From the NCBI GenBank assembly GCA_949295325.1, contig CASFKG010000001.1:1-64000 (forward strand): a DNA stretch of 64,000 nt, read 5' to 3'. Of the stretch, positions 1-64,000 are shown one piece after another; position 1 is the first letter of the stretch; every line of letters starts with the position of its first letter. This DNA is from an uncultured bacterium (GTDB lineage: Bacteria; Bacillota_I; Bacilli_A; RFN20; CAG-826). Made by a program: the position numbers and the translations under genes. The notes beneath the pieces were generated by a model. It was given only the letters and a program-made list of their open reading frames with translations. It was not told the DNA's origin and did not search any database.

Positions 1-576
1 GCAAAGAAATATGCCGAGCGTTGCCTGTACCCAGAAGGGCATTGACTGGTTGGGGTGGCCTTCTATAAACCAAAGCGGTAAATGCCATAACGCCCATATC
101 ACACCACACGCAAGCGCGGCAAGCGGGAATGTCATTTTCTTAGATAAGGTGGGCTGTAAAATTCCTCGCCAGCCAAGTTCTTCCTCACCTCCGTAAACAA
201 CGATGGAACCGAGCAACGAGATAAAAAAATTCAACCCCGTCATTTGCGGATTCCATTCCATTGAAGAAAGTCCTACGGTGAGCGTAACGAGGGCGACGAA
301 TAGAGCGTAACGAGGGCGGCGAATAAAAGGAAAAACCATATTCCGCGTTTTTTGTAGGAGAATAAAAATTTTTTCAATGAAGTTCGGTAGGGTCTGCCGT
401 CAATGCAAAATAATGCGGCAATAGCCGGGCCGAAGTTGCCTATAACGTATATAAATGTCGGTAATATGTCGCCATATACAAAATAAATCAGTATATGCTA
501 CAAGTGCGGCTACGCCCCACCAACAAGCATAAGTTATGGCAAAAGTAATAATCAGATATTTCAAAACTGCTTTCAT
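1..576 (-). pseudogene. CPBP-family intramembrane metalloprotease, frameshifted, runs off left edge
   Basis: Read on the minus strand from an ATG at 576, the first frame gives a hydrophobic N-terminus starting MKAVLKYLIITFAITY. A second frame, with codons starting at multiples of three, continues between about 491 and 303 and includes IGNFGPAIAAL. The original frame returns below 300 and contains GGEEELGWRG (about 163-192) and WALWHLPLW (about 90). These are the two metal-site motifs of CPBP/CAAX (Abi) proteases. The second frame change is explained exactly by a 23-bp tandem duplication at 280-325. The first, near 490, is a separate lesion. As written the sequence cannot make an intact protease. 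The family handles prenyl-protein or bacteriocin-related processing in membranes; the substrate here is unknown. Confidence 0.75.
280..325. repeat. 23-bp tandem duplication
   Basis: Positions 280-302 and 303-325 are the same 23 bases except for one A/G difference (296 versus 319). The unit is not a multiple of three and lies inside the CPBP protease gene. Removing one copy joins the upstream and downstream reading frames, so this duplication is a direct cause of the gene's inactivation. Confidence 0.9.
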
Positions 577-589
577 TTTCGTGCGACTA

Positions 590-1066
590 TTATAGCGTAG
601 CAGCGTAACCAAGTCCTCTGCATAGGGTTATAAAAAGAAGTAGCCGTTGATTAAAAATTCCATCTCCACAATCCCGCCCTCCCAAAAGCGATCTCCGGAT
701 TTCCGTGTTGGCATGTTCCATGAAGAAATCCAGTTGCTCATCCAAGCTCAGCTCCTTGAACTTGGACATGGCTTTCTTGACTATCATATCGCTCAAGTCG
801 CTATAGGCAGGACCGCCTACCTCATTATAGAAGTCAGCCAGTTCATTTAGTTCTTCTATCCTTCCGCTGATGTAGACTTTCTCAAAATACCTGGAAGCTT
901 CTTCTCTATCTTCATCTATCAAGTGACCTACGAATAGGCATATTCCATAATTCAGAGCTGCCTTGGTGTTCCCTCGATCAGCAAGACTGCTGAGTTCCAT
1001 CACGTCTTTCTTAGTGGCAGTATCGTCCTTCAACTTAGCTAAAACAGCATCCACCTCTTCCTTCAT
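590..1066 (-). CDS. Sel1/TPR-like repeat small protein
   Basis: The 158-residue product starts MKEEVDAVLAKL. The ATG at 1066 is preferred over one at 1084 because a GGGAGG Shine-Dalgarno lies just upstream of it. The first ~100 residues are helical and resemble Sel1-like repeats, with alanine/glycine-spaced helices such as RGNTKAALNYGICLFVG followed by EASRYFEKVY. Such repeats usually mediate protein-protein contacts. The last ~35 residues lose this character and end only 13 bp from the start of the broken protease gene, so the C-terminus may be altered. The region is AT-richer than the rest of the window. Partner and role are unknown. Confidence 0.55.
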   Translation of the reverse strand: MKEEVDAVLAKLKDDTATKKDVMELSSLADRGNTKAALNYGICLFVGHLIDEDREEASRYFEKVYISGRIEELNELADFYNEVGGPAYSDLSDMIVKKAMSKFKELSLDEQLDFFMEHANTEIRRSLLGGRDCGDGIFNQRLLLFITLCRGLGYAATL

Positions 1067-1084
1067 TTTCTTTTCCTCCCACAT

Positions 1085-1330
1085 CCATTAAAAGGCAAGG
1101 ATTCCTCGGAAGAAAAGAAAAACCAGCCATTGGGACGACTTGAAGAAAAGATAGGAAAAAGCCGTGACAATATCGGGATTTTGTAGGGGGTATCGCTTTT
1201 TGCCTAGGGTATCGTTTTCTACTAGTTTCTATCGTAACCTAAACTTGGTGTCGTTGTCCTAGTAGCCATAAATTGCCTATCGTCAGCCATTTTAGATTTC
1301 GAATTTTAACTAGAGAAACTACTTATAAAG
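1085..1330. other. Intergenic AT-rich region with phased TATCG repeats
   Basis: No gene is recognised. The pentamer TATCG (once TGTCG) occurs at 1171, 1191, 1210, 1230 and 1249, a 19-20 bp period, and again at 1278. No ORF or known RNA motif was seen. Confidence 0.5.
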
Positions 1331-1355
1331 AAAAAAGCCCGATTTTCTCGGACTT
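1331..1355 (-). terminator. Intrinsic terminator after tRNA-Thr
   Basis: On the minus strand a 7-bp stem (1348-1354 with 1336-1342, one G-T pair) around a 5-nt loop is followed by a run of six T. It lies about 50 nt past the 3' end of the tRNA-Thr gene and probably ends that transcript. Confidence 0.75.
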
Positions 1356-1363
1356 CTATGCTT

Positions 1364-1394
1364 CATTTCGATATCCTTGAATTGTATCGAAATG
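1364..1394. repeat. Perfect 10-bp inverted repeat
   Basis: CATTTCGATA (1364-1373) and TATCGAAATG (1385-1394) are perfect reverse complements around an 11-nt spacer. They lie between the tRNA-Thr 3' end and its terminator, so the arms would fold in the 3' trailer of the precursor. The element could also be a protein site. The GATA/TATC core matches the phased TATCG motifs nearby. Confidence 0.6.
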
Positions 1395-1406
1395 TTAGTA
1401 GTAAGA

Positions 1407-1480
1407 TGGTGCCCCGCCGCAGAGTCGAACTACGAATTGGTCCTTACCATGGACCCGTTATACCGCTTAACTAGCGGGGC
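1407..1480 (-). tRNA. tRNA-Thr (GGT anticodon)
   Basis: The acceptor stem GCCCCGC pairs with GCGGGGC, and a CCA end is encoded (1407-1409). The anticodon stem GGTCC/GGACC encloses loop ATGGTAA, giving anticodon GGU for ACC/ACU codons. The T arm holds the usual TTCGA. It is a single gene with its own promoter and terminator. Confidence 0.95.
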
Positions 1481-1489
1481 GCGTTCCAT

Positions 1490-1518
1490 ATGATATGGAA
1501 CCGCCCCTGCGCTTTCAA
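1490..1518 (-). promoter_or_regulatory. tRNA-Thr promoter with the -10 box inside a dyad
   Basis: TTGAAA (1513-1518) and TATCAT (1490-1495) are separated by 17 bp, just upstream of the tRNA 5' end at 1480. The -10 box lies in the centre of a perfect dyad: GTTCCATA at 1483-1490, three bases, then TATGGAAC at 1494-1501. The same dyad would form a hairpin in the 3' end of the rimO message. Confidence 0.65.
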
Positions 1519-1527
1519 GGGCAAAAT

Positions 1528-2820
1528 CTAAATTTCGTCGGTCGCGAGCAGCCGGTGGGCCCCGCCGCGGGTGATCCTGACCCTGACGGGCTCGCCTTCC
1601 GCGTACTCCTTGCCGGTAACGAGCAATACGTCGCCGTCGATGTCGTCGGGCGCATTCCAATCCGTCCGCAGGAAATAGCCCTTGGGCGAATCGCTTCTCC
1701 CTATCACTAGCCCTTCCATGACGCTGCCGACCCTTCCTTCGTTGAGCCGGAGCGAGATTTCGGTAGCCGTCCGCATGTAGAGGGCCTCCCGGGCCTTCTT
1801 CTCCCCCTCGTCTACCTGTTCCTTGGAATAGTAGGCGGGGGTGCCTGCTTCCCGGGAATAGGCAAAGGCCCCGACGTGGTCGATTTCCGCTTCCCTCAGG
1901 AAGGAAAGCGTGTCTTCGACGTCTTCCGGGGTTTCGCCGGGAAACCCGGCGATGAGGGTGGTCCGGAAAGTGGCCTCGGGCATCGCCCCGCGGATACCGC
2001 GGATGAGCTTCAGATTCCCTTCCCGCGTGTCCTTGCGGTGCATGAGGGCAAGGACGTGCTGGCTCCCGGACTGCACGGGGATATCGAAGTAACGGGCGAT
2101 GGACCGGGAGTTCTTGACGGTGTCTATGAACCGGGAATCGAGCTCGCTCGGATATAGGTAAAGCAGCCTGATCCTGTAGAAGCCGAGCTTATCCAATTCC
2201 CCGATAAGGTCGCAGAAGTCCGGTTTCCCATTTGGAAAATCGAGGCCGTAGGCGGCGGGATCCTGCGAGATGACCGCGATCTCCTTTTTGCCTAGGGAGA
2301 GGAGTTTCCGCGCTTCGGCGAGGACTTCCCCGTATGGACGGCTCACGTATCTTCCCCTGATGAAGGGAATCGCGCAGAAGGCGCAGAAATGGTCGCACCC
2401 CTCGCTTATGCGGAGATAGGCGAAATAGGGTGCGGTCGCATAGGTCCTCTCTAGTGGATCGATGGGGCTTATGCTTCCGCTTCCGGCCACTTCCCTTAGC
2501 AGGGAATGGAGGTCCTTGTACTCGTCAAGCGAGACGAACCTGGCCACTTCTGGGAATTCCTTGCCCAGCTTCTTTTTGTAGCGCTGGCCCAGGCAGCCCG
2601 TCACGACGAGCTTGGCCTTCCTATAGCCCAAAAGGCGCCGGATTTCCGCTAGCGACTCGCTCCGCGCCGCCTCGATGAAGGCGCAGGTGTTGAGGATGAT
2701 GATGTCGGCCTCGTCCAGATCCTTTACGATCCTAAAGCCGTCCCTGAACATCGAAAGCATCATCTCGCTATCGACGAGGTTCTTCGCGCAGCCGAGGCTT
2801 ACGAGGGCGACGTTAGCCAA
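1528..2820 (-). CDS. rimO: Ribosomal protein S12 methylthiotransferase RimO
   Basis: This radical-SAM enzyme adds a methylthio group to an aspartate of ribosomal protein S12. The product is 430 residues if translation starts at the TTG at 2820, which has a GGGAGG site 5 nt upstream and is followed by ANVALVSLGCAKN; an in-frame ATG further upstream lacks this support. The three N-terminal cluster cysteines are at about 11, 46 and 76. The radical-SAM CxxxCxxC (EGCDHFCAFC) is at about 142-149, and a TRAM-like domain ends the protein. It overlaps the end of malQ by 8 bp and is the last gene of the long minus-strand string. Its ribosomal role is unrelated to the sugar genes before it. Confidence 0.95.
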   Translation of the reverse strand: MANVALVSLGCAKNLVDSEMMLSMFRDGFRIVKDLDEADIIILNTCAFIEAARSESLAEIRRLLGYRKAKLVVTGCLGQRYKKKLGKEFPEVARFVSLDEYKDLHSLLREVAGSGSISPIDPLERTYATAPYFAYLRISEGCDHFCAFCAIPFIRGRYVSRPYGEVLAEARKLLSLGKKEIAVISQDPAAYGLDFPNGKPDFCDLIGELDKLGFYRIRLLYLYPSELDSRFIDTVKNSRSIARYFDIPVQSGSQHVLALMHRKDTREGNLKLIRGIRGAMPEATFRTTLIAGFPGETPEDVEDTLSFLREAEIDHVGAFAYSREAGTPAYYSKEQVDEGEKKAREALYMRTATEISLRLNEGRVGSVMEGLVIGRSDSPKGYFLRTDWNAPDDIDGDVLLVTGKEYAEGEPVRVRITRGGAHRLLATDEI

Positions 2821-4303
2821 GACGGCCTCCCTTTTCCAAGAGTTCCCGGCTATCAAGGACCGCCTTGCGGACTTCTTCCATGTCCTTTTCGCGGTAGGTC
2901 CAGTTCTTGTCGTCGATGACGCCCGGGACGTTGATGCGGCAGGAGTTGTCGCGCTCCAAGAGATCGCCGAGCGAGACGATGGCCCATTTGGCCTTCAGGC
3001 CCATGAGGAAACCGAGCAGTTTCCTGGTCAGGGAACCGCGGTAGGAGAGCCTATCGAGTGCCCCTTCCCACCTCGCGCGTTCGGCGGGGTCGAGACCGTC
3101 GAGGAAGCCCTTGGCGGTTTCGTTGTCGTGGGTGCCGATATAGGCCACCATGTTCTCGCGGTCGGCCCATTCGCCGCTGCGGTTAAGATAGGCCGGGAAG
3201 GTGAATTCCACGACGTTCATTCCCGGGAAGCCGTAATGGTCGCGCAGGACCAGGACTTCGGGACGGAGGTCGCCGAGGTCCTCGGCGATTATGTCGATGC
3301 CGGGGTACTTGGCGAGCAGCTGGTCGAAGAAGGCATAGCCCGGGGCCAAAACCCATTCCCCTTCCACCGCGGTGGGACAGGAGGCCGGGATCTTCCAGTA
3401 GGTGTCGAAGGCCCGGAAATGGTCGAGGCGGATGATGTCGTAGAGTTCGGCGTTGCGGGAAAGCCTTTCGTCGAGGAAGGCAAAGCCCGTCTTCTCGAGT
3501 TTCTTCCAGTCGTAGATGGGATTGCCCCAGCGCTGGCCGGTCGCGGAGAAGTAATCGGGCGGGACGCCGGCGACGGAGGTCGGCTGCAATGTATCGGGGT
3601 CGAGCAAGAAGAGCCCGGGGTTGGAATAGACGTCGCAGGAGTCGTAGCCGACGTAGAAGGGGATGTCGCCGACGATGCTGATGCCTTTTTGGTTGGCGTA
3701 GGCGTGCAGGCTTTGGTACTGCCGGTAAAGCGTCATCTGGAGCCAGACCTCGAAGTAATAGGCCTCCGCGTACTCCCCTTTCACCTCGGGGTGGACGATG
3801 CCCATCTTCTTTTCCTCCTCGCTCCAGTACTGCCAGGACTCCATGTTGTGCCTTCTCTTGTTGGCCATGAAGTAGCCGTAGTCCCGGACGAAGGGATGTT
3901 CCCGCATGAAGCCTTCGAGCACCTCATAGCCCTTGGCCGTTTCCCGGTGGAAGGCGGCCTTGAGGTAGGGGAACTTGAAAAGGCGGATTTCCTCGTAGGC
4001 TATCCTAGCGTCGTCCTTGTGGAAATCGGGGGCGCGGGAAATAAGGCCCCGGGAGGCCAGTTCGTCGAGGTCGACGTAGAGTTCCTCGATGGCATAGCTC
4101 GAGAAGGGCTGGTAGGGCGAATGCCCGTAGCCGAGGGGGTTCAGCGGCAGTATCTGCCATATCCGGTAGCCGGCTTCGGCGACGGCGTCGACGAAGCGCC
4201 TGGCGTTTTCCCCGAAATCCCCGACGCCGAAGCGGTTGGGAAGCGAGGCGACGGGACAAAGTATCCCGGCTGCACGGTTTGGTTTATCCATGGTTTTATA
4301 CAT
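2813..4303 (-). CDS. malQ: 4-alpha-glucanotransferase (amylomaltase)
   Basis: A GH77 enzyme that transfers alpha-1,4-glucan segments between maltodextrins and releases glucose. The 496-residue length is typical. The N-terminus AGILCPVASLPNRFGVGDFG and the catalytic blocks RLDHFRAFD (nucleophile Asp), IIAEDLGDL (acid/base Glu) and YIGTHDNET are all present. The start could be the ATG at 4303 or the one at 4291; neither has a strong Shine-Dalgarno site. The gene overlaps or abuts the YwaF-like gene upstream and overlaps rimO downstream, so it belongs to the galactose operon. The glucose side of imported glucosides or glycogen-type chains is the likely substrate. Confidence 0.95.
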   Translation of the reverse strand: MYKTMDKPNRAAGILCPVASLPNRFGVGDFGENARRFVDAVAEAGYRIWQILPLNPLGYGHSPYQPFSSYAIEELYVDLDELASRGLISRAPDFHKDDARIAYEEIRLFKFPYLKAAFHRETAKGYEVLEGFMREHPFVRDYGYFMANKRRHNMESWQYWSEEEKKMGIVHPEVKGEYAEAYYFEVWLQMTLYRQYQSLHAYANQKGISIVGDIPFYVGYDSCDVYSNPGLFLLDPDTLQPTSVAGVPPDYFSATGQRWGNPIYDWKKLEKTGFAFLDERLSRNAELYDIIRLDHFRAFDTYWKIPASCPTAVEGEWVLAPGYAFFDQLLAKYPGIDIIAEDLGDLRPEVLVLRDHYGFPGMNVVEFTFPAYLNRSGEWADRENMVAYIGTHDNETAKGFLDGLDPAERARWEGALDRLSYRGSLTRKLLGFLMGLKAKWAIVSLGDLLERDNSCRINVPGVIDDKNWTYREKDMEEVRKAVLDSRELLEKGGRLG

Positions 4304-5168
4304 AGGCCCTTTGGGCCTTCCTTTCCTTGACCATCTGTCGGTATTTTACCTTCATTCCCCGGAGGGCGGCCTTGGTGGAGCGCGGGTCGAAGAAGGCGCT
4401 GAAGCCAAGTCCGATGAGAGGTGCGAATATTATAAGCGGCAGCGCCGCCCAGAGGGCAGGCACGAAATACAAAACCCCGTCGATGTAGAAATGGGGCAGG
4501 GCCCAGTAAAGATAGGGCGATAGGAAATCGAGGCCGGAAGTGGGCCCGTTGGAGAAGGCCCCGTTGCGGTAGTCGCGGCTAAGTATGTCGAGCCAGGTGG
4601 CCTCGGTGAGGCCGCTTGCCTTCAGGAACACCTCGTTCAGGGTGACGAGGGCCATGTGGCCCATGAAGAAGAAGGCCATGACGAAGGAATCCTTCGGCCT
4701 TATCTCGAATATCTTCCGGTCGAGGAGGATCACCGGCACGGCGAAGAGCGGGAAATGGCAGAAATAGAAGCGCATCACCTCGAGGAGGTTTTCCATCTCG
4801 GAAAGCGGGCGCCCCACCGCGGTGGTCGGGGCGAAATAGACGGCCAGCCCGGAAATTATCGAAATGACCAGGGTATAGGACTTCAGGACCTTGGGTCCGA
4901 AGAGGTAGACGAAGGGCGAAAGCATAATCGTGAGGGCGCAGAGGTTCTCCCCCGTCGACGTCCTCAGGCTATAGGGCCAGTCGGCCATGTAGTAGGGGCT
5001 GAGCTGCTTGAGGTAATGGAGGGCGAAATTGACCCACACGAGCGTCATACAGAAGACGAAAGCCGCCCGCTTGGGAAGACGGCGGAAGAGGAAAAGAAGC
5101 GCCAGGGTCCCCGCGAAGAGGACGATGAGCATGGCGAAGTAGATGGGATTGCCGATCTCGACGCTCAT
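4296..5168 (-). CDS. YwaF-like (TIGR02206) integral membrane protein
   Basis: A 290-residue protein with about seven membrane segments that starts MSVEIGNPIYFAMLIV. The ATG at 5168 is chosen because it overlaps the galK stop as ATGA. Features of the TIGR02206/YwaF family include the WPYSLRTSTGENLCALTIML region, a FAPTTAVGRPL segment and hydrophilic WDILSRDYRNGAFSNGPTSG between helices. The biochemical role of the family is not established. Position between galK and malQ suggests a link to sugar uptake or envelope sugar metabolism, but this is inference only. Confidence 0.8.
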   Translation of the reverse strand: MSVEIGNPIYFAMLIVLFAGTLALLFLFRRLPKRAAFVFCMTLVWVNFALHYLKQLSPYYMADWPYSLRTSTGENLCALTIMLSPFVYLFGPKVLKSYTLVISIISGLAVYFAPTTAVGRPLSEMENLLEVMRFYFCHFPLFAVPVILLDRKIFEIRPKDSFVMAFFFMGHMALVTLNEVFLKASGLTEATWLDILSRDYRNGAFSNGPTSGLDFLSPYLYWALPHFYIDGVLYFVPALWAALPLIIFAPLIGLGFSAFFDPRSTKAALRGMKVKYRQMVKERKAQRAYV

Positions 5169-6337
5169 GGCTTGACCTCGTGGGCCCCGACGGGCGGTAT
5201 CTCGACCTTGACGACGGAATCGGGCCCGTAGGCCTTCTCCATGGCCGCCCTGAAGGGTTCTATCTCTTCCGGGAAAAGGAAGTTCAAAGTGGTGCCGGCA
5301 AAGCCCCCGCCCATCAGGCGCGAGGCCCCGCGGCCCAGTATGGGGGCGCCGAGTTCCACGGCCTGCAGGGGCGAGCGTTCGTACATGCCCGGAACGCAGG
5401 CGTTCCTGAGCAGGTAGGCCGAGGAGATCTCCGAGGCCCTTATTATCTCGAGGAAGGCCGGGAGATTGCCTTCCCTGATGGCCGAGACGGCCCGCCGGAC
5501 GCGCGCGTTCTCCTCGTAGAAATGGACGGTGCGGTTTTTCTGGAATTCGCTCAGAGGGCAAGAAGGCTCCCGCAGCAGGCGGTAGGCTTCCGCCTCGTCT
5601 AGTTCGGAAAGCTCCTTCTTGCCCGCTAACGCCGCGGCTTCCTTCATGTCGGAAGGGATGGAGGCGTAATATTTCGTCATTTTCCCATGGCTTGGGCCGG
5701 GATTTACGAGGAAAACGGATATTTCGTCGAAAGGCCAGACCAGGTTTTCGATTTTCGGAGGATTTGATGAAAAGTCGATATGGCAGAGCCCGCCGAAGCT
5801 CGAACCGCATTGGTCGAGGAGGCCGCTGGGCTTGTCGAAGTAGACGTTTTCGCTATATTGGCCCATCATGGCCAGATCTAACCGCGGTATGGCGCCGCCG
5901 TTATATAGGTCGTTGACGATCTCGCCGACCATCAGTTCGAACGCGGCAGAAGAGGAAACGCCCGCCCCGCGGAAGATGTTGCTGGTCAACACCGCGGAAA
6001 ACCCGCCCACCTTGTAGCCTAGACGGGCGGCGGCGTAGAGCACCCCCTTGGCCATGGCCTTGGTGGTTCCCTTTTCCTTTTCGGACAGGGCCAGTTCTTC
6101 CAAGGTGAAGTAATAGCGGCCGTAGCCAATCGACTCGATGTCGACCAGGCTGTCGTCCCTTTTCGCCACCGCGGCCTTTATGCCGAGGCTGGCCGGCCCG
6201 ACGAGCACTTCCCCGCCGTTATGGTCGGTGTGGTTGCCGAGTATCTCGAGGCGGCCGGGCGAAAAGAAGTAGCGGACTTCCCCGCTGCCCCCGTTTTCGG
6301 AAAGCCGCCGCGCCAACTTCTCGTAACTAATTTCCAT
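5165..6337 (-). CDS. galK: Galactokinase (GHMP kinase)
   Basis: Phosphorylates galactose to galactose-1-phosphate in the Leloir pathway. The 390-residue length fits. Motif 1 is GRLEILGNHTDHNGG at about 28-42, motif 2 (phosphate loop) is GAGVSSSAAFE near 126, and motif 3 is LMGGGFAGTTLNF near 343. Motif 1 has Asn where the best-known galactokinases have Glu (GEHTDY); as I recall, such variants occur in clostridial homologues. It overlaps galT by 11 bp and the next gene by 4 bp, indicating coupled translation. A related GHMP sugar kinase cannot be excluded, but galT and galM next door strongly favour galactose. Confidence 0.9.
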   Translation of the reverse strand: MEISYEKLARRLSENGGSGEVRYFFSPGRLEILGNHTDHNGGEVLVGPASLGIKAAVAKRDDSLVDIESIGYGRYYFTLEELALSEKEKGTTKAMAKGVLYAAARLGYKVGGFSAVLTSNIFRGAGVSSSAAFELMVGEIVNDLYNGGAIPRLDLAMMGQYSENVYFDKPSGLLDQCGSSFGGLCHIDFSSNPPKIENLVWPFDEISVFLVNPGPSHGKMTKYYASIPSDMKEAAALAGKKELSELDEAEAYRLLREPSCPLSEFQKNRTVHFYEENARVRRAVSAIREGNLPAFLEIIRASEISSAYLLRNACVPGMYERSPLQAVELGAPILGRGASRLMGGGFAGTTLNFLFPEEIEPFRAAMEKAYGPDSVVKVEIPPVGAHEVKP

Positions 6338-7817
6338 AGCCGATGCTCCCGAGGAAGCAGTCGAGGCCCTTGCGGCCCTTTTCGTCGCCTTTGTAGACGG
6401 CGACGTTTTCGAGTATCAGGCGGCAGATGCCCCCGATGTAGGCTTCCTTGCCGTAGCCGCGCTTGAGCGAGGCGAACATCCCCCCGAAGCCCTCCATGTC
6501 GGGATTCGCGGCGAGGAGGTCACCGAAGGTCTTGCCGGCGGCCACGTAGCGTTCGACGGTTTCCGATTGCCTCTTGAGGCGGCTTGGCAATATGAAGAGA
6601 CCGGCCGCCTCGATGAGGCCGATCCCCTCCTTCTTTATGTGGGAGAATTCCTTGTGCGCGTGGAAGATGCCGCCGGGGTATCTCGCCGTGGTGCGGTTGT
6701 TCCGGAGTATGAGGTAGAGGTAGTACTCCTCTCCCCTCTTCTTCGCTATGAGGGTGGAGGTCGAGTGCTGCCCGTCCCCGTCCCTCGATATTATCTGGTT
6801 ACCGGGGTCGTCGTAGCACTTCCAGGACTCGTGGATCCTCAGGGCTTCCTGAGCCACCGCGTCCTTGTCCCCGCCCACCAGGCAGAGGCAGGTATCGTAG
6901 AAATCGACTTCCCTTAGGGAAACGCCGTCCCGGGTTCCTATTTCCCTCCTGAATGGGGCCTTAAGAAGCGGAAGCTCGTGCCCACCGCCCTGGAAATGCT
7001 CGTGGGTCAAGATGGAACCGCCAACTATCGGCAGGTCGGAATTGCTCCCGATGAAGTAATGCGGGAAAAGCTCCGCGAAATCGAGCAGGGCGGCGATGGA
7101 GAACCCGTCGACATGCATAGGGTGGTGTTCGCCTAGGAACACGATGCAGTGCTCGGGATAATAGACGTAGGGCGAATACTGGAGGTACCAGGTCTTCCCG
7201 GAGAGCGATAGGGGCACGAAGCGGAGGTTCCCCCGCGATGCGTGCCCGCTGCTCCCGAAATATCCTTCGTTTTCCGGGCAGAGCGCGCACTTGGGGTATC
7301 CCGAAGCCGACGTTTTCAGCGCCTTGGCGATGTCGGCGTTGTTTTTCTCGGGCTTCGACATGTTTATGGAAATCTCGAGGTCCGCCCCGTCCTTGAAGCG
7401 GGCCGGGAACAAAATGTTCTTGTCGACCCTCGATTTCTTGATGTAGTCGTTTTCGATGCTCAGGCGGTAAAGGTACCCGGTCGCCAGGCTCGGCTTTTTC
7501 GCGTAGAGACCGTCGAAGGTATCCGAAACCGCGCTCGGCAGGGGGCTTACTAGGCCCATTAGATGGTCGGTCAGCCGTTCTATCTCCTCTTCGCCCTTGC
7601 CGTCCTTCCGCAGTCCTTCCCTCAGGGGATCCAGAATGGCGTCCGGGGTAGCCAGCGCGTCGATGCGCTTCGCGTCGATAACCCCCTCGCCGGGGGCATC
7701 GAGGCCGAGGGCGTGCAGCAATTGGTTCCCGACGTAGTCCAAATCGAGTTTGTCGAGGTAGAGGTGCCCGAGGGCATACCTCAGGGCTTCCTTGACGAAG
7801 CGTTCCCGGTAATTCAT
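6327..7817 (-). CDS. galT: UDP-glucose--hexose-1-phosphate uridylyltransferase, class II
   Basis: Exchanges galactose-1-phosphate with UDP-glucose to give UDP-galactose and glucose-1-phosphate. At 496 residues it matches the long Firmicutes class (COG4468), not the ~350-residue E. coli type. Recognisable segments are CALCPENEGY, YSPYVYYPEHCIV, the block SILTHEHFQGGGH (about 265) and a C-terminal RNNRTTARYPGGIFHAHKEF. It overlaps galM by 4 bp upstream and galK by 11 bp downstream. No galE is seen in the window, so UDP-galactose must be epimerised by an enzyme encoded elsewhere. Confidence 0.95.
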   Translation of the reverse strand: MNYRERFVKEALRYALGHLYLDKLDLDYVGNQLLHALGLDAPGEGVIDAKRIDALATPDAILDPLREGLRKDGKGEEEIERLTDHLMGLVSPLPSAVSDTFDGLYAKKPSLATGYLYRLSIENDYIKKSRVDKNILFPARFKDGADLEISINMSKPEKNNADIAKALKTSASGYPKCALCPENEGYFGSSGHASRGNLRFVPLSLSGKTWYLQYSPYVYYPEHCIVFLGEHHPMHVDGFSIAALLDFAELFPHYFIGSNSDLPIVGGSILTHEHFQGGGHELPLLKAPFRREIGTRDGVSLREVDFYDTCLCLVGGDKDAVAQEALRIHESWKCYDDPGNQIISRDGDGQHSTSTLIAKKRGEEYYLYLILRNNRTTARYPGGIFHAHKEFSHIKKEGIGLIEAAGLFILPSRLKRQSETVERYVAAGKTFGDLLAANPDMEGFGGMFASLKRGYGKEAYIGGICRLILENVAVYKGDEKGRKGLDCFLGSIGYGN

Positions 7818-8788
7818 CGTATTTCCTCCGCGCCGATGGCGATTTTCCGTGTATAGGTACGTCCCGGGAGAAGGAGCATGCTCCCGTAGTCCAAGGGGGC
7901 GAATACCGGCTCCAGGGCGACCGAGGCGTGTCTTTCCTCCCTCGCGAAATTGTATTCGGGCCGGCCCGGATACAATCCGTTGTCGCTAAATATCTGCAGG
8001 GCCGGCGCGTCGCTATATAGGCTCAGCCTGATCCTCTTCCCTTCGAGGGTGGCCACGGGTTCTTCGTAGCCGTGTTCCCCTATCAGGAAGCAATGGTCGT
8101 AGCCGTCGGTCCTCGTCTCGTAAAGGCTAGGGTCGCCTATGTCCCGGCCTATTTCCTTGGGCGAAGTGAAATCCGTGGCGGTATCGAGGTCCCGGAAGCC
8201 CAGGGGGATGAGGTCGTAGCGGTAGGCCATGACCTTGGACGCCGGGATGAAAAGCTTCTGGCGGAGGACGCTTTGTTCTCCCCCAGCGTTATAGAAGCCG
8301 TGGTTCGTGAGGTTGACGAGGGTCGGCCGGTCGGAAGAGTAGGAATAGGCGATTTCCAGCCTCCCCTTTTCGTCGAAACGGTAGGAGACTTCCAAGGCGA
8401 GGTTGCCCGGGAAGCCGTTGTCGCCGTCTTCGGAAAAGAGCCTGTACGCAACCTGATTTTCGCCCTCTTCGGCTTCGAAATCCCGGAAGGCGAAATTGCC
8501 GGGTCCCCCGTGGAGGGCGTTCTTCCCCTCGTTCGGGGGCACCTCGAGCCGGATGCCGGCGTATTCGAGCCTGCCGTCCTCGATCCTTCCGGCGAAGCGG
8601 CCGACGGTCCGGCCGTAGTATTGGCGGGAATGGAGGAAATCCTCCCGCCGGGCTTCCGCCATGAGGAGGGGCAGTCCCTTGTAGGAAAGGGAAAAGACGC
8701 TCGCGCCCCGGCGGCAGAGGACCGCCTTGAGGCCGCGCCGGTCCTCGATGGTACGGAAGGCCGCATCAAACATATCCATAAAATTCAA
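7814..8788 (-). CDS. galM: Aldose 1-epimerase (galactose mutarotase)
   Basis: Converts beta- to alpha-galactose for GalK. The 324-residue protein has the family landmarks YYGRTVGRFAGRI, NEGKNALHGGPGNFAFRDF with the catalytic-site His, NLTNHGFYNAGG, DGYDHCFLIG and ALEPVFAPLDYG with the catalytic Glu region. Alternative starts lie at Met4 or Met6. It overlaps its upstream neighbour by 4 bp and galT by 4 bp, placing it in the same translationally coupled transcript. Confidence 0.9.
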   Translation of the reverse strand: MNFMDMFDAAFRTIEDRRGLKAVLCRRGASVFSLSYKGLPLLMAEARREDFLHSRQYYGRTVGRFAGRIEDGRLEYAGIRLEVPPNEGKNALHGGPGNFAFRDFEAEEGENQVAYRLFSEDGDNGFPGNLALEVSYRFDEKGRLEIAYSYSSDRPTLVNLTNHGFYNAGGEQSVLRQKLFIPASKVMAYRYDLIPLGFRDLDTATDFTSPKEIGRDIGDPSLYETRTDGYDHCFLIGEHGYEEPVATLEGKRIRLSLYSDAPALQIFSDNGLYPGRPEYNFAREERHASVALEPVFAPLDYGSMLLLPGRTYTRKIAIGAEEIR

Positions 8789-9924
8789 ACCGCGTTAAGT
8801 ATATCCGCCAAATCGGACCTTTTTAAGCCCCTGGGGCCTATAGGCCCCCGCCGGAGTCGGAGGGCAGCATCGATTAAAGAAGCCTTTTCCCGGTCGCCGA
8901 ACTCCGGCCTCCGGACTCCCGGACAAATGGAGGAAAGCAGCTCGGAAGAGGCCCTTATGAAGCCGTCGGCCTTCCGGCCCGCGTCCTTTTCCCCGGATAG
9001 CTGCGCGGCATCGAAGAGGTCGGCAAGCACCTTCCTGTCGCGGGCGTAGACGTGCCGCAGATAGGCCGGAAGCAGGTAGACAAGCGGCTCCCCGGCCGGG
9101 GCGCCGAAGAGCTTCGAGACCGCCATCGATAGGCATCCTGCCGGGCCTATCCCCGCGGCATAAAGCCCGTAGGAAGCGATGAGCGAGGCCTTCTGCATGT
9201 TGCTCGCGGCCTCGAAGGAAGCATAGTCGAGCATGTAGGGCCGGGCGTTGCGGAAGAAAAGGCCAACGCCATCGAGGCAGGCTGCTTTGGGCTTCCCGAA
9301 ACGCAGTAGCGCCACGGATTCGACCAGGTCCGAAAAAAGCAAAAGCAGGTAAAGGGGCACGCTTTCGGCCTCGTGGCGGCATAGTCCGGGTTCGAGGCAG
9401 CAGTAATCGGGCCTAAGGAACCGGCTATACTGGAACAAATCGCCGCGGCGGGAAGCGATCTTCCCAAGTCCCAGATAGCTTTCCCCGGGCGGCACGGCCC
9501 CGTAGACGAAGGCCAAATATGGCCTTCTTTTCCGGCGGATCCGGCCGTCCAAAACGGCATAGGGCACGGCTTCGGCGTCGGAAACGAGCGCGCAAGCCGC
9601 CTTGGCGGAAGTCAGGGCCCCGTTGCCGAAGGCGATTACGGAATCGCAGTTGCCGGCGAAATAGGCGAGCTTGAGGCCGATGGCGCCGTCGAGGTCCTCC
9701 CCCGCCACGGCGGCGGCCTTGTAGCGGCGGCCCGATTCGCGGAGGGTCCCTAGCAAATACTCGAGGCTCGGATAAAGGGAGGGGCCGTCGCGGTATACCA
9801 CGAGCGGACAGAGGAAGCCGCGTTCGGAGAGTTCCCCGATGAGGCCCGAAATCCCGATGCCGGGATTGCCGGGGAAGAAGCGCGGGAACAGCGAGCGTTG
9901 AAACCTTATCAAAGCGCCGTTCAT
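8785..9924 (-). CDS. Degenerate iron-dependent alcohol/glycerol dehydrogenase-fold protein
   Basis: A 379-residue protein starting MNGALIRFQRSLFPRFFPGNPG; the ATG overlaps the cardiolipin-synthase stop as ATGA. The layout resembles the Fe-ADH / glycerol dehydrogenase / dehydroquinate synthase superfamily. The N-terminus has an ISGLIGELSERGFLCPLVVYRDGPS nucleotide-binding lobe, then CDSVIAFGNGALTSAKAACAL, which matches the family's D-xx-IAxGGGSxxDxAK block but reads GNGA instead of GGGS. A later LFGAPAGEPLVYLLPAYLRHV segment parallels the HG...LP region but lacks its metal-binding His residues. It may be a pseudoenzyme, or an enzyme with another chemistry. Assignment rests on pattern only. Confidence 0.55.
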   Translation of the reverse strand: MNGALIRFQRSLFPRFFPGNPGIGISGLIGELSERGFLCPLVVYRDGPSLYPSLEYLLGTLRESGRRYKAAAVAGEDLDGAIGLKLAYFAGNCDSVIAFGNGALTSAKAACALVSDAEAVPYAVLDGRIRRKRRPYLAFVYGAVPPGESYLGLGKIASRRGDLFQYSRFLRPDYCCLEPGLCRHEAESVPLYLLLLFSDLVESVALLRFGKPKAACLDGVGLFFRNARPYMLDYASFEAASNMQKASLIASYGLYAAGIGPAGCLSMAVSKLFGAPAGEPLVYLLPAYLRHVYARDRKVLADLFDAAQLSGEKDAGRKADGFIRASSELLSSICPGVRRPEFGDREKASLIDAALRLRRGPIGPRGLKRSDLADILNAV

Positions 9925-11489
9925 AGGAAAGGGGCGAAAACGCTTAACAGGGCGCAGAGGAGCCTTTTGCCCCGGTGGTCCTTCTTCCACTCCCGGAGCG
10001 TCATCTCGTGGCTGGCCTTGAAGCTTTCCAGCATGTCCGACTTTATGGCCTTCAGGGCTTCGTTCCCGACCAGGAAGACCCCGTTTTCGAAATGGAGGTA
10101 GAGCGACCGGTAGTCGAGGTTTATCGTGCCGACGCTGCCCATGTGGTCGTCGATGAGGAAGGTCTTTTCGTGGACGAAGCCCGGGGTGTAGCAATAGACC
10201 CGGACCCCGTGTTCGAGCAGCGGCCCGCAGTGGAACTTGGTTAGCTGGTATATGAGTTTCTTGTCCGGTATCGCCGGGATCAATAGCCTTACGTCCTTGC
10301 CCTCGTCGGCGGCTTGGCAAAGCGCGTTCTTCATTTCGCTATCGATGATGAGGTAGGGGGTGGCGATGTAGACGTAGTCCCGGGATTTCTGCAGCAGCGA
10401 GATGTATAGTCTCTCCCCGACCGGGTCGCCGGAACTGGGGTAGTCGGCATAGGGGGCGACGAATCCTTTGCCCGCGGGGAACCCGCCGATTTCGTCTATG
10501 TAGGTGACCGGGCGGTAGTAGTCGAAGTCGATGTCCTTGCTCTTGCCCACCAAGACCTGGTAGGTCGCGAGGAACATGAGGGTAAGGCCGTAGGTGCCCT
10601 GGCCCTTAAGCATGAGGCAATTGTCCTTCCAGTGGCCGAAGCGCTTCTCCGCGTTGATGTACTCGTCGGCGATGTTGATGCCACCGGTGAAGGAGGTATG
10701 GCCGTCGATCACCAGTATCTTCCGATGGTCGCGGTTGTTCATCCTCACGTTCAGGGTCGGATGGAATTTGTTGAAAGCGTAGCATTTGATGCCGCTTTTG
10801 CGGACTTTTTCGTCGAAGCCGACCGGAAGCGTGCTGAAAGAGCCGAAATCGTCGTAAACGAGCCTGACGTCGAGGCCTTCGGCGGCTTTCCGCACGAGTA
10901 TTTCCATGACGGAGTCCAAAAACTTCCCGGGGGCCAGTATGAAGTACTCCATGAATATGTAGTGCTTCGCCTTCTTCAGTTCCTCTAGCATCCTCGGATA
11001 GGCGTGGTCCCCTAGGGGGAAATATGTCACTTCCGTGTTCTCGTAGACCCCGGTCCGGGAGGCCTTCTGGAGGTACTTCGCGATGCCGATGGCTTCCGGG
11101 TAATAGGCCCCGAGCCGGTTCTCGGTTTCGGGAAGCGAGGGGTCACTATGGAAGACGGAGTCGAATTGCTTTAGGAGCTTCTTCGTCTTGCGGGTCGGCT
11201 TTTTGTTGGCGAAGACGAAATAGAAGGCGCTTCCGAAAACCGGCAGCGCCCCCACGATGAAAAGCCAGCTCATCTTGTAGGCGTCCGGTACGTCCGTGTT
11301 GACGATGTAGACCATCAGTAGGAGGTCGTAGACGAAAACGGCGACGATGAAGGGCAAAGCCCAGGCCGATACCAGTATCGAGGTGGCGAAGAGGTAGATC
11401 AGCAAAACGAAAAGGGCGAACTCGAGCAGGAAGATGATCCCGGCGACGAGTTTCGGCCAGAAGCCCCTTTTGAGGAAACGGCCGATCAT
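9921..11489 (-). CDS. cls: Cardiolipin synthase-like phospholipase D protein
   Basis: A 522-residue membrane enzyme of the PLD superfamily; the family joins phosphatidyl groups to make cardiolipin. The ATG at 11489 (MIGRFLKRGFW) overlaps the upstream stop as ATGA. Three N-terminal membrane segments precede two PLD motifs: HRKILVIDGHTSFTGG and HEKTFLIDDHMGSVGT, each with the HxKxxxxD triad followed by Gly/Asn. The tail continues to MTLREWKKDH. In this operon, between a Zn-phospholipase-like gene and galactose genes, it could act on glycosylated lipids, which is inference. Confidence 0.88.
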   Translation of the reverse strand: MIGRFLKRGFWPKLVAGIIFLLEFALFVLLIYLFATSILVSAWALPFIVAVFVYDLLLMVYIVNTDVPDAYKMSWLFIVGALPVFGSAFYFVFANKKPTRKTKKLLKQFDSVFHSDPSLPETENRLGAYYPEAIGIAKYLQKASRTGVYENTEVTYFPLGDHAYPRMLEELKKAKHYIFMEYFILAPGKFLDSVMEILVRKAAEGLDVRLVYDDFGSFSTLPVGFDEKVRKSGIKCYAFNKFHPTLNVRMNNRDHRKILVIDGHTSFTGGINIADEYINAEKRFGHWKDNCLMLKGQGTYGLTLMFLATYQVLVGKSKDIDFDYYRPVTYIDEIGGFPAGKGFVAPYADYPSSGDPVGERLYISLLQKSRDYVYIATPYLIIDSEMKNALCQAADEGKDVRLLIPAIPDKKLIYQLTKFHCGPLLEHGVRVYCYTPGFVHEKTFLIDDHMGSVGTINLDYRSLYLHFENGVFLVGNEALKAIKSDMLESFKASHEMTLREWKKDHRGKRLLCALLSVFAPFL

Positions 11490-11938
11490 GCTGCCCTCAC
11501 GACCTTGGCCACGCATAGGTCGAACTCCCCTTCCGGTACGTTCTCGAAGAGGAAGGAAACGCGGTCGATGTAGGTATAGGAAAAGGGGAAACGGAACATG
11601 TAGTAGCCGTCTTCCGCCGCCACCTCGCCGCTAAGGACCTCCTCTTCCCCGACGTAGGCCTTGACCTCCGCCTCGGCCGGACAGTCGACGTAGGCGAGCT
11701 TGGCGACCTTTTCCTCGATCTCCGGGGAGGTGAAGACGGTCTTCCCGTCCACCGTTTCCTTAGACCAGCCGCCGTCGCTATAACAGCAGAGGTCCACGAT
11801 CGTGCCCTGGTCGAATTCCTTGTCGCGCAGCCCCGGATCCGGGAAAAGCGGCGAGGCAAGGAAGAGGGCCGAATAGGCCAGCCCGTAAAAGAGGGCCAAC
11901 CCGGACAAGGACAAAGCGAACGCCGAGGTCTTTTTCAT
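11486..11938 (-). CDS. Small secreted or membrane-anchored protein
   Basis: A 150-residue protein of no recognised family. The ATG at 11938 overlaps the upstream stop (ATGA) and is preferred to one 12 nt further up. A hydrophobic N-terminal segment (LSLSGLALFYGLAYSALFLA) acts as signal peptide or anchor. The remaining ~110 residues look like a beta-rich extracellular domain with aromatic and charged residues (IVDLCCYSDGGWSKETVDG, YYMFRFPFSYTYIDRVSFLFE). It is locked into the operon by 4-bp overlaps on both sides. It may be an accessory subunit for the lipid enzymes beside it; function unknown. Confidence 0.7.
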   Translation of the reverse strand: MKKTSAFALSLSGLALFYGLAYSALFLASPLFPDPGLRDKEFDQGTIVDLCCYSDGGWSKETVDGKTVFTSPEIEEKVAKLAYVDCPAEAEVKAYVGEEEVLSGEVAAEDGYYMFRFPFSYTYIDRVSFLFENVPEGEFDLCVAKVVRAA

Positions 11939-12882
11939 TCCACGTCCCAAACCAGCCCGAAGTGGGTCTTCACGGCATCAAGAGGCGAACCGTCGTGGTT
12001 TATCCCGCCGGTCAGGCGGGCCATCTTCGCGGTAACGTCCGCGAGGTCCTCCCCTTCCAAGGCCTCGTCCTTTATGGCCCTGAGGGCAAAGAAATCGGCC
12101 TTGGCCTTTTCCATCAGTTCCTCGAAGGATTCGCGGTGTTCGACGCCGGTGACCGGGTCGAGCCAGGCTTCCCGGGCCTCGTTTAGGAAATCGATGTTCC
12201 CTAGGCCCGAGAGACTGCGGGGGTAACACATGGCGTAGGGTTCGGAAACCCGGCCGAAAAACAACTTGAGCAAGCCCCTCTTGATCCCGCTTCTCGAAAG
12301 GATCAGCCGTTCCAGCGTCCGGTAGTCCCTGAGCCCGCCGGAAAAGCAGTCCCCGGGGAGGCTCGCGGTCACCTTGGCCTCTTCCTCGGCCCTTTGCCAA
12401 AGAAGCGATATACCCGCGGCCTCGGAATCGTCCAGTTCCAGGCACCGGTCGGGGCTGATGCCTACCCCGTCCTTTTTCGAAATCAGGACGTCGATGATGG
12501 TCTCGAAGTACATATGGGAGATGCTGTAGAGACGGCTCAGCTTCGGATCGTAGGACTTCCCGGACTTGTAGAAAATATAGGGATGGCAGGCCCGGTCCAG
12601 GCAATAATGGAGGAGCAGGCCGTCCAGGTAGTCGGAAAACATGGCCTTATCGTTCGATTCCGCGGCCAGTTTGAACAGATGCGGGTACACGGCGGCCGGA
12701 TCGACCTTGTGCAGGCGCCGTCCGAAGACGTCCACCACTCCTTCCGGCTTTCTCTTCCGGAAGGGAAGGCGGCCGTAGAAGAAGAAGACGTCGGGACCCT
12801 GGCCCCCGACGAGGGCGGCCTTCGGGGCGTCTTCCCCCAGAACCCGCCTCGCGAAACAGTAATGGGTAAGCAGAGCCGGCAT
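11935..12882 (-). CDS. Zinc-dependent phospholipase C-like protein
   Basis: A 315-residue protein opening MPALLTHYCFARRVLGE, with histidines at the N-terminus and a later GLLLHYCLDRACHPY and SRLYSISHMYFETIIDVLI. This His/Asp spacing matches the Zn_dep_PLPC family (PF00882), which hydrolyses phosphodiester bonds in lipids. There is no signal peptide, so it probably acts in the cytoplasm or at the inner face of the membrane. Start and the upstream stop share one base (TGATG). Its place next to a PLD-type enzyme suggests lipid head-group metabolism; actual substrate unknown. Confidence 0.75.
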   Translation of the reverse strand: MPALLTHYCFARRVLGEDAPKAALVGGQGPDVFFFYGRLPFRKRKPEGVVDVFGRRLHKVDPAAVYPHLFKLAAESNDKAMFSDYLDGLLLHYCLDRACHPYIFYKSGKSYDPKLSRLYSISHMYFETIIDVLISKKDGVGISPDRCLELDDSEAAGISLLWQRAEEEAKVTASLPGDCFSGGLRDYRTLERLILSRSGIKRGLLKLFFGRVSEPYAMCYPRSLSGLGNIDFLNEAREAWLDPVTGVEHRESFEELMEKAKADFFALRAIKDEALEGEDLADVTAKMARLTGGINHDGSPLDAVKTHFGLVWDVE

Positions 12883-14345
12883 CAGTTCGCCTCCGTGGCC
12901 TCGGCCTTCGGGGATTCTTTCGCGGCGGATCCGGCTTCCTCCGCCGTCTCGGGGACGGAAGTGGCCTTCCGCGAAGACCTAACGAACAGCATGACCAGCG
13001 CGGACACGCCCATGAGGGCGGTCGAGTAGATGGGCAGGGCCTGCCAGGCTTCCGTGAAGCTGAGCACGGCCCCGATGACGATCGGGGTCAAGGACTGCGC
13101 GCACATCGAGGCGGCGTAGTAGTAGCCGGTGAACTTGCCGACGTGTTTCTTGGAACAGAGTTCCACGACCATCGGGAAGGAACAGGTATTGACGAATGCC
13201 CAGCCGATCCCGGCGATGGCGAATATGAAATAGAAGGCGATGTTGAGGGTATAGTAGCCGTCATGGGTTTCCACCCCGGTGGGCCCGAGGAAACAGGCCG
13301 GAAGCAAGGAGAAGAATATGAGCCCGAGGCCTATCGCGATGGTCCACTTGCGGCCGATCTTCTCGGCGATGTAGCCGCCGAGCATGAAGGCGAAGAAGCT
13401 CGCGAGCGAGAGGACCATGGTCGCCGTCGATATGGCGGACGATTCGACGTTCAGGTAGAAGATGCCGTAGTTGGCGATGAAGGTTTCGATGGCGTTGAAG
13501 CCCATGAACCAGAGCACTTCGGCCACGAGCACGAGGACCAACGTGATCCTGTTGGCCTTGGTCATCGGGGCGTCTTCCTTGACCTCGTCGACGGTTTCCG
13601 AATACTTCTCGCCCCTTTCCATCTCGGGGGCCATTTCCTTTTCGAGCTTGTTCTCGTCTATCTTGAAGAAAAGGAAGAGGCAGGTGGCGATCATGAGGAC
13701 GCTTGCGATGAGGAAGGGCGTTTCGACGATCCAGATGTTGCCGCTATCGCGGAAATCGGTATAGGGAAGGAACATGCCGAGGCCCGTACCGACGATCCCG
13801 CCGACGAACCCGACGGAATTGATGATGCCGTTGGCCCGGCCGCGGAGCGGCTTCGGGGTAAGGTCGGGCATGAGCGCGACGGCCGGATTGCGGTACATCA
13901 TCATGAAAATCACGACGATGCCCATCATGGAAATCATGCCGGTGGCGTTGTTGAAGTAGTAAAGCAGCGGTATGAACGGGAAGGCGACCGCGCTCACCAA
14001 GGTGCCGAGCATAATGTAGGGCATGCGCTTCCCTATCTTGGTGTGCGTCCGGTCGCTCAGGCGCCCGAATATCGGAAGCAATATGAACGCGGCCACGTTG
14101 TCGATGGCCATCACTATCCCGACTATGTACTGCACGGAGAGGTAGACGGCCTCGTTTTCCCGCGGGTCGGCCCCCAGTTCCACCCCCTGCATCTGGGCGA
14201 AGAGGTCGGTAAGCATGGGCGAACAGTAGGTGTTGTAGACCTGCCAGAGGAGCAATATGCCGAAGAAGGCCAATGCGATAACGAAGGTCCGCTTGTAGTT
14301 GAGCCTGAAGCCCGCGGCGGCGGGGCCGCTCTTACTCTTTTGCAT
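12882..14345 (-). CDS. MFS sugar transporter (SLC45/GPH-like)
   Basis: A 487-residue permease with about twelve membrane helices. The cytoplasmic-loop motif FGRLSDRTHTKIGKRMPYI after helix 2-3 matches the DRTxTxxGxRxP signature of glycoside:cation symporters and SLC45-type sucrose carriers. Another loop carries LTPKPLRGRANGIINSVG. A charged loop between helices 6 and 7 (KLEKEMAPEMERGEKYSETVDE) splits the two halves. It heads the overlapping sugar/lipid string and probably imports its substrate, a galactoside or glucoside. Only 31 bp separate it from the antiporter gene upstream, so the true promoter may lie further up. Confidence 0.88.
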   Translation of the reverse strand: MQKSKSGPAAAGFRLNYKRTFVIALAFFGILLLWQVYNTYCSPMLTDLFAQMQGVELGADPRENEAVYLSVQYIVGIVMAIDNVAAFILLPIFGRLSDRTHTKIGKRMPYIMLGTLVSAVAFPFIPLLYYFNNATGMISMMGIVVIFMMMYRNPAVALMPDLTPKPLRGRANGIINSVGFVGGIVGTGLGMFLPYTDFRDSGNIWIVETPFLIASVLMIATCLFLFFKIDENKLEKEMAPEMERGEKYSETVDEVKEDAPMTKANRITLVLVLVAEVLWFMGFNAIETFIANYGIFYLNVESSAISTATMVLSLASFFAFMLGGYIAEKIGRKWTIAIGLGLIFFSLLPACFLGPTGVETHDGYYTLNIAFYFIFAIAGIGWAFVNTCSFPMVVELCSKKHVGKFTGYYYAASMCAQSLTPIVIGAVLSFTEAWQALPIYSTALMGVSALVMLFVRSSRKATSVPETAEEAGSAAKESPKAEATEAN

Positions 14346-14376
14346 AACGGCCCTATTCTAGCGGGCGCACGCGGGG

Positions 14377-15744
14377 TTAAAAAGGGGCTTGAGGATTTTC
14401 GCCGCTGCCGCCTTTGGCGCGGAGGTAGGCGGCATTGCCGCGGTTATAGCGCCAGTCGCCGGAAGCCAAGTTCGACTCCGCTGGCAAGGAACTGGGAGTC
14501 CCTTCCCCGAGCCTTACGACCTCGCGGGGAGGGACGGCGACGGCCTCGACGGGCGAGGCCTTCCTTTTTATCGCCCCGGAGGCGAAGAGGGCGGCCTTGG
14601 CGAGGGCGGGTCCCATCAGTTCGTAGAGGACCGAGGAGCAGAGCACGACGTTGAGGAAGACGCGGCCGACTTCCGGCGGGAGCATCCTCTCTCCCATGAA
14701 GGCCAGGCCGATGGCCACGCCGGCCTGGGGGGCGAGGGCGAGGCCGAGGTAAAGGCGAACTTCCCTTCCCGAACCGGATATGGCCGCCCCGGCGAAGCTT
14801 CCGGCGTATTTACCGGCCAGCCTCAAAAGGAAATAGGCAATGCCGACCAGCCCGATGTCCAGGAAGGCCGATAGGTCCATGGAAAGGCCGCTGTAGACGA
14901 AGAAGAGGAGCATGACGGGCGGGGTGAAGGAATCGACCTCGTCGAAGACCCTCTCGCTTTTGGAAAGGTTCATGTAGACCGCCCCGAACACCATGCAGGA
15001 AAGAAGCGGCGACACCCCAAGGAGGGAGGCCGAACCGGTAATGGCGAGGATCAGTGTGACCGTGGGAACAAGGAGTCCTTCCTTCTTCTTTTTCGAAAAG
15101 AGGAAGAGAAGGAGCCCGGCGGCGAAGCCCACGGCGACGAAAAGGAGGTTGTAGGCGATCGGAAGTAATATCGAAACGACGTCGCTTCCGCCGGAAACGA
15201 AGGCGGTGGCGGCGCTGAAGCAAAGCAGGCAAACCACGTCGTCCAGGGCCACGACCGAAAGCAAGGTGTCGACGAAGCGGCCCTTCGCCCCGTACTGCCT
15301 TATGGTCAATAGGGTCGAAGCCGGCGCGGTGGCCGTGGCGATCGCCCCCAAAACGAGAGCAAAACCCGTTCCTTCTTCCGGGAAGAGGGCATAGACGCCG
15401 AAGCCCACGAAAACACCGGCGGCCAGCGATTCGAAGAGGGTTATCACGACGGAACCTAGCCCCGTCTTCTTCAAAGTGGATACCTTGAAGAACTTGCCGA
15501 CGCCGAAGGCGATGAAGCCCAAGGCCAAATCGCTGAGGAACCCCAGGCCCGAAATGACCTCGGAGGGCACCAAATCGAGGAGGAAAGGACCGATCAGTAT
15601 TCCGGAAACGATGTATCCGGTGACGTCGGGGAGCCGGACGAGGCGGGTGAGGCGGCTAAGCAAATAGCCGGCCGCGAACATGATCGCCAAGGCCAAGAGA
15701 ACGCTGGGTGATCCCAGCCCTTCGTAAACTTCGTATAGTCCCAT
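14377..15744 (-). CDS. CPA2-family Na+(K+)/H+ antiporter
   Basis: A 455-residue membrane protein with about twelve helices. The ATG at 15744 (MGLYEVYEGLG) is preceded by AAGGAGGG at 7 nt. Conserved features are LPDVTGYIVSGILIGPFLLDL, FIAFGVGKFF, GAIATATAPASTLLTIRQYG, and VVALDDVVCLLCF with the paired aspartates typical of electrogenic CPA antiporters. There is no C-terminal RCK/TrkA domain; instead a short hydrophilic tail follows. The divergent LysR gene 110 bp away may control it. It likely balances cytoplasmic pH and monovalent cations. Confidence 0.88.
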   Translation of the reverse strand: MGLYEVYEGLGSPSVLLALAIMFAAGYLLSRLTRLVRLPDVTGYIVSGILIGPFLLDLVPSEVISGLGFLSDLALGFIAFGVGKFFKVSTLKKTGLGSVVITLFESLAAGVFVGFGVYALFPEEGTGFALVLGAIATATAPASTLLTIRQYGAKGRFVDTLLSVVALDDVVCLLCFSAATAFVSGGSDVVSILLPIAYNLLFVAVGFAAGLLLFLFSKKKKEGLLVPTVTLILAITGSASLLGVSPLLSCMVFGAVYMNLSKSERVFDEVDSFTPPVMLLFFVYSGLSMDLSAFLDIGLVGIAYFLLRLAGKYAGSFAGAAISGSGREVRLYLGLALAPQAGVAIGLAFMGERMLPPEVGRVFLNVVLCSSVLYELMGPALAKAALFASGAIKRKASPVEAVAVPPREVVRLGEGTPSSLPAESNLASGDWRYNRGNAAYLRAKGGSGENPQAPF

Positions 15745-15806
15745 AAACACCCTCCTTGCAATTGCCCGAGGCCCCCTTATCATAGGGGCGTAAGAAATAA
15801 GGACAT

Positions 15807-15832
15807 CTTATATTTGCTTATGAATATATAAG
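15807..15832. promoter_or_regulatory. Candidate LysR operator
   Basis: CTTATAT (15807-15813) and ATATAAG (15826-15832) form a perfect 7-bp inverted repeat with a 12-nt spacer, in the gap between the antiporter gene and the divergent LysR gene. LysR regulators usually bind such interrupted AT-rich dyads in the shared intergenic region. Confidence 0.5.
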
Positions 15833-15854
15833 CGGTGCTTATGGAGGACGGACG

Positions 15855-16748
15855 ATGTTAGATCCTAAACTACTAACCCTTATCAAGGTAGCCGAGGTGG
15901 GCTCCTACACCCTGGCGGCCCGGAAACTTAACCTCACACAGCCGGCGGTCAGTCAGCATGTCAAGGAACTCGAAAAGGAACTTGGCATTTCCATTTTCCG
16001 TAGACACGGCCTGACCAACGAGCTTACCCCCGAGGGCGAAATAGCGCTTGGCTACGCCAAAAGGATCGCCTCCCTTTATGGCGAACTGGGAAGCGACCTC
16101 AAGGACCTCAAGATGGGCCGCCGGTCCTACATCGTCGGCATCACCCATACCGCCGAGGCCAGCGCCATCGCCGAAACCCTCGCCCGCTATGCCGCCACCA
16201 ACGCCGGTACGAAGATAAAGGTAAAAACGGACTCCATAAAAAAACTTTATGAGAAACTCGGCGACTACGAAATCGACTTCGCCATCGTGGACGGGCCGCT
16301 GCTCAAGGGCGGCTACTCCTCCGTGCTGCTCGACACCGATTCGCTGGTCGCCGTGATGGGCCGGGGCCATCCCCTTTCCGGCCACGCCTCGCTGACCACC
16401 GACGACCTCAAGGGCGTCCCGATGATACTGCGCGGTAAGGGAAGCGAGACCCGTAGCCTCTTCTCCTCCGCCCTTTCCTCCGCGGGGCTGAGCCTCGAGA
16501 GCTTCGACATCGTGCTCGAGATAGACAACATCATGACCATCAAGGAACTGCTCGCGAAAAACGAGGCGGTTTCGGTATTGCCCAGAAGCGCCTGCTACGG
16601 ATACGGCGACAAGGAACACCTCTGCATGAAACCGATCGAAAACCTCTCGATGAGCCGGCAGATCAACCTCGTCTACGACAAGGACTACGCCGACAAGGCC
16701 TTCCTCGACGGCTTCGTGAGGCTCTACCGCGAAGTGGCCGGGCACTAG
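15855..16748 (+). CDS. LysR-family transcriptional regulator
   Basis: A 297-residue DNA-binding regulator. The N-terminal winged helix is clear: LLTLIKVAEVGSYTLAARKLNLTQPAVSQHVKELEKELG at about 5-43. The rest is a periplasmic-binding-like effector domain. GGAGG lies upstream of the ATG. It diverges from the antiporter gene, so that gene is the first candidate target and autoregulation is likely. The effector is unknown. Its stop TAG shares the palindrome CTAG with the stop of the convergent gene at 16745. Confidence 0.93.
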   Translation: MLDPKLLTLIKVAEVGSYTLAARKLNLTQPAVSQHVKELEKELGISIFRRHGLTNELTPEGEIALGYAKRIASLYGELGSDLKDLKMGRRSYIVGITHTAEASAIAETLARYAATNAGTKIKVKTDSIKKLYEKLGDYEIDFAIVDGPLLKGGYSSVLLDTDSLVAVMGRGHPLSGHASLTTDDLKGVPMILRGKGSETRSLFSSALSSAGLSLESFDIVLEIDNIMTIKELLAKNEAVSVLPRSACYGYGDKEHLCMKPIENLSMSRQINLVYDKDYADKAFLDGFVRLYREVAGH

Positions 16749-17530
16749 CGGGCCTTAGAAAGGGACGCCAATAGCACCGTGACCGCGCCGATCATCGAGG
16801 TCGAGGAAAACAAAAGCCCCTCGAGGGTGGAAAAGTAGAACTCCTGGTCGCCGAAGGCCAGAAGGCCGAAGACGGCCGCAAAGCCCAGAATCAAGGCGGC
16901 GGAAAGCCCGAGGCGGACGTAGTAGAAGGCCGGACGGGCGGAGAAGGAAAAGGCGAGGGAAAATAGGGCAAGCGCCAGGAACAGGGCCAGGGCAAAGACG
17001 GGATCAAGGCGCAGAAACGCCCCGTTGGCGGCATATTCGAAATAGCAGGAAACGTAGGCCGTCAGGCAGGCGGAATACAAATAGGCGGCCAAGCCGTAGC
17101 AACTAAGCAAAAACGGCTTCCCGGAGACTTTGGAAGCGGCCGGGAAAAGCGGAAAGAGCAGTTCGCAAAGAAGAGCGAAGAAATGGGCCAGTCCCGAGAA
17201 GGCCAAATAGGAAAGGGCGGCCTTGCCGGCGGGACCGGAGAAGGCCCTCCCGGGGAATAGCCACAGGATAACGACGAGGAAAAGGAGATAGCCGAGCGCG
17301 TAGAGCCCGTCGAGCAGGCAAAGCGAGAGCATCCGCCGGCGTCCCTCTGAGACATAGCGCGACAAAAGGAAAAGCGAAAGCGCCCCGGCCCCCGCGAAAC
17401 CGGAATAGGTCAAAAGGAAGAAGCCTATTTCGTAAAGGGGTCTAGTGAGGACGGCCGAAAGGGAAAACACCAAGGCCCCGATGAACGAGGCCACGGCTGC
17501 CGCCAAGCAATAGCGTCCCGGTTTTTCCAC
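16745..17530 (-). CDS. Multi-pass membrane protein of unknown function
   Basis: A 261-residue, very hydrophobic protein (MEKPGRYCLAAAVASFIG) with roughly seven or eight membrane segments and short loops. No family motif was recognised. It is tail-to-tail with lysR, sharing a 4-bp CTAG that provides both stops. The HAD-fusion gene ends 73 bp upstream on the same strand, so the two may be cotranscribed. Confidence 0.7.
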   Translation of the reverse strand: MEKPGRYCLAAAVASFIGALVFSLSAVLTRPLYEIGFFLLTYSGFAGAGALSLFLLSRYVSEGRRRMLSLCLLDGLYALGYLLFLVVILWLFPGRAFSGPAGKAALSYLAFSGLAHFFALLCELLFPLFPAASKVSGKPFLLSCYGLAAYLYSACLTAYVSCYFEYAANGAFLRLDPVFALALFLALALFSLAFSFSARPAFYYVRLGLSAALILGFAAVFGLLAFGDQEFYFSTLEGLLFSSTSMIGAVTVLLASLSKAR

Positions 17531-17602
17531 CGGGTAATTTTAAACCTTCCGGGCGCTTTTTATAGCCGGTAACGCAGTCCGTGGGGAAACGGCCCCCCGC
17601 GT

Positions 17603-18811
17603 CTACCTCAGCCCGTCCCGGTAGACGACGCCGACATATTGTTTCCGGCGCTTCGAAAAATAGACGAAGCAATGGACCTTCTTCCCCGTTTCCAGGGCCC
17701 GTAGCTGCCTTTTGGTCATGAGGAAGCAATGCAGGGGCACCGTTTCCTGCTTGCCTTCGATTTCCACGGTTCCGGAAACGCGCATCGACCCGATGTTCCT
17801 GCCACTCGCATCGTACTTGCCGCCTGGGCCGCGTAGGGCCGCGGCGAGCAGGTCCTTCCCGGACGGGACGGCGTTGTCTTTTATCAGCGCCTCCGTCTCG
17901 TAGCCTTCGTGAAAGAGGGCCGAATAGGAAGCCATATAGTCGCGGTCGAGTAGGAAGACCGATAGGAAAATCGCCAATAGAACCGCCGCAATAAGGCATA
18001 TGGGGGCCGGCGGGTCGACGTGCCAATAGGGCCAGTCCCATACCCCCGGATCACTGGCCATGAAGCCGGCAAAGCAGCCGACGGCGGCCAAAAGACCGAG
18101 CGAAAGGACGGCGGCCGGCACCAGGAAATAAGAAAGGCAATAAACCCGGCCGAGCCTGATCCTGGCCTCCCCGTAGCGGCCGGCGAAGGCCCTTTCCACC
18201 GCCTCCGGAAGAGAGGAAGGGGAGATAGCCGCGTAAAGGCAGTCCCCTATCTTTCCGTATCCGTAGCAAGCGTGCACGAAGGCGATCCCGGCCTTAAGGC
18301 TCGATGCCATGTCCCCCTCGGTATCGCCGACGTAGACGGCCCGGTCGATCCCTTCTTTTTCCATCAGCGCCGAAATGCTCTCGTCCTTGCTCCGGCCGGT
18401 CTCTCCGTAGCAGAGGTGCCCGCGGACGAGGCTAGCGAAAGGGGCGTTCGAAAGCATGGCTTCGACGTAGCCTTTCTGGCAGTTGCTGACGATGTAGACC
18501 GGGTATTTCCGGGAAATTTCCCTTATGGCTTCCCCGATTCCCACGTAAAAGCGGCCCGGATGCACCGAAACGTAGGCGTTTTCCTCTTCGAGGCACGACG
18601 CGTAGAGGCCGTCGTACTCATCGGAATTCTCACCGAAAAGGGCCTCCTTTATCTCCTCCATGGTCTTCCCCATGAGGCTTTTCATCCTTTTTCCCGTGAT
18701 TTCCGGAAAGGAAGGGATCTGCCGGCGTATGGTCGAAGTGAAGCTGGACGCGACCTCCCTTGAGGAATCCCAGATGGTCCCGTCGACGTCGAATATAACG
18801 GCTTTCGTCAT
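17603..18811 (-). CDS. HAD-superfamily phosphatase fused to a membrane domain
   Basis: A 402-residue protein. Residues 1-~210 form a phosphoglycolate-phosphatase-like HAD hydrolase: DVDGT (about 8-12) with the nucleophile Asp, VSN as motif II (about 110), the motif III lysine in GRSKDES, and GDTEGD as motif IV. After about residue 220 come two strong membrane segments (SYFLVPAAVLSLGLLAAVG; APICLIAAVLLAIFLSVFLL). A ~100-residue soluble C-terminal domain rich in beta strands (VSGTVEIEGKQETVPLHCFLMT) follows. No in-frame break separates the parts. Substrate unknown; membrane anchoring is unusual for this family. Confidence 0.8.
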   Translation of the reverse strand: MTKAVIFDVDGTIWDSSREVASSFTSTIRRQIPSFPEITGKRMKSLMGKTMEEIKEALFGENSDEYDGLYASCLEEENAYVSVHPGRFYVGIGEAIREISRKYPVYIVSNCQKGYVEAMLSNAPFASLVRGHLCYGETGRSKDESISALMEKEGIDRAVYVGDTEGDMASSLKAGIAFVHACYGYGKIGDCLYAAISPSSLPEAVERAFAGRYGEARIRLGRVYCLSYFLVPAAVLSLGLLAAVGCFAGFMASDPGVWDWPYWHVDPPAPICLIAAVLLAIFLSVFLLDRDYMASYSALFHEGYETEALIKDNAVPSGKDLLAAALRGPGGKYDASGRNIGSMRVSGTVEIEGKQETVPLHCFLMTKRQLRALETGKKVHCFVYFSKRRKQYVGVVYRDGLR

Positions 18812-18892
18812 GGGAAAATTATCGAGTCGCGGACCGAAATTGGCAAATGGAACCGATGCCGTAATTATGCGGAAAAAGGAAAAGGCAAGGGC

Positions 18893-19756
18893 CTAGGATA
18901 TCTCCGGCTCCTTGCCTTCCCGGAACGAGTTTATCAGCCGCTTGGCTTCGCCGATCAGCGGATCGAGCCGGTATTCCTTCCTTTCGCGGTGGAAGTAGGC
19001 GGAGTCTTCCCACGGCTTGGCCGTGGCCATGTGCATGTAGGGCCACACGCGGAAGGCCGCGCAGTAGTGGCGGACCAAGGTGTCGTCCCTCAGTTTCCTT
19101 ATCTCGTTATAGCGCTGCGGCATGAAGGCCGTCTTCCCCTTGAATACCCTGTTGAGGGCGCCTTGGTCGACGGTCAAATCCCGCTTGTGGGAGGCGACGT
19201 AGCGGGCTTCTTCGAAATAGCCGCCTTCCCTTATCGCGGGGAGGTCCATGAGCACCACCCCGGCGTTGAAGTAGTCCCGATGCCCGCGGGACACCATGAC
19301 GGGATCCTTGACGGCGGCAAGGGGCTTCCCCCGCATGTCGAAGCCGTATATCTCCGAAACGTCCCCGAGCACGAGCGTATCGACGTCGAGATGGAGGAGC
19401 CGGTCCGGCAATGTGCCGACGAGGTCGTAGAAAAGGCGCAGGAAGGTAAAGGGGGAAAAGCGGCCCCGGCTCCCCTTGCACCTCGCGATGCGAGAAGCAA
19501 AGCGGCTCATGTCGTTATAGACGACGCGGCTATCGGGGCTAAGAAGCCCCGCCGCCTTCCCGATATAGGAAACCATTTCCGGGGTCAGCCCCCCGAAGCG
19601 CGGCGATATCGCGGTGAAGTCGCCGCTTGAAAGATACAGGTCGACGGGGACGGGCGTGTTCTTCAATAAGGAAACGACGGCCATGAGCAAGCCGTCGAAA
19701 AGCATCGCGCTGCTAGAATAGGCAACACTGATGCGCTTCCCCTCTTCCATTGCCAC
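18893..19756 (-). CDS. Glycosyltransferase family 8 protein
   Basis: A 287-residue GT-A fold enzyme of the GT8 (LgtC-like) type, which moves sugars from UDP-sugars. It begins RISVAYSSSAMLFDGLLMAVVSLLKN, carries the metal-binding DxD in LLHLDVDTLVLGDVSEIY (about 125-130) and the typical DYFNAGVVLMDL block, then NRVFKG. A C-terminal HYCAAFRVWPYMHMAT, with the final His, resembles the second metal-contact region. It may add a sugar to a surface glycan or glycolipid. A second, divergent GT8-like domain occurs in the fusion gene at 23977. Confidence 0.85.
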   Translation of the reverse strand: MAMEEGKRISVAYSSSAMLFDGLLMAVVSLLKNTPVPVDLYLSSGDFTAISPRFGGLTPEMVSYIGKAAGLLSPDSRVVYNDMSRFASRIARCKGSRGRFSPFTFLRLFYDLVGTLPDRLLHLDVDTLVLGDVSEIYGFDMRGKPLAAVKDPVMVSRGHRDYFNAGVVLMDLPAIREGGYFEEARYVASHKRDLTVDQGALNRVFKGKTAFMPQRYNEIRKLRDDTLVRHYCAAFRVWPYMHMATAKPWEDSAYFHRERKEYRLDPLIGEAKRLINSFREGKEPEIS

Positions 19757-19789
19757 CTAGTATAAAGGAGGGGCGGCGATAGACAAGTT

Positions 19790-20394
19790 CTAACGGATGA
19801 AGTTGGTGTGGACGATGGCTTCCTGCTTCGGCTTTTCGGCCTTGGAAAGGCCCTTCAGCATATAGGCCATGTTCCTGGTCAATGTCCGCATGGTCTGGAG
19901 GCCTTCATCGTCCTTTTCGACGTCTTCCTTCTTGCTTCCGTGCACCTCGTTCCAGTACTGCGAACTCACCACCGGCATCGAGTTGATGGTGAAATACTTG
20001 TTGAGGCGGTCGAAGGAAGCGGTGTTGCCGGCCTTCTCGATGAGGTCACGGCCGCGGCGGGCTTGCCGGTGAAGTCGCCTCCCGAGAAGAAAACGCGGTC
20101 GAGCAAGGCGCAGAGGGCACCGCTAGGACCGGCGTAGTATACGGGCGAGCCGATGACGATGCCGTCGGCTTCGTGCATCCTGGAAGCCAGTTCGTTGGCC
20201 TTGTCGTCGTCGAAGGCGCAGCGGCCGAGTTTGCGGCAGGCGCCGCAGGCGATGCAGCCCCTGACCGGGCCGGTGCCGATCCAGAAGGTTTGAGAATCGA
20301 TCCCTTCTTGCCGCAGGGCGGAGGCTATTTCCGCAAGCGCCCTGTTGGTGCAGCCGTCCCGATGGGGGCTGCCGTTAACCAAAAGCACTTTCAT
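19790..20394 (-). pseudogene. NADPH-dependent FMN reductase/flavodoxin-like protein, frameshifted
   Basis: The ATG at 20394 opens MKVLLVNGSPHRDGCTNRAL, the FMN phosphate-binding start of the family. Cysteines in VRGCIACGACRKLGRCAFDDD, the segment IVIGSPVYYAGPSGALCALLDRVFF and VTSSRR follow. The frame then fails near 20033; in the -1 frame the protein resumes as AGNTASFDRLNKYFTINSM and runs to the stop at 19790. Restoring one missing G after the AGG codon gives the family's SSRRAG motif, so a single-base deletion explains it. This may be a recent mutation or an assembly error. The intact form would be an iron-sulfur-type flavin reductase. Confidence 0.75.
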
Positions 20395-20444
20395 ATGCGT
20401 GTAGATTAGTTGGGCAATCGGGACTAGGCAATACGTCCAATACG

Positions 20445-21578
20445 TTATTTCCCGTATTCCTCCGCCGCCTTTTCCAGAAGGCCGCGGATTCCGATTTTCT
20501 GGGGGCAGCGTTTCTCGCAGGCCCCGCAGTGGAGGCAATCCCCCGCGGAAGAGCCGTTTTCGACGAGCTCCAGGTAGTTCTCTTTGGGTCCCTCTCCCCC
20601 GAACTGCCTGCTGTTGTTGAGGCAGGTGAATATATCGGGTATCGGAATGTGCCTGGGGCAGACTTCCGTGCAGTAATGGCAGGAAGTACAGGGTATGAGG
20701 TTTTCCTGGCTCAGGATCGACCTGACCTTGCCTACGGCTTCCAGCTCGGCGGCCGACAACGGTTTGAACTCCTTCATGAAGGAGGTATTGTCCTTGACCA
20801 TGTCGAGGCTCGACATGCCGGAAAGGACCATGAAGACGCCTTCGAAGGAGGCGGCGAACCTTATGGCATAGCTGGCGGGGGAAGCGGTTCCTAAGGACAG
20901 GAAAACGTCGTTTGCTTCCGGCGGGAGATTGGCGAGTTTGCCGCCCTTGACCGGTTCCATAACGATTATCGGCTTGTTGAATTTCCTGGCCACGTCGTAG
21001 ACGTTCTTGGACTGGACTCCCCTATCGTAGAAATCGAGGTAGTTGAACTGGATCTGGACCACTTCTATTTCCGGATGTTCGGTGAGGATCTTCTCGAGGA
21101 ACTGCGGGCTGTCGTGGAAGGAAATCCCGATATGCCTAATCTTGCCTTCCGCCTTGAACTGCTTGGCCATCTCGTAGGCACCGAGGTCGACGTATTTCTG
21201 GTAGTTGCCGCCGTTTTGGGCATGCATGAGGTAGAAGTCGAAATAGTCGGCGCCGCAGGCCTTTAGCTTGGTTTCCAGGAGCGGACGGATGTCGCCGTTG
21301 CTATAGAAATGGTTGTCCGAAAGCTTGTCCGTGAGGATATAGGCATCGCGGGGGTATCTGGACGTTAGGCATTTCCTTACGGCGACCTCGCTCAGTCCGC
21401 CCAGGTATCCGTGGGCGGTATCGAAATATCTGAATCCTTCCTTAAGGAAGTAGTCGAACATGGCGCTTACCTGTTCGTAGTCGATGTCCTCCCCTTTATA
21501 GGGAAGACGCATGCAGCCGAAGCCGAGTTTCTTGTCCAATCCGAAATAGTTATCCATAGCGAAGGTATTTTGATTCAA
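20445..21578 (-). CDS. Aldo/keto reductase with C-terminal 4Fe-4S ferredoxin domain
   Basis: A 377-residue protein. Residues 1-~280 are an aldo/keto reductase barrel: LGFGCMRLPYKG, FRYFDTAHGYLGG with the catalytic Asp/Tyr region, and the catalytic-lysine and His equivalents in ILTDKL and FYLMHAQN. The last ~90 residues hold two clusters, CTSCHYCTEVCPRH and CLHCGACEKRCPQK. The likely start is a TTG at 21578; an ATG seven codons in is the alternative. This architecture is common in anaerobes and suggests coupling to ferredoxin-type electron flow. It lies 50 bp upstream of the FMN reductase. Confidence 0.92.
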   Translation of the reverse strand: MNQNTFAMDNYFGLDKKLGFGCMRLPYKGEDIDYEQVSAMFDYFLKEGFRYFDTAHGYLGGLSEVAVRKCLTSRYPRDAYILTDKLSDNHFYSNGDIRPLLETKLKACGADYFDFYLMHAQNGGNYQKYVDLGAYEMAKQFKAEGKIRHIGISFHDSPQFLEKILTEHPEIEVVQIQFNYLDFYDRGVQSKNVYDVARKFNKPIIVMEPVKGGKLANLPPEANDVFLSLGTASPASYAIRFAASFEGVFMVLSGMSSLDMVKDNTSFMKEFKPLSAAELEAVGKVRSILSQENLIPCTSCHYCTEVCPRHIPIPDIFTCLNNSRQFGGEGPKENYLELVENGSSAGDCLHCGACEKRCPQKIGIRGLLEKAAEEYGK

Positions 21579-22070
21579 TGTCCGATCTTCTTAAAGGGTA
21601 GAGTTGTTCAAGTAAAGCAACGTCTGTAAAGACTGGAAGCATGAGGATTTGGCAATCATCTCAGACGAAGAGATAACGAGATCGGCAATCCAGGCGGTTT
21701 CTGAAGATGAGGATTTGGCAATCCTGTTCAGATAAGCAGCAATGCCAACCCTAGGCCTGCGTTTGCGGGCATGCTAGCCGCAACGGCTGGCTTTTTTGTT
21801 TCCTCCTTTATTTGCGTACCATTAGGATATCCGTTTTCCGTTGGTTTTGAAACATGTCCATCCGAACTTATTTGTTGCGTAACCTTTTTAAGCCATATAC
21901 CAATATTCATTCGATAAATTGCGGCGTTTAAAACCATGAGATATTTTTTAAAGTAGTTTTTTGGCTGCAAAAACATTTTCAACGTGTTCCAAGGCTTTCT
22001 AAACCTATGTGCGCTTGCTTAAAAGGCACGCTTCGGGCATACACGACAGATATCGGATTCCTGATCCCCG
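21579..22070. other. AT-rich gap with a short repeat and coding-like remnant
   Basis: On the plus strand an open stretch (about 21616-21735) encodes an acidic tail DWKHEDLAIISDEEITR followed by SAIQAVSEDEDLAILFR and a stop. It has no start codon or upstream sequence. The 17-mer ATGAGGATTTGGCAATC occurs at 21641 and 21707, 66 bp apart. A plus-strand hairpin AGCCG-CAA-CGGCT followed by GGC and six T lies near 21775-21798 and looks like a terminator. An 84-codon minus-strand ORF (21728-21982) crosses it and is not convincing. Confidence 0.4.
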
Positions 22071-23441
22071 TTGGCCATTAACCGTTTCGTGTATTACTTA
22101 CGCCTTGGAAGGCGTATAGTCCTTCCAAGTATGATTCCCGTAATCGTCATCGCCGCCTTGTCCGTCGTCGGATTGGCCCTATCTAGCCTCCTATGCCCGA
22201 ACATAAACATAAAAGGCCATAGTTTCTCGACCTTCTACATCGCTCCCCTGATAGGGTTGATACTCCTACTATCCATCGGCCTATTACCGGTTGACGACTA
22301 CATCGGTAACCTCCTGAACGATACCTCGGTCAATCCGCTCCAGATACTGGTCATCTTCTTCTCCATGGCCCTACTATCGACCGCTTTGGACGAAACGGGC
22401 TTCTTCAAGTACCTCGCCAGCGTCTTGGCCCTCAAAGCCAAGCACAGCCAGATGGCATTGTTCCTCATACTCTACGGCCTTATCTCCGTTCTCACCGTCT
22501 TCACGAGCAACGACATAATCGTCATCACCTTCACCCCCTTCATCGTCTTCTTCTGCAAACGTTCGAAGGTCAATCCGCTGCCCTACCTCATAGGCGAATT
22601 CGTCGCCGCGAACACGTGGTCGACTTTCCTGATCGTCGGTAACCCCACCAACATCTACCTGGCCGGCTATTTCGGCGTCGACTTCTTCGACTACATGGCC
22701 CATATGGCCCTGCCGACTTTGTTCTGCGGGCTGACCGCCCTGGGGCTGCTCGTATTGGTCTTCCGCCGGAAACTGGCGCTGCCACTATCGGGCGAAGGGG
22801 AAATAGATCCGATCAAGGACGAACCGATGTTCATCGCCTCGGCGGTATTGCTCGGCGCCTCGATAATACTGCTCTCGGTATCCTCCTACATCGACCTGCC
22901 GATGTGGGAAATCGCCCTGGGCGCGGCCGTGCTGATGCTTATATTCCTTAGCATCTATTCCATGACCGCCAAGAAGGCCCGCCCCCTCTACCTCAGCTGC
23001 CTGAAGCGCCTTCCCTACGGCCTGGCCCCGTTCCTCTTATCCATGGCGGGTATCGTCCTCAGTCTCGACCTTCACGGCTTCACCGGATGGCTCGCGGATT
23101 TCCTCTCCGGCCTCGGAAGCCCCATCCTGAGCTACGGGGTAGCCGGCTACGTATTCGCGAACGTCTTCAACAACATCCCGATGTCGATACTCATGGGGGA
23201 CGTGCTCTCGAAGGTTGCTTCCCTGCCGCTAGAAGCCCTCTATGCGGACATTCTCGCGAGCAACGTCGCCGCCTTCTTCTCACCCCTCGGGGCCTTGGCC
23301 GGCGTGATGTTCATGGGATTGCTGCGGAATTCCGGGGTTAAGTATTCCTTCGGCGACTTCCTTAAGTACGGGGCCATCGTCGGCATACCGACGTTCTTCA
23401 TGGGGCTTTTCGGCCTCTATCTCACCTTCCTGTTCATATGA
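22071..23441 (+). CDS. ArsB/NhaD-superfamily ion transporter
   Basis: A membrane protein of up to 456 residues with about eleven helices. Landmarks of the ion-transporter (ArsB/NhaD) superfamily are LLSIGLLPVDDYIG, FTSNDIIVITFTPFIVFFC and GEFVAANTWSTFLIVGNPTNIYLAGYFG in the first half, and YVFANVFNNIPMSILMGDVL with LGALAGVMFMGLLR in the second. The translated start may be the TTG at 22071 or the ATG at 22131. The substrate (arsenite, sodium or a carboxylate) cannot be read from sequence, and no ars regulator or reductase is adjacent. Confidence 0.8.
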   Translation: MAINRFVYYLRLGRRIVLPSMIPVIVIAALSVVGLALSSLLCPNINIKGHSFSTFYIAPLIGLILLLSIGLLPVDDYIGNLLNDTSVNPLQILVIFFSMALLSTALDETGFFKYLASVLALKAKHSQMALFLILYGLISVLTVFTSNDIIVITFTPFIVFFCKRSKVNPLPYLIGEFVAANTWSTFLIVGNPTNIYLAGYFGVDFFDYMAHMALPTLFCGLTALGLLVLVFRRKLALPLSGEGEIDPIKDEPMFIASAVLLGASIILLSVSSYIDLPMWEIALGAAVLMLIFLSIYSMTAKKARPLYLSCLKRLPYGLAPFLLSMAGIVLSLDLHGFTGWLADFLSGLGSPILSYGVAGYVFANVFNNIPMSILMGDVLSKVASLPLEALYADILASNVAAFFSPLGALAGVMFMGLLRNSGVKYSFGDFLKYGAIVGIPTFFMGLFGLYLTFLFI

Positions 23442-23462
23442 AAAAGGGCCCCGGAGGGCCCT
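23441..23462 (-). terminator. Intrinsic terminator on the minus strand
   Basis: AGGGCCC (23445-23451) and GGGCCCT (23456-23462) form a 7-bp stem, followed on the minus strand by five T. It lies directly after the stop of the minus-strand fragment at 23478. Confidence 0.65.
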
Positions 23463-23477
23463 ATTGCCGGAAACGGC

Positions 23478-23660
23478 TTATTCGGCGATGCCGGGAGGGC
23501 AGGCACCTGCTTCTTCCACGACCGTGGTCCCGAGAGAACCGACGGTGGAAGAAAGGGTATAGGTCGTGGTCCCGGTATCGTAGGAATAGTTGTCGCCCCA
23601 GTAGCCTTCACCCGCGAAAGTCCAGCCGGCCGCGGATGCGGACTTTTTCCCTCCGCCCTG
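23478..23660 (-). pseudogene. C-terminal remnant of an unidentified protein
   Basis: The minus-strand frame ending at 23478 reads SASAAGWTFAGEGYWGDNYS, then YDTGTTTYTLSSTVGSLG and TTVVEEAGACPPGIAE and stops, 16 nt before an intrinsic terminator. Codon use (GC-ending third positions) matches real genes here. However, no ATG, GTG or TTG start lies between it and the tRNA-Ser terminator at 23693-23720. It looks like the tail of a Thr/Ser-rich, possibly surface, protein whose front was lost where the tRNA pair now sits. Family not recognised. Confidence 0.4.
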
Positions 23661-23692
23661 AGAAACTAATCCGGATAACCCTGCCGGGAGAG

Positions 23693-23720
23693 CAAAAAAG
23701 CCCGGTAAACCGGGCTTTTC
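23693..23720 (-). terminator. Intrinsic terminator after tRNA-Ser
   Basis: On the minus strand AGCCCGGT (23716-23709 read in reverse) pairs with ACCGGGCT (23706-23699) around two bases, followed by six T. It ends the tRNA-Ile/tRNA-Ser transcript 11 nt after the tRNA-Ser gene. Confidence 0.8.
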
Positions 23721-23731
23721 TTCCTTTGCGG

Positions 23732-23819
23732 CGGAGGCGCAGAGATTCGAACTCTGGCCGGGCGTGAACCCGCTATCGGTTTTCAAGACCGAACCCTTAA
23801 GCCGCTTGGGTACGCCTCC
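23732..23819 (-). tRNA. tRNA-Ser (TGA anticodon)
   Basis: A class II tRNA with acceptor stem GGAGGCG/CGCCTCC and a long variable arm (AGCGGGTTCACGCCC). The anticodon stem TCGGT/ACCGA encloses loop CTTGAAA, giving anticodon UGA. CCA is not encoded. It starts one base after the tRNA-Ile gene. Confidence 0.93.
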
Positions 23820-23820
23820 G

Positions 23821-23897
23821 TGGTGGTCCATCGGTGGTTTGAACACCGGACCTAGCGCTTATAAGGCGCTCGCTCTAACCGGCTGAGCTAATGGACC
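23821..23897 (-). tRNA. tRNA-Ile (TAT anticodon)
   Basis: Acceptor stem GGTCCAT/ATGGACC with an encoded CCA. The anticodon stem AGCGC/GCGCT encloses loop CTTATAA, so the anticodon is UAU, reading AUA. Most bacteria read AUA with a CAU tRNA modified to lysidine by TilS. Direct UAU tRNAs are known from a few lineages such as Mycoplasma mobile. Fold and CCA look fully intact. Confidence 0.92.
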
Positions 23898-23976
23898 GCG
23901 TGCGAGATTTTACTATTATTATTTCCAATTTGCGATATTTCTATGAAACGTTGTGGCCATTTTTTAAAATACAGCC

Positions 23977-25728
23977 ATGGATCGTTATACCGTCTACTAC
24001 TCCGCGGCGAACAACCGGAACGACGAAATACTATTGAGCGCCCTATCTATAGCGATCAATTCGGGCAAGCCCGTGGATTTCTTCGTCTTGACCATGTCGG
24101 CCATCGACATGTCGTTGGGCTACCGCCCCTTTTCGTCGAAAAAGGCCAAGAAGATCGAAAGGATATTGAAGGAAACCAAACCCGACACGACTTTTTCGGT
24201 CATCGATCTCCAGAAGGAGTACGTTTCCGCCTTCGGGACCCCGAGGCGCGAATGGACCGGGCGCTCGCCCTATCCGCTGCTAAGGCTCCTCCTCTTGGAC
24301 AACAAGGATATAAAGGATCCATATCTCATACTCGATAGCGACGTCGTCGCCCTCGGGGACATCGGCCGGCTTTTCGACATCGATACCGCAGGCCTCCCCT
24401 TCGCCGCGGCCAAGAAGGGCCGCAAGTTCGATACCGGGGCCGTCATGGTCGTCCCGGCGCTGCTGAAGGACAAAGACAAACCGGAAATAAGGCCGGAGTC
24501 CGCCCCCTATAGCGAGGTCCTCCTGTACGGATCGCTGTTCGGCGGCCGCTCCTACGTCTACGAGGAAGGGCTCATAACCCGGGGCGTCCCGGCCGAAAAG
24601 ACCATCCTCAAGCACTTTTCCCGAAACGGTTCTCCGCGCAAGGGACTCCTCTCCCCCCTGCATTCCACCGATACCGCGGCCGTTTTGCGTAAGCTCGACG
24701 ACGAAAGGATAAGGCGGGTCTACCTCCCCTACGCCGAAATCGTCAGCAATGAAGGCGAACGGTCGGCGAAGGCGAGGCAGAAAGCCGCCCGCGACTACAT
24801 AATCGACATTTCCCACCTTTACAAGACCTACGGCCGCCTGAAGGCCGTCGACGACGTTTCCTTCCGGGTCAAAAGGGGAAGCCTTTTCGCCTTCCTCGGC
24901 CTGAACGGAGCCGGCAAAAGCACCACCATCAACATCATTTCCTCCATCTTGGACAAGGACTACGGGAAGATAATCATTGACGGCAAGGACCTCGACCACG
25001 AGAAGAACGCGATAAAGCGCGAAATCGGCATCGTCTTCCAGACCTCGACGCTCGACGACGAACTAACGGCCTACGAAAACCTCTCTACCCGGGCGGAGTT
25101 CTACGGCATTTCCGGGAAGGAAAAGAAGGAAAGGATAGCGAAAATAGTCATGATGCTGGGGCTCGAACCCCTGCTCAACCGGCCCGTCAAGAACCTCTCC
25201 GGCGGGCAAAGGCGGCGGCTCGACATCGCCAGAAGCATGATCCACGAGCCGACCCTCCTCATCCTCGACGAGCCCACGACGGGGCTTGATCCCAAGACCC
25301 GCCAGGACGTCTGGCGGCTCATCGATTCGATTAGGGAGAAAACCGGCATGACCGTCTTCCTCACGACCCATTACCTCGAGGAGGCCGAGCAGGCCACCGA
25401 CGTCGTGATAATGGACCACGGCCGCATCATCGCGCAGGGTTCCCCCGTCGAGCTGAAGAACCGTTACGCAAGCGACTACGTGATGGTCTATTCCCCGCGC
25501 AGGAAGGAACTCGACGCCCTTTTGAAGGGGAAGTCATCCTACGTCCCCGACGCGGGGGGCTACCGCTTCTTCGTAAAGGACCCGGAAGAGGCCCTGAGGT
25601 TCGTAAACAGCCACGGCGATTTGATCAAGGATTTCGAGATCAAGAAGGGGACGATGGACGACGTCTTCCTCGACGTTACCGGCATAAACATCAAGGAAAG
25701 TAAGGAGAACGGCGATGAAAACGTATAG
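23977..25728 (+). CDS. GT8-like domain fused to an ABC-type ATPase
   Basis: A 583-residue protein. Residues 1-~260 resemble a GT8 glycosyltransferase: TVYYSAANNRNDEILLSALSIAIN at the start, PYLILDSDVVALGDIGRLF with a DxD near 120, and FDTGAVMVVP near 153. From about 267 it is a complete DrrA/CcmA-type ABC ATPase: Walker A GLNGAGKST (~306-314), Q-loop VFQTSTLDDELT, signature LSGGQRRRLDIARS (~406), Walker B LLILDEPTTGLDP (~427) and switch His in TTHYLEEA (~462). No stop or ribosome site separates the halves. The permease gene overlaps its end by 14 bp. The GT half may sense or load a sugar-bearing substrate; this is inference. Confidence 0.85.
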   Translation: MDRYTVYYSAANNRNDEILLSALSIAINSGKPVDFFVLTMSAIDMSLGYRPFSSKKAKKIERILKETKPDTTFSVIDLQKEYVSAFGTPRREWTGRSPYPLLRLLLLDNKDIKDPYLILDSDVVALGDIGRLFDIDTAGLPFAAAKKGRKFDTGAVMVVPALLKDKDKPEIRPESAPYSEVLLYGSLFGGRSYVYEEGLITRGVPAEKTILKHFSRNGSPRKGLLSPLHSTDTAAVLRKLDDERIRRVYLPYAEIVSNEGERSAKARQKAARDYIIDISHLYKTYGRLKAVDDVSFRVKRGSLFAFLGLNGAGKSTTINIISSILDKDYGKIIIDGKDLDHEKNAIKREIGIVFQTSTLDDELTAYENLSTRAEFYGISGKEKKERIAKIVMMLGLEPLLNRPVKNLSGGQRRRLDIARSMIHEPTLLILDEPTTGLDPKTRQDVWRLIDSIREKTGMTVFLTTHYLEEAEQATDVVIMDHGRIIAQGSPVELKNRYASDYVMVYSPRRKELDALLKGKSSYVPDAGGYRFFVKDPEEALRFVNSHGDLIKDFEIKKGTMDDVFLDVTGINIKESKENGDENV

Positions 25729-26716
25729 TTTCAAATTGCTCTGGGCCCTCACGAGCCGCCACCTGAAAATGTTCTTCAAAAACAAGATCACATTCTTCTT
25801 TTCGCTGCTGGTGCCGTTCATCACTTTGGCCATCTACCTCCTCTTCCTGCGCGAACTGGAGGTAAGCGCGGTCACTTCCCTCATCGAGGGCTACGGCCTT
25901 AGCGATCCAGAGCCCCTCATAAACGCGGCCTACAACCTCATCGACTCCTGGATGCTTTCGGGCATATTGGCCGTCAGCTGCATCTCGGTATCGCTCAATG
26001 CCTGCCACATAATCATTTCCGACCGCGAAAAGGGCGTTAACCGGGAATTCATCGCCTCTCCGGTAAGTCAGGGACTGGTGACCCTTAGCTACTTCATATT
26101 CAACATCCTCGTGAGCCTCATAATCGTGACCGCGGTCCTCTTCATCTGCCTCATCTACCTCGGGGTGGTCGGCAATTTCCGCCTCACCTTCGCCAATTTC
26201 GGCTACATCTACCTGGTGCTGATCCTCTCCGTCCTTTCGGCGGCGACCGTCACCATCTTCCTTTGCTCTTTCATCAACAACTTCTCGATATTCAATTCCG
26301 TCATCGCCATCGTCTCGGCCGCCGTCGGCTTCCTCATCGGCGGCTACATGCCGATATCGATGCTGCCCGGCGTGGCGCAGAACCTCACGGCCTTCTTCCC
26401 CGGGACCTATTCGGCGGGTCTGCTCCGCAACTACTTCATGAACGACCAGATCGTCGCCCTCTACGACTTCATGATGGGCAATGCCGAATACGCGCCCATC
26501 GCCGAGGAACTGCTTTCCTCGATATCCGGTTCCTTTTCCTTGGACCTGACCGTGTTCGGCTCTTCCCTTTCGGTGGCCTGGATGTACGGAATATTGGCCA
26601 TTTCCATACTCCTATTCGGGGCCCTGAACGCCCTTCTTAGCAACCGGAACCTCCATCTCGGGGCGATAGGGAAAAGGAGAAAGGCCCGCAGAAAGGCCCT
26701 CGAAAAACAGGAATAG
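25715..26716 (+). CDS. ABC-2 type transporter permease
   Basis: A 333-residue membrane protein with six or more helices. It begins with a cytoplasmic LWALTSRHLKMFFKNKITFFFSLLVPFITLAIYLLF, typical of DrrB/NodJ-like exporters, and has a DREKGVNREFIASPVS loop of the ABC-2 type. The C-terminal tail is strongly basic (KRRKARRKALEKQE). It overlaps the fusion-ATPase gene by 14 bp and is clearly its partner. Together they form an exporter, possibly for a glycolipid, drug or glycosylated molecule. A bidirectional terminator follows at once. Confidence 0.88.
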   Translation: MKTYSFKLLWALTSRHLKMFFKNKITFFFSLLVPFITLAIYLLFLRELEVSAVTSLIEGYGLSDPEPLINAAYNLIDSWMLSGILAVSCISVSLNACHIIISDREKGVNREFIASPVSQGLVTLSYFIFNILVSLIIVTAVLFICLIYLGVVGNFRLTFANFGYIYLVLILSVLSAATVTIFLCSFINNFSIFNSVIAIVSAAVGFLIGGYMPISMLPGVAQNLTAFFPGTYSAGLLRNYFMNDQIVALYDFMMGNAEYAPIAEELLSSISGSFSLDLTVFGSSLSVAWMYGILAISILLFGALNALLSNRNLHLGAIGKRRKARRKALEKQE

Positions 26717-26717
26717 C

Positions 26718-26748
26718 AAAAGGGACCCGGGCTTCCGGATCCCTTTTT
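26718..26748. terminator. Bidirectional intrinsic terminator
   Basis: An imperfect stem (AAAGGGA-CCGG with CCGG-TCCCTTT) around a GCTT loop is flanked by A-runs on one side and T-runs on the other. It serves the permease gene on the plus strand and the flavin-reductase gene ending at 26757 on the minus strand. Confidence 0.8.
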
Positions 26749-26756
26749 CCAAAATA

Positions 26757-27683
26757 TCAGCGTTTCCCCTTTTCGGCCTTGCGCTTGTCGTTTATCTCCT
26801 TCATGGCCTTCTCGTCTATTTCGGTCAGGCCGTGTTCATGGGCGTACTTCACACAGCCGTTAAGGACGACTTTTAGGAAGACGCGCGGCACCTTCACGAG
26901 CATCGCGCACGCCCCGTCGGTGAAGTGGACGGTCGGGTCGATGCGGTCGGCCGCGAACCTCACGGAACCGACGGAATTGCTGTTGATGTCCGGAATGGGG
27001 CACTTGAGGGCCCTTTTGAACTTGGTGTACCAGAAATAGGTCGAATCCCGGTAGCCGAAGTCGATCGGTACCTTCGGGAAGTCCTTGGCCTTCACGCCGT
27101 TTACGATGGCGTCGTAGTACTTCTTCTTCATGAGGATCTTGTCGATCTTCAGGACGAAGTGGCAGCCGAACTTCGAGGTGATGCCGTTGAAGTTGCGGTA
27201 AGGAGGCTCGATTCCGTCTAGTTGCCCTGCCCTTTCCCTATCCTCGTAGGCCTCTTCCAGCGTGTCGTCCCAGCTGCATTCCATGACCTGGTAGGCGCTT
27301 CGGATGACGAGCGGCCTATCCTCGCCTTCCGCGAGGCCTTTTTCGAGGACGAAGGGGCAGTCCTTCATCTTCTCTTCCCCGGTCTGGCCCGGGAAGCCGA
27401 GTTTGACGGTGGCCTTGAAGTCCCGGTAGGAGTCTTCGAGGAAGTTCAGGGCGCACTTCCCCCTTTTCAACAGGTTCTGGGCGGTGTTGCTGGAATTGCG
27501 GCACTCCAGGAGCATCGCGTAGTAGTCCTTTCCGGCGATGTAGTAGGGAAAGACGAGGGAATAGGCCCCGAGGCTCGTTTTCCCGTCGTCGCCGAGGGTC
27601 GATATCAAAACCGTGGGCATCGGATAGAAGGCGCTCGTCTGGTAGAAATTGTCCACTATCCTCAAATCGTTGAAACTTGACAT
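26757..27683 (-). CDS. Flavin reductase-like (FMN split-barrel) protein
   Basis: A 308-residue protein of the flavin reductase-like domain family. FYPMPTVLISTLGDDGKTSLGAYSLVFP at about 18-45 and AMLLECRNSSNTAQNLLKRGKCALNFLED at about 56-84 are the FMN-binding regions. The remaining ~150 residues (GCHFVLKIDKILMKKKYYDAIVNG) are longer than in simple flavoredoxins. It probably binds FMN and shuttles electrons or reduces a small substrate. It diverges from the EFR1-type gene over 95 bp, so the pair may be controlled together. Confidence 0.82.
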   Translation of the reverse strand: MSSFNDLRIVDNFYQTSAFYPMPTVLISTLGDDGKTSLGAYSLVFPYYIAGKDYYAMLLECRNSSNTAQNLLKRGKCALNFLEDSYRDFKATVKLGFPGQTGEEKMKDCPFVLEKGLAEGEDRPLVIRSAYQVMECSWDDTLEEAYEDRERAGQLDGIEPPYRNFNGITSKFGCHFVLKIDKILMKKKYYDAIVNGVKAKDFPKVPIDFGYRDSTYFWYTKFKRALKCPIPDINSNSVGSVRFAADRIDPTVHFTDGACAMLVKVPRVFLKVVLNGCVKYAHEHGLTEIDEKAMKEINDKRKAEKGKR

Positions 27684-27778
27684 GGTTCTCCTTCCTTATG
27701 CCCTGATTATAAGTCTCAACGGCGGCTCGGACGCGCGAAGGCCTATCCGGTTTGCCGCGGGAATGGAATAATTCCCGC

Positions 27779-28648
27779 ATGGGAAAACTCCTCATCGCCT
27801 ACTTCTCCGGCACCGGCAATACGGCCTATGTCGCCTCATTGCTCGGCCAACGGCTCTCGTCTTCTTTCGAAGTGGTCCTGCGGGAAATGACCGAAGTAAC
27901 GGAAGACGATGTCGGGAAGGCCGATTGTCTTGGTCTCGGGTTCCCGGTCCATGCCTTCAATGCCCCGGAGGTCTTCTACCGGTGGGTGAAGGGCCTGAAG
28001 AACGTAAGGGGCAAGAAGGTCTTCGCGTTTTCGACCTCGGGCGAGGGCCTAAGGCAAAACGACGTCCCTTTTTCCTATCTCGCCGCGCTACTAAAAAGAA
28101 AAGGCGCGGTCCTGATCTCGGCTAGGCGTTACGTCATGCCCTACGACATCATCTTCCGGGTGGAAGAGGCAATGGCCTCCACGATGGTCAGGTACGCCGG
28201 GCTCCTTTCGGCCTACCAGGCCGCGGAAATAGCAAGGATGGAGGAGTTCGCCGTCCCGAGGAATACGCTTAGGCGGATCGTCTCTTTCCTTTTCCGGATC
28301 GAGTGGCCCTACGCCCGTTTCCAGGGCAAAAGGATGAAAGTAGACGAAAACGGCTGTTCCCGGTGCGGCCTCTGCGCTTCTAACTGCCCGGTCGGGAACA
28401 TCCGCCTCGAGGAAGGCAAGGTCGTCTTCAGCAGAAAATGCACGATGTGCATGCGCTGCGTGATGAACTGCCCGCGGGATTGCATAAGGCTTTTCCTATT
28501 GGACTCCTGGAGGGTCAACGGCTCCTATGACTATAGGAAGCTCGCAAACGGGGATTACCCCTTCCCCTGCCTAAGCCGCAAGACGAAGCACGCCTGGCTT
28601 TATTATTCCTACTACCGCGATCTGGACGAATTGCTCGGACGATATTGA
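27779..28648 (+). CDS. EFR1-type flavodoxin-ferredoxin fusion protein
   Basis: A 289-residue protein. The N-terminus MGKLLIAYFSGTGNTAYVA is the flavodoxin phosphate-binding loop, followed by CLGLGFPVHAFNAPEVFYRWVKG and FAFSTSGEG. The C-terminal third has two 4Fe-4S motifs, CSRCGLCASNCPVGN and CTMCMRCVMNCPRDC. This is the architecture of EFR1-family ferredoxins, found in anaerobic Firmicutes. The ATG at 27779 is preferred because it opens directly on the flavodoxin strand. It is divergent from the flavin reductase gene. Confidence 0.9.
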   Translation: MGKLLIAYFSGTGNTAYVASLLGQRLSSSFEVVLREMTEVTEDDVGKADCLGLGFPVHAFNAPEVFYRWVKGLKNVRGKKVFAFSTSGEGLRQNDVPFSYLAALLKRKGAVLISARRYVMPYDIIFRVEEAMASTMVRYAGLLSAYQAAEIARMEEFAVPRNTLRRIVSFLFRIEWPYARFQGKRMKVDENGCSRCGLCASNCPVGNIRLEEGKVVFSRKCTMCMRCVMNCPRDCIRLFLLDSWRVNGSYDYRKLANGDYPFPCLSRKTKHAWLYYSYYRDLDELLGRY

Positions 28649-28676
28649 TCCGGGATTTTTAAAGAAAAGGCGCCCA

Positions 28677-29327
28677 TTAGGCGCTTAGTGCTTTTACCTC
28701 GTCTAAGACCGTTTTGACCCGGTTTACGTCCTTCAGGGGATAGACGGAATAGTCCTTCCCGGCGGTCCGCACGACCAGGCGGCCGGAAGACCAGCTGCCG
28801 TGGGTTCTGACTTCGATGGAGGAGATTTCCGCAAAGGGGATTTCGGCCCTTCCCTTCCTTGTCCTTATCCGGATTCCGGAAGCGCGGTATTCGAGAAGCA
28901 CCCGTCCGGCCGGGAGGACCGAGCGAAGAAGCAGGTAGGCGGCCGAAAGGAGGACGCTGCCCAGGAAGAGATTAGCCACGACGCTTTCCCATAAACCGGC
29001 GTTAGTCCCCGCAAGCGAAAGGTCGAGAAAGACCGTAACCAGAACGAAAAGAAGGAGCATCAGCGAATACAGGACGGCGAACCCGTAATGGCGGTAGCCC
29101 AGGGGTTTGTACTCCCCGCTATCCTCTTCCCCTTTTGTTCCCAGCAGGCGGTCCAGGCTCATTCCGAACTCCGCCGAGATAAGCCGGAGCACGTCCAAAG
29201 ACGGATAGCTGACGCCCCTTTCCCATTTGGAGACGGCCTGCCTGGTCACATGAAGCCTTTCGGCCAGGCCGTCCTGGGTCAGCGAATGTTCTTCCCTGAT
29301 CTTCGTTATCTTTCCGCCTATGTCCAT
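28677..29327 (-). CDS. XRE-family regulator with membrane and PH-like domain
   Basis: A 216-residue protein. Residues 1-~65 are an XRE helix-turn-helix: ITKIREEHSLTQDGLAERLHVTRQAVSKWERGVSYPSLDVLRLIS. After a linker come two membrane-segment pairs (YGFAVLYSLMLLLFVLVTVFLDL; VVANLFLGSVLLSAAYLLL). A C-terminal beta-rich region (VLLEYRASGIRIRTRKGRAEI) looks like a bacterial PH-like domain. The ATG at 29327 has GGGGAGG 7 nt upstream and is chosen over longer frames. A membrane-tethered regulator of a nearby gene is plausible; the target is unknown. A GGCGCC-type hairpin sits at its stop codon. Confidence 0.85.
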   Translation of the reverse strand: MDIGGKITKIREEHSLTQDGLAERLHVTRQAVSKWERGVSYPSLDVLRLISAEFGMSLDRLLGTKGEEDSGEYKPLGYRHYGFAVLYSLMLLLFVLVTVFLDLSLAGTNAGLWESVVANLFLGSVLLSAAYLLLRSVLPAGRVLLEYRASGIRIRTRKGRAEIPFAEISSIEVRTHGSWSSGRLVVRTAGKDYSVYPLKDVNRVKTVLDEVKALSA

Positions 29328-30183
29328 TGTTTTCCTCCCCTCCTTATATTGGGCCGGCGGCGGCCCCCGGTCACGCGACCGTCGGTTTCGCGGCTTTGAA
29401 GACGATTGGATCGGCAATTCCCTTGGGACGTAAAAAGTTCCGATTGCTCGGACGCCCCTGGCTTTTGTCTCCCTATTACTTTTGATAGGATTCACATCCC
29501 TAAGTGTTTTGAAGAGCATACTATTTAGTCTCGAAAGCAGACTGTTAGGCTGCTGGCACGACAATAAAAAGTGGTGTCATCGGCGATTGCGGGCCATGCC
29601 GGTAGCAAACAACTGCCGCCGAGTTCTCGCCAATCGCCTAGCGGAAAAGGTAGATTCGCTGGTTTATTCGCTGGCAAAATTTAAAAGGTCGCTTCCCAAG
29701 GAAGCTGAATTCCTTTCGGCCGGGATAAAGGGGAAAAGGATAAAAATACGTGGAAGAAAGAAGACCATTAATCTTTCTTGGCTGGGATTTAGAAAAGTTG
29801 TCGCATAATTCCTCGAAGTAAAAATGGAATCTTTAAGGGCGGCCTATGCAAGGCAATGAATATTTAGTGGAGAACTCCTTGATAGTCTCTTCGCCGTCCG
29901 AATTATAAAATCGCTATCCCGAGGTGTGTTTTTTGGTGTTTTGCGGCTAAAAAACGCCGATGACAGCTTTGACGGCCTTTAATAGAGCAAAAGGATAAAA
30001 TACGCTATCGATTCTTAATTGAACCAAAAACCTTTATCAGGTTTCTTTGGTTCAACACCAAAAGAGCTCCCGAGTCGTTATTGCAAATAGTTATAAGCCT
30101 CATGGCTTTCCCAGCCCTCTTCATTTTACGCATCTTGCCCGATATTCCACGGAATAGACAATTGAAAATGCTTAGTGTACTAA
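29328..30183. other. Long AT-rich gap before the ATPase gene
   Basis: No convincing gene was found. A 108-codon plus-strand ORF (29482-29808) has a basic, unrecognised product and no ribosome site; it may be chance or decayed sequence. A GC-rich inverted element GGGCCGGCGGCGGCCC lies near 29350. A strong hairpin is described separately at 30019-30055. Composition shifts from GC-rich to AT-rich across the gap. Confidence 0.4.
30019..30055. repeat. 15-bp hairpin-forming inverted repeat
   Basis: TTGAACCAAA (30019-30028) pairs with TTTGGTTCAA (30046-30055). Inside them AACCT pairs with AGGTT around a TTATC loop, with a 2-nt bulge. There is no adjacent T-run, so it is not a standard terminator. 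It may be a small palindromic repeat or an island-border element. Confidence 0.6.
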
Positions 30184-31479
30184 TTACAAAAACATAGCCA
30201 TATATAAAGGCAATGTCAGCATATTGCGAATCGTTCCAACATTGCCGGCAATCAGTTTAATGCCTTGAATGTCAGGATTCTCTTTCAATATTGTGGTCAG
30301 GGATTTTGCCTTGTTGTTATTCGCCTTCACTTCTATCGGAATCAATTTTCCTTTTTCCGACAATAAAAAATCTATTTCCAATGAGTTGTTTCTGTTATAG
30401 AAGTAAAGCCTATGCCCGTTAGTATGTAGTATTTGGGCAATGATATTCTCGAATACCGCGCCTTTATAAATACCAAGATTTCCTTCCATAATCTGAACAT
30501 TCGTCCCGTCATCTAGCATAGAGACGAGAAGACCGGTATCCGCCATATAAAGCTTGAAATTGTTTTCTTCTTTATATGCAATCAAAGGTAGATCCAAAGC
30601 TCTCACGTTATTGCAAATGTTTACGATGCCGGCATCGATAAGCCAATTAATACTACCTGAATACTTCTGACTTCTGCCATTCTTATCAAAAGATTTGTAA
30701 ATGAATTTTTTGTTTTCTTTCGCAAGCTGGCCTGGGATGCTTTCGAAACAGGCTTTTGCCTTGACTTTTTCGCTGGAAGTCGCGTATTTTGCAATGTCAT
30801 TCTTGTAGTCTATTAGAATATATCTTTGCAACTTCAAAACTTCATTGAAATCATGGTTTTTGATAAATGCATTGACAACATTCGGCATACCGCCAACAAC
30901 GATGTACTGTCTAAAATAGTCTAGTAATTTTGAGTTTGTTGCATCATTTACGGGCCCTTTATTGTCAAAACATCTTTTTAAAGTTGCAAATACGTTGTCA
31001 TCAACGCCGTTGGCATGAAGAAACTCTTTGAATGAAAGAGGGTACATTTCTAGAAAATCGACGTACCCCGTCGGATAGGATGACACTTCTTCGTAATTCA
31101 ATCCCAAAAGAGAACCGGATCCAATGACATCGAATCTTTTATCTATTGCAAAAAACTTTAAAGCAGTTCGCGCATTCGGACATGCTTGTATTTCATCAAG
31201 AAAAATCAATGTTTTATTGGGAATCGGCCGGGGCTGTTCTGGCAAGTACAGGGAAATATTGGAAAGAATGGTTGTCATATCCAAATCCCCGTCGAATATC
31301 CTTTGTGCCGTAGGTTTTTCCACAAAGTTTATTTCGATAAAACATTCGTAATTCTCTTTCGCGAACTTTTCGACAATAAAAGTTTTTCCAACCTGCCTGG
31401 CACCGCTAATGATTAGGCATTTTTTATCAGGATTGGCTTTCCATTCATTGAGCCTTTTTTCTATTTCCCTCTCTAGCAT
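30184..31479 (-). CDS. AAA+ ATPase with DUF4143-type C-terminal domain
   Basis: A 431-residue protein. Walker A is SGARQVGKT near residue 27, Walker B is TLIFLDEIQ near 95, and a sensor-like DVIGSGSLLG follows near 116. The middle has PLSFKEFLHANG and YIVVGGMPNVV, and the end has FENIIAQILHTNGHRLYFYN with a nuclease-like EIDFLLSEKGKLIPIEVKAN. This is the common AAA_14/DUF4143 architecture, often lineage-scattered and mobile. The gene is far more AT-rich than its neighbours, suggesting horizontal gain. Biological role unknown; the C-terminal ExD...ExK resembles a PD-(D/E)xK fold. Confidence 0.88.
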   Translation of the reverse strand: MLEREIEKRLNEWKANPDKKCLIISGARQVGKTFIVEKFAKENYECFIEINFVEKPTAQRIFDGDLDMTTILSNISLYLPEQPRPIPNKTLIFLDEIQACPNARTALKFFAIDKRFDVIGSGSLLGLNYEEVSSYPTGYVDFLEMYPLSFKEFLHANGVDDNVFATLKRCFDNKGPVNDATNSKLLDYFRQYIVVGGMPNVVNAFIKNHDFNEVLKLQRYILIDYKNDIAKYATSSEKVKAKACFESIPGQLAKENKKFIYKSFDKNGRSQKYSGSINWLIDAGIVNICNNVRALDLPLIAYKEENNFKLYMADTGLLVSMLDDGTNVQIMEGNLGIYKGAVFENIIAQILHTNGHRLYFYNRNNSLEIDFLLSEKGKLIPIEVKANNNKAKSLTTILKENPDIQGIKLIAGNVGTIRNMLTLPLYMAMFL

Positions 31480-32150
31480 ATTCCTTTTATTTCAATGCGA
31501 TTTTAGTTTGTCTCTTAAAATCAAGCAATACTGAAGGCACTTTTTCCAACGAATAGCAGAGAATAATAACGTTTTTCCTGTTGAATAATTAACATAAATT
31601 GCATTTTTCTCGATGAATATATTCAACGATCGAAACGGCGATCCAACATCAGGCTTTTTATGTCTTTACGAAAAGCCATGGAGAAAAATGCAGACACTTT
31701 AAGGAATTAAAGATTTTTAGTCATGGATTAAGGCAAAGGATCTTTTGTGCCATGAGAAAAGCGCAAATCCAATTCCGACGACCGATACCGGTCGGAATGT
31801 TTAGGTTGAGCGGTTTTTATCGATCGTTTTATAGCCAAAGCTTCCACTTAGGAACAAAAAAGATCTAATCGGCATTACTTTGCTTTCAATATGGATTGTC
31901 TTCTTAGCGTGCGCGTTCGAACAGAAAAAATAATCGAAAAAAGAGCAACAAGACGCTTTTATGCTTAAAGCACATCGTGTCAAACTGCATAACACCATGA
32001 AAACAGACTATAAAAAACATCAAAAAAGGCTTCTCAAAAACTCGGATTGACACGGCGCAAAATTGAAAAAAGCCTAATTACGGGCGAAAACAAAAAAGTC
32101 CGAACACCCCCAAGTTTCCTTAAGAGCGTATCGGACATGTTGTGCGATTA
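31480..32150. other. AT-rich intergenic region
   Basis: No credible gene was found. A 65-codon minus ORF at 31801-31998 has no family or ribosome-site support. A stem ATTCCGAC (31772-31779) with GTCGGAAT (31791-31798) lies within it. The stretch continues the AT-rich composition of the ATPase gene and ends at the tRNA-Met gene. Confidence 0.45.
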
Positions 32151-32227
32151 TGGTGGCTGTGGGGGGACTCGAACCCTCGACACATCGGGTATGAACCGAT
32201 TGCTCTAACCAACTGGGCTACACAGCC
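32151..32227 (-). tRNA. tRNA-Met (CAT anticodon), elongator type
   Basis: Acceptor GGCTGTG/CACAGCC with encoded CCA. The anticodon stem ATCGG/CCGAT encloses loop TTCATAC. The GG-TTCATAC-CC arm is the same as I recall for Bacillus elongator tRNA-Met, so Met is favoured over a lysidine-type tRNA-Ile. It follows tRNA-Ala by 5 bp in one transcript. Confidence 0.9.
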
Positions 32228-32232
32228 ATTAA

Positions 32233-32308
32233 TGGTGGAACTTAGGGGGTTCGAACCCCTGACCTCATGCTTGCAAAGCACGCGCTCTCCCAACTGAGCT
32301 AAAGCCCC
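32233..32308 (-). tRNA. tRNA-Ala (TGC anticodon)
   Basis: Acceptor GGGGCTT pairs with AAGTTCC, including the G3-U70 pair that marks alanine tRNAs, and CCA is encoded. The anticodon stem CGTGC/GCATG encloses loop TTTGCAA, giving UGC. It is the first gene of the Ala-Met pair. Confidence 0.94.
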
Positions 32309-32328
32309 AGTTCCCTAAGGGCTTGGCC

Positions 32329-32357
32329 ATTATAGACCAAGCCCCTAGCCTACTCAA
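32329..32357 (-). promoter_or_regulatory. tRNA-Ala/Met promoter with the -10 box inside a dyad
   Basis: TTGAGT (32352-32357), 17 bp, then a perfect TATAAT (32329-32334), 21 bp before the tRNA-Ala 5' end. The -10 box is framed by an 8-bp dyad GGGCTTGG (32319-32326) / CCAAGCCC (32337-32344). The dyad also lies just past the pepF stop. Confidence 0.75.
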
Positions 32358-32369
32358 CTAGATTTTTGC

Positions 32370-34145
32370 CTACTTCCCCTCGGGGAAAAGGAGGGTTTCG
32401 AGCTTGTCGAGCAGTTCCTTCATCCGCGAGGTGACGGCCCGGTAGGAACCGACGTCGGTCAAGTCGACGCCGGCGGCCTTGACCTCGTTTACGGGGTAGT
32501 CGCTCCCGCCGGCCCTGAGGAGCCCGAGGTACCTGTCGAAGGCCCCGGGTTCTTCGCTTTTCACGCGGCTATATAGCAGCATCGACGCGGTAAAGGAGGT
32601 CGCGTACTGGTAGACGTAGAAGGGGGTATAGAAGAGGTGGGGTATATAGGCCCAGACCAAGGGCTTGTAGACTTCTTCCCGGATGTCGATCCCGTAGTAG
32701 TTCCGGTAGAGATCGACCATCACGTCGCTCATGACGGCGTAGTTGAGGGGTTCGCCGGCTTCGGCCTTCTTGGCCATGATGAGTTCGTATTCCCCGAAGA
32801 GGGTCTGGCGGAAGAACGTCCCGCAGATCTCGTCTATTTCCTTTTGGAGGAGCATTATCTGTTCCTCGCGGGTCAGCTTTCCGCCGGCAAGGAGGTAGTC
32901 GAGGAGGTTATGCTCGTTGAAGGTCGAGGCGATTTCGGCGACGAAGATGGTGTAGTTGGACTTCATGAGGGGCTGGGCTTCCATCGAATAGAGGGTATGG
33001 ATGGAATGGCCCGATTCGTGGGCGACGGTGAAGCAGTCGTCCAGGGTGCCGCTGAAGTTCAAAAGGATGAACGGATGGATGTTCCCGCCGCCGGAAGAAT
33101 AGGCGCCCGACTTCTTGCCTTCCCCGGGATAGACGTCGACGTAGCCTTCCTTAAGGACTTCCCGGGCCTTGTTGCGGAAATCCTCCGGGAAGTGCCCGAG
33201 GGAGTTGAAGAACATTTCCTTGGCTTCCTCGTAGGTGTATTTCCGGTCGCTTTTGGCAAGTTCCAGGAAGCGGTCGTAGCTGCGGTGCTTCTCGAGCCCC
33301 AGGTACTTGCGTCTCATCTCGTAGTAGCGCTTGAGCTGGCCGCTGCCCTCGTGGGCGGCTTCGATGAGGGTGGTATAGACCTTAGCCGGGATGTCGTTGT
33401 TGAAAAGATGGCTCTCGAGGATCGATTGGTAGCCCCTCGCCTTCATGTTGGCGAGTTGGGCCTTAAGGCCGGTCGCGTATATTTCCCCGTAGGTGTTCTT
33501 GGAGGCGTCGTAGTTCTTGTAGAGCGCCTCGAATATGGCCTTGCGGTCACTAGGGTCGGCGGCCTTGCTAAGAAGCGGTACCCAGCTCGACTGCGTGACG
33601 GTCACCTCTTCCCCGGTGGAAAGGGTGACCTTGTTGGGGACGGCGTCGGCGATCGAAAGGGTGCTATAGAGGTTCCCGGAGGCGTCGTTAAGCGGGGCGT
33701 AGTAGCTAAGAAGCCCTTCCGAACGGGCGTCGAGGACGTGCTTCTGGCCGCGGAAAAGCTTTTCGAAGGCGAAGTCGAACTCGCCGTAGTCCGGGTGGCT
33801 TTTGAAGAAGCCGTCGACGAACTGTTTGCCGCCGGATAGTATTTCCGGCTCGGCAAAGCTCGAAGCCGAATTGAGGTCGTTGAGGAAATTGACGACCTTG
33901 GCTTCCGCCTCGGCGTTCTTGACGTCCTTCTTGTTTAAGTCGGAGCGGTGCCCGGCGAACATGTAGAGGCGGTTGACGAGCAGTTCCACCTCGCGGTTCA
34001 GGTCGAGGTATTTGCCGAAGCCGGCTTCGGTATTCAGTTTGCCCTTCAGGGCGGCGAATTCCGGAAGAAGGCCTTTGGCCTTTTCCAGGTCATTTTCGAA
34101 GGCTTCCTCGTCTTTGTAGAGGAGGCCGAGATTCCATTTATCCAT
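32370..34145 (-). CDS. pepF: Oligoendopeptidase F
   Basis: A 591-residue M3B zinc peptidase that cleaves short peptides in the cytoplasm. The zinc motif HESGHSIHTLYS lies near residue 377 with a downstream Glu in EIASTFNEHNLLDY. The N-terminus MDKWNLGLLYKDEEAFENDLEKA is characteristic, as is the C-terminal YQYATSFTASMLLYSRV block. There is no signal peptide. With PepC and PepT in this window it forms a set for peptide use. It is transcribed alone, with tRNA genes on both sides. Confidence 0.95.
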   Translation of the reverse strand: MDKWNLGLLYKDEEAFENDLEKAKGLLPEFAALKGKLNTEAGFGKYLDLNREVELLVNRLYMFAGHRSDLNKKDVKNAEAEAKVVNFLNDLNSASSFAEPEILSGGKQFVDGFFKSHPDYGEFDFAFEKLFRGQKHVLDARSEGLLSYYAPLNDASGNLYSTLSIADAVPNKVTLSTGEEVTVTQSSWVPLLSKAADPSDRKAIFEALYKNYDASKNTYGEIYATGLKAQLANMKARGYQSILESHLFNNDIPAKVYTTLIEAAHEGSGQLKRYYEMRRKYLGLEKHRSYDRFLELAKSDRKYTYEEAKEMFFNSLGHFPEDFRNKAREVLKEGYVDVYPGEGKKSGAYSSGGGNIHPFILLNFSGTLDDCFTVAHESGHSIHTLYSMEAQPLMKSNYTIFVAEIASTFNEHNLLDYLLAGGKLTREEQIMLLQKEIDEICGTFFRQTLFGEYELIMAKKAEAGEPLNYAVMSDVMVDLYRNYYGIDIREEVYKPLVWAYIPHLFYTPFYVYQYATSFTASMLLYSRVKSEEPGAFDRYLGLLRAGGSDYPVNEVKAAGVDLTDVGSYRAVTSRMKELLDKLETLLFPEGK

Positions 34146-34224
34146 TTATACGGGTTTCCTTCCTAGGGCCATAGTATAGCGTAGAAAAGGGAAAAAGCCT
34201 CTAACGAGGCTTACTGATCGCAGC

Positions 34225-34302
34225 TGGTCGGAATGGCGGGATTCGAACCCGCGATCTTCTGCTCCCAAAGCAGACGCGTTAACCAAGCTGCGCTACATCC
34301 CG
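34225..34302 (-). tRNA. tRNA-Pro (TGG anticodon)
   Basis: Acceptor CGGGATG/CATTCCG with encoded CCA. The anticodon stem TCTGC/GCAGA encloses loop TTTGGGA, giving UGG. It lies 2 bp downstream of tRNA-Arg in the same transcript. Confidence 0.94.
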
Positions 34303-34304
34303 AA

Positions 34305-34381
34305 TGGCGCGCCGGACAGGAATCGAACCCGTAACCTTCAGATTCGTAGTCTGACGATCTATCCAGTTGCTCTACCGGCGC
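34305..34381 (-). tRNA. tRNA-Arg (ACG anticodon)
   Basis: Acceptor GCGCCGG/CCGGCGC with encoded CCA. The anticodon stem CAGA/TCTG encloses loop CTACGAA, giving ACG, which is normally edited to ICG to read CGU, CGC and CGA. Confidence 0.94.
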
Positions 34382-34408
34382 GTGTTGCTATCGTAGGACA
34401 GCGCGTTA

Positions 34409-34437
34409 AATATAGACTTACCGCGGCGGTTTATCAA
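34409..34437 (-). promoter_or_regulatory. tRNA-Arg/Pro promoter
   Basis: TTGATA (34432-34437), 17 bp, then TATATT (34409-34414). Flanking octamers CGCGTTAA (34402-34409) and TTACCGCG (34418-34425) are reverse complements with one mismatch, so the -10 box again falls in the loop of a dyad. Confidence 0.65.
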
Positions 34438-34440
34438 TGA

Positions 34441-34633
34441 GAAAAACCAAATAGTTCCTCCGGCCGGGATTACCGTTTGCCTTGCAAGGGGGGAGTCGCC
34501 GGGGCATTTGGCCTAGGACAAAGGAAGACCTGCGGAGGGCTCTCCCGGCGGCAAGGCGGCTAAGGCGCCTCCGCCGGCCCGGTTCTTAGTCCCGTAAACG
34601 CCGCAGAACCCGGGCGGACAATGAAAACGCAAG
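34441..34633. other. GC-rich structured intergenic region
   Basis: No ORF with support was found. Two adjacent hairpins can form: CCGGCGG (34545-34551) with CCGCCGG (34571-34577), and CCCGGTTCT (34578-34586) with AGAACC/GGG (34605-34614, one bulged C). A small structured RNA or decayed sequence is possible; no match to SRP, RNase P, tmRNA or 6S signatures was seen. Confidence 0.35.
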
Positions 34634-34656
34634 AAAAACCCGCCGGGCGGCGGGTT
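34634..34656 (-). terminator. Intrinsic terminator after tRNA-Cys
   Basis: On the minus strand AACCCGCCG pairs with CGGCGGGTT (9 bp, two-base loop), then a T-run. It sits 11 nt past the tRNA-Cys gene. Confidence 0.85.
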
Positions 34657-34666
34657 GGCTTTTCCC

Positions 34667-34740
34667 TGGAGCATCCAGCCGGATTTGAACCGACGGTGAG
34701 TGAGTTGCAGTCACTTGCCTTACCACTTGGCTATGGATGC
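34667..34740 (-). tRNA. tRNA-Cys (GCA anticodon)
   Basis: Acceptor GCATCCA/TGGATGC with discriminator U and encoded CCA. The anticodon stem AGTGA/TCACT encloses loop CTGCAAC, giving GCA. It is a single gene with its own promoter and terminator. Confidence 0.94.
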
Positions 34741-34750
34741 GTCAGGCGGG

Positions 34751-34779
34751 ATTATACCGCCCTTTGGGGATTTGCACAA
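34751..34779 (-). promoter_or_regulatory. tRNA-Cys promoter with the -10 box inside a dyad
   Basis: TTGTGC (34774-34779), 17 bp, then a perfect TATAAT (34751-34756). GGCGG (34745-34749) and CCGCC (34757-34761) enclose the -10 box exactly. The dyad follows the potD stop codon by about 28 bp. Confidence 0.7.
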
Positions 34780-34788
34780 AGGGAAAGG

Positions 34789-36699
34789 CTATGCCCTGGC
34801 CCTGTTTTGCTTCCTTTTCAGCCTCATGGCCTTCTTGCGGTGCTTGCTTATCAGGTAGTAGGCAAGCGCGCCGAGGGCCAGCGCGGCTTCGACGGAGAAA
34901 AGCACGATGACCCAGGTTTCCATGGTCCCGGCCTTGACTTCTTCCCAAAGCCTCAGGACGTAGGAGTTGTTCTCGCCGTAGTCTTCCATCACCGCGAGGC
35001 GCGAAAGCATGTCCGCGGACGGGTACTGGGCGTAGAACTGCCGCCCGACCTCGAACTCCTCGCCGTCGTTACCGGTCAATATTTCGATCTCGTCGGTATA
35101 AAGGACGGCTTCCCCGTCGTCGAGCGCGTCGAGGGTGCCCGAGAAAAACCAGCGGAGGTCGCGGGTAAGCCAGCCGAGTTCGTACTCCTCGTTGTACTCG
35201 TCCCAGGTCATCATCACCCCGCCGACCACGGCGGTCGAATAATCGCTCCCCGTCTTGTCTTCGGTGCCGACGTAGATCCTCACCGGTATCTCGTGGACCC
35301 CGGTGTCAGTTTCCACTTCCATGGTCTCGTGTATGTAGCCTTCTTCGTCGCCGCTGCCGTCCTGCAGAAGCGGAAGGCCGGTCTCGTCGTCGTAGACGAG
35401 TCCTTCCTCCTCCCAGTACTGGGGACGGAGATTGTCGTCGTCTATTTCCAGATACTGGTACATCTCGTAGGTGCGGGGGTCGTACCATTCCCTGATGAGG
35501 GAAAGTATGTCGTCTCCGCCGGAGAAGGAGGTGTAGCCTATGTAGTCCATGTTCAGGGGGGCGATGTCGGGCCTTGAAAGGAAGTCCACGAATTTCTGCG
35601 CGTACTCCTTGTTCAGGGAATCGGAACTCGGCATGCACCAGCCGTCGAACCAGATGTTGGCCCCGGTCTTCGGGACGGAATAGTAAAGGGTGATCCCCTC
35701 CTCGCCTTCCCCGAGGTCCATGGACCATACCGCGTCGCCGCTCCAGGCGATGCCGATGCCGGTACGGCCGACCACGATGTCCTGCTTGCCGCTATCGACT
35801 TCGAGGCCGTAGGAGTTGTTGCGCAGTTCCATGAGCACGTCGCCCATGTGGCTTTCTATTTCCTCGAGGGCGGCCCGTTTTTCCTCGTCCGTGGCATCCG
35901 GGTCGTCGCCGCAGGGATAGACGATGTTGTTGAAAAGCATGTTCAGGCGGCGGTTGTATTCCTCCCCGTCCAAAGTCCCGTCTTCGTAGGAATCTAAGAG
36001 GCTTTCAAAGTCCGCGTCGTAGCCGTGCATGATCCCGACCGCGTAGGTGTCGCGCATGGAATCCTTTATCTGGAAGGAGCCCTTGTATTTCTCCTCCCAA
36101 AGGGAGTTCCAGTCGTACATGTCGGCCTTGACCTCGGCGATCTTCTCCTCGTAGTCCCCGGTCCCGTCGTAGAACCAGTCGGGATGGTAGATGAGGCCGA
36201 GGGTCCCCCACATGTAGCCCCTGGCGTATTCGCTGAGGGGGCAGGGGCGGCCGCCGACCTGCACCTCGATGTTCTCGAACTGCTCCTTAAGGTAAGGCGA
36301 GGTGTATAGGCCGTAGGAATCTTCCCAGCCTTCGGTCCCGTGGACATAGAGTTCCTCCCTCTCCTCCCCGGTGGCGAAGGGTTCGAGCATTCCCCTCGCG
36401 GCCAGCCTCTGGATCATGTAGTCGCTGGGGCAAAGAAGATCGTAGGTGGTGGCTCCGGTCTCGAGTTGGCTGAGCATGGTCTCGTTGGTGTCGAAGGTGT
36501 CGTAGATGACGTCGATTTCGACCCCGTCGGTCTCGTAGACGTACTCCTCGAAGGCGCTGATGACGTCGGGGTCCTCGGAGATGTAGTCTTCCCAGTTGTA
36601 GACCCTTAGCTGCATCGTCTCACCCTTGGGGCCGGCGTTCCCGCAGGAAGAAAGGGCCAATAGGCCCATGACGCAAAGAAGAAGATACGGTTTTTTCAT
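34789..36699 (-). CDS. potD: PotD-like polyamine-binding lipoprotein with C-terminal membrane anchor
   Basis: Captures spermidine/putrescine for the PotABC importer. It has a lipoprotein signal peptide with lipobox LSSC (Cys19), then LRVYNWEDYISEDPDVISAFEEY, the PotD opening. At 636 residues it is nearly twice the usual ~350. About 120 extra residues (from ~400: DPRTYEMYQYLEIDDDNL and an acidic stretch) are followed by a transmembrane helix WVIVLFSVEAALALGALAYYL and a basic tail KHRKKAMRLKRKQNRARA. It would therefore be anchored at both ends. It overlaps potC by 4 bp (ATGA). Confidence 0.85.
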   Translation of the reverse strand: MKKPYLLLCVMGLLALSSCGNAGPKGETMQLRVYNWEDYISEDPDVISAFEEYVYETDGVEIDVIYDTFDTNETMLSQLETGATTYDLLCPSDYMIQRLAARGMLEPFATGEEREELYVHGTEGWEDSYGLYTSPYLKEQFENIEVQVGGRPCPLSEYARGYMWGTLGLIYHPDWFYDGTGDYEEKIAEVKADMYDWNSLWEEKYKGSFQIKDSMRDTYAVGIMHGYDADFESLLDSYEDGTLDGEEYNRRLNMLFNNIVYPCGDDPDATDEEKRAALEEIESHMGDVLMELRNNSYGLEVDSGKQDIVVGRTGIGIAWSGDAVWSMDLGEGEEGITLYYSVPKTGANIWFDGWCMPSSDSLNKEYAQKFVDFLSRPDIAPLNMDYIGYTSFSGGDDILSLIREWYDPRTYEMYQYLEIDDDNLRPQYWEEEGLVYDDETGLPLLQDGSGDEEGYIHETMEVETDTGVHEIPVRIYVGTEDKTGSDYSTAVVGGVMMTWDEYNEEYELGWLTRDLRWFFSGTLDALDDGEAVLYTDEIEILTGNDGEEFEVGRQFYAQYPSADMLSRLAVMEDYGENNSYVLRLWEEVKAGTMETWVIVLFSVEAALALGALAYYLISKHRKKAMRLKRKQNRARA

Positions 36700-37553
36700 A
36701 GACCCTGCCTCCTTACGGCCTCCTTGGCCTTATGCGAGCGGTAAAGCGTGACGCTTATGACGATTATCAGGACGAAAAGGAAGATGATGGTGGTAAGGGC
36801 CCGCATCTCGGGCGGGATCGGCCCCTTCTTGATCTTGGCCTGGACCAAGGTCGAAAGGGTTTCGATCTGGTTGGCGCCGCTGAGCAGTCCGGCCCCGCGG
36901 GTGAAGGCGGTCACGATGAAGTCGTCGAGCGAAAGGGTTATGGCCAAAAGGAAGCCGCTGGCGACGCCCGGGGCGATTTCGGGGATGATGACCTTGCGGA
37001 GGGCCTGCCGGGGCGTGCATCCCAGGTCCAGGGCGGCTTCGTAAAGGGAAGGATCCATCTGCTGGAGCTTCGGTTTGACCGAAAGGTAGACGAAGGGCAG
37101 CGAGAGGACGACGTGCCCGACAAGCAGCGTCCAGAACGAGAACAGGGATTCCCTGAAGACGTAGTTGCCCAGGAAGACGAACATGACGACGAGCGACATG
37201 GCGATGACGATTTCCGGGTTGACGACCGGGATCTGGGTGACGAATTCCATGGCTTTCTTCGAACGCCTCTTCATGTAGAAGACGCCGATGGCCCCCATGG
37301 TGCCCAGTACCACGGAAACGACCGCGGATACGAGGGCGATTATCACCGTATTGCCCAAGGCGGCCATTATTTCCTCGTCGTGGAAGAGGCCGCCGTAGAG
37401 CTCGAGCGAGAAGCCGGTCCAGGTCCCGAGGTTCGTCGCGCTGGTGAAGGAAAAGGCGATCAAGGTCAGGATCGGAAGGTACATAAGAAGCAGGACGAGC
37501 CAGATGAAGCTCTGGGCCGCTATCTTCTTCCACATTTCCCCGCGGCTCACCAT
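36696..37553 (-). CDS. potC: Spermidine/putrescine ABC transporter permease PotC
   Basis: A 285-residue inner-membrane permease with six helices. The EAA loop reads YEAALDLGCTPRQALRKVIIPEIAPG, which contacts PotA. Residue 1 is placed at 37553 ([10 protein letters not shown]), overlapping potB by 7 bp; an ATG at 37535 is possible. The C-terminus overlaps the potD start by 4 bp. Gene order potA-potB-potC-potD is the classical one. Confidence 0.93.
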   Translation of the reverse strand: MVSRGEMWKKIAAQSFIWLVLLLMYLPILTLIAFSFTSATNLGTWTGFSLELYGGLFHDEEIMAALGNTVIIALVSAVVSVVLGTMGAIGVFYMKRRSKKAMEFVTQIPVVNPEIVIAMSLVVMFVFLGNYVFRESLFSFWTLLVGHVVLSLPFVYLSVKPKLQQMDPSLYEAALDLGCTPRQALRKVIIPEIAPGVASGFLLAITLSLDDFIVTAFTRGAGLLSGANQIETLSTLVQAKIKKGPIPPEMRALTTIIFLFVLIIVISVTLYRSHKAKEAVRRQGL

Positions 37554-38374
37554 AGTCCGTTGCTCCCCCTTTCTTCTTTCCTTCCGCCGGTTATGCGGTT
37601 GCTGACGAGCATCCCGATGGCGACGAGGATCAGCATGACGAAGGCCATGAAGGAACCCTCGTTCCAGAGGGAGTTGGAGAAATTGAAGTATATCGAGTTC
37701 CCGAAAAGGGTGATTTTCCCTTCCGAGAGGGTATCGCTTATGACGTAGCTCGACATGACCGGCATGAACACCATTTCCGAGGCGGAGACGATGCCGGGCA
37801 GGGACTGCGGCAAAATGCTCTTGGCGAATACCTGGAAGGGATTGCACCCCAAATCGTAGGCGGCCTCGATCTGGCTACGGTCGAGCTTGAGCATCGTCGT
37901 GTAGAGGGGAAGGATGGTGAATGGCAGGTAGTTGTAGACCATGCCGATGAGGGTGGCCTCCCAGGGATGGTCTCCCCCGTCGAGGCCCATCCAGCTGAGC
38001 AAGTCGCGGGTAGCCCCCGTCCTCAGGACGAAGTTTATCCACATGGGCATCACGAAGAGCATCACGAGTACCGCGTTCCTGTTGAAACGCCGGTTGGAGA
38101 GAAGATAGGCCAGGGGGTAGCCGATTATCAGGCAGATGATGGTTGTCTGCACCCCGACGAAGAGGGAAGTGAAGAGGACGCTCCACTTGGCTCCGGAAGT
38201 AAGGAAGCTCATGGCGGCCTGGCCGGAGAGGTTCCCTTCGGAATCGGTGAAGGCGTAGAAGACGATGAGGAGGATGGGGATGACGACGAAGAGGGCGAGG
38301 AAGAGTCCGTAGGGAATGGCCAGGTCGCGCCTCTTCAGGGCGAAAAACCGCCGGGCCTTACTCGTGGATTTCAT
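37547..38374 (-). CDS. potB: Spermidine/putrescine ABC transporter permease PotB
   Basis: A 275-residue permease with six helices and EAA loop [22 protein letters not shown]. The N-terminus is basic ([23 protein letters not shown]) before helix 1. Starts overlap the end of potA by 17 bp, giving strong translational coupling. It pairs with PotC to form the channel. Confidence 0.93.
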
Positions 38375-39878
38375 ATTCTTCCAGCGGCTTCTTCAGCTTC
38401 AGGCGGAAAGCCTCGGGGGCGATGTCGACGGCGACCACGTCGTTTATGAGCCATTCGTAGGGCGAATCGGCCTCGTAGTCTTCCTCGTCGTCGGTCCTTA
38501 CGATGTAATGGTAATGGTCGCCGATGTAGACGGCGGAGATGACCCGGCCTTGGGCGTGCCCGGTTTCGAGGTCGTCGCTCATCTTGACCGCGTCGAAGGC
38601 GACGTTGGCCCGGACTTCGGCGTCCTTTAGCTCGTAGCGCTTCCCGTCGTAGAGCAAGACGCTTCCGCCTTCTTCCTCGAGCTTGCTCCCCTTGACCAAC
38701 GAGGCGAGATCGCAGGGGAAGGCGTCTTCCCCGATGACGAGATGCCCTTCGGAATCGATGTAGGCATCCTCGTATTCGTTTTCGATGTTGTCCTTGTGCA
38801 TGACCTGGATGTTGTCCTTGGCCACGTGGATGGAAACCTTGCTTCCCACCTTCCTGTCGTGGGTATCGCGGCAGACCACCTCGGATTTCCCGACGGCGAC
38901 GGAATACGAGTAATGGATGCCTTGGAATATCTTGCCTTCGATTACCCCGTCGACGACGCCCTTGCCGGGGGTGCCGAGAACCACGTCTTCGGGCCTCACG
39001 ACCACTTCGACCTTCTCGTTAACGGGGAAATCGTCGACGCAGCTAAAGACACCGCCGAGGAAGCGGACCTTCTTCTTTTCGACCATCGTGCCGTTATAGA
39101 TGTTGCTCTCCCCGATGAAGTCGGCGACGTAGGCGCTCACCGGTTCGTTGTAGATGTCCTCGGGGGTCCCGACCTGTTCAAGCGTCCCGTCCTTCATGAC
39201 GACGATGCGGTCGGACATGGTGAGGGCTTCTTCCTGGTCGTGGGTGACGTAGATGAAGGTGATGCCGAGTTTCCTATGCATCTCCTTGAGTTCTATCTGC
39301 ATGTCCTTGCGCATCTTGCGGTCGAGGGCGCTAAGCGGCTCGTCGAGAAGCAGTACCTGCGGCTCGAGGACGATGGCGCGGGCGATGGCGACGCGCTGCT
39401 GCTGGCCGCCCGAAAGGGTGGAAACGTCCCTTTCCTCCATTTCGTCGAGATCGACTATCTCGAGGGCATGGGCCACGCGCCTATCGATTTCCTCGGGGCT
39501 AAGGTGGACGAGTTTGGTCACCTTGTTCCCCTTGCGGTCCGTGAAGGTCTTCTCGACCTTTTTGAGCTTCAGGCCGAAGGCGACGTTGTCGTAGACGTTC
39601 AGGTACGGGAAAAGGGCGTAGCGCTGGAAGACGGTGTTGACCGGGCGGCGGTAAGGCGGAAGCTTCGATATGTCTTCCCCGTTAAGAAGTATTTCGCCCG
39701 AAGTCGGCGTTTCGAAGCCCGCGATCATCCTCAGGGTCGTCGTCTTGCCGCAGCCGCTGGGGCCCAATATGGTGACGAACTCCCCTTTTCTGATGTCGAG
39801 GCTAAAGGAATCGACGACGACCGTCCCGTCGAATTCCTTGGTGACGTTTCTTAGTGATATGATGCAACTATCGTCCAT
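38358..39878 (-). CDS. potA: Spermidine/putrescine ABC transporter ATPase PotA
   Basis: Hydrolyses ATP to drive polyamine import. Walker [10 protein letters not shown] is near residue 39, the Q-loop is [13 protein letters not shown], the signature [15 protein letters not shown] is near 160, Walker B is [11 protein letters not shown] and the switch His is in [10 protein letters not shown]. It has 506 residues, longer than the ~370 usual for PotA. The extra length is a C-terminal region after ~300 with TOBE-like strands and an acidic insert. GGAGGG lies 5 nt from the ATG. It heads the pot operon. Confidence 0.92.
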
Positions 39879-40172
39879 AAGGACCCTCCTTGCCGAAAGG
39901 GCAAACAGACGCCAGCCTTCCTAACGGAAACTTGACGGGGCAAAATATGCGGTTTGCTTACCCCAAATGCAACACTTTTTTTAGTCCGTTTCCCCCGTTA
40001 AGGACCCCCCTGGTTTTTTACAGTGCCAAAAAGTGGGGATTACTTGGGCAGTTCTTGACTTTTACGCGATTTGGCTTTCTTAAATTTTTCCTTTGAATTT
40101 TTAATGGCTCAAAGGAAGTCGCCCGCTTTGCAATGTTGCGGAAAGGCGCCTACGAAACCTAATATAAAAAGG
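39879..40172. other. Divergent intergenic region, potA / lipoprotein gene
   Basis: Holds the promoters of the divergent potA and lipoprotein genes. On the minus strand TTGCAT followed 17 bp later by CATATT is a weak potA promoter candidate; on the plus strand TTGACT near 40055 could be a -35. No riboswitch fold was recognised. Confidence 0.35.
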
Positions 40173-41246
40173 ATGAAAAAACTTCCGATGTTCCTGCTGC
40201 CGTTGCTGGCCCTGTCTTCGCTGGCTTCCTGCGGAGGCGAGACGGGCGGAGGCGAAAAGACCTTCCTCGACATGGGAAGGCTGTTCGACGCGGCCGCGGA
40301 CAGCCACTTCGAGGACATCGCTTACGGCGACCTCCAGTCGATGGCCGCTAACGGCGAATCCTTCTTGCTTCTCGTCTACGACGACCGCTCGAGCTGCGAA
40401 TGCTGGGCCGTCTTCCGGAATACCATCTACTCCTTCATGGAGGAAAGGAACGCGAAGGTATACGCCCTTACGGTAAGGGAAATAGATTCGTCCAACGAGT
40501 TCGGGATAGACGTCGTGTCGGATACCGAAACGATCGCCATCTTCGACAAGGGAAAGCTGAAAGAGCAGCGTTACCGGGTTGGGACCGAGGACAGTTTCGC
40601 GACCGATCCCGACTACTTCCTCTACTACATGGACGAAAGGCTCGAGTACTCCCCCCTCCTCGAGGTAAATGACCGCCAGTTGGAGGAACTATACGGAGGG
40701 GGAGGCGAGTTCACGGTCTATTACGGCCGTTCGGGCTGCTCGGACTGTTCCTTCGTGGAAGGGCATTTCCTGAGCGGCTTCTTCGAAAGGCAGGAACTCG
40801 CGGATTTCTATTACTACGACCTCGAACCCCTCAGGGATGACGCGGAAGCCTACCAGGCCTTCAAGGACGAAGTCGGGCTCAGCGAAAAGGGCAACCCGGG
40901 ATTAGGTTACGGCGAAGGGGTGGTCCCCACCTTCTTCCACGTGAATCCGGCGGGCGGGACCACCAAGGCGGAGATGATCGACGATGCCTGCGTGTATTTG
41001 AACAACACCGTTGCCCTCGAGGACGGAAAATACGTGGTCGCCGATTCGTTTTACTCGCAAAACCGCCTCGAATATCTCGAAAGCCTGCCTCTTAGCAACG
41101 TCGAGCCCAAGGTCCTAGAAGGCATCGAGATACCGGAAGAAGACATAATTTCTAGCGGCGAGCGTTTCTATTGGAAAAACTCCGCGGCCGCCGTCTACGC
41201 CGACCCGATACTCGAGGTCTTCCTCCTCTATTACCTGGCCCTTTAG
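40173..41246 (+). CDS. Lipoprotein with two thioredoxin-like cysteine motifs
   Basis: A 357-residue lipoprotein. The start at 40173 gives MKKLPMFLLPLLALSSLASC, with lipobox LASC and lipid Cys20. Two segments look like thioredoxin-fold strands ending in cysteines: FLLLVYDDRSSCECWAVF (Cys75, Cys77) and FTVYYGRSGCSDCSFVEGHF (CxxC at 189-192). The second is the classical disulfide-exchange spacing. It probably faces the outside and has a redox or thiol-repair role, though no known family name fits. It ends tail-to-tail with ldh, sharing 4 bp. Confidence 0.75.
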   Translation: MKKLPMFLLPLLALSSLASCGGETGGGEKTFLDMGRLFDAAADSHFEDIAYGDLQSMAANGESFLLLVYDDRSSCECWAVFRNTIYSFMEERNAKVYALTVREIDSSNEFGIDVVSDTETIAIFDKGKLKEQRYRVGTEDSFATDPDYFLYYMDERLEYSPLLEVNDRQLEELYGGGGEFTVYYGRSGCSDCSFVEGHFLSGFFERQELADFYYYDLEPLRDDAEAYQAFKDEVGLSEKGNPGLGYGEGVVPTFFHVNPAGGTTKAEMIDDACVYLNNTVALEDGKYVVADSFYSQNRLEYLESLPLSNVEPKVLEGIEIPEEDIISSGERFYWKNSAAAVYADPILEVFLLYYLAL

Positions 41247-42190
41247 GCTTCCAGTTCTTCGATTTTGCCAATAAGCGCTTCGGCCGAAGAGGCCAGCGCT
41301 TTTTCCTCGGCTTTTGTAAGCTTCGGCTTGAGGACCCTCTTAACCCCGTCCTTGGTCACGATGCAGGGAAGGGACATGTAGAGTTCCTTGCCGCCGTGGC
41401 TTAGCAAGGTGGAAACGGTCAAGACGGAGTTCTCCGCGTTTACGATGCTGCGGATGATCCTCCTCACCGCGATGGCGACGGCATAGTAGGTCGCGCCTTT
41501 CTTTTCGATGATCCTGTAGGCGGCGTCCTTGACCTTCTCGTGGAGGTCCTCCAGGCGGTTAAGCCGCCCTTCGCCGCAGCCGCCGCAGCCGGCGCAGTAG
41601 TCCGATAGGCTCAGGCCGCCGACGGTGGTCGCGCTCCAAAGGGGCACTTCGGAATCGCCATGCTCCCCGACCACGAAGGTATGGACGCTCCGGGGGTCGA
41701 TTCCCGTATCCTCGCTTATCGCGACCTTGAGACGCGAAGTGTCGAGCACGGTGCCGCTTCCGATGACCCGGCCGGAAGGGATCCTAAGGGCCTTGTAGGC
41801 GATGTAGGAAAGGATGTCGACCGGATTGCTGACCAGCAAAACGACGGTGCCTTCTTCCAGCTTTTCCTTGATGGATTCGCAGACCGAAAGGGTGATCTTC
41901 GCGTTTTTCTTGAGCAGGTCGAGGCGGGTCTCGCCCGGCTTCTGGGCCGCCCCGGCCGCGATGACGACCACGTGGCTCCCCCTCACTTCGTCGTAGCTTC
42001 CCGAATGGATCCTCTTGGGAACGCTCAGGAAGGAATTGCCGTCCTGGAGGTCGAGCGCATCCCCTTCCGCCTTGTCCGCGTTCATGTCGATTATGACGAT
42101 TTCGTTCACGGAGGTGTCGAGGGTGAGAGCGAAGGCGATGGACGATCCGACCGCCCCGTCGCCGATTATGGATATCTTTCTTTGGTTCAT
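41243..42190 (-). CDS. ldh: L-lactate dehydrogenase
   Basis: Reduces pyruvate to lactate and regenerates NAD+ in fermentation. The 315-residue protein has GDGAVGSS (NAD loop, 10-17), the substrate-specificity Gln83 with Arg89 (AAQKPGETR), and the active-site His177 in GEHGDSE. Gln83 marks LDH rather than malate dehydrogenase. A loop after residue 197 reads DYCAGCGGCGEGR, with three cysteines spaced CxxCxxC, which is not usual. It is tail-to-tail with the lipoprotein gene and is separated from rubredoxin by a terminator. Confidence 0.93.
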   Translation of the reverse strand: MNQRKISIIGDGAVGSSIAFALTLDTSVNEIVIIDMNADKAEGDALDLQDGNSFLSVPKRIHSGSYDEVRGSHVVVIAAGAAQKPGETRLDLLKKNAKITLSVCESIKEKLEEGTVVLLVSNPVDILSYIAYKALRIPSGRVIGSGTVLDTSRLKVAISEDTGIDPRSVHTFVVGEHGDSEVPLWSATTVGGLSLSDYCAGCGGCGEGRLNRLEDLHEKVKDAAYRIIEKKGATYYAVAIAVRRIIRSIVNAENSVLTVSTLLSHGGKELYMSLPCIVTKDGVKRVLKPKLTKAEEKALASSAEALIGKIEELEA

Positions 42191-42211
42191 TTCCTTTGTT
42201 TCGTTTTCCTC

Positions 42212-42235
42212 AAAAAAGGGGAGGTTCCCCTCCCC
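42212..42235 (-). terminator. Intrinsic terminator after rubredoxin-like gene
   Basis: On the minus strand GGGGAGG pairs with CCTCCCC around GGAA, followed by six T. It lies 6 nt past the rubredoxin stop and 22 nt before the ldh start, so ldh needs its own signals or read-through. Confidence 0.88.
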
Positions 42236-42241
42236 TAGGCC

Positions 42242-42385
42242 TTATTGGACGATGTCGTTTCCGTCGTCATCGACCGGAACGAGCAGTTCCTTCGGCGCGC
42301 CGCAGATGGGGCAGGTGCCGTCTTCGTTGGGGACGACTATCTGTCCGCAGACGGTGCAACGGTACTTCTGGACTTTTGAGGACAT
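42242..42385 (-). CDS. Rubredoxin-like protein
   Basis: A 47-residue protein, MSSKVQKYRCTVCGQIVVPN followed by EDGTCPICGAPKELLVPV. Two CxxC knuckles (Cys10/13 and Cys25/28) bind one iron, as in rubredoxins and in the C-terminal domain of rubrerythrin. It is a small electron carrier, probably for peroxide or oxygen defence in an anaerobe. AGGAG lies upstream of the ATG. It is shorter than classical rubredoxin (~53 residues) because the N-terminal part is reduced. Confidence 0.85.
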   Translation of the reverse strand: MSSKVQKYRCTVCGQIVVPNEDGTCPICGAPKELLVPVDDDGNDIVQ

Positions 42386-42445
42386 TTCTTTTCTCCTTTG
42401 TTCTAAGTATACGAGGGAAGCCGTTTACTTAAAGCAAAACGCACT

Positions 42446-44977
42446 TCATTCGACGCTTTTCAGGGATTCGACCATCTTCACCCGCTTGGTGAGCGTGCTC
42501 AAGTAGAGGTTCACGAGCAGCGCCACGAGGAAGGTAAGGGCGAAGCCGATTACGTAGGTCCAGGGCGAGATGAAGTAGAGGAATTCCACTAACGGCACCG
42601 TGTTGACCACGAGGACCGCGTACATGAACGGCCAGCCCAGGAGCATACCGGCGACGACCCCGCCTAGGGTCAAAACCATCGTCTCGAAAAGAAGCGACTT
42701 GGCTATTTCCCCGCGCGAGAAGCCCAAGACCTTCAGGGTGGCGATGTCCCTCGTCCTTTCGCGGTAGTTCAGCAGGGCGAGGTTGACTAGGACCACCAAG
42801 GCGAGCAAGACGGCGAATACCTTGACCGCGTTGGTCATGATGAGGACGCCGCCCACGATGTCGGATATCTGCGTCACCCTTTCATCGTGCGTCATCACCC
42901 CCATCACGCCGGAAAGATCCTCGAGGAAATAGTCCTTCAGGCTTTCGACGGACTCGAGGGTTTTGAGGTATACGAAGGTCATGGAATAGGAGGGCGTGCC
43001 GGGATAGACGCCCGGGGTGTCGGCCCTTAGGAAAATGGCGTTCGCGGAAAAGGCCGGGAAGATGCTGGAGACGGTCACTTCGACCCTATCGCTTAATTCG
43101 AAGGCGAGGACATCGCCTACTTCCGCCCCGAGCTGCCGCGCCACCTTGGCAGACATCGCGCACTCGCCGGCCTCGAGCTCGAAGGGGAAGCGGTTTTCGC
43201 CGGGGGCTATTTCGACTACCCGGTAGTCGCTTTTTACGCCTTGGGCGTCGCCGACGGAGGCCGAAGAGATGGAAAGGGGAAGATAGAAATCTATCGCGTC
43301 GATCCCCTCTAGCTTTCGGTCTATCTCCTCTTCCGTGAAGAAGCCCGAATACGTCAGTTCGAGGTCGCTGTTGTAGAAGGTGGACAAATCGGTATCGATC
43401 CCGTGGTTTATGGTGTCCTCGATGCCGAAGCCGCAGACGAGAAGGGCCGTGCAGCCGGCCACGCCCACGATGACCATGAGGGACTTGACCAAGTTGGTCC
43501 TGATGTTCCTTAGGGCAATCCTGAGCGAAAGCTTGCCGGTCGTGGGCTTGAGGCTGCTTTCCCGCCCCTTCCCCTTGATGGCCGGTGGTTCGGGCCTAAG
43601 GGAGTTCGCGGGCAGCAGTTTCACGGTCTTCCGCGCTGCCAGAAAGGTAACCAGGCACGATACCCCGAGGAAAACCGCCGCGGTCAATATCCCCGCAAAG
43701 ATCGGGAACAAAAAGGGATCCATGGCGGGCAGCGTGAACAGAATCGCGTACTTCTGGTTCATAATGTAGGGGATGATGACGGGGCCGAGTACCTCCCCGA
43801 TTATGGTTCCTAGGAGCACCACCACCCCGACGAGGGCCATGTAGTGGAGGTATATGGCGGTCTTGCCGACCCCTATCGCCCGCATGGCTCCGATCTGGGT
43901 CCGTTCCTTGATGATTATCTGGCTCGTCGTGGTGAGTATCACGAGCACCGCGACGAAAAAGAAGACAAACGGGAAGACGTAGGTAAGGTTGCGGGCGTTG
44001 TCCACTTCCATCTGCATGGCGCTGCTGAAAGGCATGAGGTCCCTGTCGGCGCAGAGGACGAGGTTGTCGTTTTCGTCCTTGGAGGCGAAATAGTCGCCGA
44101 TGTCCCTTTTTATCTTTTCCAGGTCCGCGCCCGGCGGGAGCTCGACCGTATACTGGTAAGGCAATGGCGTGCCGTCCGGCAGCACCGAAAGCAGCAGTTC
44201 CTCGTCGAAAGCCCCGTCGTATCCCCGGAGGTATTCTTCAAGATACCCTAGAAGCGGTATGTCGTAGGTCCTGTTCAGGGTATCGAGGAAAGAAAGGGCG
44301 AAACGCTTGATCGACATCAGGAAGGCCGCCCGGTTATAGGAAGCCTTGTTGACGTTTTCCGGATAGTTCATCGCCCCGTTTACCGTGGCTTTCAGGACTA
44401 TGTTGTCCTCGGCCAGTATATTGGTCATGCCGTCTTTAACGTATGGATCAAGGACCTCCCTGACCGCGTTTTTCGTTTCCTCGTCGAGGGGCGAGACGAT
44501 GCTGACCGCGACCTCGTCCCCCACGTGTATCTCCAAATCCCGCGCGGGGCTTTGGACCATGAGGGAGGAGTCGTAGAGGAAAAAATCCTCATCGGTGAAG
44601 CTACCGTCTTTTTCCACTATCTCCCAAGGCCTCGAAATCTCGGGATAGGCGGCGGATATAACCGCGTAGGAGCCGACGCCCTCGAGACTCGCCGTGTAGT
44701 AGATGCGGCCTTCGGAACGGCCGCCCGTGATCGAATCTATGTTGGCTTGGTCGGCCGAATCGTAACTGGAAGTCGTGACCCAGAGGTCGGCCATGTTCCC
44801 CTCTTCGTAGGCGTAGTCGACCCGGTTGGAAATCGACTGGGCGTTGGCTTCGAGCCCAACGAAAAGCGTCACGGCGATGCCGCCTATGAACAATATCGAA
44901 AGGAACTGCTTCCAGTTTTCCAAAACCTCCCTCCGGAGTTTCGAAAAAAGGAGTCTAGAAAGGCCGAGGCGTTTCAT
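42446..44977 (-). CDS. MacB/FtsX-type ABC transporter permease
   Basis: An 843-residue membrane protein. It has an N-terminal helix (QFLSILFIGGIAVTLFVGLEANAQ), a large extracytoplasmic domain and the FtsX core helices (FVFFFVAVLVILTTTSQIIIKERTQIGAMRAIGVGKT). A second large domain precedes a last FtsX unit (YRERTRDIATLKVLGFSRGEIAKSLLFETMVLTLGG). Two FtsX repeats with long exported domains are typical of the ~800-residue Firmicutes exporters. Start and the ATPase stop share one base (TAATG). Likely exports peptide or lipoprotein-like substrates, or transmits stress signals. Confidence 0.88.
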   Translation of the reverse strand: MKRLGLSRLLFSKLRREVLENWKQFLSILFIGGIAVTLFVGLEANAQSISNRVDYAYEEGNMADLWVTTSSYDSADQANIDSITGGRSEGRIYYTASLEGVGSYAVISAAYPEISRPWEIVEKDGSFTDEDFFLYDSSLMVQSPARDLEIHVGDEVAVSIVSPLDEETKNAVREVLDPYVKDGMTNILAEDNIVLKATVNGAMNYPENVNKASYNRAAFLMSIKRFALSFLDTLNRTYDIPLLGYLEEYLRGYDGAFDEELLLSVLPDGTPLPYQYTVELPPGADLEKIKRDIGDYFASKDENDNLVLCADRDLMPFSSAMQMEVDNARNLTYVFPFVFFFVAVLVILTTTSQIIIKERTQIGAMRAIGVGKTAIYLHYMALVGVVVLLGTIIGEVLGPVIIPYIMNQKYAILFTLPAMDPFLFPIFAGILTAAVFLGVSCLVTFLAARKTVKLLPANSLRPEPPAIKGKGRESSLKPTTGKLSLRIALRNIRTNLVKSLMVIVGVAGCTALLVCGFGIEDTINHGIDTDLSTFYNSDLELTYSGFFTEEEIDRKLEGIDAIDFYLPLSISSASVGDAQGVKSDYRVVEIAPGENRFPFELEAGECAMSAKVARQLGAEVGDVLAFELSDRVEVTVSSIFPAFSANAIFLRADTPGVYPGTPSYSMTFVYLKTLESVESLKDYFLEDLSGVMGVMTHDERVTQISDIVGGVLIMTNAVKVFAVLLALVVLVNLALLNYRERTRDIATLKVLGFSRGEIAKSLLFETMVLTLGGVVAGMLLGWPFMYAVLVVNTVPLVEFLYFISPWTYVIGFALTFLVALLVNLYLSTLTKRVKMVESLKSVE

Positions 44978-45681
44978 TACCAGCTGATGTCCTTGGCCGA
45001 AAGCGGATGTTCAACCTTTTCGTCGCGGGCTATCCGCCCGTCCTGGATATGGATGACGCGCTCCGCGACTTCGGCTATCTTGGCGTTGTGGGTGACCAGT
45101 ATGACGGTCTTCTTGTAGGTTTTCGAAATATCGAGAAGCAGGGAGACGATCTGGGCCCCGGTTTTGCTGTCCAACGCGCCGGTGGGCTCGTCGCATAGCA
45201 GCAGCTTGGGGTTCTTGACGATGGCCCTGGCGATGGCGACCCGCTGCTGTTCTCCCCCCGATAGCTCGCTCGGGAAATTGGCGAGCCTCCCCTCGAGGCC
45301 GACTTCCATCAATACCTCCTTGGAGTCGAAGGGGTTCGCGGCGACCGAGGCCGCGAGCTGGACGTTCTCGAGGGCGGTCAGCTGTGGCAGGAGGTTGTAG
45401 AACTGGAAGACGAACCCGACGTCGAGCCGCCGAAACCTCGAAAGCTCGTTTTCGCCGTATTTAGCCACGTCGGTATCGTCGATGAGATAGGAGCCGGAAG
45501 TGGGCCTGTCCATGCCGCCGAGTATGTTCAAAAGGGTGCTCTTACCGGCTCCGGAAGCCCCCAAAACCGCCGCAAACTCCCCTTCCATCAGAGAAAAGGA
45601 AACGTCATCGAGGGCTTTGACCTCGTTAGTGTGGCCGGGATTGTATACCTTGCTGAGGTTGGTGACGGCGATGCTCGGCAT
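44977..45681 (-). CDS. ABC transporter ATPase (LolD/MacB type)
   Basis: A 234-residue ATPase: Walker [10 protein letters not shown] near 36, Q-loop [17 protein letters not shown], signature [15 protein letters not shown] near 140, Walker [13 protein letters not shown] and H-loop VTHNAKIAE. It drives the adjacent FtsX-like permease, with which it overlaps by one base. The N-terminus [29 protein letters not shown] is typical of this family. Confidence 0.92.
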
Positions 45682-45687
45682 AAAATA

Positions 45688-47028
45688 TCAGGCCAAGGTG
45701 CCCATCGGGTCCCAAAGGGGCAGCACGACGGGTTCTTTTTCGGTGGCGGCTATCTCTTCCTTGCTAAGGTATTTCCTGAGTATGACCGCCTGGTAGACGA
45801 AGTGGTCGAAGAAACCCTCGTCCATGACGTAATATCCACTTAGCCCCTTGTCGCTTCCCCAGCTGTTCTCGATCTTGTAACGGTTGGGTTTTCCGTCCTT
45901 GCCGAGGTTCACTCCCGTAATGACCATCGCGTGGTTCATCGCGCTGGCGCGGTAATAAAGCATAGCGGGCTTTTGGAACTTGACGTCCGCCCCCAGAAGC
46001 GCTGCATAGTCGACCGCCGAGGCCGCCCAGGCGTAGGAATTGCGGTCGCGGAAGAAGGAGACGTCGCTGCCGAACCAAACCGGCTCCCCGTCCTTTATCT
46101 GGGCGACGATCAGCTCCTTAAGGCGCTCCATCGGCAGGTTGAGGTGGTTGATGGGCTTCCCGCCCACGACGTTCCCGAGGTACTCGACGGTGAAATTCCG
46201 CCCGAAGGGCCTATCGTCCTCAGGATAGTTGATAACCGACTGGTACTCGTCGATCTTGCTGCCGATGTGTTTGTCGAAGAAGGCATTCGGGGTAAGGCCC
46301 CTTTCCACGTGGTAGACGTCCTTTTCGTCCGTATATTCGAAATCGAAGGTCTCCGGCGGCACGCCGAAGGCATTCATGAAGGCGTTATAGATAGTGCCCA
46401 TCACCTTTTCCTTGAGGGGACGTATGGCCTTTTCTTCGCCGGCGGCCCGCAGTTCGTGGGCTTCGAAGGCAAAGCGCCTCAACCAGACGGAGACGATTTG
46501 GTCGAGCTCCATGGTATTGTTGCTCTGGAAGGTTTCCGGGAACGCGCTCTGCGGCATGATGCCGTATTTCTTCACCAGGGACACGAACATGTCCCACTGC
46601 CCGCCGTCGTTCAGGGGCGCGGTCAATATGTAGTCGAGGAGCCTGTCGTCGTGCGGCCGCTCAGACAAATCGATGAAGGCTTCCAGAATCCAATTGGCCT
46701 TTTCGATCTTGTCGAAAAGCGAGATGTAGTTTTGGCTTAGCTCGAAGTTCTTGATCTTGAGCTTCTTGGCAATGACCTCGCGCAGAAGGTTCAGGCCGGC
46801 GAATATCCAGCAGCGCCCCGAGCTCTTCTGGTTGGCGACCGCCATGGTCGGCACGACGTTGGTGAAGCTCGGGTTGACGTTCCTAACGCTCGAAGAATCG
46901 TAGGACAAATCGAGAATCGAAGTCCTCGACATCGCATGCCTCACGATCCTGTTTTTGCCGTCCGCTTCATAGGCGTCTTTCATTGCCTTGAGTTTGCAGG
47001 CGCATAGCCTTCCGTTTTCTTTATCCAT
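45688..47028 (-). CDS. pepC: Aminopeptidase C (bleomycin hydrolase-like)
   Basis: A 446-residue C1-family cysteine aminopeptidase of the cytoplasm. The ATG at 47028 is preferred, with GGAG about 9 nt upstream. The active site is complete: Cys73 in QKSSGRCWIFAG, His near 366 in AMNHAMVITGVN and Asn near 387 in ENSWG. It diverges from pepT, 85 bp away, and the two may share regulation. Ends 7 bp after the ABC ATPase start, so the three minus-strand genes may be one transcript. Confidence 0.94.
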   Translation of the reverse strand: MDKENGRLCACKLKAMKDAYEADGKNRIVRHAMSRTSILDLSYDSSSVRNVNPSFTNVVPTMAVANQKSSGRCWIFAGLNLLREVIAKKLKIKNFELSQNYISLFDKIEKANWILEAFIDLSERPHDDRLLDYILTAPLNDGGQWDMFVSLVKKYGIMPQSAFPETFQSNNTMELDQIVSVWLRRFAFEAHELRAAGEEKAIRPLKEKVMGTIYNAFMNAFGVPPETFDFEYTDEKDVYHVERGLTPNAFFDKHIGSKIDEYQSVINYPEDDRPFGRNFTVEYLGNVVGGKPINHLNLPMERLKELIVAQIKDGEPVWFGSDVSFFRDRNSYAWAASAVDYAALLGADVKFQKPAMLYYRASAMNHAMVITGVNLGKDGKPNRYKIENSWGSDKGLSGYYVMDEGFFDHFVYQAVILRKYLSKEEIAATEKEPVVLPLWDPMGTLA

Positions 47029-47113
47029 TTCAAATACTCCAAATGCCTTTGGCATCTATTTTAGACAATCGTTACGTTTAGTTATAGAGAAACAGGATGC
47101 TAAAATCGCGAGT

Positions 47114-48331
47114 ATGGAAACAAAAACTAAGTATCCCGAGGCCCTCGAGGCCTTCCTACGCTACGTCGCCGTCGACACCCAAAGCGACGAAAACTCCCCC
47201 ACTTCCCCAAGCGCTTCCAAGGAATACGACCTGCTGCGCATGCTCGAAAACGAATTAAAGGAATTGGGTTACAAGCCCTATATCGACGAATTCGGGTTGC
47301 TTTATTGCAATGTCCCCGGAAAAGCCGGCCTGGAGACCGTTGGACTATGTTCCCACGTCGATACCGCATCGGAGCTCACCGGCAAAAACGTCAAGCCGCG
47401 GATCATAGAAAACTACAACGGCAGCGTCATCGAACTGAACGAGACCTACTCGATGTCGCCGAAAGAATTCAAAAGCCTCGAAGGCAGAAAGGGCCAAACG
47501 CTGGTCGTTACCGACGGAAACACGCTCCTAGGCGGGGACGACAAGGCCGGGGTCGCCGCGATAATGGAAGCGGCCCGCTACTATGCCGTCCATAAGGAAA
47601 TCGAACACCGTCCGTTTTCGATTCTGTTCACCGTCGACGAGGAAATAGGACGGGGGGCCGACCATTTCGACAGCAAGAAGTTCGGAGCCGACTTCGCCTA
47701 TACCGTCGACGGCGACGATTACCACGACATCGCCTTCGACAATTTCAATGCCAGCCACGCGACCCTGGAAGTGCACGGGGTTGCCGTCCACCCGGGCGAA
47801 GCCAAGGGGGTGATGGTCAATGCCGCTCTCGTGGCCATGAGGTTCGATGAACTGCTTGGTGATTACAAAAAGCCCAGCGACACCGAAGGGCGCGAGGGCT
47901 TCATACACCTAATATCGATGGAAGGAAGCGTCGATAGGGCCACCCTCCACTACATTTTGCGAAACCACGAAAGCAGTCTTCTAAAAAGGCAGAAGGAGAC
48001 TCTTCTGGCGGCCTTGGAAAAGCTTAGGGAAGAATACCCGGCTGCCGAAATCGAACTGGAAATCGGGGACGACTACCGGAACATGAAGGAAAAGGTCGAT
48101 GCGGACCCCCGCTCGGTCGACCTTGCGAAGAAGGTCTTCGAGAAACTGGGGATCGAATACCGTTTCCCGCCCATCCGCGGCGGAACAGACGGGGCCAATT
48201 TCTCGTTCAAGGGCTGTATCACCCCGAACCTCGGGACCGGCAGTTACAACCACCACGGACGTTTCGAGTTCCTGAGCGTCCCGGAATTCGAGAAGGTCAT
48301 CGATATCGTCATCGGATTGCTCAAAGCCTAG
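47114..48331 (+). CDS. pepT: Peptidase T (tripeptide aminopeptidase)
   Basis: A 405-residue M20B zinc peptidase releasing N-terminal residues from tripeptides. Metal ligands appear in GLCSHVDTA (His81, Asp83), GGDDKAGVAAI, TVDEEIGRGADHF (Glu catalytic and ligand) and FSFKGCITPNLGTG. The start METKTKYPEALEAFLRYV at 47114 fits the family. A candidate promoter (TAGACA, then TATAGA about 15 bp later) lies in the shared gap with pepC. Confidence 0.95.
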   Translation: METKTKYPEALEAFLRYVAVDTQSDENSPTSPSASKEYDLLRMLENELKELGYKPYIDEFGLLYCNVPGKAGLETVGLCSHVDTASELTGKNVKPRIIENYNGSVIELNETYSMSPKEFKSLEGRKGQTLVVTDGNTLLGGDDKAGVAAIMEAARYYAVHKEIEHRPFSILFTVDEEIGRGADHFDSKKFGADFAYTVDGDDYHDIAFDNFNASHATLEVHGVAVHPGEAKGVMVNAALVAMRFDELLGDYKKPSDTEGREGFIHLISMEGSVDRATLHYILRNHESSLLKRQKETLLAALEKLREEYPAAEIELEIGDDYRNMKEKVDADPRSVDLAKKVFEKLGIEYRFPPIRGGTDGANFSFKGCITPNLGTGSYNHHGRFEFLSVPEFEKVIDIVIGLLKA

Positions 48332-48661
48332 AATTAAAGGTCTGGCTTGTTGCATTGGTAGCCTAGGCCCAGGCGGGCACCGGAATTGTTCGTCTGGGTT
48401 TTATTTAATGAAATCGCGGAAACGGACGGGCGCTGGAACATGTTTTTTCCGTCTATTCGCCGCCAAACCCCCATTAACAAGCTGGCTATATGGTCGCTTC
48501 GAAACGGAAAAGACCGGTTTTGTTCCGCCAAGTGGTTTCGGCCAATCCAGCCTGCCGGGCCGTCAAGGCGGCTTGATCTGCTACAACCAACCACAGCTTA
48601 CCTCGTTTCACCTCGCGGATAGGAAGGCAACCGGTCGAAGGCCGTGTTTCCTTTTTCCAAT
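48332..48661. other. Intergenic region, nothing identified
   Basis: Between pepT and the tRNA-Gln terminator. Several short overlapping ORFs exist in both strands, but none has a ribosome site or recognisable product. No repeat or riboswitch was seen. Confidence 0.5.
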
Positions 48662-48684
48662 AAAAAATGCCGATTTTCTCGGCA
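48662..48684 (-). terminator. Intrinsic terminator after tRNA-Gln
   Basis: On the minus strand TGCCGA pairs with TCGGCA around a GAAAA loop, then six T. It lies 13 nt past the tRNA 3' end. Confidence 0.85.
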
Positions 48685-48696
48685 CCGTTATCGTTT

Positions 48697-48771
48697 TGGC
48701 TGGGGTGACTGGGATCGAACCAGTGCATATCGGATTCAGAGTCCGATGCCTTACCGCTTGGCTACACCCCA
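48697..48771 (-). tRNA. tRNA-Gln (CTG anticodon)
   Basis: Acceptor TGGGGTG/CACCCCA with discriminator G and encoded CCA. The anticodon stem TCGGA/TCCGA encloses loop CTCTGAA, giving CUG for CAG codons. The U1-A72 pair is typical of glutamine tRNAs. Confidence 0.93.
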
Positions 48772-48783
48772 AACGCAAGCCAT

Positions 48784-48811
48784 ATTTTATACACCGCGCG
48801 CCGCTAATCAA
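48784..48811 (-). promoter_or_regulatory. tRNA-Gln promoter
   Basis: TTGATT (48806-48811), 16 bp, then TAAAAT (48784-48789), 12 bp upstream of the tRNA 5' end. No dyad flanks this -10 box, unlike the Thr, Ala, Arg and Cys promoters. Confidence 0.55.
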
Positions 48812-48857
48812 GACTTAGCACTTTTTAAAAGCCGGCTTCGGTAATAAAATCAGGCGG

Positions 48858-49466
48858 ATGGCCAAGATAATTGGCGTGGCCGGGGGCTCCGGCTCCGGGA
48901 AAACCTACATAGCCAGACTGCTGTCTTCTTTCCTTACCGATTGCGCGATCCTGCCTCTCGACTGTTATTACAGGGACCAAAGCCATCTAGGCGAAAAGGA
49001 AAGGAACCTGCTTAACTACGACGATCCCTCGGTCATCGACATCGATGCCTTCCTGAGCGACCTCGACAGCCTGAGGGAAGGGAAGTCCGTAAACGTTCCC
49101 CAATACGATTTCGTCACCCATACCAGGCTAAAGGAAACCCGGCTTCTTTTGCCAGCTTCCTATATACTCGCGGAAGGAATACTCATCTACTCGAAGCCGG
49201 GCTGCCTTTCGCATTACGACTACAGGCTCTACGTCGACTGCGATCCGGACATCCGGCTGGCCCGGCGCTTACTGAGGGACGAAAAGGAAAGGGGCCGGGA
49301 GCCCTTCGGGATAATCAGGCAATACCTTTCGAGCGTCCGTCCGATGCATAAAAAATACGTGGAGCCCACCAAGAAACTGGCCGACCGCGTTTTCGTGAAC
49401 GAAGGATTCGACGGTCTAGGAAAAGAAGACCTTAGGGAGGTCCTTGAGGATATAGAAAATGCCTGA
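48858..49466 (+). CDS. udk: Uridine kinase
   Basis: Phosphorylates uridine and cytidine in pyrimidine salvage. A 202-residue P-loop kinase: GVAGGSGSGKTYIARLL at the start, DCYYRDQSHLGEKERNLLNYDDPSVIDIDAF with the substrate-binding Asp/Tyr, PQYDFVTHTR and the ILAEGILIY strand. The YDDP replaces the usual YDHP. A DIRLARRLLRDEKERGR lid region follows. It overlaps the amidohydrolase by 8 bp. Confidence 0.9.
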   Translation: MAKIIGVAGGSGSGKTYIARLLSSFLTDCAILPLDCYYRDQSHLGEKERNLLNYDDPSVIDIDAFLSDLDSLREGKSVNVPQYDFVTHTRLKETRLLLPASYILAEGILIYSKPGCLSHYDYRLYVDCDPDIRLARRLLRDEKERGREPFGIIRQYLSSVRPMHKKYVEPTKKLADRVFVNEGFDGLGKEDLREVLEDIENA

Positions 49467-50250
49467 TGTCGAGATAATCGACGCCCATGCCCACCTAGGT
49501 GCCTACAAAGGCAAGAAGGAGTGCGTTAGTGCCTTGCTGGAGGGAATGGCAAGGCGGAACATCTCGCTATCGTTAGTGTCCAACGCCGGCTGCTCCGAAT
49601 TCCCGAGCGGTGGCAATGCATCCCCCAAGCCGTTATCCGCCCTCCGGGGCCTCAAGGAATGCCTGGAACTCCAAATGGATTATCCGGGGAAATTCAAAAG
49701 CCTCCTCTGGATCAGGCCCAATCTCGAAAATAGGCGCAAGGCCCTCTTCGATTTCGTGTTTTCCCACCGAAACGAGATTGCGGGGCTCAAATTCCACCCC
49801 TACTTTTCGCGGCTTCCCATCACTTCCGAAAAACTCGAACCCTACCTGGAACTCGCCGAGGAACTCTCCCTTCCCGTGCTCGTCCATACGGCCGCGGACC
49901 AATATTCCAGGTTCGGGCTCCTCTGCGAATGCGCGAAGAACCACCCCGGCATAATCTTCGTGGGTGCCCACCTGGAGCTTTACGGCGACGGCTACCGGGC
50001 AATCGAGATGATGGAAGGGGCGGACAACATCTACGCCGACACGGCGTGGGTGAACTTCCAGGTCGCGGAAAGGCTAATCGATAGGCTGGGGCCGGCCAGG
50101 CTCCTCTTCGGAACCGATGCCCCGATAGACGGTCCCCTTACCACTTCGAACGCCCTTTACGGCTGCTATTACGAAAACCGGTTCGGGCTTAATGACGAAG
50201 ACTATGCCCTCCTGATGGGCGGCAATGCCAAAAGGATATATTCCCTTTAG
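49459..50250 (+). CDS. Amidohydrolase family (Amidohydro_2) protein
   Basis: A 263-residue TIM-barrel hydrolase. Metal ligands are visible in IIDAHAHLG (HxH), GLKFHPYFSRLP, VLVHTAAD and FGTDAPIDGPL (Asp). This pattern is PF04909, which covers decarboxylases and lactonases. The small size suggests a TatD-like or 2-pyrone-type enzyme; substrate unknown. It overlaps udk by 8 bp and is tail-to-tail with the next minus gene, sharing a 4-bp TTAG. Confidence 0.85.
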   Translation: MPDVEIIDAHAHLGAYKGKKECVSALLEGMARRNISLSLVSNAGCSEFPSGGNASPKPLSALRGLKECLELQMDYPGKFKSLLWIRPNLENRRKALFDFVFSHRNEIAGLKFHPYFSRLPITSEKLEPYLELAEELSLPVLVHTAADQYSRFGLLCECAKNHPGIIFVGAHLELYGDGYRAIEMMEGADNIYADTAWVNFQVAERLIDRLGPARLLFGTDAPIDGPLTTSNALYGCYYENRFGLNDEDYALLMGGNAKRIYSL

Positions 50251-50867
50251 TCCTTCTCCCTGTACTCGCCTTCTATGGCCCCGCCGGCTTTTCCGGCTGC
50301 TTGCCCGTCCGCCTTCGCTATCTTCTTCGGGGCGGTATTCTTCGGGCTAGGGGACGGCTTCCTTTCTTCTTTTCCCGTGACTTCGAGGAAAAATAGCTCC
50401 TCGTAGCGTTCCGGGTTTTCCCTTATCCAAGCCTGGTGCCACATTTCGTAAAGGAGCAGTAGCAAGGAAATAAGCCCGGAGCATATCCCGTAATAAAACG
50501 TGAATCCGTCAAGCGGTTCGACGTTGCTAGGGGAAACAAACCTCAGAAGTAAAAGCAGTATCGAGGCAAGGAGGAGGAAGAAAAGCGAAACGATGAACAC
50601 GGCGTCGGCCGCGCCGGCTCTCTTCAGGGAACCCTGCTTGCTCGCGCAAGGCCGGGCGGTAAGCACGGCGTCGGCGATAAAGAGGACGAGTGAGAGGCCA
50701 CCCGCGCAGAAGCAAGACAAAAGAAGATACGGCGAAAGGCCGTAGGCCCCGTAGGCCACGAGGCAGGCGGCGCTGACGATGAGCATCGAGACGACGAGGG
50801 CATAGCCGGCAAGGGAGACGGCGGCATCCGCTTTGGTCCTTTTGATCAGGATACGTTCAGGCAGCAT
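50247..50867 (-). CDS. Membrane protein of unknown function
   Basis: A 206-residue protein with four membrane segments (AGYALVVSMLIVSAACLVAYG; YLLLSCFCAGGLSLVLFIADAV; AVFIVSLFFLLLASILLLLLRF; FYYGICSGLISLLLLLYEMW) and a ~55-residue charged cytoplasmic tail rich in Lys, Ala and Pro. No family recognised. It begins inside the last codons of the 44-residue upstream peptide, so the two are coupled. Confidence 0.7.
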   Translation of the reverse strand: MLPERILIKRTKADAAVSLAGYALVVSMLIVSAACLVAYGAYGLSPYLLLSCFCAGGLSLVLFIADAVLTARPCASKQGSLKRAGAADAVFIVSLFFLLLASILLLLLRFVSPSNVEPLDGFTFYYGICSGLISLLLLLYEMWHQAWIRENPERYEELFFLEVTGKEERKPSPSPKNTAPKKIAKADGQAAGKAGGAIEGEYREKD

Positions 50868-50991
50868 CGATATCGTCCTTGTAGGATGTCGACGAAGGGG
50901 AATAGTCCTCTTCCCTCATGTACTTGCCTTCGTTGCTCGTGCCATGGTACTTGGGCTTTTTCGTTTTTTCTTTCTTCTTTTCGATTTCCAT
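50857..50991 (-). CDS. Small charged 44-residue protein
   Basis: Reads MEIEKKKEKTKKPKYHGTSN and EGKYMREEDYSPSSTSYKDD, ending IDAA. It is a Lys-rich head with an acidic, Ser/Tyr-rich tail and no membrane segment. No obvious Shine-Dalgarno, but its stop lies 8-10 nt inside the start of the membrane-protein gene, a common coupling arrangement. It also opens 34 bp from the divergent DJ-1 gene. Function unknown; may be an accessory of the membrane protein. Confidence 0.5.
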   Translation of the reverse strand: MEIEKKKEKTKKPKYHGTSNEGKYMREEDYSPSSTSYKDDIDAA

Positions 50992-51025
50992 CCCCGAGAT
51001 TTTAGCATCGTGGCATAATACCCGC

Positions 51026-51598
51026 ATGGATTTAAAGGAAGAAAGGACCTATAGGGCCGCCATTTTGGCGCCCGACGGCTGCGAGGACACGGAAATCGTG
51101 GCCCTGCGCGACATATTGCTCCGAAGCGGAAAAATCGAAGTCGACCTGCTCCACTTAGGCGAGAAGGCCGAATTCACCACCAGCCACGGCCTGCTCGTCA
51201 AGGCCGACAAGGCGCTATCCGAAGCATCAGCCGAAGAGTACGACTTCGTGTGCCTGCCGGGCGGCAAGGCCGGGGTCGGCCTAATGGCAGACGACAAGAG
51301 GGTGCTCGATTTCGTCGTTTCCTTCAGGAAACAGGGAAAACTCATCGCCGCCATCTGTGCCGCCCCGTCGATACTCGGAAAGATAGGGCTTCTCGACAAG
51401 GTCCGCTACACCTGCTATCCGGGGTTCGAAACCGGGGACGGGATAAAAATAGAAGCCGGGGTGGTGAGCGATCAGGGCATCGTCACGGGACGTTCGATGT
51501 ACTACACGATTCCCTTCGCCGAGATGATCGTCAAGGAATTGCTGGGCGACAAAGCCGTAAACGAGATATTCGTTTCGACCCGCGGCATCAGCCAATGA
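51026..51598 (+). CDS. DJ-1/PfpI family protein
   Basis: A 190-residue alpha/beta protein of the DJ-1 superfamily. The start at 51026 gives MDLKEERTYRAAILAPDGCEDTE. The nucleophile Cys lies in the elbow AAICAAPSILGKIG, with the Glu in PDGCEDTEI and GGKAGVGLM. Members act as chaperones, deglycases or stress proteins. It ends 11 bp inside the convergent permease gene. Confidence 0.9.
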   Translation: MDLKEERTYRAAILAPDGCEDTEIVALRDILLRSGKIEVDLLHLGEKAEFTTSHGLLVKADKALSEASAEEYDFVCLPGGKAGVGLMADDKRVLDFVVSFRKQGKLIAAICAAPSILGKIGLLDKVRYTCYPGFETGDGIKIEAGVVSDQGIVTGRSMYYTIPFAEMIVKELLGDKAVNEIFVSTRGISQ

Positions 51599-52463
51599 AC
51601 ATGAAGGCATAGCCTAGGGCCAGCGAACACACCACGAGGACCGCGAGAAGGGGCGCGGCCCTTTTTACGTTCTGTTTGCCGCCTTGGAACAAGACGACCA
51701 TCCCGAGGCCCGCGTTCACGCAGAGGCCCGAGAGGAGGGCCCCGAAAGGCAGGCCCCCTCCGAGATAGAGGCTTGAGAGCAATACCGATGAAGCGCAATT
51801 GGGAACCAGCCCGATGACGGTGGCGTATAGAGGCGAAAGCCAGTTGGCATTGCTTAGGAATGCCGTTATTTCAGTTTCAAAATATTCCATCAGGAGCCCG
51901 AAGGCGAAAAAGACGGCCAGCGAGATCAGGAACATCCTTAGACTATGGAAAAGGGGGTGGAGGAGGTGCTCCTCGAGGGCGCTCTCCTCCCCTTCTATAT
52001 GGTGGCCGCAGCAGCCTTTCATGCCGCGTTCGTCTTCCCCTTTGCAGTGCTCGTTATGGGTTTTCGCCTCTTTCCGCGACGCGGAAAAGACGAAGTCGAA
52101 AAGATACCCCAGCACGATCCCCGCCGCTATCTTGATGGCCAATAGCAAAAGGCCCATGAACCACTTGTCCTGGCTGGAAAGCAATATCGGCAGCGCCTCG
52201 TCGCTGCAGGCAAGGAACAGGGCGAGCAGGGTGCCGAAACTCAGGTGCCTTTTCTTGTAGAGGTCGGCGCCCACGACCGAAATGCCGCACTGGGGAATGA
52301 CGCCGAGCAGGGCTCCGGCCGCCGGGCCGAGGGACCCGCGGCGGCCCAAAAGAGAAGCGACCTTGCTTTCGGCAAAGGAAAGCAGGAAATAGACGATGAA
52401 GGCGAAGGCGAATACGGAGAACGCCTCTTCTAGGGAATGCAGGAACACGTGCAACACGCCCAT
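51588..52463 (-). CDS. Putative manganese/heavy-metal permease
   Basis: A 291-residue membrane protein with about eight to ten helices in two related halves: GVIPQCGISVVGADLYKKRHLS and GLVPNCASSVLLSSLYLGGGLP share the P-xC signature and turn. Between them lies a hydrophilic loop rich in metal-binding residues, THNEHCKGEDERGMKGCCGHH. This fits the family annotated as putative manganese transporter or arsenic efflux permease; direction and metal cannot be told. No metal regulator is adjacent. Confidence 0.75.
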   Translation of the reverse strand: MGVLHVFLHSLEEAFSVFAFAFIVYFLLSFAESKVASLLGRRGSLGPAAGALLGVIPQCGISVVGADLYKKRHLSFGTLLALFLACSDEALPILLSSQDKWFMGLLLLAIKIAAGIVLGYLFDFVFSASRKEAKTHNEHCKGEDERGMKGCCGHHIEGEESALEEHLLHPLFHSLRMFLISLAVFFAFGLLMEYFETEITAFLSNANWLSPLYATVIGLVPNCASSVLLSSLYLGGGLPFGALLSGLCVNAGLGMVVLFQGGKQNVKRAAPLLAVLVVCSLALGYAFMFIG

Positions 52464-52509
52464 AAGTATAAAACTTTATATGCCCGGTTGGTTTGCTATA
52501 CTTCCAAGC

Positions 52510-53334
52510 ATGGAACAGACCAATTGCGATAACAACTGTGCGTCCTGCGGGGCCGAGGGCTGCCCTAGCAGAAACGCGATCGAAAAGTACAAGCCCAACG
52601 AACTCTCGAGTTTCGAGAAGACCATCGCGGTCGTCAGCGGCAAGGGCGGAGTCGGGAAATCACTGGTTTCCGAGCTGCTTGCCGTCGGATTAAGCCGCCT
52701 CGGAAAGAAGGTCGCCCTCCTCGACGCCGACATCACCGGACCCTCGGTCCCGCGGGCTTTCGGATTGCAAAACGAAAAGGCCCAAGGCGACGAAAAGGCC
52801 ATATACGCGGTAAAAAGCAAAACCGGCATCGCCACCATGTCGGCGGGATATCTGCTCGACAACGAAACCGACCCGGTCATCTGGAGGGGACCGATGATCG
52901 CCGGCCTGCTCGGCAGTTTCTACAAGGAAACGATCTACGGGCACTGCGACTATCTAGTCATCGACATGCCGCCGGGAACCGGCGACGTTCCCCTGACCGT
53001 TTTCCAGAGCATTCCGGTGGACGGGATAGTAATAGTCGCTTCCCCGCAGGAACTCGTTTCGGTAATCGTCGAAAAAGCCGTCAACATGGCGAAGATGATG
53101 AACATACCCATCTACGGCCTCGTGGAAAACATGTCCTACTTCGTCTGCGACGGCTGCGGAAAGAAGAACTTCCCCTTCGGCCAAGGCAAGGCCAGGGAAG
53201 CCGCGGAAAAGTACGGAGTAGACCTGCTTGACGAACTGCCGATCGACCAGTCCCTGGCGGCCGCCGTCGATAGCGGCAAGGTCGAAGACCTTGGAAATAT
53301 TTACCTCGAAAAGACCGTCGAAAAGGTAAAATAA
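52510..53334 (+). CDS. Mrp/NBP35-family iron-sulfur carrier ATPase
   Basis: A 274-residue cytoplasmic P-loop ATPase that carries and delivers Fe-S clusters. The N-terminus holds Cys6, 10, 13 and 18 (CDNNCASCGAEGC), a Nar1/NBP35-like cluster site. Walker A is SGKGGVGKS near 43, switch regions are LDADITGPSVP and VIDMPPGTGDVPLTVFQ, and a conserved CDGCGKK sits near 217. The start at 52510 is chosen because it opens on this cluster site; a TATACT lies just upstream. It probably supports the many Fe-S proteins encoded here. Confidence 0.9.
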   Translation: MEQTNCDNNCASCGAEGCPSRNAIEKYKPNELSSFEKTIAVVSGKGGVGKSLVSELLAVGLSRLGKKVALLDADITGPSVPRAFGLQNEKAQGDEKAIYAVKSKTGIATMSAGYLLDNETDPVIWRGPMIAGLLGSFYKETIYGHCDYLVIDMPPGTGDVPLTVFQSIPVDGIVIVASPQELVSVIVEKAVNMAKMMNIPIYGLVENMSYFVCDGCGKKNFPFGQGKAREAAEKYGVDLLDELPIDQSLAAAVDSGKVEDLGNIYLEKTVEKVK

Positions 53335-53351
53335 AACAGGAGGAAACCCCC

Positions 53352-54143
53352 ATGGAAAAGAAAATTCTATTCGGATTATTGGCCTTGCCCCTCATCGCTT
53401 CCTGCGGAACGACGCAGGACCCGTTGAAGGGCGCGACCGTCAACACCAATCAGGAGGATATCGCGGCGATAATTGCGAAAATCGAAGCAAACGAAATGCC
53501 CGATATTTTCGAGGTATCGATCTCCTTGGACATCAGCGACCAGACGGACATGGACATCGGCGGCCAGATCATACCCATCACCGTCAATCTCGAAGGGACG
53601 ATGACCATGGCCTTCAATCTCGTGGAGGGCAAGGTTTACCAGACGGTGGACATGACCAGCGACAGCGGCGGCGAGCAAACTTACGCCACCAACGTGGAAA
53701 TGTGGCAATGGGATACCGATGATGGCGGCATCCAAGCCACAAAGGGGACGACCACCATGACGATAGGGGGCACGGCAATTCCGGAAAACATCCAAACCTA
53801 CTCCTATGTCGATTCGAAGGTCGCGGACATGACAGCCGAACTGAATATGAGTCCTTCCAGCCTCATCGAATCCGCCAGCGATGCCGAAGTTACCTATATG
53901 ACCAGCGGCGACGACGATTCGCTTAGGATAAAAATAGCCGATGCCGAGAACACCATGACGGCCGACTGGGTCGACGGGTATATCTCTAGCGTCGTCCTGA
54001 GTTCCAAGGAAGAGGGAACCACCAACCATATGGACATCTCGATGACCTTCTCCTACCCCGATTCCCTGAATATCCAAATCCCCGACATAAACGAGGAAGG
54101 CTGGACGGAAAGCGAGGCCGGCGACGTCACCGTTCCGTTCTAA
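53352..54143 (+). CDS. Lipoprotein of unknown function
   Basis: A 263-residue lipoprotein: signal MEKKILFGLLALPLIASC with Cys18, then GTTQDPLKGATVNTNQEDIA. The exported part is acidic and beta-rich, with repeats of alternating polar and hydrophobic residues (FEVSISLDISDQTDMDIGGQ). No named domain recognised. AGGAGG lies 8 nt from the ATG, 17 bp after mrp. A strong terminator follows. Confidence 0.75.
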   Translation: MEKKILFGLLALPLIASCGTTQDPLKGATVNTNQEDIAAIIAKIEANEMPDIFEVSISLDISDQTDMDIGGQIIPITVNLEGTMTMAFNLVEGKVYQTVDMTSDSGGEQTYATNVEMWQWDTDDGGIQATKGTTTMTIGGTAIPENIQTYSYVDSKVADMTAELNMSPSSLIESASDAEVTYMTSGDDDSLRIKIADAENTMTADWVDGYISSVVLSSKEEGTTNHMDISMTFSYPDSLNIQIPDINEEGWTESEAGDVTVPF

Positions 54144-54151
54144 ATAGGACG

Positions 54152-54190
54152 AAAACATCCCCGATCCGCGTTGCGACGGGGATGTTTTTT
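54152..54190. terminator. Bidirectional intrinsic terminator
   Basis: AACATCCCCG (54154-54163) pairs with CGGGGATGTT (54177-54186), flanked by A-rich and T-rich runs. It serves the lipoprotein gene and, on the minus strand, the CBS-domain gene. Confidence 0.9.
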
Positions 54191-54191
54191 G

Positions 54192-54596
54192 TTACTCGGA
54201 TAGTATGGCCCGTAAGACCTTCCGCCGGGTGACGATGCCGATGAAGGTCCCGAGGTCGTCGACGATCGGCACGAAGTTTTGCCCCATGATCATTCCGTAG
54301 ATGTCCTCGACCGGACAATTGATGCTGACCGGGGCGACGTCGCGGTGGCGGACTATCCTGTTTATGCGCAGTTTCTCGAAATCGTCGTAATCGAGGCGCC
54401 TGTCCTTTATGGCCCAGAGAAGGTCACCCTCGGAAAGGGAATACAGGTACTTTCCGGTCTCCCGTTCCAGGACCGGAATCATCGCGTACCTGTGGAATTC
54501 CATCTTTTCGAGCGCCTGCCTTACGGTGAAATCCTCGTAAAGGTATTCGACCTCCGCCTTGGGCGTAAGAAGGAAAGCGATATTGGTGTTTTTCAT
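54192..54596 (-). CDS. CBS-domain protein
   Basis: A 134-residue protein made almost entirely of two CBS motifs: TVRQALEKMEFHRYAMIPVLERETGKYLYSLSEGDLL and PVEDIYGMIMGQNFVPIVDDLGTFIGIVTRRKVL. Tandem CBS domains bind adenine nucleotides or c-di-AMP and regulate other proteins. It stands alone here, so its partner is not visible. Confidence 0.88.
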   Translation of the reverse strand: MKNTNIAFLLTPKAEVEYLYEDFTVRQALEKMEFHRYAMIPVLERETGKYLYSLSEGDLLWAIKDRRLDYDDFEKLRINRIVRHRDVAPVSINCPVEDIYGMIMGQNFVPIVDDLGTFIGIVTRRKVLRAILSE

Positions 54597-54648
54597 GAAG
54601 CAAGTGTAAACCAGAGAAAAATCAAAAGAAAATGGATAGTCGTTAATT

Positions 54649-54670
54649 TATAATAATGGTGATCATTATT
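54649..54670 (+). promoter_or_regulatory. TetR gene promoter with overlapping operator
   Basis: A perfect TATAAT (54649-54654) overlaps an inverted repeat AATAATG (54652-54658) / CATTATT (54664-54670) with a 5-bp spacer. Binding there would block RNA polymerase, so the TetR protein probably represses its own gene and the one after it. Confidence 0.6.
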
Positions 54671-54698
54671 TATTAGGAAAACGGAAAGGAGTATTGCC

Positions 54699-55265
54699 AT
54701 GGCAAGAAGGACCTTAAGAAACCTCGACGAACGCATATTGAAGAAAGCCGTCGCCTATGGCGCCCTCAGGGGCGTCGGACGGGTCTCCACCAAGAAAATC
54801 GCATCGGATCTCAAGATTACCGAACCAACCATCTACGTCCATTTCGGCACTAAAGCCAATCTCCTTTATAAGGCTTACTGCTATGCGGCCGAAATGACAT
54901 CGGGAAAAGAAGGCCTAGACGAAGGGGCCAGCCTAATCCGCGACCGGCTCCCGGCCATGGTCGAGGCGGCGGCGGCCTACCCGGAAGCCGCTTCCTACAT
55001 CGTCGATTACCGGCATTACGAAGGCAAGCGGTTCGACGACCGCTCCCCCGATCCCTTGCTAGAAGACGCCCGGGCCTTGCTCGCCGGCTATGCCGGCCAC
55101 GAAAAGGCGGAGGACATTCCGCTTGCCGAACTGTTGGCCGAAACCATTTCGACCTACGGACTGATGGCGGCAAAGGGAAAACTCAAGGCCGATGACGGAA
55201 AGGCTTTTGGGGCCTTCGCGAATTTCCTCGAAAGCGGGACGAAGGCGGCCTTAGAGGGCATCTGA
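54699..55265 (+). CDS. TetR-family transcriptional regulator
   Basis: A 188-residue repressor. The N-terminal HTH is RILKKAVAYGALRGVGRVSTKKIASDLKITEPTIYVHFGTKANLLYKAY at about 13-60. The rest is a helical ligand-binding domain. AAAGGAG lies upstream of the ATG. It overlaps the downstream enzyme gene by one base (TGATG), so the enzyme is a likely target and the ligand may be related to polyamines. Confidence 0.9.
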   Translation: MARRTLRNLDERILKKAVAYGALRGVGRVSTKKIASDLKITEPTIYVHFGTKANLLYKAYCYAAEMTSGKEGLDEGASLIRDRLPAMVEAAAAYPEAASYIVDYRHYEGKRFDDRSPDPLLEDARALLAGYAGHEKAEDIPLAELLAETISTYGLMAAKGKLKADDGKAFGAFANFLESGTKAALEGI

Positions 55266-56314
55266 TGCAGATAAGGATCGACGCCAAGGACAGCCAGAAG
55301 CTGCGCCTCCTTTTCGATTCTTTGGCCTGGAATGTCGATTTCAGCGACTATCTCAACGAGGAACTGCTAAACGACGTCCCGCTGACCGACGGGCCCGTCC
55401 ATGAATTCCTGAAGACCATAGAACCTGGCAAAAACAAGATCATTCCCGCCCGGCTGACCGGTTACGAGGAAAAGGGAATCGAAGGCCACTTGAGCAAAAT
55501 AGAGCATCTTGATCCCGCTTATTACGAATCCGACCCCGTCGGAAAAGCCCTGCTTGGACTATCCTTCAAGGAAGGCGATTACGAATTGTCGAAGAAGGTC
55601 CTCCGCCCGTATACGCTTTTCCTAAAAGACGAAATTACCGGAGTAAGAGGGCGGCTTTACGCGGAAAACGCCCCTCTTGGCTTTTTCGATAGACCTTACG
55701 AATACTGCGATTTGTCCTACAAAGGACAAACCTGGATGAGCCTGCTCCCCCACGAGATAAACACGATGAAGGACGTCATTGCCGCCAGCCACGGGAAGGT
55801 GGTCTTGCTGGGACTTGGCCTGGGCTACGCGGCCGCGAGCATGGCCCTGAAGGACAATGTCGAAGAAGTCAGGGTCGTGGAAAAGGACAGGGAGATAATA
55901 TCCATCTTCGAGAGATTCATAAGGCCGAGGCTGGCTAGTAGCGCCAAAATAACCGTCGTCGAGGGCGATGCCATGGACTATCGGCTGCCGGAAGATGCCG
56001 ACTTCCTCTTCGCCGATTTGTGGCATAACGAAGAAGACGGGCTACCCATGTACCTGCAGCTCGTCGAAAAGGAAGGCAAAATCCCACATTATTATTGGAT
56101 TGAAAAAAGCCTCATCACCTATTTTCGCCGCATCGTCATGGAGGAAATCGCCGAGGAGGCCGAAGGGTTCTCCCCCGAAGGCGGAGACGGGGAAATCGAA
56201 AGGATATTCTCCAGGCTTAAGGATTTCCTGAAGGAAAAAAGCCTTACCGGCTACCAGGCAATCGAGGATTTCCTAAGCGACGCCAATTTAACTAATTTGA
56301 TCCGTCTAATTTAG
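55265..56314 (+). CDS. SAM-fold (spermidine synthase-like) enzyme
   Basis: A 349-residue protein with a class I SAM-dependent fold in the middle: VVLLGLGLGYAAASMALKDN (glycine loop), VRVVEKDREIISIFE (acidic end of strand 2), VVEGDAMDYRLP and FLFADLWHNEEDG. This spacing resembles spermidine synthases and related methyltransferases. The N-terminal ~170 residues are unrecognised. It is coupled to the TetR gene by a 1-bp overlap and runs 23 bp past the convergent lipoprotein gene's end. Confidence 0.7.
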   Translation: MQIRIDAKDSQKLRLLFDSLAWNVDFSDYLNEELLNDVPLTDGPVHEFLKTIEPGKNKIIPARLTGYEEKGIEGHLSKIEHLDPAYYESDPVGKALLGLSFKEGDYELSKKVLRPYTLFLKDEITGVRGRLYAENAPLGFFDRPYEYCDLSYKGQTWMSLLPHEINTMKDVIAASHGKVVLLGLGLGYAAASMALKDNVEEVRVVEKDREIISIFERFIRPRLASSAKITVVEGDAMDYRLPEDADFLFADLWHNEEDGLPMYLQLVEKEGKIPHYYWIEKSLITYFRRIVMEEIAEEAEGFSPEGGDGEIERIFSRLKDFLKEKSLTGYQAIEDFLSDANLTNLIRLI

Positions 56315-57020
56315 GAATGGGGAACAATTCGATATTGCTAGGCATCTCACGGCTGTAGATACCTTTGGCAAAATTCGCCTTCAAGGTCGTTTCGCCGACC
56401 TCGTGCTCGATTCTCCTTGGAAAATAGGCCCCGAAATCTATCGAATAGGTTTCGGTCAGGCTTCCTAATGGAAGGGAATATTCCCCTTGCATCTCCCCTT
56501 CTTCCCGGCTGAAGAACGAATAATCGGCCCCTTCCACCGTTTCGAGGGCGCTTAGGGCGCTTAGGGCCTGAAGGGTCAACGAGGACGCTTTCTCGTAGAA
56601 GGGGTTGGAAAGCTCCCGGACTTTCGCCGTGGCCGTGCTCGCGGAAAGGTCTTCTTCGAGGGTCGCGCTGTAGGTGTACTCCCCCGGTTTGCCGACTATG
56701 GAAAGATTGTAGCCGAGCCCTTCGCTGACGTAGAACCAGGTCTCGGTCAGGGACGTCTCGGTTCCTTCTTCGGAAGCGGAGACATCCATCTGCAGGCGGT
56801 GGAAATACATGTATTCCGTCGAAAAATCGAGGCTGTCGTAACTTCCGCCGTCCTGTACCCTGTACTGTCCCGCCGTTATGCTCGTGGCCCCGTCCTGAAC
56901 CATCTGGCGGTTTATTTCGTTTAGCTGTTTGAGGGCCTCGCCGAAACTCAGGTCGTATCCCCTTCCGCAGGAACATAGGGCCAATAGGGGTAGTAAGAAC
57001 AGGCCGGCCTTTCTATGCAT
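56292..57020 (-). CDS. Lipoprotein of unknown function
   Basis: A 242-residue lipoprotein: MHRKAGLFLLPLLALCSC with Cys18, then GRGYDLSFGEALKQLNEINRQM. The mature part is acidic and beta-strand-rich, similar in style to the lipoprotein at 53352. No domain recognised. Its end overlaps the convergent SAM-fold gene by 23 bp, and it lies 19 bp downstream of the copper ATPase, so it may be read with that gene. Confidence 0.72.
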   Translation of the reverse strand: MHRKAGLFLLPLLALCSCGRGYDLSFGEALKQLNEINRQMVQDGATSITAGQYRVQDGGSYDSLDFSTEYMYFHRLQMDVSASEEGTETSLTETWFYVSEGLGYNLSIVGKPGEYTYSATLEEDLSASTATAKVRELSNPFYEKASSLTLQALSALSALETVEGADYSFFSREEGEMQGEYSLPLGSLTETYSIDFGAYFPRRIEHEVGETTLKANFAKGIYSREMPSNIELFPIPKLDGSN

Positions 57021-57038
57021 GGCCGAATTATAGCAGCC

Positions 57039-59243
57039 TTATTGCTTGCCGCCCAAAGGCTTTAGACGGACCGCCTTGATCCGGAGGGCGTTGAGGATGA
57101 CGAAGAGGGAGGACAAGGCCATGGCCAAGGACGCCCACATCGGGTCGAGGTCGAATCCGAGGCCGGAAAAGGCGCCGGCGGCGACCGGGATAAGGACGAT
57201 GTTGTAGATGAAAGCCCAGAAGAGGTTCATGAGGATGTTGTTCTTAACCCGGCGCGACAGGAAGTAGGCGTTTTCCAGACTGCCGAGGCTACCGTCGCGC
57301 AGGACGACGTCGCTCGAATCGACGGCGAGTTCGGTACCCGTGCCGATGGCGATCCCCACATCGGCGGCTTTCAGGGCCGGGGCGTCGTTTACGCCGTCCC
57401 CGCACATGGCGACCACCTGGAACTCCTTTCTCAGTTCTTTGACGATCAGTTCCTTTTCTTCCGGTTTGACTTCGCCGTAGAAACGGGTTATTCCCACGCT
57501 TTCGGCCAGGGTTTGCGTCCTTTTTAGCGAATCGCCGCTGGCAAGTACGACTTCGACCCCGGCTTTCTTCAGGGCGGCTATCGCTTCTCGGCTGCCTTCC
57601 TTGAGGCTATCTTCGGCGGCAAAGTAGCCGACTATCTTCCCCCCTATCGCGGCATAGGTAACGAGCAGGCCGTTTTCCGCCTCCTCCAGCGCTTGCTCGG
57701 GGAATCCGGAAATGCCCTTTCCCAAAAGGAGCCTCTTGTTGCCGACCAGGACCTCCAGCCCGCCGACATGTCCCTTGATGCCCTCGCCCGGAATGTTTTG
57801 GAAATCGTCGACTTTCCTCTTTCCGACCCCTTTGTCGGAAAGATAGAGGGCAATCGACCAGGCAAGAGGATGCTCGCTCAACGCTTCAAGGGAATTGACT
57901 ATCTCGAGGCTGTCGCCCCCGAATCCCTCGCACCGGACAATTTCGAGGTGCCCGGTGGTCAGGGTTCCCGTCTTGTCGATCACAAGGGCCTTGGCTTTGC
58001 TCAAGGTTTCGAAACTCGCCGCGTCCTTGAAAAGGATTCCGAGTTTGCTGCCCCTGCCGGCCCCGACCATCACGGCGACCGGCGTGGCTAGCCCCAATGC
58101 GCAGGGGCAGGCCACGACAAGGGTCGAAACGCCATACCGGAGGGAGTCTTCCACGTCCCGGGTGAGGCCGATCCATATGGCGAAGGTAACTACCGCAATC
58201 GTTATGATGGCCGGGACGAAATAGGCGCTTATCCTATCCGCGAGAGCGGAAAGCCGGCCCTTGCTCGAGGCGGCTTCTTCGACCATTTTGGCCACTTTCG
58301 AAAGCGAGGTTTCCTCCCCTACGGCGGTTACCTTGGCCCTGAAGGAACCGGTCAGGTTCATCGAACCGCTCAATACCTTGTCGCCCGTGCTTTTGTACAC
58401 CGGCGCGCTTTCGCCCGTCAGCGCGGCCTCTTCCAGGTTGCCGAAGCCGTCTACGATTTCGGCATCCGCGGGAACTTTGGACCCGGGTTTGACGAGAATG
58501 ACGTCCCCGCTCCTCAGCGAAGAGGCTTCCACTTCCACCGGCTCTTGCCCTTCTTTTTCTAATAAGGCCTTTTCGGGCATCAGGGCCAAAAGGGCTTCGA
58601 GGCTCGACGTGGACTGGGCCTTCGCCACCGCTTCCAGAAGTTTGCCGAGGCTGACGAAGAAAAGTATCATGGCGGCCGAATCGAAATAGGTATGGCCCAT
58701 GGCCCCGGTTAGCAGAAATTCGATGTAGACGTAGAGACTATAGGAAAACGAGATGAGCGAGCCGAGGCTCACGAGGCTTAGCATGTCGGGATGCAGCGTG
58801 AACAACGCCTTGAGTCCATGGTAGAAATAGCCATAGTAAAGCGCCATGCAGATGACGCTTAGAGACAGGGCAACCGACTGGTCTACCAAGTAGCCAAGAC
58901 CCGGCCAGCCCATCATGTGCGCCATGGCGAAATACATGACCAGGACCGACAAAGCGAAAGCCGCGACCACCCTTATCAGCTGGAATTTGAGTTCCCTGTT
59001 CCTTTCCTTCCGCCTCTTGGCGGCGCTTTCGCCGATGTCGAGGGTGCACGTATAGCCGGCCCCGGTTACGGCCTTTACGACTTCCTCGTCGTCGGCTTTG
59101 TCCTTGAATTCGACGACGGCGGAATTGGTAAGCAAGGATACTTTCGCCTTGTTTACGCCCCCGGCCCCGGAAATGGCTTTTTCGACGCGGTTCACGCAGG
59201 CGGCGCAGAACATGCCGCCTATATGGTATTTTCTTTTTTCCAC
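57039..59243 (-). CDS. copA: Copper-transporting P-type ATPase
   Basis: A 734-residue P1B ATPase that exports Cu+ or Ag+. The N-terminal heavy-metal-binding domain holds FCAAC near 12-16. TGES, the channel motif ACPCALGLATP near 379, the phosphorylation site DKTGTLT near 422, SEHPLAW and GDGVNDAPAL are all present. The C-terminal helix pair has the NN-ILMNLFWAFIYN and MALSSLFVILNALR residues of copper ATPases. No CsoR or CopZ is adjacent. Confidence 0.96.
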   Translation of the reverse strand: MEKRKYHIGGMFCAACVNRVEKAISGAGGVNKAKVSLLTNSAVVEFKDKADDEEVVKAVTGAGYTCTLDIGESAAKRRKERNRELKFQLIRVVAAFALSVLVMYFAMAHMMGWPGLGYLVDQSVALSLSVICMALYYGYFYHGLKALFTLHPDMLSLVSLGSLISFSYSLYVYIEFLLTGAMGHTYFDSAAMILFFVSLGKLLEAVAKAQSTSSLEALLALMPEKALLEKEGQEPVEVEASSLRSGDVILVKPGSKVPADAEIVDGFGNLEEAALTGESAPVYKSTGDKVLSGSMNLTGSFRAKVTAVGEETSLSKVAKMVEEAASSKGRLSALADRISAYFVPAIITIAVVTFAIWIGLTRDVEDSLRYGVSTLVVACPCALGLATPVAVMVGAGRGSKLGILFKDAASFETLSKAKALVIDKTGTLTTGHLEIVRCEGFGGDSLEIVNSLEALSEHPLAWSIALYLSDKGVGKRKVDDFQNIPGEGIKGHVGGLEVLVGNKRLLLGKGISGFPEQALEEAENGLLVTYAAIGGKIVGYFAAEDSLKEGSREAIAALKKAGVEVVLASGDSLKRTQTLAESVGITRFYGEVKPEEKELIVKELRKEFQVVAMCGDGVNDAPALKAADVGIAIGTGTELAVDSSDVVLRDGSLGSLENAYFLSRRVKNNILMNLFWAFIYNIVLIPVAAGAFSGLGFDLDPMWASLAMALSSLFVILNALRIKAVRLKPLGGKQ

Positions 59244-59288
59244 CGGAATAGTTTATTCAGTAAGGGCGGAGTAGCCCAAACGATTTGA

Positions 59289-59909
59289 TTAGAAAAGTTC
59301 TTTTTGGAGGTATACGGAATCTTCCGGGCCTATCTTCCGTATTACCCGGCAGGGGTTGCCGGCGGCCAGGCATCCGGACGGGATGTCCCTTGTTACGACC
59401 GAACCGGCCCCGATGACGCATCCATCCCCGATTTTCACTCCGCCGATGACCGTAACGTTGGAGGCTATCCAGCAGTTGCTTCCGATTTCGATCGGTTTGG
59501 CGTATTCCCTGTCACTCAATACGCCAGCCCCGTTTCCGCGTTGATTCCTTTCGCTAGGAAGGAAGGGATGGACCGGAGTCAGAAGAGAGACGCCCGTTCC
59601 CATGAAGACGTCGTTTCCTATTCTTACGGGCGCGCAGTCAAGGATCACCAGGTTGAAGTTCGCATAGCAGTTGTCGCCGAAGGTTGTGTTGACTCCGTAA
59701 TCGAATTGGATCGGCCCTTGCAAATATAGGTTCTTCCCTTGGCTTGGAACGAGTTCTTTGAGTATGGCGGCGCGTCTATCGAAATCATCCGCCGGAACGG
59801 AATTGTACAGTTGGCAGAGTTTCCGGGCCTTCAGCGCGATTGGCTGGCAGGAAGAGTCCAGATTGGGGTCGTAAAGGCGGCCCGAAACCATTTTTTCGAA
59901 TTCGGTCAT
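59289..59909 (-). CDS. Sugar O-acetyltransferase (LacA/maa type)
   Basis: A 206-residue hexapeptide-repeat enzyme that acetylates sugars. The ATG at 59909 (MTEFEKMVSGRLYDPN) is used; an upstream frame lacks support. Typical residues are FDYGVNTTFGDNCYANFN, VHPFLP with the active-site His, NCWIASNVTVIGGVKIGDGCVIGAGSVVTRDIP and CRVIRKIG. It begins 2 bp after the beta-flower small gene, forming one transcript. Role may be detoxifying excess non-metabolised sugars. Confidence 0.9.
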   Translation of the reverse strand: MTEFEKMVSGRLYDPNLDSSCQPIALKARKLCQLYNSVPADDFDRRAAILKELVPSQGKNLYLQGPIQFDYGVNTTFGDNCYANFNLVILDCAPVRIGNDVFMGTGVSLLTPVHPFLPSERNQRGNGAGVLSDREYAKPIEIGSNCWIASNVTVIGGVKIGDGCVIGAGSVVTRDIPSGCLAAGNPCRVIRKIGPEDSVYLQKELF

Positions 59910-59910
59910 T

Positions 59911-60096
59911 TCAGTCGTCCAGGAGGGTGCCGAGCAAATTGCCGCGGCCGACAATGCGGCCTTTTATATCGCGGGTCTTATCGCCGTCGAAAGTCCCGAC
60001 AGGCCGGCCGTGGATGTCGCGGAGGATATCCTTTCCGTTACGGTGGTCGACCGTGCCGAGGGGGCGAGCGAAGGCATCGCTGATTCTTTCTTTCAT
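59911..60096 (-). CDS. Small beta-flower-like repeat protein
   Basis: A 61-residue protein, MKERISDAFARPLGTVDHRN with later DIHGRPVGTFDGDKTRDI and KGRIVGRGNLLGTLLDD. A short D/G-R-P-x-G-T unit recurs about three times with ~18-residue spacing. This matches the style of four-fold beta-flower domains, found in small or surface-associated proteins, but it was recognised by eye only. It ends one base before the acetyltransferase ATG. Confidence 0.6.
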   Translation of the reverse strand: MKERISDAFARPLGTVDHRNGKDILRDIHGRPVGTFDGDKTRDIKGRIVGRGNLLGTLLDD

Positions 60097-60105
60097 GGAA
60101 CTATA

Positions 60106-61089
60106 TTAACGGTTCCCTAGTGGAATGAGGCAAGGCAGGCTGACCCTAAGCTCCGGCAAGGAATTGGAAAAGCCCGAAAACACAGCGGCCGTCCCGGCGG
60201 GATCCTCTTTCAAAACAGTGCAGAAGAGGATTATCAGAACGACCCCGAGGGCAATGCGGTAGATGCCGAATCCCATGAATGTGTGCTTCTTGACGAAACC
60301 GGTCAGCCATTTGACCGCGAGGAGGCTCACGAGGAAGGCGACGAGGCATCCGACGGCAACGTAGACCATTTGGCTGGCATCCATCGTATAGCCGCCGCCG
60401 AAGAAGTCGATGCCCTTTATTAGCGAAGCCCCGGCCATTACCGGAATCGAAACGTAGAAACTGAATTTTGCGGAGGTTTCGCGGTTTACCCCGATAAGCA
60501 GGGCCGCAAGGATGGTCACCCCGGATCTGGAAGTGCCGGGAATCAGCGACAGCACCTGGGCGATCCCGATTATGAGGGCCGTTTTCCAAGTGAAATCCCT
60601 AAGTGAGGAAATATGCGGTTTTTTGCCGCTTTTGCGGAGATATAGCTCAAGGAGTATGAAAGCGGCACCGTAGACTATGAGGGTTATTGAAACGGTAATG
60701 AAGTTGTACAGATATTGGTCGAGCAGGTCGTCGAGCAGTATTCCGAAGATGCCGGCGGGAAGGCAGCCGATGACTATATATAGCCAAGTCCAGTATATCT
60801 CCTTTCTCTCCTCCCTGGTCCGCTTCGGCAGCCAAGGCCAAAGTTCCTTGAAGAAAACGACCACTACCGCCAAAACGGCGAAAAGCTGGATGACGACCAT
60901 GAAGAAATCCCACACGGCATCGCCGTTTGGGCCAAGGGAACCTTTTATATCGAGGAGTTCCTCGAGAACGATCATGTGGCCGGTCGAGGAAATGGGCAGC
61001 CACTCCGTTATCCCCTCGACGATGGCAAGGAGGATTACTTTAAGCAGGGTAATGGGATCGAAACCCTCAAGTCCGGCTAGACAAACCAT
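60106..61089 (-). CDS. uppP: Undecaprenyl-diphosphatase
   Basis: A 327-residue membrane enzyme that recycles the lipid carrier for peptidoglycan and gives bacitracin tolerance. It has EGITEWLPISSTGH (residues 25-38) and the second catalytic motif LIPGTSRSGVTILAALLIGV near 185-200. Eight membrane helices follow the family pattern. It ends 10 bp upstream of the beta-flower gene. Confidence 0.95.
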   Translation of the reverse strand: MVCLAGLEGFDPITLLKVILLAIVEGITEWLPISSTGHMIVLEELLDIKGSLGPNGDAVWDFFMVVIQLFAVLAVVVVFFKELWPWLPKRTREERKEIYWTWLYIVIGCLPAGIFGILLDDLLDQYLYNFITVSITLIVYGAAFILLELYLRKSGKKPHISSLRDFTWKTALIIGIAQVLSLIPGTSRSGVTILAALLIGVNRETSAKFSFYVSIPVMAGASLIKGIDFFGGGYTMDASQMVYVAVGCLVAFLVSLLAVKWLTGFVKKHTFMGFGIYRIALGVVLIILFCTVLKEDPAGTAAVFSGFSNSLPELRVSLPCLIPLGNR

Positions 61090-61654
61090 AACGGGGGTAA
61101 TTCTAATTCCTCCGGCGCCTCTTTAGAAGAAGGGGGCTGATTCGGGAATGTCTCTTCCAAAGGAAAGCGTATAACACGGCGTTTCCAAAAAGGTCCTGGA
61201 ACTCCTTTGCGGGCGGAAGCGGAAAAGCCGGAGTCCGCTCTGAGTTCGAAAGCCCTGCATTGTCGGTTAATGGCGAAGTCGCACGATAATTTTATTTTCG
61301 CCCGAAAAGAGTACCGCTACATCAAAAACAGTGCCGGCAATAAAAGAATTACAAGTACTGTCTTTAGAAGATATTAATAAAGCGATGCCATCATAAGACG
61401 ACTTGTTTTGGGCTGCCGGCAAAATAAAGAATTCGTCCGAGCAGCTTTCCGGTAGAATCGTTTTCTAACCCCCGTTCTTCTACCCTGACTACTTTATGGG
61501 GATAAGGCGGAAGGACACCCGGAGGCCGGAATGGTACTTATACCATCCAAAACGTCTTCGAATGGATGGAACCTTGCCGCTTAAATCCATCCTTTCTGCC
61601 CTATCCAAGTAGGAGCTTTCTATCCATCGGCGGGGCAAAGCGTTAACATTGCTT
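61090..61654. other. AT-richer intergenic gap
   Basis: No gene assigned. A plus-strand open stretch around 61329-61397 reads VPAIKELQVLSLEDINKAMPS and stops, with no convincing start; it could be a gene remnant. An inverted pair CCATCC/GGATGG lies near 61545-61571. No terminator for the convergent side was found. Confidence 0.35.
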
Positions 61655-62395
61655 ATGGAAATATTCATAACGATTTTGGCCCTATTTGCGATTGGGGGTT
61701 TCGGCGGGTTTGTCCTTGAACTGTTTTTCCGCCGCTACGTTTCGCAGAAAAGATGGGTGAAACCCGGCTTTCTGGCCGGTCCCTTCATTCCCCTCTACGG
61801 ATTCGGGATGGCAATACTTTATGCCTTCGACGCCTACATACCGTGGGCGTCCATATCGCCTTGGCCTTGGCTCAACATCGTCGTCGAAATAATCGTCCTC
61901 GGAATAAGCCTGACGCTGATAGAACTCGTTGCCGGCCTCATCTTCGTCAAGGGAATGAAGATCCGGCTATGGGATTATTCGAAGCAATGGGGCAATTTCA
62001 TGGGGCTGGTCTGTCCCCTGTTTTCCTTCTTCTGGCTAATAGGCGCGGCCCTTTACGTCTTGCTTTTGGGCGAACCGATGGTAGCTTTCGGCGGATTGCT
62101 CGCCGCCAACTACCTCTCGCTTACTTATCCCCTGGGCATTTTCACGGGGGTACTCTGCATCGACCTCGGATATAGCTTGGGCGTCGTGAAGAAACTGCGC
62201 AGCGCCATAGAGGATTCCCGCGTCGTTGCCCATTGGGAAAAGACGAAGGTCATACTCCGCGACTACTACAAGGAACTCAAGGAAAAACAGTCCTTCCTCC
62301 TTCCTTTCGTCAACGCCCATGACCGCTTCCGTGAGGCCATAGCCAAATACCTCGAAAGGAAGAAGGCGGAAGGTAAGGAAGCCGGCGATCAGTAG
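61655..62395 (+). CDS. CmpB-type putative ABC transporter permease
   Basis: A 246-residue membrane protein with about six helices. FLAGPFIPLYGFGMAILYAFDAY and LIELVAGLIFVKGMKIRLWDYSKQWGNFMGLVCPLFSFFWL are the core blocks of PF06541 (ABC_trans_CmpB). Despite the name, the transport role is unproven. A charged C-terminal helix (KTKVILRDYYKELKEKQSFLL) ends it. The ATG at 61655 is preferred to the in-frame TTG six bases upstream. Confidence 0.8.
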   Translation: MEIFITILALFAIGGFGGFVLELFFRRYVSQKRWVKPGFLAGPFIPLYGFGMAILYAFDAYIPWASISPWPWLNIVVEIIVLGISLTLIELVAGLIFVKGMKIRLWDYSKQWGNFMGLVCPLFSFFWLIGAALYVLLLGEPMVAFGGLLAANYLSLTYPLGIFTGVLCIDLGYSLGVVKKLRSAIEDSRVVAHWEKTKVILRDYYKELKEKQSFLLPFVNAHDRFREAIAKYLERKKAEGKEAGDQ

Positions 62396-63549
62396 GGATA
62401 TACTTCCACTTCGATGTCGCTAACGGGATAAGAGCAGCAGGGATGGAAATAATGGAGGTCCTTGTCGACGTCCGTGACCTTGCTTAGCTTGGTCGTTTTG
62501 ATTTCGCCCGAAAGCAGCCTGCTACGGCAGTAGCCGCAGCCGCCAAGATGGCATTTCGCCCTAATGACGACGTGGGCCCTTTCGAGTGCGGCTAGTACGG
62601 TTTCGTCGCCGCGCGCCGTGGCTTCGACGACTTCCCCTTCGACATGGACTTTCATCTTGTAGACGTTTTTGTCGCCCTCCAAGGTAAACGGGGAACGCTC
62701 CAAGCGGAAATACTTCTTGGGCAGTCCCAGTTTGGCGACTTCCTTTTCCATATGGTCGAGGAGGCCGTTTGGCCCGGAAGCAAAGACGGAATAGGCTTTT
62801 TCCTTCGGGGCGTACTTCCTTATGAGATCCGTATCGATGAGCCCCTTTTCGGCTCCGGGCAATTCTCCCTCTTCGAGGACGTAGACGACCTTGACCTTGC
62901 CTTTGAGACCGTCGAGGAAGGCACGGTAGATTATGTCGCTTTCCTTTTTGACGCCGTAAAGGATGGTCAAGTTGAAATCTTCGCTTCCTTCCGAAATGGC
63001 CTTCGCCATCGAAACGAAGGGGGTAATGCCCGTCCCGCCGGCGACGGCGACGACGTCCTTGGCGTCCCGGAGGCCGTCATAGGTCAAAAAGCCGCCGGGC
63101 TCGGTCGAAAAGAGTTTATCCCCGATCTTGGCTTCGTCGAGCAGATAGCCGGAGACGACCCCGCCTTCCTTCCGCTTGACGGTTATCTCGTAGATTCCCT
63201 TTTCGGCGTCTTCCGGAGAGGAAGAGACCGCATAGGCCCGGGAGATGAATTCCCCATGGACGTCGACGTATAGCGAAATGTAACTGCCGGCCTTGAAAGG
63301 AGCCAGCTTGGAGGTGCCTTCCGCGGCATCCGGCACGAGGACGAACGTCTTGCTCGTCTCGTTTTCCTCGCGGATGTCCTTGATAAGAAGATGCTGTTTG
63401 TAGGGATGGTAGTAATTGGCCAAATCGTTTATCGGATAATCCGGGAGTTTTTCGGCCTTGGTGTTTTCTATGGCCTCAAGGCGGTTTTTGGCGAGGTTCT
63501 TGAACCTCAGCATGTCGGTAAGGCCGAACAAAGATACTTTGACTTTCAT
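62389..63549 (-). CDS. FAD/NAD(P) oxidoreductase with C-terminal 2Fe-2S ferredoxin
   Basis: A 386-residue protein. The FNR-like module begins after ~50 residues: KAGSYISLYVDVHGEFISRAYAVSSSP binds FAD, and VAVAGGTGITPFVSMAKAI with FNLTILYGVKKESDI binds NAD(P)H. The C-terminus (from ~300) is a plant-type ferredoxin with CHLGGCGYCRSRLLSG and a last Cys in HPCCSYP. GGAGG lies upstream of the ATG. It overlaps the next gene's stop by 4 bp (ATGA), so the two make a redox pair. Confidence 0.9.
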   Translation of the reverse strand: MKVKVSLFGLTDMLRFKNLAKNRLEAIENTKAEKLPDYPINDLANYYHPYKQHLLIKDIREENETSKTFVLVPDAAEGTSKLAPFKAGSYISLYVDVHGEFISRAYAVSSSPEDAEKGIYEITVKRKEGGVVSGYLLDEAKIGDKLFSTEPGGFLTYDGLRDAKDVVAVAGGTGITPFVSMAKAISEGSEDFNLTILYGVKKESDIIYRAFLDGLKGKVKVVYVLEEGELPGAEKGLIDTDLIRKYAPKEKAYSVFASGPNGLLDHMEKEVAKLGLPKKYFRLERSPFTLEGDKNVYKMKVHVEGEVVEATARGDETVLAALERAHVVIRAKCHLGGCGYCRSRLLSGEIKTTKLSKVTDVDKDLHYFHPCCSYPVSDIEVEVYPY

Positions 63550-64000
63550 TGCTTGTCCTCCTTCATATCCCCCAGGGTCAGCTTGGCGGCCAAGTCGCCG
63601 GAGAGATAGGCCGAGTTGTAGCCGCTCGAACGGGCGGCATGGCCGCCGGCGAAGCGCAGGCCCTTCACCCCTTCTTCCTGATACATGGTGGTAAGTCTCG
63701 GCATCATGTTGTCGAGGCCGGCCGTGTAATAGCCGTAGATGCTTCCGTCCGGAGTCGAGGTGTAATGGGCGTAGGTAAGCGGGGTGGCGACTTCTATTTC
63801 CTCTATCGCGTCGCTTATCTTGGCCCCCGTGGCTTTCTCGAAGGTTTCGATGAAGCCCTTGGCGACCTTTTCCTTGATCTCAAAGTAATTGGATTCGTCC
63901 ACGACCTTGTCGAAGACGTCGGAGAAATACAAGGTGGTCATGTAGAGGATCGTGGTTCCCTTGGGCGAAGCGTCGGGAAGCGCATTGTTGAGGACGACGG
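63546..64000 (-). CDS. FAD-dependent oxidoreductase (phytoene desaturase-like), partial
   Basis: The C-terminal ~150 residues are visible; the gene runs off the right edge. The frame is open from the edge as VVLNNALPDASPKGTTILYMTTLY. The end has LDNMMPRLTTMYQEEGVKGLRFAGGHAARSSGYNSAYLSGDLAAKL, which matches the closing FAD-binding GxxxxPGGG-like region of phytoene desaturase/amine oxidase flavoproteins. It likely takes electrons with, or passes them to, the ferredoxin reductase downstream, to which it is coupled. Confidence 0.75.
   Translation of the reverse strand, partial: VVLNNALPDASPKGTTILYMTTLYFSDVFDKVVDESNYFEIKEKVAKGFIETFEKATGAKISDAIEEIEVATPLTYAHYTSTPDGSIYGYYTAGLDNMMPRLTTMYQEEGVKGLRFAGGHAARSSGYNSAYLSGDLAAKLTLGDMKEDKQ

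Follow-up and report, generated by a model that had tools for sequence, protein, structure and literature searches.

A single gene of the window (the whole stretch of 64,000 nucleotides that was analyzed) encodes a GT8-like glycosyltransferase (GT) domain and a DrrA-type ABC ATPase in one open frame of 583 amino acids (23977–25728, plus strand). The fusion is real and old, and full-length homologues were found in 16 other genomes. The results suggest that one and the same machine both makes and exports a sugar-decorated molecule, which is probably a glycolipid.

The fused gene and its exporter partner

The frame runs from the GT half into the ATPase half without an internal stop codon, as a sequence-only reading of this stretch had described it. 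The GT8-type (GT-A) domain, which is present in a derived form, comprises residues 1–250 (23977–24726). It is followed by a linker (24727–24795) that contains no ATG, GTG or TTG and lies within a predicted long helix (residues 243–273 of the structure model). The remainder, residues 274–583 plus the stop codon (24796–25728), is the DrrA-type ATPase including its probable DrrA C-terminal region. The GT domain contains Arg103 (24283–24285), the DXD motif D120-S-D122 (24334–24342), D152-T-G154 (24430–24438) in place of the NSG or NAG of canonical fused GT8 domains in the alignment, and His213 (24613–24615), the equivalent of the metal/donor histidine of LgtC. In the ATPase half, the Walker A motif GLNGAGKST (residues 308–316, 24898–24924), the ABC signature LSGGQ (25195–25209) and the Walker B motif LILDEP (25258–25275) are all present. 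The motifs noticed earlier were thus recovered: a DSD near residue 120, a DTGAVMVV block, now located at residues 152–159, and a complete ATPase, for which the Walker A motif had been placed at about residue 306.

The ATPase half matched the Pfam family ABC_tran with about 124–125 bits (residues 292–435). The DrrA1-3_C family (PF13732, cut-off 27.4 bits) matched residues 488–567 with 27.9 bits when the half was searched alone and with 26.5 bits when the whole protein was used. The best NCBIfam match was TIGR01188 (drrA), with 279.9 bits and hence below the cut-off of 312.45 bits. At the C-terminus of the fused protein, Pfam yielded the DrrA1-3_C match and nothing carbohydrate-binding, so that it is not of the Wzt type. 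The closest solved relatives of the ATPase by sequence include ABCA lipid exporters.

The next gene on the plus strand encodes a permease of 333 amino acids (25715–26716), which starts with an ATG at 25715 and shares 14 bp with the fused gene, in agreement with the overlap read previously. It matched ABC2_membrane (PF01061, 53.9 bits) and PF12698 (50.4 bits), and an ABC-2 permease therefore adjoins the ATPase, as expected for an ABC-2 exporter. Directly 5′ of the fused gene, genes for tRNA-Ser and tRNA-Ile are located on the minus strand (23730–23897), and similar sequence seems to be present upstream in a same-genus relative, G029.

Distribution of the fusion

When 279 genomes of the order were searched with a profile, 17 fused genes were retrieved from 17 species and six genera, all belonging to one family, which includes Candidatus Fiminaster. 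The fused copies include those of Candidatus Fiminaster equi (L064) and of an uncultured Bacilli bacterium (L063). Within the window's genus the fusion is sparse (3 of 37 genomes), and the two same-genus homologues match over the full length with identities of 60% (G029) and 48% (G018). An ABC-2 permease follows directly 3′ of the fused gene in 17 of 17 genomes. The sequence-only reading had proposed to look for the same fusion in related genomes and had named two separate genes, joined here by the loss of a stop codon, as the outcome that would contradict it; instead, the related genomes carry the fused form. An assembly or frame artefact was rejected because independent genomes keep the fusion down to 48% identity. 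Outside the family, no fusion was found at an E value of 1e-130 in 395 genomes of the class and 392 genomes of the phylum, which were sampled, overlapping sets.

Production of two proteins by an internal start was considered as well. In 5 of the 17 fused genes, the 45 codons preceding the ATPase contain no ATG, GTG or TTG, which makes a single polypeptide hard to avoid and an internal start unlikely. In the window's gene, the closest possible start in this frame is a TTG, which lies 35 codons ahead of the ATPase.

One genome (G157, L232) contains a solo GT8 of the fused type, and a match to the ATPase part was not found in that genome, indicating that this GT8 is not strictly dependent on the pump.

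The GT half is canonical in most relatives and altered in the window's genus

The two halves were searched separately, as had been proposed, and the outcome was mixed for the GT half. The ABC half matched its families, but residues 1–260 of the window's protein gave Glyco_transf_8 (PF01501) as the sole Pfam match, with 16.3 bits for the half alone (E 0.0074) and 14.2 bits within the whole protein, below the curated cut-off of 24.3 bits. Taken alone, this half would fail the HMM check named in the sequence-only reading, whereas two full-length homologues passed the cut-off with 78.0 and 60.7 bits. Across the family, 14 fused copies scored 60–93 bits and have all motifs in canonical form, whereas the three copies of the window's genus scored 14–36 bits. 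A profile built from 19 GT8 domains matched GlyE, LgtC and WbbM among solved sequences; a phmmer search of PDB sequences with the window's GT half returned nothing relevant, and matches were obtained with the family profile alone.

The structure model of the window's half has a mean pLDDT of 63, with residues 1–130 modeled well and residues 153–225 poorly. The best Foldseek matches of this model were LgtC, WbbM, GlyE, LARGE1 and glycogenin, all of the GT8 type, with a probability of 1.00 and a TM score of about 0.36, which is low because the well-modeled part covers only about 150 residues. The fold match is supportive, but it is not independent of the sequence comparison, because the alignment used for the model contained canonical GT8 rows. 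Together with the scores of the homologues, it agrees with the original assignment of the N-terminal half to the GT8 type.

Arg103, both aspartates of the DXD motif and His213 are invariant in all 19 GT8 domains aligned. In LgtC, Asp103, Asp105 and His244 are located near the donor, and a Mn ion coordinates the donor phosphates (PMC4202792). From the order of the motifs, we infer that D120, D122 and H213 correspond to these three residues. By comparison, the NxG, DQ, NEQR and KQW motifs have been lost in all three fusion-bearing members of the window's genus, and G029 has DPA where the other sequences have DTG or NSG. The remark that a QxW-type motif and the final histidine were not obvious in the window's GT half was therefore correct for the K/QxW part, which is missing, but not for the histidine, which is present as H213.

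The window's genome also contains separate GT8 genes (18893–19756 and C1:364296) with 65–67 bits for PF01501, and separate GT8 genes occur in every fusion-bearing genome of the genus. The gene at 18893–19756 (minus strand, 287 amino acids, 67.3 bits) is canonical and need not belong to the exporter system. The fused GT half is indeed more divergent than this separate gene, as had been noted (16 versus 67 bits).

The GT half of the window's genus has also evolved fast. Between the window and G029, dN is 0.70 in the GT half and 0.17 in the ATPase, i.e. about four times higher. The dN/dS ratio of the GT half is 0.33 for this pair and 0.83 for the window and G018, for which dS is near saturation. 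Between closer canonical pairs the ratio is about 0.02–0.2, which indicates purifying selection and was counted in favor of the model proposed below. The branches of the three GT halves of the window's genus are very long (1.76, 0.65 and 2.78, compared with a median of 0.29). Judged from these alignments, the GT half in the window's genus looks partly worn down or repurposed.

The exporter clade and its glycosyltransferase partners

A quick tree of 86 related ATPases was calculated, for which the root was not inferred. One branch with an SH-aLRT support of 99 separates 43 of the 86 ATPases, the exporter clade of the window, from the other 43. A GT is fused or adjacent in 33 of the 43 cases within the clade, compared with 3 of 43 outside of it, all of the latter being GT32 (Fisher p 2e-11, a value that ignores the relatedness of the sequences). 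The neighboring genes were probed for GT8, GT2, GT32, Glf and Mbeg1, and thus rows scored as "none" may hide other GT families. The partners within the clade are a fused GT8 in 17 cases, a separate upstream GT8 in 2, a polytopic GT2 upstream in 10 and downstream in 3, and a fused GT2 in 1. No GT adjoins the exporter in 10 of the 43 rows, and in 8 of these 10 an Mbeg1-like hydrolase is found instead. These hydrolase genes (PF11187) adjoin the exporters L193, L198–L201, L206, L207 and L209 of another family of the order, and a lysyl-tRNA synthetase-like gene is often nearby.

In the single GT2 fusion (G180, L192:4194-6464), a polytopic GT2 is joined in frame to the same ATPase in a protein of 757 amino acids, which parallels the GT8 fusion. 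In G506 (L233), a member of another family, the gene order is GT2, ABC, permease and UDP-galactopyranose mutase, which suggests a galactofuranose-containing product. The exporters linked with GT32 lie outside this clade, on the opposite side of the ATPase tree (G406, G436 and G249). GT32-type (Gly_transf_sug) genes are located directly upstream of related exporters at L235, L236 and L218, and the gene at L218 is split into two frames.

Separate genes for GT8, ABC and permease exist in RUG11704. Joining the GT8 domains of RUG11704 and G068 with the fused GT8 domains was rejected (AU p 0.0025); derivation of the fusion from the split pair of RUG11704 was thus rejected for the GT8 part, and GT8 has been tied to the exporter at least twice. 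One common origin of the fused GT8 domains was not rejected (AU p 0.51), which does not demonstrate it.

GT8 proteins of about 600 amino acids were considered as candidates for further ABC fusions, but two of them (L240:451-2316 and L247:1438-3306, about 620 amino acids) turned out to be fusions of GT8 with a PlsC-type acyltransferase (PF01553). Many further GT8 frames of about 600–680 amino acids are present in the family and may also be of this type.

The cell and the probable cargo

The genome that contains the window (G000) belongs to the Bacilli and has a size of 1.1 Mb. It gave no match to PF00953 (MraY/WecA/TagO), PF00905 (transpeptidase) or PF00884 (LtaS-type), profiles that match in most control genomes; the genome is 95% complete, and the absence of a family is thus no proof. 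The result points to a cell that has neither a wall nor the usual initiators of undecaprenyl-linked glycans. This makes peptidoglycan, or an undecaprenyl glycan begun by the PF00953 family, an unlikely cargo and favors a glycolipid. Further indirect hints of a glycolipid are the GT8-PlsC-type fusions of the family, the sequence kinship of the ATPase to ABCA lipid exporters and the precedent of mycobacterial DrrABC, the cargo of which is a complex lipid (PMC11539658). The earlier proposal of a glycan or glycolipid exporter is therefore backed as the leading reading, with the clade tied to GT8 and GT2 and the sister set partly to GT32.

Discussion

We propose that the ATPase of a DrrAB-type ABC-2 exporter and a GT8-type domain at its cytosolic N-terminus are carried by one polypeptide. 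Two such chains would assemble with two copies of the permease, and thus two GT domains would sit at the cytosolic entrance of each exporter. The GT8 domain of most relatives would take a sugar from a nucleotide-sugar donor and attach it to an acceptor that is a lipid or lipid-linked. The exporter would then carry this glycosylated product across the membrane, and in this way the fusion would couple the glycosylation step to export. We infer the dimer arrangement, catalysis in the relatives, the glycolipid substrate and the coupling of synthesis to export. The GT domain of the window's genus appears to have kept only the donor and metal side (DXD, His, Arg) and to have lost the acceptor-side and catalytic motifs, and therefore its acceptor may have changed or it may mainly bind a nucleotide sugar. 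The model as a whole, i.e. one chain that is both exporter ATPase and GT8 carrier, coupled glycosylation and export, and an altered GT domain in the window, is held with little more than even confidence. Points against it are the missing motifs and low Pfam score of the window's GT half, the ten rows of the clade in which no GT adjoins the exporter, and the solo GT8 of G157.

Several alternatives concern the altered GT half. In the window's genus it may have ceased to be a transferase and may instead bind a nucleotide sugar or a glycan, and thereby recognize the cargo or gate the exporter, like the C-terminal carbohydrate-binding domain of some Wzt proteins. The retention of the donor-side residues in spite of the loss of NxG, DQ and KQW in all three copies would fit such a role, as would the faster evolution compared with the ATPase, the separate GT8 genes in each of these genomes and the precedent of export ATPases with cargo-binding modules (PMC11231755). 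However, the DPA of G029 shows that the donor site itself varies, and the region of residues 153–225 has low pLDDT values; as a general account we regard this reading as possible, but on balance unlikely. For the window's copy itself, catalysis on an altered acceptor would be only slightly more likely than a binding or gating role. The more specific proposal of an exporter family with the GT as a covalent part of the motor, in which the GT of the window's genus has become a nucleotide-sugar-sensing gate, is rather doubtful. The GT half could also be a decaying passenger that has stayed open only because the ATPase follows it in frame. The very long branches and the ratio of 0.83 with G018 would agree with decay, but the conservation of D120, D122, H213, R103 and the RSPYP-LR block at 26% identity is not expected under it, and the ratio of 0.33 with G029 still suggests constraint. 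Decay alone accounts poorly for the retained donor-site residues, and we consider it improbable.

A further alternative would change the cargo rather than the GT: a peptide, natural product or drug might be glycosylated by the GT before export. Drug export is the best-known role of DrrA-type ATPases and has given TIGR01188 its name. Nevertheless, no obvious biosynthetic cluster was seen beside the fused gene when the loci were read by eye and with a few probes, and the links to polytopic GT2 and UDP-galactopyranose mutase point to envelope material, so that little probability is given to such a cargo.

The system that we favor, a GT8-carrying exporter, is filed as a variant of the DrrAB-type ABC-2 exporters. 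Like the DrrAB and DrrABC exporters of mycobacterial PDIM and of daunorubicin, it has a DrrA-type ATPase, probably with a DrrA C-terminal region, and an ABC-2 permease encoded by its own gene; in contrast to them, it has an additional N-terminal GT8 domain, misses the TIGR01188 cut-off, has one permease gene and is restricted to one lineage. In Wzm/Wzt exporters, e.g. of Klebsiella O-antigens and mycobacterial galactan, GT genes adjoin the exporter genes and the finished glycan is exported, and some Wzt proteins have an extra glycan-binding domain (PMC11231755, PMC10951656). The window's system shares the proximity of ABC-2 exporter and GT genes and, by architecture, resembles a GT-coupled exporter. 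However, its ATPase is of the DrrA type, the extra domain is an N-terminal GT8 rather than a Wzt-type carbohydrate-binding module, and its genome has no PF00953 match. With LgtC, GlyE and the GT8-like domain of WbbM, the window's half shares the sequence profile, a tentative fold match, the DXD motif and the final histidine, but it has no NxG, DQ or KxW and is fused to an ATPase. Searches of the open-access literature for GT-ABC fusions, GT8 with ABC and GT-Wzt coupling yielded no description of this architecture.

The coupling of glycan or glycolipid synthesis to export by ABC transporters has mostly been studied via loose protein-protein contacts. The GT-ATPase fusion of 17 species, which the independent GT2-ATPase fusion parallels, offers a single-chain system for direct tests of this coupling. 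The fusion also directs attention to the putative surface glycolipids of small-genome gut Bacilli that apparently lack a wall.
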